From contig JABDAU010000026.1 in the NCBI GenBank assembly GCA_013289045.1, positions 1,343 through 44,006 on the forward strand: DNA of 42,664 nt. Reading direction: 5' to 3'. Positions 1-42,664 of the stretch are shown piece after piece (the first letter of the stretch is position 1; the number at the start of each line of letters is the position of its first letter). The translations under genes and the position numbers were made by a program. Under the pieces are notes generated by a model. That model was not told where the DNA came from. It did no database searches and saw nothing but the letters and a program-made list of their open reading frames with translations. This stretch comes from Bacteroidota bacterium. GTDB taxonomy: Bacteria > Bacteroidota > Bacteroidia > Sphingobacteriales > Sphingobacteriaceae.

Positions 1-1307
1 TTACCTGGTTTATCCGGGTGGAGATATTGGTGGGACTGGTAGGCGGTACCAGCTCTACCATATTGTTTATGGTTTTCGAGAACATCAGCTCGTTCCGCAT
101 TGTGTTGTACGGGTTGATCTCCTTCACCGGCATATTGGTTGGCCTGGAAATACCACTGCTGATGCGTATCCTGAAGGACAGGTTTGAATTTAAGGAGCTG
201 GTATCTAAAATATTCACCTTCGATTACATTGGTGCATTGATCGCATCGTTAGTCTTCCCGCTTTTGCTTATTCCATACCTGGGATTGATCAAAACCGCCT
301 ATTTGTTCGGCATGCTGAATGTATTGGTAGCGCTGGTGGCGTGTATCATGTTCAAAGATGAAGTAAAGGGTGTGAAATACCTGAAGAGCGCCGCTATCAT
401 AACCTTGCTGGGCCTGCTTGCCGGATTTATTTATTCGGAAAGGATAACCAGCTTATCCGAAAGCCTTACTTACAGCGATCCTATCATATTTTCCGAAAGC
501 ACGCCTTACCAGCGCATCATCATTACCAAAAAAGGCCGTGACCTGCGCCTGTTCCTCAATGGCAACCTGCAGTTCAGCTCTGTTGACGAATATCGCTATC
601 ACGAGGCGCTAATCCACCCGGTTTTGCAGGCCTTGCCCAACGCGAAACACATATTGGTAATGGGCGGCGGTGATGGTCTGGCGGTCCGCGAAATATTGAA
701 ATACCCGCAGATCGAAACCGTAACGCTGGTCGATCTCGATAAGGAAATGACGCGACTGTTCCGCTCCAACGATATGCTGGTGAGGCTGAATAAACGTTCT
801 TTACTATCACCCAAAGTAACCGTCATCAATGCCGATGCTTTTTCATGGGCGAGGGCGCAGCAGCGTACCTTTGATGCGATCATTATAGACTTTCCCGACC
901 CGTCCAATTATTCGGTAGGTAAGTTGTATACCAACACGTTTTATGGGGTGGTAAAGCATTTGCTCAGCCCTGACGGCATTATGGTGGTGCAATCGACGTC
1001 ACCCTTTGTAGCGCCAAAATCTTACTGGACGGTTGACAGAACTTTACAGTCAGTCGGTTTCCATACTGTTCCCTATCACGATTATGTACCATCATTCGGC
1101 GAATGGGGTTACATCATGGCGATGCGCCAATCGGTGTATCATGTTCCCGATCATTACGTTGCGGGCTTAAAATTTATGTCGAAACCATGCCTGGAGCAGA
1201 TGTTGTTTTTCCCGAAGGATATGGCCCGCATCCCGGCGCAGGTTAACCGGCTGGATAACCAGATATTGGTAAAATACTTTGAAGATGAGTGGTCAACCGT
1301 TCAATAA
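1..1307 (+). CDS. Membrane-anchored spermidine synthase-like protein (5' partial)
   Basis: The frame is open to the first base (codons from position 3), so the gene starts upstream; the GTG at 18 is only an internal codon. The visible N-terminal third is hydrophobic with about four to five membrane segments. It is followed by a soluble Rossmann methyltransferase-fold domain of the spermidine synthase family (PF01564). The S-adenosyl-binding loop MGGGDGLAVREIL lies near nt 660-700, the acidic VDLDKEM at the end of the next strand near 730-750, and DFPDPSNYSVGKLYTN with the family's DxxDP element near 890-935. These fused membrane forms are common in bacteria, and their real product (polyamine or other aminopropyl acceptor) is mostly untested. 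The gene overlaps the next by 23 nt, so translation is probably coupled. Confidence 0.85.
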   Translation, partial: TWFIRVEILVGLVGGTSSTILFMVFENISSFRIVLYGLISFTGILVGLEIPLLMRILKDRFEFKELVSKIFTFDYIGALIASLVFPLLLIPYLGLIKTAYLFGMLNVLVALVACIMFKDEVKGVKYLKSAAIITLLGLLAGFIYSERITSLSESLTYSDPIIFSESTPYQRIIITKKGRDLRLFLNGNLQFSSVDEYRYHEALIHPVLQALPNAKHILVMGGGDGLAVREILKYPQIETVTLVDLDKEMTRLFRSNDMLVRLNKRSLLSPKVTVINADAFSWARAQQRTFDAIIIDFPDPSNYSVGKLYTNTFYGVVKHLLSPDGIMVVQSTSPFVAPKSYWTVDRTLQSVGFHTVPYHDYVPSFGEWGYIMAMRQSVYHVPDHYVAGLKFMSKPCLEQMLFFPKDMARIPAQVNRLDNQILVKYFEDEWSTVQ

Positions 1308-2949
1308 GGAAAATATTGGCCGCCGCTCATTTTTGCTACGCGCAGGGCTGGTTACCGCCGGGATATTCTTTAGCGGCTGCCTGCGGCGTATCGGCGGTCG
1401 CAAAAGCGAATACGAACATATACAAGGCAATTTAAGAGGGCCTAATGCCAAAGCCGGGCACATGCTGCGCGATAAAATGCCTTTACCTTTATCATCCCGA
1501 CAGGAAAATGTCAAAACACTGATCATTGGCGGTGGTATTTCCGGGTTGTCCGCAGCGAGATGGCTAAAGAAGAATGGCGAGACCGATTTTAAGCTAATTG
1601 AATTAGAAGACCATACCGGCGGCAATGCTTATTTCGGCAGTAATGCGGTTTCTAAATATCCGTTGGGGGCGCATTATATTACACTCATCAATAACGAAGA
1701 TCAGCAACTTATCGACTTTTTGCACGAAACCCAGGTGATCACCCACTTTGATGAGCAGGGCCTGCCATTTTACAATGAGTATTATTTGGTTTTCGACCCG
1801 GAAGAACGGCTGCTGATCAATGGCCACTGGCAAAGCGGTGTCGTTCCCGATTTTGGCGTGCCTGATACTGAGCGTAAACAGATCGAGCGCTTTTTTAAAC
1901 TGGTCACCCAATATCAAAACACCAAAGGCAGCGATGGTAAATATGCTTTCAATATACCGATAGATGAAAGCTCGGCCGATGAGCAATACAGGCAACTGGA
2001 TAACCTGTCGTTTACGAAATTTCTCCATAACCATGGTTTTGATTCATCCTACCTGCTGTGGTATCTTGATTACTGTTGTAAGGATGACTATGGCCGCCAT
2101 GCCAAAGACGTTTCAGCCTGGGCAGGTATGCATTATTTTTGTTCAAGACGGGGTAAAGCGGTTAATGCAGAGCCAAATTCAGCCATTACCTGGCCCGAGG
2201 GCAACGGCTGGCTCATGAAGCAATTGCGCAGCACGGTAAGCGATCATATCCTTACTTCGCATATGGCCTGCGATATCCGTTTGCAAAGCGATGGGGTAGA
2301 AGTGAAGGTATACGACCACTCCACCAACAACACTTATACCTGCAAGGCTGAGCAGGTAATATTGGCGTCGCCGCAATTTGTTAACCAAAAAATATTGAAC
2401 GGGATAGACAGGCTCGGAGTTGATTACAGCAAAATGAATTATTCGCCATGGCTTATTGCCAACATTACCGTAAATAACCTGCCAACTTCAGAGAAGGGCA
2501 TGGTGCTTTGCTGGGATAATGTAGCTTACGGTCAGCCATCTGTGGGTTATGTAAATGCCAACCAGCAGGATATTAAATTGATCGAGGAGAAAAAGGTGAT
2601 CACCTATTACCTGCCGCTGTGCGATAAAGAACCTCGTTTATCACGCCTGGCGGCCTATACACGCACTTACGATCAGTGGCTGGATATTGTGATTCCCGAG
2701 ATGGAACAGATGCACCCGGGCATTACCCCGCACATTGATCATATCGACCTATGGCTTTGGGGCCACGGAATGATCGGCCCGGCAACCGGTTACGTTTGGG
2801 GCGAAACCCGCAAACAGGCAAAACAACCGGTAGGCGACAGGCTATATTTTGCCCATACCGACCTTAGCGGCATATCACTGTTCGAAGAAGCATTTCACCA
2901 GGGTATTAATGCCGCGCAGCATATCATCGATAAAAAGCATGCAAGCTAA
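1285..2949 (+). CDS. Tat-type FAD-dependent amine oxidoreductase family protein
   Basis: The protein is about 554 aa. I chose the ATG at 1285 over the upstream TTG at 1279. A twin-arginine signal (GRRSFLLRAGLVTAGIFFSGC) ends in a lipobox-like Cys, suggesting export of a folded flavoprotein that is then lipid-anchored. The dinucleotide-binding motif GGGISG is at residues 82-87, followed by an acidic strand end (ELEDHTGGNA) as in flavin amine oxidases (PF01593). The C-terminus, DLSGISLFEEAFHQGINAA, matches the FAD-contacting end of that family. Its substrate is unknown. Position directly after a spermidine-synthase-like gene, overlapping it, makes a polyamine or polyamine-derived substrate a reasonable inference. 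It also overlaps the next gene by 11 nt, which marks a three-gene operon. Confidence 0.8.
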   Translation: MSGQPFNKENIGRRSFLLRAGLVTAGIFFSGCLRRIGGRKSEYEHIQGNLRGPNAKAGHMLRDKMPLPLSSRQENVKTLIIGGGISGLSAARWLKKNGETDFKLIELEDHTGGNAYFGSNAVSKYPLGAHYITLINNEDQQLIDFLHETQVITHFDEQGLPFYNEYYLVFDPEERLLINGHWQSGVVPDFGVPDTERKQIERFFKLVTQYQNTKGSDGKYAFNIPIDESSADEQYRQLDNLSFTKFLHNHGFDSSYLLWYLDYCCKDDYGRHAKDVSAWAGMHYFCSRRGKAVNAEPNSAITWPEGNGWLMKQLRSTVSDHILTSHMACDIRLQSDGVEVKVYDHSTNNTYTCKAEQVILASPQFVNQKILNGIDRLGVDYSKMNYSPWLIANITVNNLPTSEKGMVLCWDNVAYGQPSVGYVNANQQDIKLIEEKKVITYYLPLCDKEPRLSRLAAYTRTYDQWLDIVIPEMEQMHPGITPHIDHIDLWLWGHGMIGPATGYVWGETRKQAKQPVGDRLYFAHTDLSGISLFEEAFHQGINAAQHIIDKKHAS

Positions 2950-4018
2950 AAGCAACACGCAGCCATGGATCGGTAACCGGTTGGTGGAAAGTATATTTAT
3001 ACTTTCGCCTCCGTTTGTCGCGCTGTTGGTTGTGACGCTTTTCCCGGCGGTTTTCAAAAATTCCGACCAGATGCCGGTGGCCTATTGGGTCATCCTCATC
3101 GTGATGATCGATGTGGCGCATGTGTACAGCACGTTGTTCCGCACTTATTTTAATCCGTCTGCCTTCAGGCAGCAACATCCGCTGTTTATCGCTATTCCCA
3201 TATTTTGCTATATCGGCGGGGTGCTTTTATACCTTTACAGTGGCGGCCTTTTCTGGCGGGCGCTGGCATACCTTGCTGTTTTTCACTTTATCAGGCAGCA
3301 ATATGGTTTTATGCGTATCTATTCCCGCAAGGAAAACCAGGGTAGGATTGCAGGGTGCATCGATACGATAGCGATCTATACATCCACCATATATCCTTTG
3401 CTTTACTGGCATTTTGCAGGCATTCACAAAAATTTCAACTGGTTTGTTGACGGCGATTTTATGTTGGGAAGATCTGAATTAATATTAACCATCAGCTATT
3501 GGGTCTATCTGTTCGTAATAGCAGCGTATGCTGTTAAAGAAACCGGGCTCAGTTTTAAAAACCGCAGCTTTAATGTGCCCAAAAACCTGCTCGTAGCCGG
3601 CACGTTCCTCTCGTGGTATTTTGGCATCGTATATTACAATGGCGATATGGCATTTACCACGCTCAATGTGGTTTCGCACGGCATCCCTTATATGGCGCTG
3701 GTATGGCTTAACGAGCGCAAACGTTACCAGACTTCCGGCGAAAAGAAAACTACCCTGCTGCGACTTACATTTAATACCTACGGCGGTGTCATCCTGTTCA
3801 CCGGCCTGCTCATCCTGTTTGCCTATATTGAAGAGGGCTTGTGGGATGGATTGATTTGGAAGGAGCATGGCAATTTTTTCCGGGTGTTTTCATTGCTCCC
3901 GGCCGTTAGCACCAATTTATTGCTGGCGATGCTCGTACCATTGCTAGCACTGCCGCAATCCACGCATTATGTGCTCGACGGTTTCATCTGGAAACTGCGG
4001 AAGAAAGCGCTTAACTAA
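2939..4018 (+). CDS. Polytopic membrane protein of unknown function, His-rich motifs
   Basis: A protein of about 359 aa. I chose the ATG at 2939, which overlaps the stop of the preceding oxidoreductase by 11 nt; the longer reading frame upstream lies inside that gene. It has roughly nine to ten hydrophobic segments. Conserved-looking polar motifs sit near membrane edges: HVYSTLFRTYF, FHFIRQQYGFMRIYSRKE, NVVSHGIPYMALVW and, near the C-terminus, PQSTHYVLDGFIWKLRKK. Several histidines and acidic residues at such positions recall integral-membrane metal or lipid-modifying enzymes, but I do not recognise a named family. Its context (third gene of an overlapping operon with an aminopropyltransferase-like and an amine-oxidase-like protein) suggests one envelope pathway. 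Confidence 0.75.
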   Translation: MQAKSNTQPWIGNRLVESIFILSPPFVALLVVTLFPAVFKNSDQMPVAYWVILIVMIDVAHVYSTLFRTYFNPSAFRQQHPLFIAIPIFCYIGGVLLYLYSGGLFWRALAYLAVFHFIRQQYGFMRIYSRKENQGRIAGCIDTIAIYTSTIYPLLYWHFAGIHKNFNWFVDGDFMLGRSELILTISYWVYLFVIAAYAVKETGLSFKNRSFNVPKNLLVAGTFLSWYFGIVYYNGDMAFTTLNVVSHGIPYMALVWLNERKRYQTSGEKKTTLLRLTFNTYGGVILFTGLLILFAYIEEGLWDGLIWKEHGNFFRVFSLLPAVSTNLLLAMLVPLLALPQSTHYVLDGFIWKLRKKALN

Positions 4019-4035
4019 ATAGCGATACAAATTCA

Positions 4036-5868
4036 CTACATCAAATCCATCACCAGTTCTCCTGAAGCGGGCACCGTAACGGTTTGCCTGATATCGAAGA
4101 TCTGCCCGGTTAAAACGTCGATTCCCTTGGTATAAGTTCCCGTAACATCGCTAAAGCGCTTCATCTGGATGGTTTTGTCGGTGGATGTGCCGTTTAGCAT
4201 TACAAGCACTACGTGTTTACCCTTAATACGTGCGTAAACATATACATTACTACGACTGGGCGTATAATGTACCAGCGTTCCCTGGGTTACAGCCAAACTG
4301 GTTTTACGCCAGTGCAACAGTATTTGCAGGTAATCCCAGGCCTCATTTTGCGTAGGTGTGCGGCCTTTTCGTGTAAATGCATTGGTTGTATCACCCGGCC
4401 AGCCGCCCGGGAAATCCTTACGTAAACGGCCATCGCCTTGCTCCTTTGTACCGGTCATTGCTATCTCGGTTCCATAAAATATTTCGGGGATGCCGCGCAT
4501 GGTGAGCAAAAAGGCGAGCCCTTGCTTGTATCTTTTCAGATCAGTATCACCCTCACGATTAAAGCGGCTCATATCGTGGTTATCCAGGAAGATCAATAGG
4601 CCGTATGGATCAGGATAGAGAAAATCCTGTGCAATTTCTTCGTAAATATCATTCAGGTAATGGCTTTCGACTTTGGTATCGAACCCTTTCTGGCAAACAA
4701 AAGTGAGCGGAAAATCCATCGATGTTTTGAGATACGAATTCTTATTATCCAGCTTTGAATTCGCCTGCCACCAAGCCGGAGAACCTGATTTATTATACCA
4801 CGTTTCGCCTGTAATGTTGAAATCGGGATATTCATTATAAACCGCTTTACACCAGCGCGAAAGGAAATCAAAATCCATATACGAGTAAGTATCCTGCCTG
4901 ATGCCGTCTATACGGGCATATTCTATCCACCAGATGCTGTTTTGGATGAGGTATGTGGCCAAATGCGGGTTGCGCTGATTCAGATCGGGCATTCCGCGTG
5001 AGAACCATCCATCCAAAAATTGATCGCGTTCTGTTTTAGAGGCGTGGATATCCATTGCCGAGATGGTATTGCCGGTAGTTTGTACAAACTTGGCGCTGTC
5101 GTTGATCCAGTCTTTTGTCGGCAGATCGTTCATCCACCAATGTGAGCTGCCGCAATGGTTAAATACCATATCCATCACCATTTTCAAGCCCTTTTTATGC
5201 CCGGCCCTAACCAAATCGCGAAATTCATCATTCGTGCCAAAGCGCGGGTCCATTTTATAATAGTCGGTAATGGCGTAGCCATGATATGATCCGCCACGAA
5301 TGCGGTTTTCCTGCGTAGGGTTGAGCCAAATGGTGGTGATGCCCAGGTCTTTCAGGTAATCCAGATGTTGTACCACACCTGCCAGATCGCCGCCATGGCG
5401 CGCGTTGGGGTTTTGGCGGTTTACTACCACACTGTCCAGGTTGTCGTTATTGGTATTGCCGTTGGCAAAGCGATCGGGCGTGATAAGATACAATACATCA
5501 GTTGCGTTAAAGCCCAGGGCGCCGGTCTCTCGGTTACGTGCCCACAAAGGATAATTGTAAACCATCTTTTCATTGCCTGCTGTAAAATGCAGTGCCACGT
5601 TGCCTGGTTTGGCGCCTGCGGCAATATCGAGGTAGATGAACAGGTAATTGGGGTTATCCGTTTTATCCACTTCTGCTATCTTCACTCCCGGATAGGTCAT
5701 TGTAAGTTTGGCCTTGCCAATGCCCGGCCCGTAAACCATCACCTGCAGGCGGTGATTCTTCATTCCAACCCACCAATTGGCGGGCTCTACACGTGTAATA
5801 TTAATGGCTTTTGCCATCGGCGACATTAATAAAGCGAATGCAAGAAGGATGAGTGTGTTTTTACGCAT
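4036..5868 (-). CDS. GH13 cyclomaltodextrinase/neopullulanase-type amylase (SusA-like)
   Basis: A 610-aa secreted enzyme with signal peptide MRKNTLILLAFALLMSPMAKA. An N-terminal beta-sandwich (about residues 22-115, cyclomaltodextrinase-N type) is followed by a GH13 TIM barrel and a C-terminal beta domain. The four GH13 regions are intact: D233-x4-H238 (DMVFNH), nucleophile D326 in GIRQDTY, acid/base E355 in TGETWYN, and D432 in FLDNHDMSRF. It would hydrolyse alpha-1,4/1,6 glucans or maltodextrins in the periplasm. It is the second gene of a minus-strand pair, 5 nt behind another GH13, so both are probably on one transcript. Length and domain order fit Bacteroidota SusA/neopullulanase proteins, but no SusC/D/E/F genes adjoin it. 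Confidence 0.92.
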   Translation of the reverse strand: MRKNTLILLAFALLMSPMAKAINITRVEPANWWVGMKNHRLQVMVYGPGIGKAKLTMTYPGVKIAEVDKTDNPNYLFIYLDIAAGAKPGNVALHFTAGNEKMVYNYPLWARNRETGALGFNATDVLYLITPDRFANGNTNNDNLDSVVVNRQNPNARHGGDLAGVVQHLDYLKDLGITTIWLNPTQENRIRGGSYHGYAITDYYKMDPRFGTNDEFRDLVRAGHKKGLKMVMDMVFNHCGSSHWWMNDLPTKDWINDSAKFVQTTGNTISAMDIHASKTERDQFLDGWFSRGMPDLNQRNPHLATYLIQNSIWWIEYARIDGIRQDTYSYMDFDFLSRWCKAVYNEYPDFNITGETWYNKSGSPAWWQANSKLDNKNSYLKTSMDFPLTFVCQKGFDTKVESHYLNDIYEEIAQDFLYPDPYGLLIFLDNHDMSRFNREGDTDLKRYKQGLAFLLTMRGIPEIFYGTEIAMTGTKEQGDGRLRKDFPGGWPGDTTNAFTRKGRTPTQNEAWDYLQILLHWRKTSLAVTQGTLVHYTPSRSNVYVYARIKGKHVVLVMLNGTSTDKTIQMKRFSDVTGTYTKGIDVLTGQIFDIRQTVTVPASGELVMDLM

Positions 5869-5873
5869 GTCTT

Positions 5874-7241
5874 TTAATTTTTAAATACGAGGTAGGTATA
5901 TGGAGCAAGGTCAATAGAATTGTTCAATTGGCTTTTTTCGCCTGTAAATACATTTTTCCACCTGGTGCCTGCAAGGTTTGCAGACAGGCTGAACGTAACG
6001 GGTTTATTCCTCAGGTTTGAAAGTACGAGTACTTTTTTATCGCCAAGCTGTTTTACAAAGGCGCAGACATCGGCATTGCTAAAAGCGCCTAAAGTTCCGC
6101 GCCGGATGACCTCGCTTTTATTTCTAAAGGCAAGGATCTTTTTGTATTCGCCGGTAAGCTGCGGGTTGGGCGTCCAGTCGACCTTGCTTTTGGTGAATGG
6201 AAATTTAAGCTGCGTTTGCATACCCACTTCCTGCCCATCGTATATAAACGGAATGCCCTGCATATAAGCCACGATAACAAATGCTGCCACGGAACCACGC
6301 TCACCGCCAAACAGTTTCAAAGGTGTGCCATCAGAGCTGTTCACATCATGATTGGTCAGGTATCGCGCCATTTGCTGACCTTCGGAAGCATATTTATATT
6401 CGTCGGTATTGATGCTGTCGATAGATGTTACAGGCTTTCCTCGTCCATAAACTCTTTTCAGGTTGCCATAAAATTTGAATCCGAAATTAAAATCGAATCC
6501 ATCTGCAAACAGGTCCTTACGGTTCCCCTCAGCTAAAAACAGCAGCTTATGGCCTTTTATATTCCTAAGCGAATCAAGGGCCTGGATCCAGAAGTCAGCC
6601 GGCGGCCCATCGGCGTAATCGCAGCGGAAACCGTCAACATTGGCGGTAAGTACCCAATATTTCATGCTGTTGATCATGGCCAGCCGCATATCAGCGTTTT
6701 TAAAGTTCAGCTGCGCCACATCATTCCAATGAAAGCCCGGCGGACTGATGATCTTACCCAAACTATCCGTCATATACCACGATCTGTTTTTCATCCACAC
6801 ATTATCCCACGAGGTATGGTTGGCCACCCAGTCGAGCATTACGGCCATGCCCCTTTTATGCGCGCCGTTTATTAATGCCCGCAAGTCCTCGATCGTTCCG
6901 AAATCAGGATTTATAGCCCTGTAATCCCGTACGCAATAGGGAGAGTTGGTAGATTTAAGAATCCCCACGGGATAGATCGGCAAGAGATAAATGATATTAA
7001 CACCCAGCACTTTAATAGAATCCAGGCGTGGTATAATGCCCTTCAAATCGCCAGAAGGGCTAAATGAACGGATGTTTACCTGGTAAATAGCCGCATCGCG
7101 CCGGTCGGGTACCCCTTTAAATGGCTTGCCATATTGCGAGGCGCTGACCTGTATTGCTGCAGGGTCGGTTATTTGTGCCACAGCACATTTACTGTCGCAA
7201 AAAAATATGACGAGCAATAACGCGGGTAGTAATTTTCTCAT
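5874..7241 (-). CDS. GH13 alpha-amylase family protein, secreted
   Basis: A 455-aa alpha-amylase with a signal peptide (MRKLLPALLLVIFFCDSKC, then AVAQ). The catalytic barrel starts almost directly after it, without the extra N-domain of its downstream partner. GH13 motifs are visible: MLDWVANHTSWDNVW (region I), GFRCDYADG with nucleophile D208, FLAEGNRKDLF with E238, and YLTNHDVNSSDG with D299. It is likely a periplasmic or surface maltodextrin-active enzyme. It is the promoter-proximal gene of the two-gene GH13 operon and is preceded by a 145-nt leader holding a palindromic candidate operator (7266-7281). Confidence 0.9.
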   Translation of the reverse strand: MRKLLPALLLVIFFCDSKCAVAQITDPAAIQVSASQYGKPFKGVPDRRDAAIYQVNIRSFSPSGDLKGIIPRLDSIKVLGVNIIYLLPIYPVGILKSTNSPYCVRDYRAINPDFGTIEDLRALINGAHKRGMAVMLDWVANHTSWDNVWMKNRSWYMTDSLGKIISPPGFHWNDVAQLNFKNADMRLAMINSMKYWVLTANVDGFRCDYADGPPADFWIQALDSLRNIKGHKLLFLAEGNRKDLFADGFDFNFGFKFYGNLKRVYGRGKPVTSIDSINTDEYKYASEGQQMARYLTNHDVNSSDGTPLKLFGGERGSVAAFVIVAYMQGIPFIYDGQEVGMQTQLKFPFTKSKVDWTPNPQLTGEYKKILAFRNKSEVIRRGTLGAFSNADVCAFVKQLGDKKVLVLSNLRNKPVTFSLSANLAGTRWKNVFTGEKSQLNNSIDLAPYTYLVFKN

Positions 7242-7265
7242 TGAGTTGCTTTTAGTAATACTACT

Positions 7266-7281
7266 CCGGTATCGTTCCCGG
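7266..7281. promoter_or_regulatory. Candidate LacI-type operator before the GH13 pair
   Basis: CCGGTATCGTTCCCGG is an imperfect palindrome centred on CG (5 of 7 positions pair between half sites). It lies 25 nt from the start codon of the first amylase gene. A central CG with mirrored halves is typical of LacI/GalR family sites. It does not match the TTGCTAAAnCGnTTT motif found in the right part of the window. Its function is inferred. Confidence 0.4.
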
Positions 7282-7386
7282 AATATTATTGATCAATAGG
7301 CTTTTTTTATCGGCATACCAAGGTAAATAAAATTTAAAGAGCAATAAACTAACAATTTTGATACAAAAGCTTTTAATAAACCGTCT

Positions 7387-7875
7387 TTAATCAGGAAGAT
7401 ACTTTTTGGTAAGTTCAAGCAACAGGTTGCGGTCTTCTTTTGCTTCGTCAAAATTCTCCAGCAGTAACTGGCTGATCTCTGCATTATTTAAAGCACGGGC
7501 AACCATACGCAAAACCTGGAAGGAGGCTACCTCTGTACTTTCGATATTTTGGAGGTAGAACAGGATAGCCATGTCGCGCATTATGGCGTCATCTCTTTGC
7601 TCGTTAATTGCGTTGGCTGCTTCGTCCAGCAGGGCTTTTAGTCCGAGGCAGGGACCCATTTTTACATCTTCGCCCAGTTTTTTGAATATCTCGTCCATTC
7701 GGGCTATCTGTGTTTTTACATCATCCACGGTTTCGCAAATAGCCAGCCGGATATCCTTAAATTCAGCCCTTGTCACCAATTCCGGAAATCTATCTACAAT
7801 ATGTTGTTTTCCGCAATAGATCCGGCTCAGATGGTCGATGAAATAAGTTTTAAGTTGTTGGTAGTTGAGCGTCAT
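7387..7875 (-). CDS. DUF892 ferritin-like protein (YciE/YciF family)
   Basis: About 162 aa from the ATG at 7875; the longer frame would need a TTG at 7890. The N-terminus LKTYFIDHLSRIYCGKQHI fits the start of the DUF892 ferritin-like family (PF05974), followed by an amphipathic helical protein with ETVDDVKTQIARMDEIFKKLG and MGPCLGLKALLDEA, which align with the family's ET..QI.RL...F and C.GM.GL..E elements. Members are four-helix bundles linked to stress responses; metal binding is proposed but weakly established. The last helices are rich in charged residues. It is transcribed in the same direction as the GH13 pair but separated from it by 145 nt, and diverges from the transglutaminase gene. 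Confidence 0.8.
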   Translation of the reverse strand: MTLNYQQLKTYFIDHLSRIYCGKQHIVDRFPELVTRAEFKDIRLAICETVDDVKTQIARMDEIFKKLGEDVKMGPCLGLKALLDEAANAINEQRDDAIMRDMAILFYLQNIESTEVASFQVLRMVARALNNAEISQLLLENFDEAKEDRNLLLELTKKYLPD

Positions 7876-7998
7876 GGCTTTTAACAACAAAATTATGGAT
7901 ACTTAGTTTTGCAGCAATATTTTGGGCGATGGATTGAAAATGGTTTGAATTACTTATTTTAGCATGGAGATTATTGATTTAAATCCTTGTTGCAGTCA

Positions 7999-9090
7999 AT
8001 GGCCCGGCACAGAATCCTGATTATTCTATCCGTCCTGTTATGTCCATTTTGTCTTTTCGGGCAATCCAGGCCGGTTATGGATTATTCTAAAGCCGATACG
8101 CTGGCGCTGCACACCAAATACGACGGCGATATTAACCAACTTACCCGCCAGCTCACCAATCCCTTCAGCGACCCCACATTAAAAGCGAGGGCCATATTCA
8201 GATGGCTTACCGATAACATTGCTTACGACTGCAAATACTACAACAAATATGGCTACGAAGGCCGCGACCCCAAAACTTATAAATGCAACGACGATGACAG
8301 CGTAGGCTGCGACCTGAAGCGGGAGGCATGGGAAAATAGCTATATGAACCATGTGCTGGATGAGAAAAAGGGCGTTTGCCAGGCCTATGCCATGCTTTTT
8401 AAAAGGATGTGCAACCTTGCCGGGATAGATTGCGAGTTTGTATCGGGATATACCCGCACTGAAGATTACGAGGTAGGCACAGCGGGTGAACTCGATCATG
8501 CCTGGAATGCCGTACGGCTGAACGGCGTTTATTACCTGGTGGATGCAACCTGGGCTGCAGGCGGGGCCAGTAAAGACGAGGATAGCGGGAAGCTGAAAAA
8601 GTTTACCAAGCATTTTGACGATTACTATTGGCTAACTCCGCCGGAGGAGTTTGCAAGAAACCATTTCCCCGAGGAGCCGAAATGGGTGTTGATCAAAAAT
8701 TATACAAAGGACAAATTTTCACTTAACCCATATTACGAACCCGGCGTGATCAGCGACATTAAATTATTGGCGCCAACATCAGGTATCATCCGTACTAAAC
8801 GGGGCGACACGCTGAAGTTTAAGATCAATTATACTGCGAAAGTGCATCGTCTGCAGATCAATACCAATGCCTTCCGCAACCCGGATATATGGTATGACAA
8901 CTACATTACCAAACACAAATATGTAAAGGTGCTGGATACCTTTGCGATGAAAAAGCAGCAGTACATTAAATATAAACAAAATGGCGATACCTACGAGTTT
9001 GCCTACGTAGTTAAAGATTATAGCCTCGATTACCTGGAAGTGTTATTTGATTATCAGCGCGTAATGCGGTTTAAGGTGACTTACAGGTGA
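7999..9090 (+). CDS. Secreted transglutaminase-like (cysteine protease fold) protein
   Basis: About 363 aa from the ATG at 7999 (a TTG at 7987 is the alternative), with signal peptide MARHRILIILSVLLCPFCLFGQ. The transglutaminase-core triad is visible: C127 in GVCQAYAMLF, H167 in LDHAWNAV and D182 in LVDATWAAG. This fold (PF01841) in bacteria is usually proteolytic or peptide-amide active and periplasmic. The C-terminal half (about 240-363) is beta-rich and of unknown role. A Cys-rich stretch between residues 70 and 110 (YDCKYY, YKCNDDD, VGCDLK) lies just before the active-site Cys. It stands alone on +, converging with the next minus-strand gene. Confidence 0.82.
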   Translation: MARHRILIILSVLLCPFCLFGQSRPVMDYSKADTLALHTKYDGDINQLTRQLTNPFSDPTLKARAIFRWLTDNIAYDCKYYNKYGYEGRDPKTYKCNDDDSVGCDLKREAWENSYMNHVLDEKKGVCQAYAMLFKRMCNLAGIDCEFVSGYTRTEDYEVGTAGELDHAWNAVRLNGVYYLVDATWAAGGASKDEDSGKLKKFTKHFDDYYWLTPPEEFARNHFPEEPKWVLIKNYTKDKFSLNPYYEPGVISDIKLLAPTSGIIRTKRGDTLKFKINYTAKVHRLQINTNAFRNPDIWYDNYITKHKYVKVLDTFAMKKQQYIKYKQNGDTYEFAYVVKDYSLDYLEVLFDYQRVMRFKVTYR

Positions 9091-9105
9091 GCGATGGGGC
9101 TAATA

Positions 9106-9777
9106 TCAGGATGGAAACGCCGAAAATCCAAGTAGCATGATCGTAGTTATCGCAAGCGAAAAGTACAAAAAACCATTAATTTCTTTTATCTGTCTGCCTT
9201 GTTTAAGCACGAGTTGACGAACAGGTGGAATAAGCAGAACACTAAGGAAAAATATAATGGCAAATGCCAAACCTAACCTTGGCCCTGCAAATGACGGCTG
9301 TTTTGTACGACCTGTAAAGAAGGATAGCCAGCTGCTGAGAAAAAGCGCATTCCATACAACAACGAAAAAGATCGCTGCAGGAATCTTGATAGGAAAACTG
9401 CCGCTGGCCTGGAGTACGCTTATCTCATTTTCCACATTAATTGGTAAAGGCCCTTTGTTATTTAAAAAGCCAGTTCCGGCAATCTCTTCCATCAAATAAC
9501 CATTGCCAGCCATCGACGAAAATATGATGGTGGAGCTGTAGCCTTGCACATTATGATTTATTTTTATGCCTTTGCCTTTTATACCAAAATAGGGTTCTAT
9601 AGAAATTATATCCGCTGGCCTGAAGATCACTGTGCCGATAAGGCTGATAGATAGTTTTAAAAAATTCCGGTTTACAGTTAATGTAGCAAACGGCCATGTT
9701 GCCCGGCCGAAGCCGATAGTGCCGCCACCGGTTTCTTTTATTTCTGTTTGGGTATCGGTATTTTCGTTAATGATCAT
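9106..9777 (-). CDS. Hypothetical membrane protein, PH-like N-half and three TM segments
   Basis: A 223-aa protein without a signal peptide. Residues 15-110 look like a beta-rich soluble domain (short strands, GKGIKINHN, STIIFSS) similar in texture to bacterial PH-like domains; this is a guess from pattern only. Residues about 130-222 contain three hydrophobic segments with a RTKQPSFAGPRLG linker. No family is recognised. It starts 11 nt after the glycosyltransferase stop codon on the same strand, so the two are probably co-transcribed. It ends 15 nt from the convergent transglutaminase gene. Confidence 0.65.
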   Translation of the reverse strand: MIINENTDTQTEIKETGGGTIGFGRATWPFATLTVNRNFLKLSISLIGTVIFRPADIISIEPYFGIKGKGIKINHNVQGYSSTIIFSSMAGNGYLMEEIAGTGFLNNKGPLPINVENEISVLQASGSFPIKIPAAIFFVVVWNALFLSSWLSFFTGRTKQPSFAGPRLGLAFAIIFFLSVLLIPPVRQLVLKQGRQIKEINGFLYFSLAITTIMLLGFSAFPS

Positions 9778-9788
9778 AAAATCAAACT

Positions 9789-11132
9789 CTATTCTAACAC
9801 ATCATTCTCGACCTCATCCCCAGCCAATTCTATCACATCTATCTTATTCAGATCTTCATTCCCCGCAAATCTCAGGTTTATTTTCTTCAGCTTAAATACC
9901 GTCACCGCCGCCCAGAAAAGCAATACCGGCATCACCACATCCAATTGCCTCGGGTATGCACTCAGTGCGCCGCTCAGTAGCAAATAAATGCTTGTTATCA
10001 GCAAGATGAACTTAACCGGATAAACCACTGCACGCCAGTTGATGCAGGTTATCGCCAGGCAAAAGATTGACAGCCATAAGAGCAGCGAACCACGAACGAT
10101 ATTCCCAACAATCGCCGCATCTTGGTAGGAATAGGAGTAGGGGAAATTGAACAGCATACGCGAGCAGTTATTGTAATAGTTCGATGCAAATTTGAGTGGG
10201 TGTGCTTCGATATTTTTGATGGCTGCCTGTTTAAAAAGTTCATCCTGCTCTACATCGTTATGCTTTAGGATCGCACTGATCTCTTTCAGGTGGTTCTTTT
10301 TCAAAAATGCAGCGCCTTCTGGTGATTTGATATTGTCTGGGTACTGGTTATTGGTCAGGTCGGGCAGTTTCCAGTCGCCGTATTCGTTATCGTTGGGCGT
10401 GCTCATCCAGTACAGGCTCATTCCGCCTGAGTTGCCCCAATAGAAGATTTTGCCGGTCATATGGTAGGTATAAATGAGGTAGGGCATGGTCACTGCAAAG
10501 GCAATCAGCAGCATTTTGACGGAAGCAATATGAAGCTTCCTGTTACGCTTGTAAAACAGTAGCGCGACACATGTAACCAAACTTAAAACCAGCACATAAC
10601 CGAAGATCACTTTTGTAAGTGCAAGATAGCCCAAAAGCAAACCGGATAGTATGAGAAACTTATTGCTGCGCTTAACATGATATAGTACCAAAGTGTAAAC
10701 CAACGCCGATACCAGGAAACCCGTAAATGCCTCTGTATAGAGGATCGGCAGCATGGTTAATGCATTGGGGTAAATGGCCAAAGGAACAGTAAAGATCAAA
10801 GCCATTTTACGGTTCGACAACAGCTTTATCGATTGGTACAAAAACACAACATCCAGATACATGAAAAATGCATTGGCCAATGTAATGTACAGTGCATGCT
10901 GTTTCAGCGCCATAAACAGCGCGATTATAATAGGATAGCCGGGGCCATTCCATAAATTAATAAAGGGCGCAGGCGGTGAATAATAGCCGTGTAGCAGCCG
11001 CCACGCGAAATCGGTATAACGTACTTCGTCGCCGTACAGCGTGGCCCACTTATTGATCACAATAAAATAAATATAATACAGCAAAAAAGGCAGGAATAGA
11101 AAATAGGGGTTATGGATGAGCCTTTTAAACAT
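9789..11132 (-). CDS. GT39/ArnT-like membrane glycosyltransferase (GT-C)
   Basis: A 447-aa protein with about ten membrane segments. The first periplasmic loop carries ATLYGDEVRYTDFAWRLL, matching the catalytic DE(x)xY element of GT-C enzymes that use polyprenyl-phosphate sugars (PF13231/PMT_2 type), followed by NGPGYPIIIALFMAL, typical of the next helix. A soluble loop around residues 235-320 precedes the last helices. It probably transfers a sugar from a lipid carrier to an envelope acceptor, which is unknown. It is the first gene of a two-gene minus-strand unit, with a 248-nt intergenic region upstream shared with the divergent DUF4932 gene. Confidence 0.78.
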   Translation of the reverse strand: MFKRLIHNPYFLFLPFLLYYIYFIVINKWATLYGDEVRYTDFAWRLLHGYYSPPAPFINLWNGPGYPIIIALFMALKQHALYITLANAFFMYLDVVFLYQSIKLLSNRKMALIFTVPLAIYPNALTMLPILYTEAFTGFLVSALVYTLVLYHVKRSNKFLILSGLLLGYLALTKVIFGYVLVLSLVTCVALLFYKRNRKLHIASVKMLLIAFAVTMPYLIYTYHMTGKIFYWGNSGGMSLYWMSTPNDNEYGDWKLPDLTNNQYPDNIKSPEGAAFLKKNHLKEISAILKHNDVEQDELFKQAAIKNIEAHPLKFASNYYNNCSRMLFNFPYSYSYQDAAIVGNIVRGSLLLWLSIFCLAITCINWRAVVYPVKFILLITSIYLLLSGALSAYPRQLDVVMPVLLFWAAVTVFKLKKINLRFAGNEDLNKIDVIELAGDEVENDVLE

Positions 11133-11246
11133 GATAAAGCTAATGGACGCATAAAGATAAGATTAAATTTAATTTTAAGGTAGTCTATTCGTTTATGGCA
11201 ACAATACGCTACGCCCGTTCAATCTGCCTGAAAATAATTTGTCGTT

Positions 11247-11280
11247 CGTATCCGTACATTTTCTGTAACGTATCCGCACA
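11247..11280. repeat. Direct repeat CGTATCCGtACA / CGTATCCGcACA
   Basis: Two 12-nt copies (11247-11258 and 11269-11280) match at 11 of 12 positions, with starts 22 nt apart, about two helical turns. They lie between the divergent glycosyltransferase and DUF4932 genes. A binding site for a dimeric regulator is possible; nothing else in the 248-nt gap was recognised. Confidence 0.5.
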
Positions 11281-11380
11281 ATATTCGATTTGTATTTCCT
11301 GTATAGTTGCCTGTTTATTAGTGTATTAAATATTTGGCATATTTTTGATTACGGTTTATTCATTCAACCGTGATTGATTC

Positions 11381-12808
11381 ATGAAAAAGCTTCTTCTGCC
11401 CCTGCTTGCACTCGTATTGTTACATGTAGATGTAAGAGCGCAGTCCAACAAATCGAACACAGGTATAAATGGCCCTGCTGTTGATGAACGTGTAGAGTTA
11501 ACCAGCATAGCGGCTCGATTAGCCGAATATGATGAGTATAATAACGATGTCAACAAGCTATATGTGCAGGATATCCATCAATATTTTGATAAATACAAAG
11601 ACCATCCGCTGATCAAATATATGCGGGAGATAAGGGATGCCAATGGGATCGGTTTTGATGCTGTTGCAACTATGGCCATCCATCTCAGCCCACCGCCATC
11701 GCTTACCCCCATTGTTAAATTCTCCGCCGACGTTCCGGATAAGCGCTGGGGTTTAGCAACGGCAATGAAATTTGACACGCTGTTGCGCCAGTTTTATAAA
11801 GACTCGCATTTTGACGCTTTTTTTAAAGCACATGCGCAGCTATATGCCACAGCTATAATGCATTTCGACAGCTTGTACAGGCAGCTGGATGTAAATTGGT
11901 ACTACAAGTATTATGGCATTAAACCACGCGGTAGTTTTAACATCATCATCGCGTTGGGGAACGGCGGAGCTAATTACGGGCCGAAGGTTATATTCCCGGA
12001 TGGCAGTGAAAAGCTGTACGCCATAATGGGCGCATGGAAGTTTAACAGGGACGGATCGCCATCATTTAACGACAGGGATTATTTGCCTACGCTTATCCAT
12101 GAATTCAACCACTCATTTGTAAATTATCTTACCGACGAGAATAAGGATAAATTAACAGCATCGGGCGATATTATTTACCAGGCAGATGCCAAAAAGATGA
12201 GCCGGCTGGCCTATGGCGATTGGAAAACAATGATGAGCGAAGCATTGGTACGCGCATCGGTGATCAGGTACCTGCAAACACATTACCAGGACACCACCGT
12301 TGCAGAAAAAGAAATGCAGTCGCAACTGGCAGTCGGCTTTGTATGGATAAAAAAATTGGTCGGTCTGTTAGGCGTTTATGAGGCAAACAGGCAAACCTAT
12401 CAAACCCTTGAAGGCTTTATGCCCCGCATTGCTGAATTTTACACTTCCACAGCAGGCAATATTAACACGCTTATCAGCGATTACGCGAAGGATCTCCCTC
12501 ATGTAGCATCAATAGAGCCGGCTATACAGGGCGATACCACGGTTGATCCCGGCCTTAAGCAGATCAAGGTCTATTTTGATAAACCTTTGGCCGGAAAGGG
12601 TGTATCTATCGGTTACGGGCGGTCTGGTGAAAGTCACTACCCCTCATTAAAATTCCTGGGTTACGCTGATGGCAATAAAGCCATATTAATACAGCTGGAT
12701 TTGAAACCCAATACGGATTATGAATTCGTATTATTGGGCCTCGCATTTAAAACGCCCGATGGCCATCCGTTAGAAAACTACTATATCAGCTTCAAAACGC
12801 GTAAGTAA
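11381..12808 (+). CDS. DUF4932 secreted putative zinc metalloprotease
   Basis: A 475-aa protein with signal peptide MKKLLLPLLALVLLHVDVRAQ. A zinc-protease HExxH motif, H240-E-F-N-H244, sits in TLIHEFNHSFVN. It is preceded by a strand-rich region with IIALGNGGANYGPKV, and followed by MMSEALVRASVIRY with a conserved-looking Glu that could be the third zinc ligand. This arrangement matches DUF4932 proteins of Bacteroidota (family assigned from memory). The C-terminal 110 residues look like an Ig-like domain (VDPGLKQIKVYFDKPL through FKTPDGHPLENYYISF). It is followed by a good intrinsic terminator, so it is monocistronic. Confidence 0.8.
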   Translation: MKKLLLPLLALVLLHVDVRAQSNKSNTGINGPAVDERVELTSIAARLAEYDEYNNDVNKLYVQDIHQYFDKYKDHPLIKYMREIRDANGIGFDAVATMAIHLSPPPSLTPIVKFSADVPDKRWGLATAMKFDTLLRQFYKDSHFDAFFKAHAQLYATAIMHFDSLYRQLDVNWYYKYYGIKPRGSFNIIIALGNGGANYGPKVIFPDGSEKLYAIMGAWKFNRDGSPSFNDRDYLPTLIHEFNHSFVNYLTDENKDKLTASGDIIYQADAKKMSRLAYGDWKTMMSEALVRASVIRYLQTHYQDTTVAEKEMQSQLAVGFVWIKKLVGLLGVYEANRQTYQTLEGFMPRIAEFYTSTAGNINTLISDYAKDLPHVASIEPAIQGDTTVDPGLKQIKVYFDKPLAGKGVSIGYGRSGESHYPSLKFLGYADGNKAILIQLDLKPNTDYEFVLLGLAFKTPDGHPLENYYISFKTRK

Positions 12809-12823
12809 CAATTTAAAAGCATG

Positions 12824-12851
12824 AAAAGCAGGTTATAATACCTGCTTTTTT
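12824..12851 (+). terminator. Intrinsic terminator after the DUF4932 gene
   Basis: AAAAGCAGGT pairs perfectly with ACCTGCTTTT across a 6-nt loop, and the 3' arm runs into a T tract (12846-12851). It lies 15 nt after the stop codon. Confidence 0.85.
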
Positions 12852-12893
12852 GTTGATACTATTGAGGGGAATGTGATAACTTTAAGGCTTCCA

Positions 12894-15263
12894 ATGCTAA
12901 AGCTATTTTATCCCCTTTTTAACTGTGTGAAGTTCCGGCTCATTTTATTGATCTGTTTGCTCTTTACGTTGGCTGTACCTTACACTGCTTTGGCTCAAAA
13001 AAGCTTCACCATTAGCGGAAATATTAAAGATGCTGTAACCGGCGAGGCGCTGATCGGCGCTTCGGTACGCGTAAACGAGCTGCCAAAGGCTGGCGCTGTA
13101 AGCAATGGCTACGGTTTTTATTCGCTGTCAATACCACATGGCGAATACTCGCTCATCATAAGCTATGTGGGTTATACGCCGGTTGCACAAAAAATTACAT
13201 TAACAAAAGACACTGTATTAAATATCGCGCTTCAGCCACGAAATTCGCTTGAAGAAGTGGTGATCAGCAGCAAGACGGCGCGTAACAACGCCAACATATC
13301 ATCGCCGCAAATGGGGGTAGAGAAGCTGGATATGTCGCAGATCAACAACGTGCCCGTTTTGCTTGGCGAGCGCGACATACTAAAAACAATTACCCTTTTG
13401 CCGGGCGTTGAGGCCGCAGGCGAAGGCAATACAGGCTTTTATGTGCGCGGCGGTTCATCCGACCAAAATTTGATATTATTGGATGAGGCCATCGTTTACA
13501 ATGCCTCGCACCTGTTTGGGTTCTTCTCCACTTTTAACTCTGATGCCATAAAGGATGTAAGCCTGTATAAAGGCGGCATGCCGGCGCAGTATGGCGGGCG
13601 TTTATCATCGGTGCTGGATGTAAAAATGGATGAGGGCAACAACAAGGAATACAGTACAGAAGGGGGCATCGGGCTCATTTCATCGCGCATCAAGTTTGAA
13701 GGGCCTATTGAAAAGGATAAGGGCTCATTCATGATCAGCGCGCGGCGTACTTATATCGATGCACTTTTAAAAGCCTCATCAGATAGCTCCATACGCGGTA
13801 GTACCCTTTATTTTTACGACCTGAACGCGAAAGCCAATTATCATTTTGATGATAAGAATGCCATTTACCTTTCGGGATATTTTGGTAAGGATGTTTTAGG
13901 CTTGCTGAATACTTTTGGCACCAACTGGGGTAATTCAACTGCCACATTGCGTTTCAACCATATTTTTAGCAGCAAGCTTTTCTCAAACACATCGCTTATT
14001 TACAGCAATTACAATTATACCATTCAGAGCTATCTTACCGGTAACCAGTTTGTTGCGGTGTCAAAGATCGAGGATATTGATTTTAAAGAAGATCTGCAAT
14101 ATTTTGCAGGCAATGGGCATACGATAAATTTTGGGATAGATGCCTTGCACCATAACCTCGCTCCCGGTAGTCTTACCGCTCCCGATAGCTCCAGCTTTAA
14201 TACAAGATCGATCGACAGGCGGTATGGTTTGGAAACAGCTGCTTATATCAGCGATGAATGGAAGGTGAGTAGCCACCTGAACCTGCTTTATGGCCTGCGC
14301 CTCAGCAGTATTGCTATCTTTGGCCCCGGTACTTTTAATACTTACGATGCCGATGGCAATACCGTCACCTCAAAAACCTATGGATCAGGCGATGTGGTGA
14401 AAAGTTATCTTTACCTGGAACCGCGCATCTCAGCCAGCTACAGTTTGGATGACCAGCAATCCATCAAGGCATCGTACAATCGTAACACGCAGAACATCCA
14501 CATCCTCAGCAACTCAAACAGCAGCACGCCGACCGATCTGTATGCCATGAGCAGCAATAATATAAAACCAGAAATTGCCGACCAGGTTTCAACCGGCTAC
14601 TTTCGTAACTTTAGCAACAATATATTTGAGTTTTCTGCCGAGGTTTATTACAAATGGCTGCAAAACCAAATCGATTATAAAAATGGGGCCGAGCTGTTGC
14701 TAAACCCTGATGTTGAGTCGCAATTGGTTTATGGAACAGGCAGGGCGTATGGTATAGAGTTTTTTATGAAGAAGAAATACGGAAGGTTTAACGGATGGAT
14801 AGGCTATACATTGTCGCGAACGGAACGGAAATTCGATGCTATAAATAACGGAGATTATTTCCCGGCTACACAGGACAGGACGCATGATATCTCTGCCGTA
14901 GGCATTTTTAAGCTGAATAACCGCTGGTCGTTCTCCGGGACTTTTGTGTATGAAAGTGGTAACGCAGTAACCTATCCGAATGGCAAGTACGATATAGGCG
15001 GACTGACAACCTACTATTACTCGGAACGCAACGGCGACCGCGAGCCATCTACAAATCGCTTAGACCTCGGTGCTACGCTCGAAGGCAAACAGCACAAAAA
15101 ATACCACTCCAGCTGGACGTTTGGTATTTATAACGTTTACAATCACCGTAACCCTTACGCCATCACTTTCCGCGACAGTAAAACCAATCCCGGCACTACC
15201 GAAGCCGTAATAACAAGCCTGTTTGGCAGGGTACCTTCAATAACCTGGAATTTCAGATTCTAA
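12894..15263 (+). CDS. TonB-dependent receptor with CarboxypepD_reg domain
   Basis: About 789 aa from the ATG at 12894; a GTG at 12873 is the alternative. After the signal peptide (cleavage near TALAQ) comes a carboxypeptidase-regulatory-like domain (ISGNIKDAVTGEALIGASV). A TonB-box-like LEEVVISSK follows, then a plug (ETDILK-like ERDILKTITLLPGVEAAG, NTGFYVRGGSSDQNLILLD), then a 22-strand-type barrel ending in ITWNFRF with a terminal aromatic residue. It imports an unknown ligand across the outer membrane using TonB energy. It is not a SusC protein: it is shorter and lacks the SusC/RagA signature. The DUF4249 lipoprotein starts 4 nt after its stop. Confidence 0.9.
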   Translation: MLKLFYPLFNCVKFRLILLICLLFTLAVPYTALAQKSFTISGNIKDAVTGEALIGASVRVNELPKAGAVSNGYGFYSLSIPHGEYSLIISYVGYTPVAQKITLTKDTVLNIALQPRNSLEEVVISSKTARNNANISSPQMGVEKLDMSQINNVPVLLGERDILKTITLLPGVEAAGEGNTGFYVRGGSSDQNLILLDEAIVYNASHLFGFFSTFNSDAIKDVSLYKGGMPAQYGGRLSSVLDVKMDEGNNKEYSTEGGIGLISSRIKFEGPIEKDKGSFMISARRTYIDALLKASSDSSIRGSTLYFYDLNAKANYHFDDKNAIYLSGYFGKDVLGLLNTFGTNWGNSTATLRFNHIFSSKLFSNTSLIYSNYNYTIQSYLTGNQFVAVSKIEDIDFKEDLQYFAGNGHTINFGIDALHHNLAPGSLTAPDSSSFNTRSIDRRYGLETAAYISDEWKVSSHLNLLYGLRLSSIAIFGPGTFNTYDADGNTVTSKTYGSGDVVKSYLYLEPRISASYSLDDQQSIKASYNRNTQNIHILSNSNSSTPTDLYAMSSNNIKPEIADQVSTGYFRNFSNNIFEFSAEVYYKWLQNQIDYKNGAELLLNPDVESQLVYGTGRAYGIEFFMKKKYGRFNGWIGYTLSRTERKFDAINNGDYFPATQDRTHDISAVGIFKLNNRWSFSGTFVYESGNAVTYPNGKYDIGGLTTYYYSERNGDREPSTNRLDLGATLEGKQHKKYHSSWTFGIYNVYNHRNPYAITFRDSKTNPGTTEAVITSLFGRVPSITWNFRF

Positions 15264-15267
15264 CAGC

Positions 15268-16068
15268 ATGAGACGTAACCGGTTAACCTATTTAATATTT
15301 TTTGCGCTCATTGCGATGATAGCATCGTGCCAGAAGGTGATCTCGCTTAAGCTGGATAATTCAGCGCCGCAATTGGTTATCGAAGGAAATTTGACCGATG
15401 TATATGGTATCCAGTATGTGGTGATCACCAAAAGCGTTCCTTTTACCTCGACTAATACTTTCCCGCGTGTTACCGGCGCTTCGGTAAGTATTACCGACGA
15501 TAGCACGGGCTATGTTTTTAAGTTTCATGAAGATACAACGGGGGTATATTCTTATTACCCGATGGTGGGCCTGGCAGGCAGAAAATATATAATGACCGTT
15601 AAGACGGGCGGCCAGGTTTATACCGCCAGCTCTACCATGCCGCAGTTGGTAAATCTCGACTCGATAACTGCAAAGATCAGCTCTTTTGGGAATAGCGATC
15701 TGCGCACTATAACAGTAAATTACCAGGACCCGGCCAGTATAGCCAACCAATACCGATTTGTGCTCAACGTAAACCACAAGCCATCGGGCACCATCTTTGC
15801 TTTTGATGATAGTTTTACCAACGGCCGTTATGTGCGGCAGGACCTGTTTGAAAATGGTACCGATATCAATAACCAGGATACCGTTTCGGTAGAAATGCAA
15901 TGCATTGACAGGAATATTTATGAATACTGGTATAGCCTGAGCCAGCAGCAGCAAAACGGCCCAGGCGGCGGTACTACGCCATCAAATCCCCCTTCAAATT
16001 TTGATAATAATGCGCTTGGTTATTTTAGTGCGCATACCACGGAGTCAAGAGTAATTATCGTGAACTGA
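15268..16068 (+). CDS. DUF4249 lipoprotein, partner of the TonB receptor
   Basis: A 266-aa lipoprotein (signal ending IAMIASC, lipid Cys21). The segment following the anchor, PQLVIEGNLTDVYG, and the ASVSITDDSTGYVF strand are characteristic of DUF4249 (PF14054), a family almost always encoded directly behind TonB receptors of the preceding type. It probably forms part of the receptor's surface complex. The 4-nt spacing supports co-translation. It ends at a stop codon that directly abuts the stop codon of the convergent GH28 gene (no intervening base). Confidence 0.88.
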   Translation: MRRNRLTYLIFFALIAMIASCQKVISLKLDNSAPQLVIEGNLTDVYGIQYVVITKSVPFTSTNTFPRVTGASVSITDDSTGYVFKFHEDTTGVYSYYPMVGLAGRKYIMTVKTGGQVYTASSTMPQLVNLDSITAKISSFGNSDLRTITVNYQDPASIANQYRFVLNVNHKPSGTIFAFDDSFTNGRYVRQDLFENGTDINNQDTVSVEMQCIDRNIYEYWYSLSQQQQNGPGGGTTPSNPPSNFDNNALGYFSAHTTESRVIIVN

Positions 16069-17463
16069 TCAGTCGGAATGTAGCTGGATAACACCGGTAT
16101 CAGTGGGCTTGGCTAACGCATTGTTATTGATATATACGCTGCGGTAAGTAAGATTTTCGGCATTATAAATTACCTCATCACGCGGTGTTTTAATAACGCG
16201 GACGGATTGTAGGCTGATATTTTTTAACGGGTTCCCGTCCACGCCTACCGCATAAATGCCCACTTCGCCTGAATAATTGCAGTTAACCTTTTGGATCAGG
16301 AAATTACTGAAAAGGGTAGGATAATGCCCGCCACGCGAGCCATGATAATTATTCTCGAACCGGATAAACGCCGAGCGTGCACTATCGCACTGGATGTGAT
16401 AAACATGGATGTTCTCAATAAATCCACCACGATCAAGGTTTGATTTGAAGTAGATAGCGCTGAGGCATTTTTTAATGTAAACATTGTACATCACCACGTT
16501 ACGCACTCCTGCCGACATTTCGCTGCCGATGCAAAGGCCGTTGGTTTTTGATTTGAAGATGCAATCACGCACTACGATATTCTCCGTTGGCTGTCCAATG
16601 CGCCAGCCGTCCTGGTCGCGGCCGGCTTTTATGGCCACGCCGTCATCGCCGGTAGTGAAATCACATTTTTGGATCAGCACGTTGGTGCACGATTCCGGGT
16701 CGCAGCCGTCATTGTTCAGGTTCATGCTTTCAATGGTTACATGCTGCACGGTAACGTTATTGCATAACACCGGGTGTATCACCCAATAAGGCGCATCATG
16801 TATGGTTATGCCATCTATCAGCACATTTTTACAGCCAAAAAACTGGATCATGTCCGGCGGCAAATGCGCGTTATCACCAAATACGCGTTCATACACCGGC
16901 GTGCCTTTGCCGCCCATTTGCCGTAATTTAGTTTGCTCTGCCGAGCCCTGCGGACGCCATTTGGCAAAATTAAGACTTGCCGATCCATTTATAATACCAT
17001 GCCCCGTAACTGCAATATCCGAACACTGATAGGCATAGAAAAGCGGGCAGTAATTAAACAATTCGGTGCCTTCCCATAACGAGATCACAGCAGGCAGATA
17101 ATCTTTCGGCTCGCCTGAAAAGATCAACTCCGCGCCATCGTCAAAATGCAAATTCACATGGCTTTTTAGCACAACCGGTCCTGCTATGAAAAATTTCCCG
17201 GCAGGAACTTCAACCATTCCGCCACCGTTGGTACTGCATAGGCTGATGGCCTTATCAAAAGCAGCTTTCGAATCTGTTTTACTATCCGCGACAGCGCCAT
17301 AAGCGGTGATATTATAAACGGCATCTTTGAAGGTTGGGGCCTTTATATTTTTTAGGATGCTGTTAGCTGATGGTATATCTTGCTGTGCCGAAGTTCGAAT
17401 CACGCATGCTATGCATAGCGATATGGTTATATAATATTTTGAAAGTCTTTTATTGGCTAACAT
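16069..17463 (-). CDS. GH28 polygalacturonase-like glycoside hydrolase
   Basis: A 464-aa secreted right-handed beta-helix enzyme, with signal peptide at residues 1-26 (cleavage near RTSAQ). It opens with VYNITAYGAVADSKTDSKAA, the usual start of the pectate-lyase-like fold. GH28 catalytic Asp residues are present: D252 in NLNNDGCDPES and D273/D274 in FTTGDDGVAIK. The substrate loop GLCIGSEMSAG replaces the SHG of fungal endo-enzymes, as is usual in bacterial exo-acting GH28 members. The likely substrate is a galacturonide such as pectin or rhamnogalacturonan; exact specificity is not visible. It is a single gene, divergent from the alpha/beta hydrolase. Confidence 0.88.
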   Translation of the reverse strand: MLANKRLSKYYITISLCIACVIRTSAQQDIPSANSILKNIKAPTFKDAVYNITAYGAVADSKTDSKAAFDKAISLCSTNGGGMVEVPAGKFFIAGPVVLKSHVNLHFDDGAELIFSGEPKDYLPAVISLWEGTELFNYCPLFYAYQCSDIAVTGHGIINGSASLNFAKWRPQGSAEQTKLRQMGGKGTPVYERVFGDNAHLPPDMIQFFGCKNVLIDGITIHDAPYWVIHPVLCNNVTVQHVTIESMNLNNDGCDPESCTNVLIQKCDFTTGDDGVAIKAGRDQDGWRIGQPTENIVVRDCIFKSKTNGLCIGSEMSAGVRNVVMYNVYIKKCLSAIYFKSNLDRGGFIENIHVYHIQCDSARSAFIRFENNYHGSRGGHYPTLFSNFLIQKVNCNYSGEVGIYAVGVDGNPLKNISLQSVRVIKTPRDEVIYNAENLTYRSVYINNNALAKPTDTGVIQLHSD

Positions 17464-17577
17464 CTGGCAGGGATATGATGTAAAGATATGCTAATCAACA
17501 AAAATAAATTAATGCATCATGTCCGGGCATATTATTGTTACGATTTGCAGTATCTTAGTCATAGCCAATTTCATACA

Positions 17578-18396
17578 ATGAAAAAGATACTTTTTGCCAT
17601 AATTATTTCGCAGCTGTTTGTGATAATGGCCTGCGCCCAGGAAAAAAAGGTGCCCTATGATAATAACCCAGCAGCGGGAAGATACTATGATGTACGCGGC
17701 ATTAAAATGTATTGTGAAGTTTACGGCACGGGCAAGCCATTATTACTGATCCATGGCAATGGCGGCGATATCAGCGCGTTTTACAAGAACATTCCATACT
17801 TCTCAAAAAAATATATGGTGATAGCAGTAGATAGCCGCGCGCACGGCAAATCAACCGATCCGCGCGACTCGCTAAGCTTTGAGATGATGGCCGATGATTT
17901 TGCGGCATTGCTCACTGCCATGCATATCGATTCGAGCTATGTGATAGGGTGGAGCGATGGCGGTATCAACGCCCTGGTGTTAGCCATGCGTCACCCCGAG
18001 AAGGTGATCAAACTGGCATCTACGGGCGCAAACCTAACACCGGATTCAGCCGCATTTGCACCTGGTGTGTGGCGTGATGAGCTGAAAGATTATAATTTCG
18101 GAAAAGATAAACCTCGCACAACCGCAGAACAGAAAAACAACTGGAAGATCTTTATGCTCGACTGGCTGCAGCCCAATATCCCATTCAGCGCTTTACAACA
18201 GATCAAATGCCCGTCGCTCATTATTGCCGGCGATCATGACCTGATATCCTTGCAGCATACAGTTCTCATTTACCAGAATATTCCGCACGCTTACCTGTGG
18301 ATAGTCCCTAACTCCCCGCATAGCACATTACAGGCACATACCGACGATTTTAATAAACAGGTGGACGACTTTTTTTCGCAGCCATTTCATTACTAA
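17578..18396 (+). CDS. Secreted alpha/beta hydrolase
   Basis: About 272 aa from the ATG at 17578, which begins a clear signal peptide (MKKILFAIIISQLFVIMACAQ); the frame upstream to 17488 is not needed. It has an oxyanion-hole loop LLIHGNGGDISAF, nucleophile elbow GWSDGG with S126, acid D219 or D221 in AGDHDLIS, and H248 in PNSPHST. This makes a complete Ser-Asp-His triad of the AB_hydrolase family. Esterase, lipase or C-C hydrolase activity cannot be separated from sequence. The -AC- in the signal might be a lipobox (VIMAC), which would make it a lipoprotein. It converges on the large minus-strand gene with 12 nt between stops. Confidence 0.82.
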   Translation: MKKILFAIIISQLFVIMACAQEKKVPYDNNPAAGRYYDVRGIKMYCEVYGTGKPLLLIHGNGGDISAFYKNIPYFSKKYMVIAVDSRAHGKSTDPRDSLSFEMMADDFAALLTAMHIDSSYVIGWSDGGINALVLAMRHPEKVIKLASTGANLTPDSAAFAPGVWRDELKDYNFGKDKPRTTAEQKNNWKIFMLDWLQPNIPFSALQQIKCPSLIIAGDHDLISLQHTVLIYQNIPHAYLWIVPNSPHSTLQAHTDDFNKQVDDFFSQPFHY

Positions 18397-18408
18397 ATTA
18401 ACCCGGGC

Positions 18409-21400
18409 CTATTTCGTTTGTATATTAAAGGACGTTGCACCCACGTTACCATTCAGATCGCTGCCGTTAATAATACCTGTATAATTTGCTGCTTTGCTCT
18501 TGGCGTAAAACCAAACCGTAGCGTTGCCCGATGCATCGGTAATAATGTTTGGTTCCCACAGCACGGTAGGGCGCAAGTCGGCTAATTTATTTCCGCTCTT
18601 CAGGTTGTACTTTGGGTGATAGAACATTATAGGCCAGCTGACGGGTAACGGCCGGTAAATAGCGTTGCCCGATTTGCGCCTTTCAAAAAAGCCATTGCCC
18701 GACCATGTGGTGATCTCTACATACATGGTTTCGGCGTAGGTAGGAGGGTTGCTATTCCAGTCTATGGGGTCTGCCGCCAATTGCGAGTCCTGGGTAACGC
18801 GGTACTTGCCTGTATATTTCCTGTTATACAATACTTCTATTCCTTTTATATCCTCTGCAGTAAATTGGTCGATTATGCTTTTTTCGAAATTCCGGTAATC
18901 AAAATCTACAAGCGTATCTGATGCTCCCCTGTAGTTAGGGATATAAAAGAAATCGATACTCACCCCATCTATCACAAACCTCACCTGCTTATCATAAATG
19001 GCATAATATCCTCTCGAAGGACAGTTGCATACAAGCGTTGGAATCACTGCTTTATAACCAAACCCATTAACCTGTTTCATTAAGAGATCATATAATGGAG
19101 TTTTATCCAATTTCTTCATGTCTTCCTCATCCAGCACCTGATCGGCGTTGCCGGGGCCGTTTAAGTTATGCGAGCTTTTAACGGTCTTTACCGCGTGGAT
19201 ATTTACCTCTTTCAATAGTTTCCCGCCTCCGGGGAATTTTATTTCGTCGCTTATCTTATTGTAGGCGCGGCTGCTGTTCATGTAGTTGAGCAAAGTACTA
19301 TCACTGTTTACATACCATGGTTTTAGCGAACGTATGTCGAGCCCTTTTGTATCAGCGGGCTGAAATTTATCCACGTCTATATTAGCCTCAAACATTCTCC
19401 CTTTTTTATCTTTTACCTGCAGCAGGAAATTGACGGTATCGATACGCGGCAGGCTGTGGAATCCAAAATTGCCGGCAGCGTCACTTATGGTATCCAGGGC
19501 TAATGGCGGCTTTTTAACGGATAGCAGCATCACTTGCAAGCCGCCAACTGCCTTTCCGCCTGTACGGCTGATATGGCCTGTTACCGCTAATGATGATTCA
19601 GCTTTGTATGCCGGTTTATAACCAGGGCTAAATACGTCCTTCCAGCTATAACCAACCCAGCCTTGCGTGATCAGCAGGTTGTCAAGCGCATCATACCTGT
19701 CGGTGTATTTTGGGTTAAAATAATAGCCGGGATCTTCAACATCCCCTTTCAGATCACCTGTAAGCAGTATCGATGTTCGTATGTCCGTTGAATTGGTGCC
19801 AGATCTTACAAGATCATTATCTGTTAAGGCCAAAGAAAAGCTGCCTTGCACGGGCCGCTCGCCGGCGTCTGTAACCTTAATGTGTAAAGCAACGCTGTCT
19901 TTAGGATGATTATCATCTTTCCCGGGCGCCACGATGATCCTGAGCCCATTATGCCGGTCAACGAAGACAAGCCGCTCGGCCAATGGCTGATGGTTAAGGT
20001 TAAAAATTACAAAACGGGCAATGCCTTCCTGCAACCGATTTTTGCCCACAATGCCACGCGCAATACCATCCGCAAGCGAGATATTGGCCGCATAGCATAC
20101 CTTACCGCCTGACTCGCATATCAGTACATATCCCTGGTTGTTTTTAGCGATATCATCTGTAGCCCGGATGCTTACGAATACCGAATCCTTATCCGCCGGA
20201 TTGTTTACGTGCATCACAATTCCCTGCTGTTGTACCTGTGGAAGGGGATAATGCAAACCATCACCCTGCGGCGAAGTTATAATGGCCGTGTATTTTTCCT
20301 GCGGCTGGGGAACGAACAGGAAATTCCCCATACCCAAATGCGTTGACTGGAAAGTCGCTGCTACGTTACCTTTACTATCGAGGATATTTCCTTCAACCTT
20401 TACGCCGTTGCCGTCTTCGCTTACTGCTTTGAAACCAACGTGCAAAGGCAATCCTGCCACCATTTGCCCGCCCTCAGGCATAAATTGCAGATCGATATTA
20501 GCCGGGCGACTGATGTTAACAGGTATAACGAGCCGGTGCGTGCTATCCTTTTTGTCTGTCTCCATTACAAAACGCAGATCACCGGTTTTGCTATCCGGTA
20601 AGTTGAGATTGACGTCTGCCTTACCCTCAATATCTGTTGTTATATTATCGTTTTGCAACGTTTTTTCTCCGTTCAATACTTTTAGTTTCAAACTCTGCAG
20701 TCTTACCTTGTCTTTGTTGGATTTTGCAAGTTGTAACGAGACATGGATATTATCAACGCCGTCCTTTTTTTCCAGCCGGTGGTCTTCACTAACCAGCCAT
20801 GCATTATTGCTCACCGTGCTGATGTAAAGCCGTTGCGTGAAAAATGACTGAGTTCCCTCGTTTTGCATCCAGTTGGTATAAATACGAAGCGTGTAACTGC
20901 CTTCGGGAATAGTTTTTTCATCCAATATCATTTGCCCAAAACTGATCCCTAATTTTACAGGCATTGCCTGGCGCAAAACAACCTTCCCGGTATCGTTTAT
21001 TAATTCTGTGTACAGCAAACCGCTTTGCCTGGAATAATTTAAAGCAGCATCCAAAACGTAAGCCTTCAGCCAAATGGTATCGGTGTTAGTGTATGACGGG
21101 CGATCTGTTTGTACAAATATTTTTTCCCGGGGTATTGCAGTATTGAAGCTGTCGATGGCCATGATCAGGCGTTGCGCGGGGCTGCTTCCGGATATCTCGT
21201 AATGATAAGCCGGTTCAGGCTCATAATCAAGCGGCAGCATATCGGCCACTCCTTTTGTCGACCAGTACCCGCCAAACATAAAGCTGGTATTGGTGAAGCC
21301 GCCATTATTGTCGATAAGCGCGTTGTCAGTTTCGGGGGTTATTTTTGATACAGCATTAAGCCCGCGTGTATATTCCACAATGATGGCGGTTTTAGGCTTT

Positions 21401-22260
21401 ATAGATACAAGCCCGTTGCTTAATCGCTTTACCGACCATAAAGAATCAATGGCTTCAGGGAAATCGCCATCAACAAGTACAGTATGATCCGTGTATTTAA
21501 AAGTAGAGAAATCATTTTGCGTCAATTGGTTTTTTGCCAATTCCCTGAAAAAGCGCATGATTGAAGGAGTATACGTTCTTAACCTGTTTACAGCTAACCG
21601 GCGCTTTTGCTGATCGGTGGCCGGTAGCTCCTCAAAATAGGGGAGGCCTGAATAAAAAGTAGTCTTGGTGATATAGTTATATTGGAACTGTTGCAGCATG
21701 TATTGTACCCGGTACCCGAGCGAACGGTTCTCAATGATCAGGATACTATCGGCAGATGCGGTGAGCAGGTATTGTTTTTTATCGTAGTGAAAGCGCAGCA
21801 CGTGCGGGTTAAGCAGGGTGCAGAACGATGCGTTTTCAGATTCCCCTATAAAGTGCCGTATAAATGTTTCCAGGTATTGTTTATCATTTGTTTTGGAGGA
21901 AATGACCACCTCTTTCATTTGCCTGTTTCCTGTCTTTAACAATACTTTGAGCGTTACACCCTGGTTATTGATCACAATGTTTTGACTGAAAGGCTCATAC
22001 CCTATCATTTTTATGCCGATTTGGTAAGTGCCATTACCTATGCCGTTAAGATGAAAGTAGCCGGAATTATCACTTGTGGTGATCTTTTTTGTGGAGCCTA
22101 AAAATACGATCGCGCCGGGGATGGTTGTACCTGTACTATCCTGCACAACCCCGTTTATGCTATATGGCCCGGCAGCTGTACCGGTTTGCGCAAGCGCATA
22201 AAAGCAGGATAATAAAAGCAGCACCAAACAACTGGTAACCGAATTGCGCAATAATAGCAT
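18409..22260 (-). CDS. Very large CarboxypepD_reg / MG2-like / TonB-plug protein, no barrel
   Basis: About 1283 aa from the ATG at 22260, which starts the signal peptide MLLLRNSVTSCLVLLLLSCF; an in-frame ATG at 22302 is the alternative. Order of parts: a carboxypeptidase-regulatory-like domain (SINGVVQDSTGTTIPGAIVF) ending in MKEVVISSK; an unassigned segment of about 230 residues; a macroglobulin-MG2-like stretch (EKIFVQTDRPSYTNTDTIWL, then EGSYTLRIYTNWMQ); more beta-sandwich repeats; a second CNA/carboxypeptidase-like module (VTGHISRTGGKAVGGLQVML); and a plug-like segment (YDLLMKQVNGFG ... FVIDGVSIDFFYI ... DIKGIEVLYNRKYTGKY). The end is a short beta domain, not an outer-membrane barrel. Its role is unknown; surface scaffold or bait-type function is speculative. 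A close variant of the shared operator motif lies before its start. Confidence 0.8.
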   Translation of the reverse strand: MLLLRNSVTSCLVLLLLSCFYALAQTGTAAGPYSINGVVQDSTGTTIPGAIVFLGSTKKITTSDNSGYFHLNGIGNGTYQIGIKMIGYEPFSQNIVINNQGVTLKVLLKTGNRQMKEVVISSKTNDKQYLETFIRHFIGESENASFCTLLNPHVLRFHYDKKQYLLTASADSILIIENRSLGYRVQYMLQQFQYNYITKTTFYSGLPYFEELPATDQQKRRLAVNRLRTYTPSIMRFFRELAKNQLTQNDFSTFKYTDHTVLVDGDFPEAIDSLWSVKRLSNGLVSIKPKTAIIVEYTRGLNAVSKITPETDNALIDNNGGFTNTSFMFGGYWSTKGVADMLPLDYEPEPAYHYEISGSSPAQRLIMAIDSFNTAIPREKIFVQTDRPSYTNTDTIWLKAYVLDAALNYSRQSGLLYTELINDTGKVVLRQAMPVKLGISFGQMILDEKTIPEGSYTLRIYTNWMQNEGTQSFFTQRLYISTVSNNAWLVSEDHRLEKKDGVDNIHVSLQLAKSNKDKVRLQSLKLKVLNGEKTLQNDNITTDIEGKADVNLNLPDSKTGDLRFVMETDKKDSTHRLVIPVNISRPANIDLQFMPEGGQMVAGLPLHVGFKAVSEDGNGVKVEGNILDSKGNVAATFQSTHLGMGNFLFVPQPQEKYTAIITSPQGDGLHYPLPQVQQQGIVMHVNNPADKDSVFVSIRATDDIAKNNQGYVLICESGGKVCYAANISLADGIARGIVGKNRLQEGIARFVIFNLNHQPLAERLVFVDRHNGLRIIVAPGKDDNHPKDSVALHIKVTDAGERPVQGSFSLALTDNDLVRSGTNSTDIRTSILLTGDLKGDVEDPGYYFNPKYTDRYDALDNLLITQGWVGYSWKDVFSPGYKPAYKAESSLAVTGHISRTGGKAVGGLQVMLLSVKKPPLALDTISDAAGNFGFHSLPRIDTVNFLLQVKDKKGRMFEANIDVDKFQPADTKGLDIRSLKPWYVNSDSTLLNYMNSSRAYNKISDEIKFPGGGKLLKEVNIHAVKTVKSSHNLNGPGNADQVLDEEDMKKLDKTPLYDLLMKQVNGFGYKAVIPTLVCNCPSRGYYAIYDKQVRFVIDGVSIDFFYIPNYRGASDTLVDFDYRNFEKSIIDQFTAEDIKGIEVLYNRKYTGKYRVTQDSQLAADPIDWNSNPPTYAETMYVEITTWSGNGFFERRKSGNAIYRPLPVSWPIMFYHPKYNLKSGNKLADLRPTVLWEPNIITDASGNATVWFYAKSKAANYTGIINGSDLNGNVGATSFNIQTK

Positions 22261-22305
22261 AGATGAGGCGGCAGGTTTATAATTGAATGCAATATAATTC
22301 AAATA

Positions 22306-22320
22306 AAATCATTTTAGCAA
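22306..22320 (-). promoter_or_regulatory. Shared operator motif, copy S0 (minus strand)
   Basis: On the minus strand this reads TTGCTAAAATGATTT and differs from copy S2 (TTGCTAAAACGATTT) at one base, which breaks the central CG. It faces the large minus-strand gene. The TTG is followed 21 nt later by TATATTGC, a partial -7 box (TAnnTTTG). Confidence 0.5.
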
Positions 22321-22401
22321 GCGTTTTTTGTTGTTTGAGTTCGAAAGGGAGGCTAATTATAAATATGTCAACAATTGCTAAAAAATAATATTAAATATTT
22401 T

Positions 22402-22416
22402 TTGCTAAAACGTTTC
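22402..22416 (+). promoter_or_regulatory. Shared operator motif, copy S1
   Basis: TTGCTAAAACGTTTC contains the LacI-like core AAACGTTT. A perfect Bacteroidota -7 box TACATTTG lies downstream at 22436-22443, but with 31 nt from the TTTG of this motif, so here the motif is not itself the -33 element. It lies in the divergent region 22261-22586. Confidence 0.6.
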
Positions 22417-22522
22417 CGTTTTTGAAAGATGTTTTTACATTTGCCTAATATTCAACCAATTATTTCCTTTTAATTAAGTACTGCTATTGAGAACTGTCGT
22501 TCGCGTATATGATTTGCATATA

Positions 22523-22537
22523 TTGCTAAAACGATTT
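22523..22537 (+). promoter_or_regulatory. Shared operator motif, copy S2
   Basis: TTGCTAAAACGATTT sits 49 nt before the start of the first ricin-domain lipoprotein gene. Central CG positions of S1 and S2 are 120 bp apart. The following sequence has only a weak -7 candidate (TCTTATTG). Confidence 0.6.
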
Positions 22538-22586
22538 ATATCTTATTGCCAATAACTAACCAATCAATAAACCAAAAAACCAAATT

Positions 22587-24242
22587 ATGAAAACAAATTT
22601 ATGGCAATGTGCATCGCTTGCTGCGCTTCTTCTTGCTGCAGGATGCAAAAAAAACCTAACCACCAACGCTAACGGAAGCGCATCCGTCAACTCCAATTTA
22701 ACTTCAAATTCTGTTGTGAGCAGCTACGGAACCTTTACCATGCAAAACGTAGCGAGTACCAAATACTGCGAAGTATCGGGCGTTACCAACCAGGGCACCA
22801 AATTGCTGGATGGTACGGGGCTACAGCAATATGCAGCATCTATCTCAGGTGGTAAAACCGACCGCTGGCAGGAGTGGCAGTTCAGCAAGCAATCCAACGG
22901 CTACTATACCATCATGAACCTCAACAGCGGTAAATACATCGACGTACCCGGCAGCACCACCACATCCGGCGCTACGCTCGATCAATACCGCGGCAACCTC
23001 ACCGACGCGCAATACTGGACAGTAACTGCAGTTGGCAGTAATTACAAGATCACCAATAAAGCCAACGGACTGGCCATTACCAATCACGGCAATTCAGCAT
23101 CCAACGGTACAGTTATCACCCAGGAAACCTACACAGGCGCTAACGATCAGCTATGGACATTGAACGCCATGACGGCCGACAGCTATCGCGATGACGCCGT
23201 AGTAGGCTTCTTCCAGCGCACCAGTGGCTCTGAAGCCTTTGATGGCGGCGCTTCCGTGCCGCTCACCTGGAGCTCGAACAATGGTAAAGTATTCTGGGTA
23301 ACCAATGATGTATTTTATAATCAATTAAATGGCAGTAATGAATTTAATTGCGGGCAGATCTTTAATTATCATAATTCCGGCCTGGTGCAACCCGCCAGCC
23401 ATACGTGGGCTCCTGCCTCAACCGTAAATGTCACCTCGAGCGATGGCGTGCAGATCTTTCACGATGCTACGGCCGGCGCATTGCTGTGGCCAGGTGCAGG
23501 TATTGAAGTTGGGCAGCATGTGTATGTGCACAATATAGAAGTACCTAACGGCAGCCTTTCGGCAGATAAACAATATCTGTGCGACATCACCGAAAGCACT
23601 ACTACCACCATCCCGGCAGTAAATAACCTTACGGTGCCTAACATGAGCACACAAACCGATATCCTGTATTCGATAGGTATGGTAAAACCCGGCGATGGTT
23701 ATGTATATGCTTACGGCCAGGGTGGATTTTTAGGCGCCAGCATTTTTGTGGCACGTTTCCCAACAGGCAGCCCTACCAGCTGGACTTTCTGGAACGGCAC
23801 CACCTGGGCGTCAACACCAAGCACTGCCTCGGCAGCGGTTATTGCAAGTGGCCCGTGTAATAACAATACTATGGGCTATGTAAATGGTAAATACGTGCTC
23901 ATTACAATGGATTTCGGTTTTGCCTGCGATGAAACTTCGCGTAATATGTACGCCTCGACAGCTACCAGTCCAACCGGGCCGTTCACAACCGCCAAAACCG
24001 TTTACAGCCTGGCCGATTACAAGCAAGGCCACGAGCCGGTATTCTACAATCCAACCATCCATGCCGAATTTAACAATGGCCACAGCGAATTGCTGGTTGA
24101 TTATTGCGTGAACTTCTACAGTAAGAATGACGGCACAGGTGCAAACTGCCTCGCCCCATGCTCAAACCCGGATGGCTCGGAAGACCCTAACGACTATCGA
24201 CCGAAAGGGGTGAGGATACCATTCTCGCTTATCGGCTTATAA
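22587..24242 (+). CDS. Lipoprotein: ricin-type beta-trefoil plus probable beta-propeller (paralogue 1)
   Basis: A 551-aa lipoprotein (LLAAGC, lipid Cys20). Residues about 50-195 form a ricin-B-type lectin domain with QxW-style repeats QEWQF, QYWTV and QLWTL. From about residue 200 a second domain starts with SYRDDAVVGFFQR, then VPLTWSSNNGKVFWVTND, repeated aromatic/Asn-rich blades (FVARFPTGSPTSWTFW), and near the end HAEFNNGHSELLVDYCVNF. This resembles Bacteroidota proteins annotated DUF5005/DUF4185-like, which I believe are five-bladed propellers related to GH43-type enzymes (from memory, not certain). Asp in RDDAVV and Glu in HAEFNNGH are candidate catalytic residues. It is probably surface-bound and glycan-binding or -cleaving. 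Two operator copies precede it. Confidence 0.78.
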   Translation: MKTNLWQCASLAALLLAAGCKKNLTTNANGSASVNSNLTSNSVVSSYGTFTMQNVASTKYCEVSGVTNQGTKLLDGTGLQQYAASISGGKTDRWQEWQFSKQSNGYYTIMNLNSGKYIDVPGSTTTSGATLDQYRGNLTDAQYWTVTAVGSNYKITNKANGLAITNHGNSASNGTVITQETYTGANDQLWTLNAMTADSYRDDAVVGFFQRTSGSEAFDGGASVPLTWSSNNGKVFWVTNDVFYNQLNGSNEFNCGQIFNYHNSGLVQPASHTWAPASTVNVTSSDGVQIFHDATAGALLWPGAGIEVGQHVYVHNIEVPNGSLSADKQYLCDITESTTTTIPAVNNLTVPNMSTQTDILYSIGMVKPGDGYVYAYGQGGFLGASIFVARFPTGSPTSWTFWNGTTWASTPSTASAAVIASGPCNNNTMGYVNGKYVLITMDFGFACDETSRNMYASTATSPTGPFTTAKTVYSLADYKQGHEPVFYNPTIHAEFNNGHSELLVDYCVNFYSKNDGTGANCLAPCSNPDGSEDPNDYRPKGVRIPFSLIGL

Positions 24243-24340
24243 TATACAGCATATTGTGTCTGTAACCGGTTAGTTATTCAGCAGGCAATATATGCTTTAC
24301 GATATTGAATATTTGAAATAAGGAATGCCGTTTTTTAATT

Positions 24341-24487
24341 CCTCCCTTGGGAGGGGTGCGGCTGGAGGTGAGTAGGGGTTTGTACGCTAAAATTGGCGAC
24401 TATACCCCTCCCTACGCCCTCCCATCCGCGTGCTGCCGTAGCTTTAGCGGAGGAGCAGGGAGGGAATCGCACTGTCCCTGCTTTTTT
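24341..24487. repeat. G/C-rich intergenic palindromic element between the two paralogues
   Basis: It begins with the palindrome CCTCCC-TTGG-GAGGGG. It continues with G-rich (GGTGAGTAGGGGTTTG) and C-rich (TACCCCTCCCTACGCCCTCC) arms that can fold on each other imperfectly, and closes with a terminator-like hairpin. The composition is unlike the AT-rich surroundings. It resembles dispersed REP-like intergenic repeats of Sphingobacteriaceae as I remember them; only this copy is in the window. It fills most of the 300-nt gap 24243-24542, and no operator copy with a central CG was seen there. Confidence 0.6.
24454..24487 (+). terminator. Terminator-like hairpin at the end of the repeat element
   Basis: AGCAGGGA (24454-24461) pairs perfectly with TCCCTGCT (24475-24482) over a 13-nt loop, and T82-T87 gives a run of six T. 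It would end transcription of the first paralogue before the second. Confidence 0.65.
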
Positions 24488-24542
24488 CAATTTAAAACAT
24501 TTAGATACCCAAACCAATAAACCAAATAAATACCCACAAATT

Positions 24543-26264
24543 ATGAAAACCAGATTGTTTATTTATGTGGCAGCAGTATTGCTGTTCATCATCCAAGGCT
24601 GTAAAAGGAACGAATCCTCGAAATCGCCAGCCGAAAGCGTCAACAAGCCTGCAAAACTTGGCCCCAGTTCGGCGCCGTCGGCCTATGGTACCTTTCAGTT
24701 TACCAATGTTTATAGCAGTAAAGTTTTGGAAGTACGTGGCGACTCGACCTTATTACATCCGCAAAGCAACCCCAAAAATGTGCAGCAATACACTAATTTA
24801 AATTGGGGCACAGGCATATCGGCTAACCAGAAATGGTACCTGATACAGCAGGGCACAGGGCCTATCACCGGCAGTACGGTGTTTCTTATCATGAATGTCT
24901 CAAGCGGTATGCTGCTTGAAGCACCGAACGGTACGTCAGGTACGCAGCTTTGGGTGGATCATGCCAATGGCTTCCCTTCCCAGGCATGGTCCATCCACCA
25001 GGTTACCGGCCAGTCGTACTACTATATTCAGAATGCTAATGGTTTAGTGCTTACCGATCATGCCAGCTCAACTTCAGACGGCGCACCGGTAACCGAAGAG
25101 ACCCTGGCAAATACCACTAACCAGTACTGGAACCTGGGCAGCATTACTAACGAGGCCTACCGCGATGATGCAGTAGTGCAGTTCTTCCATCGCGGCGCTG
25201 TTTCAAATACCACCGTTGCATTTGACGAAGGTAAGAGCGTACCCCTTTCCAACGGCTCTAACAATGGCAAAGTGTTATGGATAACTGAAGATTCTTATGC
25301 ATCAAGCCAGCTGCAGACCAACGGCTATTTGTATTGCCAGTTCTTTTCTTACCATAATTCAGGCCTGTTGCAGCCATCAACAACTAACTGGACATCCAGC
25401 TCAACGCCAAACATTACCACTACCAGTAATTCAGGCACCGGTGTAAGCGAACTGGAGATCATCAAAAGTCCGGGCGCTCATGACGCCACCTATAGCTGGC
25501 CTGGAGTAGGTGTGGAAATAGGCAGTAATGTTTATGAATATACTTATGAATCGGCAAATGGTTCAACTCCTGCAAACCAGGTAGTAAACCAGATTGCTGA
25601 AAGCACCAGCAGCACAGCATGGGGTTCTGTAACAAGGTTAACACCAAACGGCATGTCGGGCCAAACCAAGATCGGTTACTCGGTAGGCATGGTTAAGAAA
25701 TCTTCGGGCGATACCGTTTATGTGTACGGTGCGGAGGGTACGACCTTCAATGCGAACGCTATCTTCCTTGCACGTTTTCCTACATCAAACCCCAGTTCAT
25801 GGACTTTCTGGCGCGGCCATAGCTGGGCTACCACGCCGGATACTACCAGCGCCTTGTCAGGTGCGTTGACCATCGGCAGCGGTACAACTACACAGGCAAA
25901 CACAATGGTATCCTACTGTAATGGTAAGTATGTGATGATACAGCTCGATCTCGGTTATTTCTGCGATCCGTCATCACATAATGTGTATATCTCAACCGCC
26001 ACCAGTCCGTTCGGGCCGTTTACTGCACCTAAGATGGTTTACACTATAGAAGACTGGTACAATGGCCATATTGCCAGATATTATACCCCGGCTATTCATG
26101 CCGAGTTTAACAATGGCCATAACGAACTCCTGATCACCTATTGCCTTAACTACAATGCTGCGGGTGGCAGCTGCTCAACAGCGACATGTTTTGGCGGCAA
26201 TCAGGATCCAAATTTTTACCAGGTTAAAGGGGTTAGGATACCTTATTCATTAATTGGCTTATAA
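24543..26264 (+). CDS. Lipoprotein: ricin-type beta-trefoil plus probable beta-propeller (paralogue 2)
   Basis: About 573 aa from the ATG at 24543, which opens a lipoprotein signal (FIIQGC, Cys20). An in-frame ATG at 24393 would translate through the repeat element and is rejected. The architecture is that of the preceding protein: ricin-like domain (about 50-215, with QKWYL, QAWSI and QYWNL), then AYRDDAVVQFFHR, VPLSNGSNNGKVLWITED, FLARFPTSNPSSWTFW and HAEFNNGHNELLITYCLNY; both end VRIPYSLIGL or VRIPFSLIGL. The paralogues have clearly diverged, so this is an old tandem duplication. It lacks a recognisable operator of its own and lies behind a terminator-like hairpin, so its transcription may depend on read-through or an unseen promoter. 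Confidence 0.78.
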   Translation: MKTRLFIYVAAVLLFIIQGCKRNESSKSPAESVNKPAKLGPSSAPSAYGTFQFTNVYSSKVLEVRGDSTLLHPQSNPKNVQQYTNLNWGTGISANQKWYLIQQGTGPITGSTVFLIMNVSSGMLLEAPNGTSGTQLWVDHANGFPSQAWSIHQVTGQSYYYIQNANGLVLTDHASSTSDGAPVTEETLANTTNQYWNLGSITNEAYRDDAVVQFFHRGAVSNTTVAFDEGKSVPLSNGSNNGKVLWITEDSYASSQLQTNGYLYCQFFSYHNSGLLQPSTTNWTSSSTPNITTTSNSGTGVSELEIIKSPGAHDATYSWPGVGVEIGSNVYEYTYESANGSTPANQVVNQIAESTSSTAWGSVTRLTPNGMSGQTKIGYSVGMVKKSSGDTVYVYGAEGTTFNANAIFLARFPTSNPSSWTFWRGHSWATTPDTTSALSGALTIGSGTTTQANTMVSYCNGKYVMIQLDLGYFCDPSSHNVYISTATSPFGPFTAPKMVYTIEDWYNGHIARYYTPAIHAEFNNGHNELLITYCLNYNAAGGSCSTATCFGGNQDPNFYQVKGVRIPYSLIGL

Positions 26265-26286
26265 TATTATAGTATTGTTTTCCTTG

Positions 26287-26325
26287 AAAAGTACGCAGCC
26301 TAAAAGACTGTGTGCTTTTGTTTTT
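26287..26325 (+). terminator. Intrinsic terminator after paralogue 2
   Basis: AAAAGTACGCAG (26287-26298) pairs with CTGTGTGCTTTT (26308-26319) through all 12 positions if two G-U pairs are allowed, with a 9-nt loop and a downstream GTTTTT. It begins 22 nt after the stop codon. Confidence 0.8.
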
Positions 26326-26340
26326 AATACGTTTTAGCAT
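26326..26340 (-). promoter_or_regulatory. Shared operator motif, inverted copy S3r
   Basis: On the minus strand this reads ATGCTAAAACGTATT, sharing GCTAAAACGT with copies S1 and S3. Its central CG is 56 bp from that of S3. No gene reads leftward here, so it may serve as an auxiliary operator for the downstream gene. Confidence 0.5.
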
Positions 26341-26375
26341 TTTTAAAACAGACTTTGTAAAATTTAAGATAGAAA

Positions 26376-26405
26376 TTTGCTAAAACGTTTTTTGTTATAA
26401 CTTTG
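26376..26405 (+). promoter_or_regulatory. Shared operator S3 overlapping a promoter
   Basis: TTTGCTAAAACGTTTT contains the perfect 10-nt palindrome AAAACGTTTT. Its leading TTTG (26376-26379) is followed after 18 nt by TAACTTTG (26398-26405), an exact match to the Bacteroidota -7 consensus TAnnTTTG. A protein bound to the motif would therefore block the -33 element. The start codon of the GH38-type gene is 45 nt downstream. Confidence 0.65.
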
Positions 26406-26449
26406 CTTACCGTATTATAAATACAAAATTATAAGCCTCCTTTTCCTTA

Positions 26450-29062
26450 ATGAACACTAAAAGTATGTCTTCATCACAATTGCGCCTTGGTGTGGCCCTG
26501 GTAATGATTTTTGCATGCCTGTTACCGAACGCAGCCCGCAGCCAGACAGCCTATTTTATCGATGGCTATCACGGTGGCATCTGGGGCCATTTTCCGGATT
26601 GGAACACGAAATTTATGGCCGATCAATTAAAAAGCCATCCAAATTGGAAGATCAACCTTGAACTGGAGCCTGAAACATGGGACGATGCAAAGAAAAAGGA
26701 TTTATCAGCCTATAACGAGTTCCGCGACCTTTTCACTAATGATTCCACCAAAAACCGCATAGAATACGTAAACCCCGATTATGCCCAAAGCTATCTGTTC
26801 GATATTGAGGGTGAAAGCATCATCGCGCAATTTTATTACGGGATAAAAATGGTGCACCGCCATTTTCCAACGGCCACATTCCCTGTATACTCATCCGAGG
26901 AGCCATGTTTTACCAGCGCCTTACCGGAGATATTGACCTCATACGGTTTCAAATACGCATCGCTGAAAAATCCAAACACCTGCTGGGGAGGCTATACCAG
27001 CGCCTACGGCGGTGAGTTGGTGAATATGATAGGTCCGGATGGTACAAGCATCATCACGTCACCTCGTTATGCGGTTGAGGCGCTGCAACCCGGTTCTACA
27101 TGGCAAACCATCGCATCAGGCAATTCGCCTGAATATATCAAAGCCTGTTTCGCGGTGGGCATCAAACATCCAATAGGCATGACCATACAGGATGCCGGCT
27201 GGAAATATGGGCCGATGTTACGTGATGGCAGCAAAGCTTATCAGCCAACAGAATATACCACATGGGCAAACTATTTTGAAAATCTCGCGATAAAGAACCC
27301 GACCGATAACTGGAAATTCACCCAGGAAGATGTGTTGGTAAGTTTGGTTTGGGGATCGCAGATCTTACAGCGCATCGCACAGGAAGTACGCATTTCGGAA
27401 AACAAGCTCGTTAGCACTGAGAAGCTCGCAGCCATCAGCAAAATATATAATGGTACGCCATATCCGCAAAGCGATTTTGACGTCGCGTGGAGGCCTTTAC
27501 TCTTGTCGCAGCACCATGACTGCTGGATAGTGCCTTATAACGGCCGTTACGGCAATACCTGGGCCGATAAAGTGGTAACTTGGACAAGTACTACCAATAG
27601 CATCGCCGATAGCGTGGTGAGGCTGGATATAGCCCCAGCGGCAAATGGCAAAATATTGGGCGAGACGAGATATGTCAGGATATACAACACGCTCGGCGTT
27701 AAACGCAATGAGCAGGTCGCCGCTGAAGTGCCGGAGGATTGGAAAGGCAAAAATATCAGCGTAATCAATGATACAGGTGTAGCGGTTGCTTCGCAGGTCG
27801 TAACGGATTCTGCATCGGCAAAGCCACAGGTTATTTTTAATGCTGATGTGCCGGCAATGGGTTATACCACCTATCAGCTCAAGCTGCAAAAAGTACTTCC
27901 CTCAAAAAGTATATCGGTCACCGTATTGAAAAATGGTAATTACCATATAGAAAGCGACCTGTACAGCATCACGCTCAACCCGCATAAGGGCGGCGCCATC
28001 ACCAGCCTCATTGCCAAAACATTAAACAATAAAGAGTTTGTAGATAAAGCCAATTCCCGCAGCTTTAACGAATTGCGCGGTAATTTTTATAACGATGGCG
28101 GTTTTCATTCCACAGCGGATAGTGCGGCGAAGATCAGTATCATTGAGCAAGGCCCTGAACGCGTGAAGCTGCAGATAGATGGTACTATCGATCATCATGC
28201 TTTCACCCAATGGCTTACTGTAGACAAAGGCCAGCGACGAATTGATATGCGCGTAAAAATAAACTGGAAAGGCAGTCCCGGGATAGGAGAGGCGGCGCCG
28301 CCAAATACCTTTAAAGCGACAAATCCTAAAAAGGCTTTCTATAACGATAAGGAAAAGCTGCTGGCCATGTTCCCGCTTAACCTGAAGGATCAGAAGGTAT
28401 ATAAAAATGCGCCGTTTGATGTGCTGCAAAGCCGGTTGAAAAATACCTTCTTTACTTCGTGGGATAGCATCAAGAACAACATCCTGCTCAATTGGGTGGA
28501 TGTGACCGATGGAAATAACAATTATGGCATAGCGTTATTGGTCGACCACACCACAAATTACACACATGGGGAAGATTTCCCGTTGGGTTTAACGCTGGAA
28601 TATTCGGGCATTGGCTTATGGGGCAGGAACTATGCCATTAAAGGCCCTACGGATGTACATTACAGCCTGATACCGCATGCAGGCAAATGGGACAAGAGCG
28701 GACTATGGACAGCCAGCGAAGAATGGAACGAGCCGCTTATTGTTAATGTATCAGATGCAATGCCTGCCGGTGCAAAATACCGCTCCCTTGTAGACGCTAA
28801 AAATACGGGCTATGACGTCACTTCCTTAAATGCCGATGGGAATGACCTGACGATCCGTGTATTTAATGCAGAGGGCAGCAATGCGCCTCAGGAGATCATA
28901 TTTGACGGCAAAGCCAACAGGGCAGAATTGGTAGAACTGGATGGCAGAAAACGCGCAGACGTGCAAATGAAAAAAGACGCATCAGGCAAAACTATCCTTA
29001 CGCTGGACATGCCGCGTTTTGGTATACGCACTATAAAACTTTACAGCGTAAGTAAATTATAG
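26450..29062 (+). CDS. Divergent GH38 alpha-mannosidase family protein
   Basis: An 870-aa secreted protein (signal ends near AARSQ). The N-terminus YFIDGYHGGIWGHFP takes the place of the GH38 first strand. EEPCFTSALPEIL (about 150-162) occupies the position of the nucleophile loop, and LLLSQHHDCWIVPYNG (about 351-366) matches the GH38 mid-domain HHD motif. The C-terminal half is the beta-rich GH38C region (about 400-870). Canonical GH38 zinc ligands are H-x-D, a nucleophile Asp, and the HHD His. Here the first is H41-x-G43, the nucleophile position appears to be Glu (E150/E151), and H355-H356-D357 is kept. I recall similar DGYHGG-type proteins in other Bacteroidota, so this looks like a subfamily rather than a decayed gene. 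Substrate is probably an alpha-mannoside, inferred from the neighbouring GH92. Confidence 0.78.
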   Translation: MNTKSMSSSQLRLGVALVMIFACLLPNAARSQTAYFIDGYHGGIWGHFPDWNTKFMADQLKSHPNWKINLELEPETWDDAKKKDLSAYNEFRDLFTNDSTKNRIEYVNPDYAQSYLFDIEGESIIAQFYYGIKMVHRHFPTATFPVYSSEEPCFTSALPEILTSYGFKYASLKNPNTCWGGYTSAYGGELVNMIGPDGTSIITSPRYAVEALQPGSTWQTIASGNSPEYIKACFAVGIKHPIGMTIQDAGWKYGPMLRDGSKAYQPTEYTTWANYFENLAIKNPTDNWKFTQEDVLVSLVWGSQILQRIAQEVRISENKLVSTEKLAAISKIYNGTPYPQSDFDVAWRPLLLSQHHDCWIVPYNGRYGNTWADKVVTWTSTTNSIADSVVRLDIAPAANGKILGETRYVRIYNTLGVKRNEQVAAEVPEDWKGKNISVINDTGVAVASQVVTDSASAKPQVIFNADVPAMGYTTYQLKLQKVLPSKSISVTVLKNGNYHIESDLYSITLNPHKGGAITSLIAKTLNNKEFVDKANSRSFNELRGNFYNDGGFHSTADSAAKISIIEQGPERVKLQIDGTIDHHAFTQWLTVDKGQRRIDMRVKINWKGSPGIGEAAPPNTFKATNPKKAFYNDKEKLLAMFPLNLKDQKVYKNAPFDVLQSRLKNTFFTSWDSIKNNILLNWVDVTDGNNNYGIALLVDHTTNYTHGEDFPLGLTLEYSGIGLWGRNYAIKGPTDVHYSLIPHAGKWDKSGLWTASEEWNEPLIVNVSDAMPAGAKYRSLVDAKNTGYDVTSLNADGNDLTIRVFNAEGSNAPQEIIFDGKANRAELVELDGRKRADVQMKKDASGKTILTLDMPRFGIRTIKLYSVSKL

Positions 29063-29132
29063 ACTCAAAATTTACTACTAAATGGATACGCCAGGCAGAA
29101 AAGACAGTAGGGGACGGTTTGGAAACCTTTCT

Positions 29133-29163
29133 TTTGCTAAATCGAATTTTATATTTATCATTG
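29133..29163 (+). promoter_or_regulatory. Shared operator S4 overlapping a promoter
   Basis: TTTGCTAAATCGAATTTT matches the shared motif. TTTG at 29133-29136 is followed after 19 nt by TATCATTG (29156-29163), 5 of the 6 defined positions of TAnnTTTG. It lies 52 nt before the GH92 gene. Confidence 0.6.
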
Positions 29164-29214
29164 CCTTTAATAACCAATTAAAAAACTATTCTATAGCCAA
29201 TTTATACCCAAGAC

Positions 29215-31533
29215 ATGTTCATTAAAAGGATAGCTGTTGCGGCTTTATGTTTTTCTGCATTTGCAGTAAAAGCACAGCAGGCAACTCCCGCTGATTATAT
29301 TAACCCGTTTATCGGCGCAAGCACAAGTGCTGCCGATGCCGGTGTTTATCATGGTCTTGGTAAAACATTCCCTGGCGCCGCAACTCCTTATGGCATGGTG
29401 CAGGTTAGTCCCAATACAATTACTGGCGGCGATAACGGTCCGGGCTATAGTTATGAGCAAACCAGTATAGAGGGTTTTGCCTTCACCCAAATGAGCGGTA
29501 TAGGCTGGTTTGGCGACCTGGGTAATTTCCTGGTAATGCCAACCACCGGTAAAATGTACACCAACTCAGGGAAAGTTACCGACCAGGTAAAAAATGGCTA
29601 TCGCTCACATTATCTCAAAAGCAGCGAGAAGGCATCTGCCGGATATTACAGCGCCTTACTTACCGACTATAACGTTAAAGCTGAGGCAACTGCCGCGCCA
29701 CACAGCGGTATCCTGCGTTTTACCTTCCCGCAAAATCAACAATCACGTATACAGATAGACCTTGCACGCAGGGTAGGCGGTACGTCAACCACACAATACG
29801 TAAAAGTTGTTAACGACCACACCATTGAAGGCTGGATGAAATGTACGCCTGACGGCGGAGGCTGGGGCAATGGCGATGGCCATGCAGATTACACCGTTTA
29901 TTTCTATGCTGAATTCAGCAAACCGCTAAAAAATTATGGCGTATGGAGTGCGGACATTCCCGATAGCTGGGGACGCAAGCGCGATGACGTTACCAGCGAC
30001 AAATACCAGGATGCCATTGCGCATGCCGCCATATTAAAAGGCGTAAACGAAAAAGAAGGTAAACACCTTGGTTTTTATACAGAGTTTGCCACACATGCCA
30101 ATGAGCAGGTATTGCTGAAATCGGGTATTTCATTTGTAAGCATGCAGGGCGCAAAAGAAAACCTGCAGGCCGAAATAAAAGACTGGAATTTTGAAGCGGT
30201 ACACGCTAATGCAAAAGCGCTGTGGAACAAAGCATTATCGCGTATTGCTGTTGCAGGTGGTACTAAAGAACAAAAGATCGTCTTTTATACTGCCATGTAC
30301 CACACCATGATCGACCCGCGCATTATTAATGATGTGGACGGTAATTACCCGGGTGGAGATGGCAAGGCGCATAAATCGGCCGTATTCAAAAAACGTACAA
30401 TTTTCAGCGGCTGGGATGTTTTCCGCAGCCAGATGCCTTTGCAAACCATCATCAATCCATCGCTGGTGAATGATGAGATCAATTCGCTGGTTTCACTCGC
30501 TGAGCAAAAGAATAAGAATTACCTCGAACGCTGGGAAATGATGAACAGCTACAGCGGCTGTATGATCGGCAACCCTGCTGTGCCGGTTATTGCTGATGCT
30601 TACGCGAAGGGCATCCGTAATTATGATATCCCAAAAACCTATGCGCTATGTGTGGGCTCAGTTGAGCATACAGGCAATGGCGATAGGGGCTATACACCGG
30701 ATCCGCTGAGCGTGTCCTATACTTTAGAGTATGCTTATAGTGAATGGTGCGTTTCGCAGCTGGCAAAAGCATTAGGCAAAACCGCCGATGAAGCCAAATA
30801 CGCAGCGAGAGGCGAGGATTTTAAAAACATTTTCGATCCCGAGCACCACTGGTTCAGGCCGAAGGATAAAAACGGTAATTGGGTAGCATGGCCAGATTCA
30901 GCCATGACCAAAGACTGGTATGGCTGTATCGAAAGTAACCTGTACCAGCAAGGCTGGTTCGTACCGCAGGATGTACCGGGCATGGTAAAACTGATGGGCG
31001 GCAAAGAAAAAGTAATTGCCGACCTGGAAAACCTGTTCGAAAAAACACCGGAAAACATGATGTGGAACGATTATTATAACCACTCTAACGAGCCTGTTCA
31101 TCATGTACCATTCTTGTTCAATCGTCTTGGCGCGCCATGGCTAACTCAAAAATGGAGCAGGGCGGTTTGCCGTCGCGCTTATCATAATGGGGTAGAAGGT
31201 TTATGCGGAAATGAGGATGTTGGGCAAATGTCGGCCTGGTATGTACTGGCTGCCAGCGGTATCCACCCGGTTTGCCCGGGCAATACAAGGCAGGAAATTA
31301 CCAGCCCGGTATTCAATAGCATCACTTTCAAGCTCGATCCAAAATATGCAAAAGGCAAAACCTTCAGTGTGATAGCGCACAACAATTCGGATAAGAATAT
31401 CTATATCCAGAGTGCAAAGCTGAACGGTAAAGCTTATAATAAATGCTATATCGATTATAAAGACATTACCGCCGGCGGCACGCTTGAGCTAACGATGGGC
31501 GCACAGCCGAATAAAAACTGGGGAATAAATTAA
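29215..31533 (+). CDS. GH92 exo-alpha-mannosidase
   Basis: A 772-aa secreted protein (signal peptide ending AVKAQ). The N-terminal beta-sandwich begins YINPFIGASTSAADAGVYHG and carries TFPGAATPYGMVQVSP, both hallmarks of GH92. The (alpha/alpha)6 barrel carries FSGWDVFRSQMPL, WEMMNSYSGCMIGNPAVP, the NEPVHHVPFLFN loop with acid E626, and GNEDVGQMSAWYVL with D668, the proposed catalytic base. Calcium-dependent GH92 enzymes release mannose from alpha-1,2/1,3/1,4/1,6 linkages; the precise linkage is not readable here. All catalytic positions are intact. It is first in a two-gene unit with the SGNH hydrolase (25-nt gap) and has its own operator-promoter. Confidence 0.95.
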   Translation: MFIKRIAVAALCFSAFAVKAQQATPADYINPFIGASTSAADAGVYHGLGKTFPGAATPYGMVQVSPNTITGGDNGPGYSYEQTSIEGFAFTQMSGIGWFGDLGNFLVMPTTGKMYTNSGKVTDQVKNGYRSHYLKSSEKASAGYYSALLTDYNVKAEATAAPHSGILRFTFPQNQQSRIQIDLARRVGGTSTTQYVKVVNDHTIEGWMKCTPDGGGWGNGDGHADYTVYFYAEFSKPLKNYGVWSADIPDSWGRKRDDVTSDKYQDAIAHAAILKGVNEKEGKHLGFYTEFATHANEQVLLKSGISFVSMQGAKENLQAEIKDWNFEAVHANAKALWNKALSRIAVAGGTKEQKIVFYTAMYHTMIDPRIINDVDGNYPGGDGKAHKSAVFKKRTIFSGWDVFRSQMPLQTIINPSLVNDEINSLVSLAEQKNKNYLERWEMMNSYSGCMIGNPAVPVIADAYAKGIRNYDIPKTYALCVGSVEHTGNGDRGYTPDPLSVSYTLEYAYSEWCVSQLAKALGKTADEAKYAARGEDFKNIFDPEHHWFRPKDKNGNWVAWPDSAMTKDWYGCIESNLYQQGWFVPQDVPGMVKLMGGKEKVIADLENLFEKTPENMMWNDYYNHSNEPVHHVPFLFNRLGAPWLTQKWSRAVCRRAYHNGVEGLCGNEDVGQMSAWYVLAASGIHPVCPGNTRQEITSPVFNSITFKLDPKYAKGKTFSVIAHNNSDKNIYIQSAKLNGKAYNKCYIDYKDITAGGTLELTMGAQPNKNWGIN

Positions 31534-31558
31534 CTGGGATAACAAGTCTAAAAATTAT

Positions 31559-32965
31559 ATGAATCTGAAGAAAAAATTACTGTTGGCCTTAGCACTTTGT
31601 GCCGGTGTAGCTGTAAACGTAAATGCGCAAACCATCCCTGCTTTCAAAGCCGGCGACAGGGTAGCTTTCGTTGGCAACAGTATTACCGATGGCGGCCATT
31701 ATCATGCTTACATCTGGTATTATTATATGACGCATTTTCCTAACATGCGCATCACCTGCTATAACGTAGGCATCGGCGGCGACAACGTAAAGCAGATGTA
31801 TGATCGTTTCGAGTATGAAGTGCTGCCAAAAAAACCTACCGTGATGACCCTTACATGGGGGATGAACGACAGCGGTTATTTTGAATGGTTCAAGCCTGAT
31901 GCAAAAACAAACTATGCAAAATGGTCGGTAGATACTGCCGAAGCACGTTATGCTTTGTTTGATAAGAAACTGAAAGAACATCCTGAGTTTAAAAAGATCT
32001 TCATCCTTGGTTCACCTTATGATTCAACTACAACCAGCAATAAAAACCGTTTTTATCCCGGTAAATATGCTGCTTTTGCAAGGTTGATCGATTTTCAGCA
32101 GGCAACTGCACAGAAAAACGGCTGGCCGTATGTTGATTTCAACCATCCGATGACTGAGATCAACCGCGAGTGGCAAAAAAGAGATACCAATTTCAGCCTT
32201 ACCCCGTATGACCGGATCCACCCGGATTATGCAGGTCACCTGGTGATGGCATACTTATTCCTGAAAGCACAAGGCATGGCTAACAAGCCTGTTGCCGATT
32301 TTGCTGTGAATGCAAAAAGCAAGGCAGTAAGTAAATCTGTAAACTGCACCATCAGCAATGTATCGGGCACTGATAACAATATTTCATTTGATTATCTGGC
32401 TAATTCATTACCATATGCTTTTGATACTGTGGAATTTAAAGCCAACTGGGGCCAGCATGGCCGCCAGATAGAAGGCATTAAATATGTCCCCTTTATGCAG
32501 GAGTTTGACAAAGAAGAATTGACTGTTAAAGGCCTGAAAAGCGGTACTTATAAATTAATTATGGACGGCCAGGAGATAGGGCAGTGGGATGCAAAAGACC
32601 TGGAGGCAGGTATCAACCTTGCTGAACAAACCTACACGCCCGAATATCAGCAGTCGCTTGCGCTTATGCAAATGAACGAGGAGCGTTTCGAAATTGAACG
32701 CAGATTAAGGAACTACGCTTTTGTAGAATTCGATCTGTTAAAACAGAAACATCTTTTGTATGCCGACAATAAAGCAGCAATGGATACGGTGAACAAAGAA
32801 GCAAAGCACAATCCGTTTGTGGGCGGTAACCGCGATAACTACATTAAAGCACAATATAAAGTAATGCGCGATGCATGGCAGGGCGAAATGGATGCTTTGA
32901 TAAATGAGATCTACATTGCCAATAAGCCAAAAACGCACAAGGTAGAGCTGGTTTTAGTTAATTAA
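31559..32965 (+). CDS. Secreted SGNH/GDSL hydrolase with C-terminal extension
   Basis: A 468-aa protein with a signal peptide (cleavage near VNAQ). All four SGNH blocks are present: FVGNSITDGGHY with S41, NVGIGGDNVKQM with Gly, LTWGMNDSGY with N103, and DRIHPDYAGH with D218 and H221. The catalytic domain ends near residue 240. The remaining about 230 residues include a beta-rich module (about 250-350) and a helical, charged tail (EERFEIERRLRNYAFVEFDL). It probably removes acetyl or other acyl groups from the glycan attacked by GH92/GH38; this is inference from context. It is co-transcribed with the GH92 gene. Confidence 0.9.
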   Translation: MNLKKKLLLALALCAGVAVNVNAQTIPAFKAGDRVAFVGNSITDGGHYHAYIWYYYMTHFPNMRITCYNVGIGGDNVKQMYDRFEYEVLPKKPTVMTLTWGMNDSGYFEWFKPDAKTNYAKWSVDTAEARYALFDKKLKEHPEFKKIFILGSPYDSTTTSNKNRFYPGKYAAFARLIDFQQATAQKNGWPYVDFNHPMTEINREWQKRDTNFSLTPYDRIHPDYAGHLVMAYLFLKAQGMANKPVADFAVNAKSKAVSKSVNCTISNVSGTDNNISFDYLANSLPYAFDTVEFKANWGQHGRQIEGIKYVPFMQEFDKEELTVKGLKSGTYKLIMDGQEIGQWDAKDLEAGINLAEQTYTPEYQQSLALMQMNEERFEIERRLRNYAFVEFDLLKQKHLLYADNKAAMDTVNKEAKHNPFVGGNRDNYIKAQYKVMRDAWQGEMDALINEIYIANKPKTHKVELVLVN

Positions 32966-33074
32966 GCTTATTCCAACCGCAGTTTAAGGCATTATGAGAC
33001 TGTTGATTTAATAATATTAGTAGCCAATTATTTATTACCTGTGATATTTCAATTTAATCTTCAAAAAATCTAAA

Positions 33075-33539
33075 ATGAAAAAAAACCTTAAACTTTTATT
33101 GGGACTGATCATTTTGGTCTCAATTACTACATCAGTTTACGCCGGTACATTACCAGTGAAAACTGCGCATAATATGATGAAATTGTCGTCAAATAAATTT
33201 AGTAAGTTAAAAAATACCGATGACATCAGTTATATGTTTCTATTCGATGCGGTTGGCGGAGCTAATGGCTATTATAATGTAACTATATATTTTGGGGTTT
33301 ATGACTCCACAAATGAAACTGTTACCTTTCAGAGCTGCCCGCAAAATATAAGCATATCTTCAACTTACCTGAGTGGTACATTTCCTGCCGGTTATTCAAG
33401 CATTAATATAGGCTCTTTATATTTTGGCAGCTCGGCGCCACTGAATATCCCAGTTACAACTAGTCCTACGTCAATAAGCGGTATACCGGTTGATCAGGGT
33501 GTATATAATGTTAGTGAACTTGCATTTCTCCCTCATTAA
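33075..33539 (+). CDS. Small secreted protein of unknown function
   Basis: A 154-aa protein with signal peptide MKKNLKLLLGLIILVSITTS, mature protein about 130 aa. It is rich in Ser, Tyr, Gly and Asn with alternating hydrophobic residues (ANGYYNVTIYFGVYDS, YSSINIGSLYFGSS), suggesting an all-beta fold. There is one mature Cys (SCPQN). I recognise no family. It lies between the SGNH hydrolase and an esterase within the utilisation locus, 109 nt after the former, without an operator copy of its own in that gap. A glycan-binding or adhesive accessory role is a guess. Confidence 0.6.
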   Translation: MKKNLKLLLGLIILVSITTSVYAGTLPVKTAHNMMKLSSNKFSKLKNTDDISYMFLFDAVGGANGYYNVTIYFGVYDSTNETVTFQSCPQNISISSTYLSGTFPAGYSSINIGSLYFGSSAPLNIPVTTSPTSISGIPVDQGVYNVSELAFLPH

Positions 33540-33575
33540 TTGACCTGGGAATTGCTGAACAAATAAATGATTGGG

Positions 33576-33616
33576 ATCCCGGCAGTTTTTAATTAAGAAT
33601 GATCAGCTGCCGGGAT
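33576..33616. terminator. Perfect 10-bp hairpin between small protein and esterase
   Basis: ATCCCGGCAG (33576-33585) and CTGCCGGGAT (33607-33616) are perfect reverse complements with a 21-nt loop. No T run follows on the plus strand, so it may be a transcript-stabilising or attenuating stem rather than a true terminator. Confidence 0.45.
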
Positions 33617-33644
33617 TTAAAAAAGGAACTATAAACTTTCAACC

Positions 33645-34478
33645 GTGTTAAGGAAATTTTTCATTATTCATGTTGCCCTGGTTCTTGGGTTTAGTGCATT
33701 TTGCAATGCAGCAATTGTGGATACTGCGCTTACCTACAGCGCTGCTATGCATAAAAACATAAAAGCGGTTGTAGTAAAACCAAACGATTATTCGGCAAGC
33801 AAAAAATACCCGGTAATTTACCTGCTGCATGGCGCGGGCGGCAAATATTCAGATTGGGTTACCAACACGCCTGATAAACAAACTGTTCCGAAACTGGCCG
33901 ATCAGTATGAGGTGATCATTGTTTGCCCTGACGGAAATGTTACCAGCTGGTATTTTGATAGCCCGGAAGATCCGGCTTATCGTTATGAAACTTATGTTTC
34001 TTCCGAGCTGGTTAAATATATCGATGAACATTATTCTACCATTACCGACCGTTCGGGCAGGGCAATAACCGGTTTGAGCATGGGCGGGCATGGTGCTTTG
34101 TACCTGGCTTTCAGGCACCAGGATGTTTACGGCGCCTGCGGAAGTATGAGCGGCGGTGTTGACTTGAGGCCATTCCCTGAAAACTGGGATATTGCCAAAA
34201 GGCTTGGGAAATACAGCGAGCATCCGGATAGGTGGGAAGAGAATAGTGTTATAAACCTAACCTATTTATTGTCCAACAATCATTTGGCCATAACATTTGA
34301 TTGCGGAAAGGATGATTTCTTTTACCAGGTAAATAAAAATCTGCACGAAAAATTGCTGGAGCGCAATATCCCGCACGATTTTACGGTGCGTCCGGGAGGG
34401 CATAGCTGGGAGTATTGGGGTAACTCAATTAATTACCAGGTGCTGTTTTTTAGCAGGCTTTTTAACAAATCCAAGTAA
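33645..34478 (+). CDS. Secreted esterase, esterase D / CE1 family
   Basis: 277 aa from a GTG start at 33645 (MLRKFFIIHVALVLGF signal, cleavage near FCNAA). It has the alpha/beta fold of PF00756: VIYLLHGAGGKYSDW near residue 57, nucleophile elbow GLSMGGHGA with S145, acid among D219/D223/D224 in FDCGKDDFF, and H253 in PGGHSWEYW. These form a complete triad. The family includes feruloyl and acetyl-xylan esterases and S-formylglutathione hydrolase; the signal peptide and location favour a polysaccharide esterase. It lies 29 nt after the hairpin, just before the 376-nt regulatory gap that leads the SusC/D block. Confidence 0.85.
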   Translation: MLRKFFIIHVALVLGFSAFCNAAIVDTALTYSAAMHKNIKAVVVKPNDYSASKKYPVIYLLHGAGGKYSDWVTNTPDKQTVPKLADQYEVIIVCPDGNVTSWYFDSPEDPAYRYETYVSSELVKYIDEHYSTITDRSGRAITGLSMGGHGALYLAFRHQDVYGACGSMSGGVDLRPFPENWDIAKRLGKYSEHPDRWEENSVINLTYLLSNNHLAITFDCGKDDFFYQVNKNLHEKLLERNIPHDFTVRPGGHSWEYWGNSINYQVLFFSRLFNKSK

Positions 34479-34647
34479 TTGTAACAATTTTCATACAATA
34501 ATTTGGATTTGATGATAGAATGAGTTAACTATGTATAGATGTATATACATGCCAATTGTTGCCAAAATCGGGATATTAACACTGATTTATAGTAAATATT
34601 AACATAAAAACGGGCTATTTTAACAAATGTGAAATTTAAAAAAAAAA

Positions 34648-34712
34648 TTTGCTAAACCGATTTTTACTATTATATTAGCATTAGATTCTTGATCAGAATT
34701 ATAAACCGATTT
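34648..34712 (+). promoter_or_regulatory. Shared operator pair S5/S5b with promoter, in the gap before SusD
   Basis: S5 is TTTGCTAAACCGATTT (34648-34663). Its TTTG is followed after 19 nt by TATATTAG (34671-34678), 5 of the 6 defined positions of the TAnnTTTG -7 box. S5b, ATAAACCGATTT (34701-34712), repeats the core 49 bp away, measured CG to CG. The 376-nt intergenic region 34479-34854 thus contains one operator-promoter and a leader of about 170 nt. That leader includes the small stem TTAAG-TGCTG-CTTAA near 34757; nothing else in it was recognised. Confidence 0.6.
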
Positions 34713-34854
34713 GATATTATAATTTATAGATACACCAGTTAATTAAGCGCATGTATTAAGTGCTGCTTAAGGAATGCTGTTTACTGCCGGCTTTTTTGGC
34801 TGTGCAAATAATTTGAATGAATGCGTGTGCTTATTATATTTTAAATAGATAAAT

Positions 34855-36723
34855 ATGAAGAAAATCTACGTTCCTGTTATTCTTTTAATATCATTCTTTA
34901 CAGCGGCTTCCGTTACGATGTCGTGCAAAAAGAATTTCTTTACTGCAACCAGCACCACCAACCTTTCGCAAACTACTGTATTTACAGATAGTGCCAATGC
35001 CGAAGGTTTCCTGGCAAACATTTATGAAAATGCCGGTTTTGCGGTAAGCCCTACCCGGTTTACTTATAAAACATTATCGGGTACGTATATTCCATGCGGT
35101 GGTTTAGAAGCTGCTTGCGATGAAGCGGAAATATCGCACACCTTCTCGACAACAGCGCTCGCTTTTGCCTTGGGTTCGATAAATGCCGGTAATGTTACCG
35201 ATGATGCCTTTAAAACCTGTTATGCGCAAATACGCGCTGCAAACCAAATCTATGCAAATCTGTCAAGCGTGCCGATAAAATCAGCAAACAAGGTACAAAT
35301 GAAGGCGGAAGCGCAGTTTTTGCGCGCCTGGTTTTATTTTATATTGCTTGAGCACTATGGTGGTGTGCCAATAGTTGGGAACAACGTATACGACTATACA
35401 CAGACAATTTCTGAAAAAAGAAGATCGTTTGCCGATGTTGTTAGTTATATCACCTCCCAATGCGATTCGGCTGCTATGACATTGCCCACTACGCAAACCG
35501 GGCCTAATTATGGGCGGGCTTCCCAGGGGGCATGCCTGGCATTAAAAGCAAGGGTGTTACTATATGCGGCCAGTCCATTATTTAACAACCCGACTCCTGG
35601 TGGTTTTGGCCCCGATGGAAATAAAACCCCACAGGATATTGCAACGGCGCAAACCATTATTGTGGGTGGTAAAACAGTTAATATTCCCATTGATACAGTG
35701 AAATCGTATGCAGGCTATCTTACCTATAGTGCTAACCGTTGGCAATTAGCTAAGGATGCAGCGAGTGCGGTTATTGGTCTTTTTGCTTATAAATTAAATA
35801 CCGATGTTACAAGTATCCCCGGCTATGGTGCAGAGAATGCTTTACAATATATGTTTAGCCTGCGTCCTAATCCCGAATATATTTTCACGGAAATGGAGCC
35901 AAATGCCAACACGCTATTGGAAGGTCTTTTCCAGCCACCGTCAAGGACCGGCGCTAACGGAGCATTCCCTTACCAGGGATTGGTTGATGCCTTCCCGATG
36001 AGCAATGGAAAAGCGATAACCGATCCAACTTCCGGTTACGATCCTAATAATCCTTACGCAAACCGCGATCCGCGTTTTGAATCGAGCATTATACATAACG
36101 GAACCTTAATTGGTAACCGTACGCCCAATGGCCAGATCAACGGTTATTCTCCTGTAGTAACAGCTTTATTTTTCACCAACGGAGCATATAACGGCGGTAC
36201 CGATGCAGTTTACCAGGGTACGCCTACCGGCTATTATAATAATAAAATGCTCGACCCTGCTGCTATTTCAGAAGGCTTTTTTGCTACTACAAACCGTACG
36301 CTTCCACTGATCCGCTATGCAGAAATATTGCTTGACTATGCTGAGGCGGCTAACGAAGTTAACGGCCCTACATCAGATGTATACACAGAAGTAAACGCCA
36401 TACGCCAGCGTGCCGGATTAAACCCTTATGCATTGCCTGCTGGTTTAACAAAGGATCAGATGCGTACTGCTATACAAAGCGAACGCCAGGTTGAGCTTGC
36501 TTATGAAGGCCATCGATTCTTTGACGTGAGGCGCTGGCTTATTGCAGATCAAACTGAGAATATTAATGCCGGGGGTATGGAGATCGATGTAAATAACACA
36601 ACCCTAACGTATAAGAAATTTGTGGTTCGCCAGCACATCTTCCATACGCAGATGTATTTATGGCCTTTCCCGCAAACAGAAATAGGAAAAGGCGCCGGCT
36701 TGGTACAAAACCCGGGTTATTAA
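34855..36723 (+). CDS. SusD/RagB family glycan-binding lipoprotein 1
   Basis: A 622-aa lipoprotein (VTMSC, Cys24). TPR-like helices of the SusD fold are visible: AEAQFLRAWFYFILLEHYGG near 145-165, SQGACLALKARVLLYAASPL near 223-242. The C-terminal IRYAEILLDYAEAANEVNG, INxIRQRAG-like VNAIRQRAGLNPY and ERQVELAYEGHRFFDVRRWL are diagnostic for RagB/SusD. It should cap a SusC barrel on the cell surface and bind oligosaccharide. It is the first gene of the block and is separated from the only SusC by two small genes, which is unusual. A second SusD-like gene of the same type follows the SusC. Confidence 0.93.
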   Translation: MKKIYVPVILLISFFTAASVTMSCKKNFFTATSTTNLSQTTVFTDSANAEGFLANIYENAGFAVSPTRFTYKTLSGTYIPCGGLEAACDEAEISHTFSTTALAFALGSINAGNVTDDAFKTCYAQIRAANQIYANLSSVPIKSANKVQMKAEAQFLRAWFYFILLEHYGGVPIVGNNVYDYTQTISEKRRSFADVVSYITSQCDSAAMTLPTTQTGPNYGRASQGACLALKARVLLYAASPLFNNPTPGGFGPDGNKTPQDIATAQTIIVGGKTVNIPIDTVKSYAGYLTYSANRWQLAKDAASAVIGLFAYKLNTDVTSIPGYGAENALQYMFSLRPNPEYIFTEMEPNANTLLEGLFQPPSRTGANGAFPYQGLVDAFPMSNGKAITDPTSGYDPNNPYANRDPRFESSIIHNGTLIGNRTPNGQINGYSPVVTALFFTNGAYNGGTDAVYQGTPTGYYNNKMLDPAAISEGFFATTNRTLPLIRYAEILLDYAEAANEVNGPTSDVYTEVNAIRQRAGLNPYALPAGLTKDQMRTAIQSERQVELAYEGHRFFDVRRWLIADQTENINAGGMEIDVNNTTLTYKKFVVRQHIFHTQMYLWPFPQTEIGKGAGLVQNPGY

Positions 36724-36770
36724 TAAACATTCACGAAATATTATAATATCTAATTTATAAATAAAGGAAT

Positions 36771-37235
36771 ATGAAAAAGATTAGTAGACTGGAAAGATTC
36801 AACCTGCTGCTTGTGTTTGCAGTGGCATTGATCACATGGTCGTCATGCAAGACTGATAAAATCAGATCGCTGTCTGAGCCGGTTAAAGATATTAGCGGCA
36901 CCTGGAAAATAGTAAAAGCCACACGTAATGGTACAGACATTACAACTGTTGTTGATACTAATATTTATAATTTCAGCAAATTCAGGTTAAGTTTCTCCGG
37001 TAACGGTTACACCGTTACCAACCCGTTGCCATTTATAGTTAGTGCAAACGGTACATACTCAGTGGATAACCCGCAATACCCGTTTTTGATCACATTTACA
37101 GCTACCGGCACAACTACACCGGTATCAACAGCATTTACTTATCCTATAGTAAACGGTGTGCGTGTGTTAACGCTGGTATTTTCACCGGGCTGTCCGCAAA
37201 ATGCCTATTCTTATTCATTTGTAAAGGTTAATTAA
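36771..37235 (+). CDS. DUF5004-like small lipoprotein
   Basis: A 154-aa lipoprotein (TWSSC, Cys26). The mature domain begins VKDISGTWKIVKATRNGTDI, a lipocalin-like opening (SGTWK), and is all-beta thereafter, ending NAYSYSFVKVN. This fits DUF5004, a family found in Bacteroidota utilisation loci (assigned from memory). It is probably a surface glycan-binding accessory of the SusC/D complex. It starts 47 nt after SusD, with AAAGGA before the start codon, and is followed 20 nt later by the DUF4961-like gene. Confidence 0.7.
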   Translation: MKKISRLERFNLLLVFAVALITWSSCKTDKIRSLSEPVKDISGTWKIVKATRNGTDITTVVDTNIYNFSKFRLSFSGNGYTVTNPLPFIVSANGTYSVDNPQYPFLITFTATGTTTPVSTAFTYPIVNGVRVLTLVFSPGCPQNAYSYSFVKVN

Positions 37236-37255
37236 AAACGATTAAAGAAGAAGTT

Positions 37256-38305
37256 ATGAGATCATACATAAAAATAAAAGGCCGTAATTTATGGAAGCTT
37301 TGTATGCTTGCCGTATTAGGTATTTCATTAACCTGCTGCTATGTGTTAGTTGAAAAGATCGATCAGCCGACAACCGCTGTTGCAGGCCAAACGATAACCA
37401 TAAACCTAAGGGACAGTGTTAATACACAGATTTCTACCAACCAATCTCCCTACCCTCAGCCAAGCAATTTTGTTTTAGCTTTCCTGGCGCCTAAAGGATG
37501 GGATGTGGCTGATAATAATAATATGACGGTTTCCTATACCAGTTCATTAGGTAATGGCAACATGCAGTTAATGCCTGCAAGCGCTATTGAGCCAAACTCA
37601 AAATTAACATGGGCTAAAGCTGCCACTGCTAAATTTGGCATCGGTAAAAACCTGGTAAATGATGTGGAATGGGTAGTATTCCAATCTTCACAGCAATATG
37701 CATTAACAAACGGAATAAATATAACCGGTAACATTATTATCAAGCTTAAAGTGGGTGCAGATGGCAACAATACTTACTATTTTCCTGAATATGTAACCTG
37801 CGATAGTTTCGACGGTTATAGCGACGATACTTATTGGAACAATGGTAAAATTTATTCGCAGGACAACGGCCCTTGTCTTCTCCAAACCGGTACCAACGGC
37901 GATCTGCATGATTACTGTAACCCGCAGCTTACCTCGTTTAACCCGCCAAAAAGTTTGGATAATGAATTTATCACGCTTACCTATAATAATAAGTTAACGC
38001 CAACAGTATTGTCAAATACAACTAACGTATACCTGTGTGTTGACTCCGCATACCTGAGTGATGGATCTGCAATAACCAATTATTGTGTTCAGGCAGAAAA
38101 ATCAAACCTGGTACAAACAACACCAACAAGCGGTTTATTTAATCTGACCATTTGGCCAAGGTCTTATTTCGGACTAACAGCCTCGCAGACACTTACAAAA
38201 CTGGTGTATCATATAACCGACCAAACAGGTACTAAGCGGGTAGGATATGGCGGTGTGTCGGGCAGTAGCTCTCCGGCATTCGTTTACAAGTTTGGATGTA
38301 AGTAA
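37256..38305 (+). CDS. DUF4961-like surface lipoprotein
   Basis: A 349-aa protein with signal/lipobox ISLTCC (Cys27 or 28). It is beta-rich throughout; a C-terminal module of about 110 residues runs from SLDNEFITLTYNNKLT through LVYHITDQTGTKRVGYGG. The pairing with a DUF5004-like gene next to SusD resembles the DUF5004/DUF4961 pairs I recall from other loci; without a profile search the family call stays tentative. It probably takes the SusE/SusF-like position of surface glycan-binding proteins. Co-transcribed with its neighbours on both sides; 142 nt separate it from SusC, an AT-rich gap without operator copy or obvious hairpin. Confidence 0.65.
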   Translation: MRSYIKIKGRNLWKLCMLAVLGISLTCCYVLVEKIDQPTTAVAGQTITINLRDSVNTQISTNQSPYPQPSNFVLAFLAPKGWDVADNNNMTVSYTSSLGNGNMQLMPASAIEPNSKLTWAKAATAKFGIGKNLVNDVEWVVFQSSQQYALTNGINITGNIIIKLKVGADGNNTYYFPEYVTCDSFDGYSDDTYWNNGKIYSQDNGPCLLQTGTNGDLHDYCNPQLTSFNPPKSLDNEFITLTYNNKLTPTVLSNTTNVYLCVDSAYLSDGSAITNYCVQAEKSNLVQTTPTSGLFNLTIWPRSYFGLTASQTLTKLVYHITDQTGTKRVGYGGVSGSSSPAFVYKFGCK

Positions 38306-38447
38306 ATGGTATAAATTGATTATATATTAAGATTATATAGTTTACTGATTGCTTTTTTGTTTTTTATTTCACGCTATTTAGATGTGTAAATTACTGATAG
38401 CCTGAAAGTTATGATTTTATTTTCATCAACAATTTAAATCTGATTCT

Positions 38448-41400
38448 ATGCTTCATTGCTACTCAAAAAAATGCTTAACGGGGATATTCATACTGATGCT
38501 GCTGCTGGTGAAAACCGGTTACGCCGCCATGCGCGATACAACCGTTAGTTCCGTCAGCAAAGCCCCAGATCTGGTTACAGGTACTGTAATTGATCAGTAT
38601 GCCCTCGGTATAAAGGGTGTTAAAGTATTTATTAAAGGCAATGCCAATTTTGTTAAAACGGATGAAAATGGACATTTTGAGCTGAATGCACCTGCGGGCA
38701 GCTTATTGGTTTTCCAGGCCCCTGATTATTATACCAATCAGGCAACCGTTGGCGCTAACAAAAATATTACGATAAGGCTATTGAATTCTTACCTAAAGTC
38801 GCCTGACGAGGTAGATATGCTGTACCATACACAAAGTGCCGAAAGCATACTTGGTTCGGTATCTACCGTATATACCGATCAATTGGCTACAACTCCTGCA
38901 TCATTGTATGTTTATGCATTACCTGGCCAATTACCGGGCTTATATACCCAGCAGGTTTCCGGTTTTACTTCGTTTAACACAGCTGCATTGTCTGTATCTT
39001 CGTTTGGTTCAAACTTTGTTCAGGCCACTTCACAAAATAACAGGTCAAACGATAACAACGAGATTTCAATGTCTCTGCGCGGACAAACGCCCGTAACCAT
39101 TATTGATGGTGTACAGCGCGATATATCTTCTATCGATCCCGAAAGCATCGAGTCTATATCAGTTTTGAAAGATGCGTTGTCTACCATGCTGTTAGGCATA
39201 AACAGTTCAAACGGCGTGTTGCTGGTTACAACCAAAAAAGCCCAGCCCGGCCGTACACTGATCTCGTTTACCAGCGAATATGGCGTACAAAACTCGTTAG
39301 GCCTGCCAACCCCGCTTCCGGCTTATCAATGGGCTTATCTGTATAATGAAGCATTACAAAATGACGGTAAGGCCCCATTCTATACGCAGGCAGATTTTAA
39401 TGCATATAAAAACCATTCAGACCCGATCGGCCATCCCGATGTAAACTGGTTTAATACTCTTTTAAGAAAAAATGCACCAATTCAAAGCGACCGCCTGAAT
39501 GTTAGTGGTGGTAACGAGATTGCAAAATATACCGTTGGCATAAGCTATTTTGATCAGGCAGGAATATTCAATGAAGCCCCCGATGCAACATCGAACACAA
39601 ATAATAATTTAGACAGGTACATAATAAACTCTGATGTTTCCGTACAGGTAAACAAGCGTTTAAACGTTGACCTGCAATTATTTGGCCGTGTTCAGCAAGC
39701 AACAGAGCCAGGCGGTGGTATTAGCAATATATTAACCACGTTATATGGTACCCCAAATAATGCTTATGCTACACGTAACGCTAATGGTAGTTTCGGTGGT
39801 TCAACGCTCGGAAGCGTATTCCAGAATAACCTGCTGGCAATGACAGAGTATTCCGGTTATATCCAGAACAACACCAACGATATATTGGCCAACCTTGCGC
39901 TTAATTATGACCTGAACAGCATCTTAAAAGGATTGACCTTGAAAATGCAGGGTAACCTTTCCTATCAGTCTCAAAACTCACTCAACCGTAGTTTAGTAAA
40001 TCCTACATATGTACAGAACTCCGATAGCAGCTATACTGCGGTAGGAAATACAGTAGCACAAAGCAATGCATTTACAACAGTACTAACCAACCGCCAGTCA
40101 TTTGGGCAGGCAGCGCTTAACTACACGCACGAGTTTGGTAAAAGCAGCGTAAACGCTATGTTGTTGTATAACACACAATCGCTGGTGAGCAACTATGACC
40201 TTTCTGCCACCACAATAAACCGCGCCTTAAATGTAACCTATAACTATGATGGCAAATACTTTGCCGAAGGTACAATCAATAACAGCGGTTATAACAGGTA
40301 TACCCCGGGCCATCAAAATGGCTGGTTCTATGCAGGTGGCCTTGGATGGCAAATGGGCAAAGAAGACTTTATTAAAGATAACTTCGATTGGATCAGCTCA
40401 TGGAAATGGCGCTTCAGCTTTGGCCGTACAGGTAACAACAATGTCGATCAGTTCTCATACTACGGCTATGTACAAACCTATAGCACCAGTAACATCAACT
40501 GGAACTATTATACCGGTACCGGCCGTGCTGAACAATTTACTTATTATGAAAATACAATAGCTAACCCGTTCCTTTCATGGGAACAGGCTGATAAACGTGA
40601 TATAGGCACAGACATATCTTTATTTAAAGATCACCTGCAAATTACAGCAGATTATTATCATGACAGGTACTCTGACCTGTTGCAGATACGCGGCGCTAAC
40701 GTTGCATTGCTGGGTGTGCCTTTCCCTTACGAAAATATTGGTATCAACTTATACCACGGCTTCGAGTTTTCGGCAACTTACCGCAACAATATTGGCAAGT
40801 TTAACTACTTCCTTACCGGTAATATCTCTCAGCAAGCATCAAAAGTTATTTATAGCGATGAGGAAACGCCATTGTATCCATGGCTGAAGCATACAGGTTT
40901 ACCTGTTACAGCGCAATTTGGTTATGTAGCAGACGGTTTCTACCAAAATGCTGCCGAAGTAGCAAAAGCTCCGGCTTACTCTGGTTATACTATACGTGTG
41001 GGTGATATGAAACTGGAAGACCTCAACGGGGACGGTGTAATAAACCAATTTGATCAGCGGCCTATTATGGGCTTAAAACCACTGGTATTTTACGGTGGTA
41101 CATTAGGCTTTAATTATGATGGCCTTAGCGTTAGCGTGATCTTACAAGGGGTGGCTAATCGCCAGATCAACATAGAGAACAACGTTACCAACTCCTTTTC
41201 GGGATTAGGTGGTTTTGGAAGCCCGCCGCAGGGACAGGCTTATTCTTCAGCATCAGCGCGCTGGACACCTGAAACAGCCAATGTAGCTCAATTGCCTGAG
41301 CTATCATTCCAAAATTTAACCTTTGGCGGTTATAATACAAATTTCTCAACTTTTTATGTGCGCAGCGGCGATTACATAAGGGTAAAAAATGCCGAAGTAG

Positions 41401-41576
41401 GCTATACATTACCAACCATGTGGAGCAATAGGCTTAAACTAAGCAATATAAGGGTGTTTGTTGATGGAGAGAACTTATTTACTAAAGCTGGTTACGGTGA
41501 CACCGATCCGGAAGTTGGTCCGGACTTGTACCCGATCCAAAGAGTAGTAAGTTTTGGTGTGAATGTTAAGCTTTAA
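38448..41576 (+). CDS. SusC/RagA family TonB-linked outer-membrane transporter
   Basis: A 1042-aa protein with signal peptide (cleavage near GYAA). It has a carboxypeptidase-regulatory-like domain (VTGTVIDQYALGIKGVKVFI, about residues 43-110) and a plug with the SusC/RagA signature SSIDPESIESISVLKDA and SNGVLLVTTKKAQPG near residues 225-265. The remainder is a large barrel ending in QRVVSFGVNVKL. The region between the first domain and the plug (LYVYALPGQLPGLYTQQVSG) is a less common version. It imports oligosaccharides through a SusC-SusD pedal-bin complex. The adjoining downstream SusD (28 nt) is the likely partner; an upstream SusD may be an alternative one. Confidence 0.95.
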   Translation: MLHCYSKKCLTGIFILMLLLVKTGYAAMRDTTVSSVSKAPDLVTGTVIDQYALGIKGVKVFIKGNANFVKTDENGHFELNAPAGSLLVFQAPDYYTNQATVGANKNITIRLLNSYLKSPDEVDMLYHTQSAESILGSVSTVYTDQLATTPASLYVYALPGQLPGLYTQQVSGFTSFNTAALSVSSFGSNFVQATSQNNRSNDNNEISMSLRGQTPVTIIDGVQRDISSIDPESIESISVLKDALSTMLLGINSSNGVLLVTTKKAQPGRTLISFTSEYGVQNSLGLPTPLPAYQWAYLYNEALQNDGKAPFYTQADFNAYKNHSDPIGHPDVNWFNTLLRKNAPIQSDRLNVSGGNEIAKYTVGISYFDQAGIFNEAPDATSNTNNNLDRYIINSDVSVQVNKRLNVDLQLFGRVQQATEPGGGISNILTTLYGTPNNAYATRNANGSFGGSTLGSVFQNNLLAMTEYSGYIQNNTNDILANLALNYDLNSILKGLTLKMQGNLSYQSQNSLNRSLVNPTYVQNSDSSYTAVGNTVAQSNAFTTVLTNRQSFGQAALNYTHEFGKSSVNAMLLYNTQSLVSNYDLSATTINRALNVTYNYDGKYFAEGTINNSGYNRYTPGHQNGWFYAGGLGWQMGKEDFIKDNFDWISSWKWRFSFGRTGNNNVDQFSYYGYVQTYSTSNINWNYYTGTGRAEQFTYYENTIANPFLSWEQADKRDIGTDISLFKDHLQITADYYHDRYSDLLQIRGANVALLGVPFPYENIGINLYHGFEFSATYRNNIGKFNYFLTGNISQQASKVIYSDEETPLYPWLKHTGLPVTAQFGYVADGFYQNAAEVAKAPAYSGYTIRVGDMKLEDLNGDGVINQFDQRPIMGLKPLVFYGGTLGFNYDGLSVSVILQGVANRQINIENNVTNSFSGLGGFGSPPQGQAYSSASARWTPETANVAQLPELSFQNLTFGGYNTNFSTFYVRSGDYIRVKNAEVGYTLPTMWSNRLKLSNIRVFVDGENLFTKAGYGDTDPEVGPDLYPIQRVVSFGVNVKL

Positions 41577-41604
41577 TTTGGTCAAACAGATAGTTAAAGA
41601 GATT

Positions 41605-42664
41605 ATGAAAAATTATAAAAGTGTAATATTAATAGTAATCGGCTGCATTACATTGCTTGCTGCCTGTAAGAAATCCGAAACATTCCCGGTTGATAAAGTA
41701 AGTATCAGCTATGTGTTCGACCCACGGGATTCAGCGGGTACGAATGCGCAAAAATACTTGCTTAACATATATTCGGTGCTTAAAAATGGCCACAACCGCG
41801 TAGGAGGTGATTACCTTGATGCTGCAGGCGACGATGCTGTTTCATCTGCATCGGGCCGTGATGTTACCGTCTTATCAACAGGTAATTATACATCGGTTGG
41901 TTTCCCTACAAGTGAGAACCTGTGGTCGGGTACAAATTCAACCAATACTTACAACTACTGGTCGGGTATACGCTATGCTAACGAATTTATAGATAACATA
42001 GGCGTTGTACCGGTTAAGGATGCGATCATTAACGGAAAGGTAAATGGCATAGGCGTTTCAACCCGTTATATATGGAAAAGCGAAGCCCGTTTTTTACGTG
42101 CTTATTTCTACTTCGAGCTTGTTAAACGTTATGGTGGTGTTCCGTTACTGGGTAACACCGTGTATAACATCAATGACAATCTCGCGTTGCCAAGGCAAAA
42201 CTTTTCTGATTGTATTACTTACATCGTTAATGAGCTTGATGCGATAAAGGATAGTGTGATCACTGTTCCTTTGAATAACCCTTCAGCAGATAACTATCGT
42301 GTTTCGCAGGGTGCTGTACTGGCGTTAAAAGCCCGCGTATTGCTGTATGCGGCAAGCCCGCTGTTTAACAGCAGCTCAAATTCAAATGCTTTATTAGGCT
42401 ATACAAGCTATTCGGCTGCAAGATGGACCGCTGCTCAAACTGCAGCTAAGGATGTAATGAATTTAAATGCTTATCATCTCGATCCGGTATTTAAAAACAT
42501 CTTCCTTACACAAAATGATCCTGAAGTTATCTTTATCCGTACTGTTGATAATGGTCATGGTATCGAGGTGAATAATGCTCCTCCGGGTTTCAGTTCGGCG
42601 TTAGGTACAGGAAATACCAGCCCTACGCAGGAACTGGTGGATTCATACCCAATGATAAATGGTA
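41605..42664 (+). CDS. SusD/RagB family lipoprotein 2 (3' partial)
   Basis: The gene starts at ATG 41605, 28 nt after SusC, and runs off the right edge after 353 codons. The signal is MKNYKSVILIVIGCITLLAAC with lipid Cys21. SusD helices seen: SEARFLRAYFYFELVKRYGG, then SQGAVLALKARVLLYAASPL, and PTQELVDSYPMING at the edge. It closely resembles the first SusD of the block in these segments, suggesting duplication and divergence around one SusC. It is the canonical SusD partner by position. Confidence 0.92.
   Translation, partial: MKNYKSVILIVIGCITLLAACKKSETFPVDKVSISYVFDPRDSAGTNAQKYLLNIYSVLKNGHNRVGGDYLDAAGDDAVSSASGRDVTVLSTGNYTSVGFPTSENLWSGTNSTNTYNYWSGIRYANEFIDNIGVVPVKDAIINGKVNGIGVSTRYIWKSEARFLRAYFYFELVKRYGGVPLLGNTVYNINDNLALPRQNFSDCITYIVNELDAIKDSVITVPLNNPSADNYRVSQGAVLALKARVLLYAASPLFNSSSNSNALLGYTSYSAARWTAAQTAAKDVMNLNAYHLDPVFKNIFLTQNDPEVIFIRTVDNGHGIEVNNAPPGFSSALGTGNTSPTQELVDSYPMING

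What the first reader, a model, noticed from the sequence alone, without database searches (positions are those of the whole stretch)
22306..34712. A shared CG-centred motif TTGCTAAAnCGnTTT marks the promoters of the mannoside locus
Copies at 22402, 22523, 26326 (inverted), 26377, 29134, 34649, a truncated core at 34701, and a one-base variant at 22306 (minus strand). All lie in gaps before a transcription unit. The core AAAnCGnTTT with a central CG is the hallmark of LacI/GalR operators. No regulator is encoded in the window. If real, this defines a regulon from sequence alone, covering the lectin-propeller lipoproteins, GH38, GH92-SGNH and the SusC/D block.
Basis: partly seen in the sequence, partly recalled or inferred. 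Interest (0 to 1): 0.8.

Follow-up and report, generated by a model that had tools for sequence, protein, structure and literature searches.

The report
LacI operator fused to mannoside promoters
A 15-base DNA sign stands before the predicted mannose-sugar-digesting genes of this Mucilaginibacter-like bacterium and before the matching genes of many relatives, and it is likely the docking site of one LacI-type repressor, encoded elsewhere in the genome, that would switch these genes on together when the sugar is present.

Summary
The motif is real. Four sites (22402, 26377, 29134, 34649) are conserved islands before the lectin, GH38, GH92 and SusD genes in close relatives. In 80 GH38 loci the exact motif occurs 113 times between genes and 2 times inside. 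It sits on a predicted Bacteroidota promoter: its start matches the -33 TTTG, and a TAnnTTTG -7 box follows at fixed distance in 53 of 91 non-redundant sites. The regulator, not seen in the window, is most likely one of the four LacI proteins found in this 63.5%-complete genome, on contig C61 beside GH92, GH92 and GH130 genes. Loci around its relatives hold 11 exact sites in 119 kb, against 0 in 348 kb around relatives of the other three; a word count around lacI puts the motif's words first. The set of eight is too generous: 22306, 26326 and 34701 are not conserved. The site is only half a palindrome. Binding, repression and effector are untested. An ordinary kind of system, with a new regulator group and an operator whose one arm coincides with a promoter element.

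The parts
22402..22416 (+). operator-like site TTGCTAAAACGTTTC upstream of the first lectin gene
   Evidence: 1 mismatch; conserved island in L042-L045, with the same final C in three of the four
22523..22537 (+). second operator-like site (exact), 121 bp downstream of the first, before the lectin gene
   Evidence: kept in L043 only among 4 relatives aligned
26377..26391 (+). operator-like site (exact) overlapping the predicted -33 box of the GH38 promoter
   Evidence: conserved in 4 of 4 relatives aligned
26398..26405 (+). predicted -7 box TAACTTTG of the GH38 promoter, perfect TAnnTTTG
   Evidence: read; consensus from a PMC7366714 passage; position across sites
29134..29148 (+). operator-like site TTGCTAAATCGAATT before the GH92 gene
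   Evidence: (1 mismatch); conserved in 3 of 3 relatives aligned
29156..29163 (+). predicted -7 box TATCATTG (1 mismatch)
   Evidence: read
34649..34663 (+). operator-like site (exact) before the SusD/SusC block
   Evidence: conserved in 4 of 4 relatives aligned
34671..34678 (+). predicted -7 box TATATTAG (1 mismatch)
   Evidence: read
22306..22320 (-). weak candidate site (TG in place of the central CG) before the minus-strand gene; not conserved
26326..26340 (-). weak inverted candidate (2 mismatches); not conserved
34703..34712 (+). bare core AAACCGATTT; CG not kept in relatives; probably not an operator
22587..24242 (+). ricin-B-type lectin protein, predicted target
   Evidence: Pfam PF14200
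24393..26264 (+). second ricin-B-type lectin protein; no site with up to 2 mismatches directly before it
   Evidence: Pfam PF14200
26450..29062 (+). GH38 alpha-mannosidase, predicted target
   Evidence: Pfam PF07748
29215..31533 (+). GH92 alpha-mannosidase, predicted target
   Evidence: Pfam PF07971
31559..32965 (+). SGNH/GDSL esterase, same predicted unit as GH92
   Evidence: Pfam PF13472
33645..34478 (+). esterase
   Evidence: Pfam PF00756
34855..36723 (+). SusD-like protein, first gene of the SusD/SusC block
   Evidence: Pfam PF07980
38448..41576 (+). SusC-like TonB-dependent receptor
   Evidence: Pfam PF07715, PF13715

Best explanation
The repeated site is a conserved sequence in predicted promoters that is likely bound by one LacI-family repressor, encoded on another contig (C61) of the same genome, which would keep the mannoside genes off until its sugar signal arrives. 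Shown here: the site is conserved between genes; its left end matches the -33 TTTG of the Bacteroidota consensus, with a -7 box at fixed distance; it is linked to genes of the C61 LacI group and not to the other three LacI groups found in the genome. Inferred: the repressor dimer docks on the site, covers the -33 box and the -33/-7 spacer and so blocks RNA polymerase; mannose or an alpha-mannoside breakdown product releases it; the lectin, GH38, GH92-SGNH and SusD/SusC units, the C61 GH92-GH92-GH130 cluster and a GH2 gene on contig C22 then come on together.
For: Conservation: 113 exact sites between genes against 2 inside in 80 GH38 loci (open-frame calls, the first 60 bases of each frame counted as gap); footprint islands. 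Promoter geometry: TAnnTTTG with at most 1 mismatch starting 21-23 bases after the motif start in 53 of 91 non-redundant sites, 1 to 13 in the 13 other three-base bins; 108 of 113 sites lie on the strand of GH38. Regulator: 11 exact sites in 9 of 30 C61-type lacI loci (119 kb), 0 in 30 C1-type, 30 C23-type and 27 C38-type loci (348 kb); larger loci: 17 exact sites, all between genes, in 12 of 20 C61-type loci against 0 in 20 control loci, with TTTGCTAAA the top plain 9-base word (14 of 20 against 1 of 20) and TTGCTAAA.CG the top gapped word (14 against 0); second set: 12 exact sites in 11 of 20. Exact motif in the GH38 locus of 36 of 42 genomes with a close C61-type LacI against 8 of 37 without. 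Most regulators read share the helix xTT(V/I)SF(I/V)LNG, in Salegentibacter and Mesonia at 42-43% identity too. A central CG fits LacI operators (PMC4052901 passage). Genes after 29 sites: GH92 in 7-8, ROK 7, MFS 5, GH125 1 (three genes counted twice). The own regulator lies beside GH92, GH92 and GH130 genes.
Against: The site is only half a palindrome: the outer TTGCT arm is mirrored (4 of 5 bases) in 6 of 108 sites, and two other offsets score 8 and 9; the two free positions are complementary in only 29 of 91. The own lacI has no site within 1.5 kb (L122); its five nearest orthologues have none within 1.5 kb (L309-L313) and one exact site in five 19-kb loci. 17 of the 40 larger C61-type loci have no exact site. 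GH38 loci of 6 of 42 genomes with the regulator lack the exact motif, and two such genomes (G078, G122) have no exact site at all. G098 has 8 exact sites but only a 46% relative of the regulator. 10 of the 30 sites sampled from genome scans lie inside genes. Genome-wide counts at 1 mismatch do not exceed control outside the window. The genome is 63.5% complete, so a fifth LacI or another regulator could be missing. [quoted passage not shown] Relatedness of the genomes was not corrected for.
Confidence: 0.8

Rival explanations
1. The motif is a promoter class only: the -33 region of promoters used by a particular sigma factor or activator, and the LacI link is a by-product of both belonging to mannoside loci.
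For: Strong strand bias (108 of 113), fixed -7 box, one-sided arm.
Against: The -7 box is that of the primary sigma factor (PMC7366714 passage); the positions either side of CG show mirrored exclusion, no G at +8 and no C at +11 in 91 sites; no exact site near the other three LacI groups; no other regulator family is found in more than 2 of the 41 proteins of 100-420 aa scanned from 12 GH38 loci (larger proteins such as HTCS were not scanned).
Confidence: 0.1
2. A different, unseen regulator binds the site, for example an AraC- or GntR-type protein coded elsewhere, as HTCS_Man and ManR (GntR) do for alpha-mannosides in Bacteroides.
For: B. thetaiotaomicron regulons for alpha-mannosides are assigned to HTCS and GntR regulators (PMC3878776 passages); the genome is incomplete; two Dyadobacter loci have site pairs 21-22 bp apart, the period of the HTCS_Man direct repeat.
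Against: HTCS_Man sites are two 16-bp direct repeats with a 5-bp spacer; the window's sites are single or 121 bp apart and CG-centred; group-level and locus-level link to the C61-type LacI.
Confidence: 0.07
3. Chance: an AT-rich word that recurs in AT-rich gaps.
For: Genome-wide 25 hits against 17 for the control at 1 mismatch; three window sites are not conserved.
Against: 113 to 2 between genes and inside them; islands conserved in diverged flanks; 0 of 100 shuffles reach the window count.
Confidence: 0.02

Closest known systems
LacI-family local sugar regulons (RegPrecise collection, PMC4052901)
   Same: LacI-type protein by Pfam (HTH plus sugar-binding domain); central CG; sites upstream of sugar genes; mannose and mannosides already listed there for five LacI groups named ManR (passages)
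   Different: Only the core AAAnCGnTTT is mirrored, the outer arm is one-sided; the arm coincides with a -33 TTTG; the best NCBIfam model is RbsR, below its cut-off; the best-scoring solved relatives are CcpA proteins
ManR (GntR family, BT2103) and HTCS_Man-1/2/3 regulons of Bacteroides thetaiotaomicron (PMC3878776)
   Same: Assigned to alpha-mannosidases and SusC/SusD transport for alpha-mannosides
   Different: Other protein families; HTCS sites are direct repeats (passages)
LacI regulators KdgR, UxaR, UxmR and UxuR of Bacteroides (PMC3878776)
   Same: LacI family in the same phylum
   Different: Predicted for uronates, not mannosides (table passage); relation to the C61 group not tested

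Membership tests
LacI-family regulon (regulator side) | N-terminal LacI HTH and C-terminal sugar-binding domain | tested here: met
   PF00356 and PF13377 over cut-off on L033:8050-9087
LacI-family operator | even palindrome with central CG | tested here: inconclusive
   Central CG and mirrored core AAAnCGnTTT are part of the pattern; mirrored exclusion at the free positions; outer arms mirrored in only 6 of 108 sites, not clearly above other offsets
LacI-family operator | sites lie upstream of genes, rarely inside them | tested here: met
   113 between genes, 2 inside in GH38 loci; in the sample from whole-genome scans 10 of 30 lay inside genes
LacI-family regulon | regulator gene linked to or autoregulated by its own sites | tested here: inconclusive
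   Linked group-wide; exact site within 200 bases downstream of lacI in L276, L277, L279 and L288; own lacI has none within 1.5 kb
LacI-family repression | DNA binding and release by a sugar | not testable with these tools
   needs protein and cells
Primary-sigma promoter of Bacteroidota | TTTG near -33 and TAnnTTTG near -7 | tested here: met
   T at 85% just before TTG; -7 box at 21-23 in 53 of 91; transcription starts not mapped
HTCS_Man regulon | two 16-bp direct repeats with 5-bp spacer | tested here: not met
   In the window the only same-strand pair within 250 bp is 121 bp apart; of 35 pairs listed, 2 (Dyadobacter L085, L089) are 21-22 bp apart

The most novel reading that the evidence does not exclude
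One half of the operator is the promoter itself: across Mucilaginibacter, Pedobacter, marine Flavobacteriia and some Chitinophagaceae, a LacI-group repressor reads the primary sigma factor's -33 box as one half-site, so promoter and operator cannot drift apart; twin sites before the lectin and SusD genes, whose spacings fall near 99, 107-111 and 117-123 bp, would be bridged by a DNA loop.
Probability: 0.35. Interest if true: 0.6.

Novelty: new variant of a known kind. Interest (0 to 1): 0.5.

Why it matters
It gives a named candidate regulator, a short consensus and a gene list for alpha-mannoside use in Bacteroidota outside the gut; the regulation of such loci that I saw in print concerns gut Bacteroides (HTCS, GntR; PMC3878776 passages). 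It lets mannoside genes be sought by their control site in genomes without expression data, and it offers a simple test case for how a repressor and the unusual Bacteroidota promoter share one piece of DNA.

Tried and rejected
Chance alone: rejected for four sites by conservation and by 113 to 2. Other LacI proteins of the genome (C1, C23, C38): rejected by 0 exact sites in 348 kb; the single 1-mismatch C38 hit (C38:9856) recurs in none of the other 26 C38-type loci. A neighbouring regulator of another family: 41 of 76 proteins of 100-420 aa from 12 GH38 loci were scanned; of the 35 left out by eye, 32 hold the positions of the recurring esterase and small proteins of the SusD block and 3 were left out without a further reason; AraC 2, LuxR 2, winged HTH_24 2, others single (the tool showed the first 25 of 53 families, ordered by count; proteins above 420 aa were not scanned). 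Window proteins: 26 were scanned and no DNA-binding family appeared; the SusD gene cut by the window end and small ORFs were not scanned. RNA families at gathering scores and tRNAs: none. Helical phasing of twin sites: suggestive only, R 0.59 at 10.5 bp and 0.68 near 11.5-11.75, with related genomes and no correction. Coupling of the two free positions: not found. Word count: the plain 9-base words were chosen without regard to the motif, but the gapped word shape (8 bases, one free, 2 bases) was chosen with the motif in mind, so the gapped result is not blind. Literature: the searches listed no paper that by title or abstract start treats this motif or this regulator group; one search listed 20 of 625 papers holding TTGCTAAA as text, so absence there proves little.
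Full report
Observation. The window is contig C26:1343-44006 of a 63.5%-complete genome of 3.75 Mb; its GH38 protein is closest to Mucilaginibacter-type proteins (69-74% identity in the five best loci). The motif gives 10 hits with up to two mismatches against 2.4 expected. Of the eight listed copies three are exact, three have one mismatch, one has two, and one is a bare core. A genome-wide scan at up to one mismatch gives 25 hits against 17 for the pattern read backwards, so the pattern alone does not define a regulon; 7 of the 25 lie in this window. Of the 18 outside it, 13 lie between open frames. Ten of those 13 downstream genes were scanned: GH2 (the only exact site outside the window), GH92, a carbohydrate esterase (SASA), an SGNH esterase, a CBM4_9 protein and a DUF4185 protein with a sub-threshold GH43 match are glycan-type; MetE, an ECF sigma factor, a histidine phosphatase and one protein without a family are not. 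The other three (L010, L012, L019) were not followed.

Conservation. In 80 GH38 loci, most from Bacteroidota records, the exact motif occurs 113 times between genes and 2 times inside, although open frames make up 83% of the sequence (the first 60 bases of each frame were counted as gap, to allow for wrong starts). In an alignment with relatives, the islands before the lectin gene (22402), GH38 (26377), GH92 (29134) and SusD (34649) are kept in otherwise diverged gaps; 22523 is kept in one of four, 22306 and 26326 have no counterpart, and the 34701 core reads CA for CG. So four, perhaps five, of the eight sites are well founded.

Promoter geometry. Aligning the 113 sites shows T at 85% just before TTG, giving TTTG, and a box like TAnnTTTG further down. 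With redundancy removed (91 sites), the box with at most one mismatch begins 21-23 bases after the motif start in 53 sites; the 13 other three-base bins tested held 1 to 13. TTTG near -33 and TAnnTTTG at -7 is the primary-sigma consensus deduced in Bacteroides fragilis; [quoted passage not shown] In the window, 26377 is followed by a perfect TAACTTTG (26398-26405), and 29134 and 34649 by one-mismatch boxes; 22402 and 22523 have no such box at that distance. The motif is therefore a predicted -33 region and an operator candidate at once, and its strand bias (108 of 113 on the strand of GH38) would follow from this.

Symmetry. The core AAAnCGnTTT is mirrored, and the free positions show mirrored exclusion: no G at the first and no C at the second in 91 sites, with 12.5% G and 14.5% C in the flanks. 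The two free positions are complementary in only 29 of 91. The outer arm TTGCT is mirrored in 6 of 108 sites, not clearly more than at some other offsets (8 and 9 at the best); none of those six has a -7 box on that strand, against 54 of 102 of the rest. The numbers are small, but they fit the view that the promoter makes the site one-sided. LacI operators are described as mostly even palindromes with a central CG (PMC4052901, passages).

Regulator. None of 26 window proteins scanned has a DNA-binding family. Four LacI proteins were found in the incomplete genome. The C61 protein (L033:8050-9087, minus) lies beside two GH92 genes, a GH130 gene matching the BT3780-type beta-1,2-mannosidase model over its cut-off, a glutaminase-A-like gene and a GH127-like gene. 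A one-mismatch site stands about 54 bases before the first GH92 of that contig, in inverted orientation. In a set of 151 genomes of the family, loci of about 4 kb around the best relatives of each LacI were fetched: 11 exact sites in 9 of 30 C61-type loci, none in 30 C1-type, 30 C23-type and 27 C38-type loci. In larger loci (19 kb, one of 14.5 kb), 20 of the C61 type hold 17 exact sites, all between genes, in 12 loci; 20 control loci (ten C1, ten C23) hold none. A count of words in the gaps of these loci puts TTTGCTAAA first among plain 9-base words (14 of 20 loci against 1 of 20) and TTGCTAAA.CG first among gapped words (14 against 0); the gapped shape was chosen with the motif in mind. A second set of 20 from genomes with GH38 loci holds 12 exact sites in 11 loci. 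Some genomes are shared between these sets and the GH38 loci, and relatedness is not corrected.

Co-occurrence. Of 79 genomes behind the GH38 loci that could be searched (L100 not held), 42 hold a close C61-type LacI (400 bits or more), and 36 of these have at least one exact motif in the GH38 locus; of 37 without, 8 have one (Fisher p 7e-9). Of the 8, four (two Dyadobacter, Salegentibacter, Mesonia) carry a more distant member of the group inside the locus itself, L074 holds a piece of the gene (residues 88-339), L075 a 53% relative, L060 none found, and in L083 the site is called inside a gene. The six exceptions the other way are L048, L056, L065, L076, L097 and L107. In the 151 family genomes 88 have an exact motif; G078 and G122 have the regulator and no exact motif, and G098 has eight exact sites with only a 46% relative. 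Comparing contig lengths and positions by hand places lacI about 14-28 kb from GH38 on what appears to be the same contig in several Mucilaginibacter (L051, L052, L054, L056, L057, L058, L071, L115). In the genomes of the five nearest GH38 loci (L042-L046) the regulator instead sits in a block with NrtR and two ABC genes, with GH127 in four of five, as on C61, so in this lineage it would act from a distance.

Recognition. Most regulators read carry the helix xTT(V/I)SF(I/V)LNG, including some at loci without an exact motif (L270, L273, L285); the two Flavobacteriaceae members, 42-43% identical overall, share it and have TTGCTAAAACGTTTT before GH38 and TAGCTAAAACGTTTT after lacI. The Flavisolibacter and Ilyomonas proteins differ in the helix and are not clearly linked to the motif. 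The genome's other LacI proteins have R or K where this group has F (read).

Regulon. Genes directly after 29 sites of other genomes (15 from genome scans, 14 from lacI loci): GH92 in 7-8, ROK-family kinase 7, MFS transporter 5, TonB receptor 2, GH125 1, ricin-type lectin 1. By position three of these genes are met twice (L158/L287, L166/L279, L174/L288), so 26 are distinct. Before that count 47 sites were examined: 10, all from the 30 genome-scan loci, lay in genes, and 8 had no gene in reach in the motif's direction. Alpha-mannosidases, sugar kinase and sugar transporter together suggest uptake and phosphorylation of mannose; that the effector is mannose or a mannoside is inference.

Known ground. 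In B. thetaiotaomicron alpha-mannoside loci are assigned to HTCS_Man-1/2/3 and to ManR of the GntR family (PMC3878776, passages). LacI groups for mannose and mannosides exist in other lineages (PMC4052901, table passage). PMC5306329 was seen in passages: a lacI is named in a legend with the xylan and pectin loci of Gramella flava. The searches listed no paper naming this motif or this group. The finding is thus a LacI regulon of ordinary kind, with a candidate new regulator group, a defined operator and a promoter element built into it.

Noticed in passing
L050, L051, L055, L058, L062, L063, L069, L074, L081 and others, upstream of the SusD gene: Twin sites, TTGCTAAATCGTTTT then usually TTGCTAAAACGATTT, spaced 99, 107-111 or 117-121 bp apart; the window's lectin promoter has a pair at 121 bp. 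Spacings look stepped by about one helical turn.
   Followed up: partly
L057, L062, L064, L069, L070, L074, L081, within 80 bp of the start of the gene that precedes GH38: Tandem pair 27-28 bp apart in which the second copy has CA or TG in place of the central CG (usually TTGCTAAATCAATTT).
   Followed up: no
L033:9296-9310 and L033:14011-14025: Variant sites TAGCAAAATCGATTA (between lacI and the GH127-like gene) and AAGCAAAATCGATTT (minus strand, before the glutaminase-A-like gene) on C61; could be a weaker or sister operator.
   Followed up: no
window 34698-34707: ATTATAAACC or nearly so is conserved downstream of the SusD promoter in relatives although the CG after it is not; perhaps a leader or start-site feature.
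   Followed up: no
G000 C61 and relatives L369-L373: NrtR-type regulator beside two ABC exporter genes and the lacI, 88-90% identical across relatives.
   Followed up: no
L270, L273, L274, L275, L285: C61-type lacI loci without an exact motif although the recognition helix is the same.
   Followed up: no
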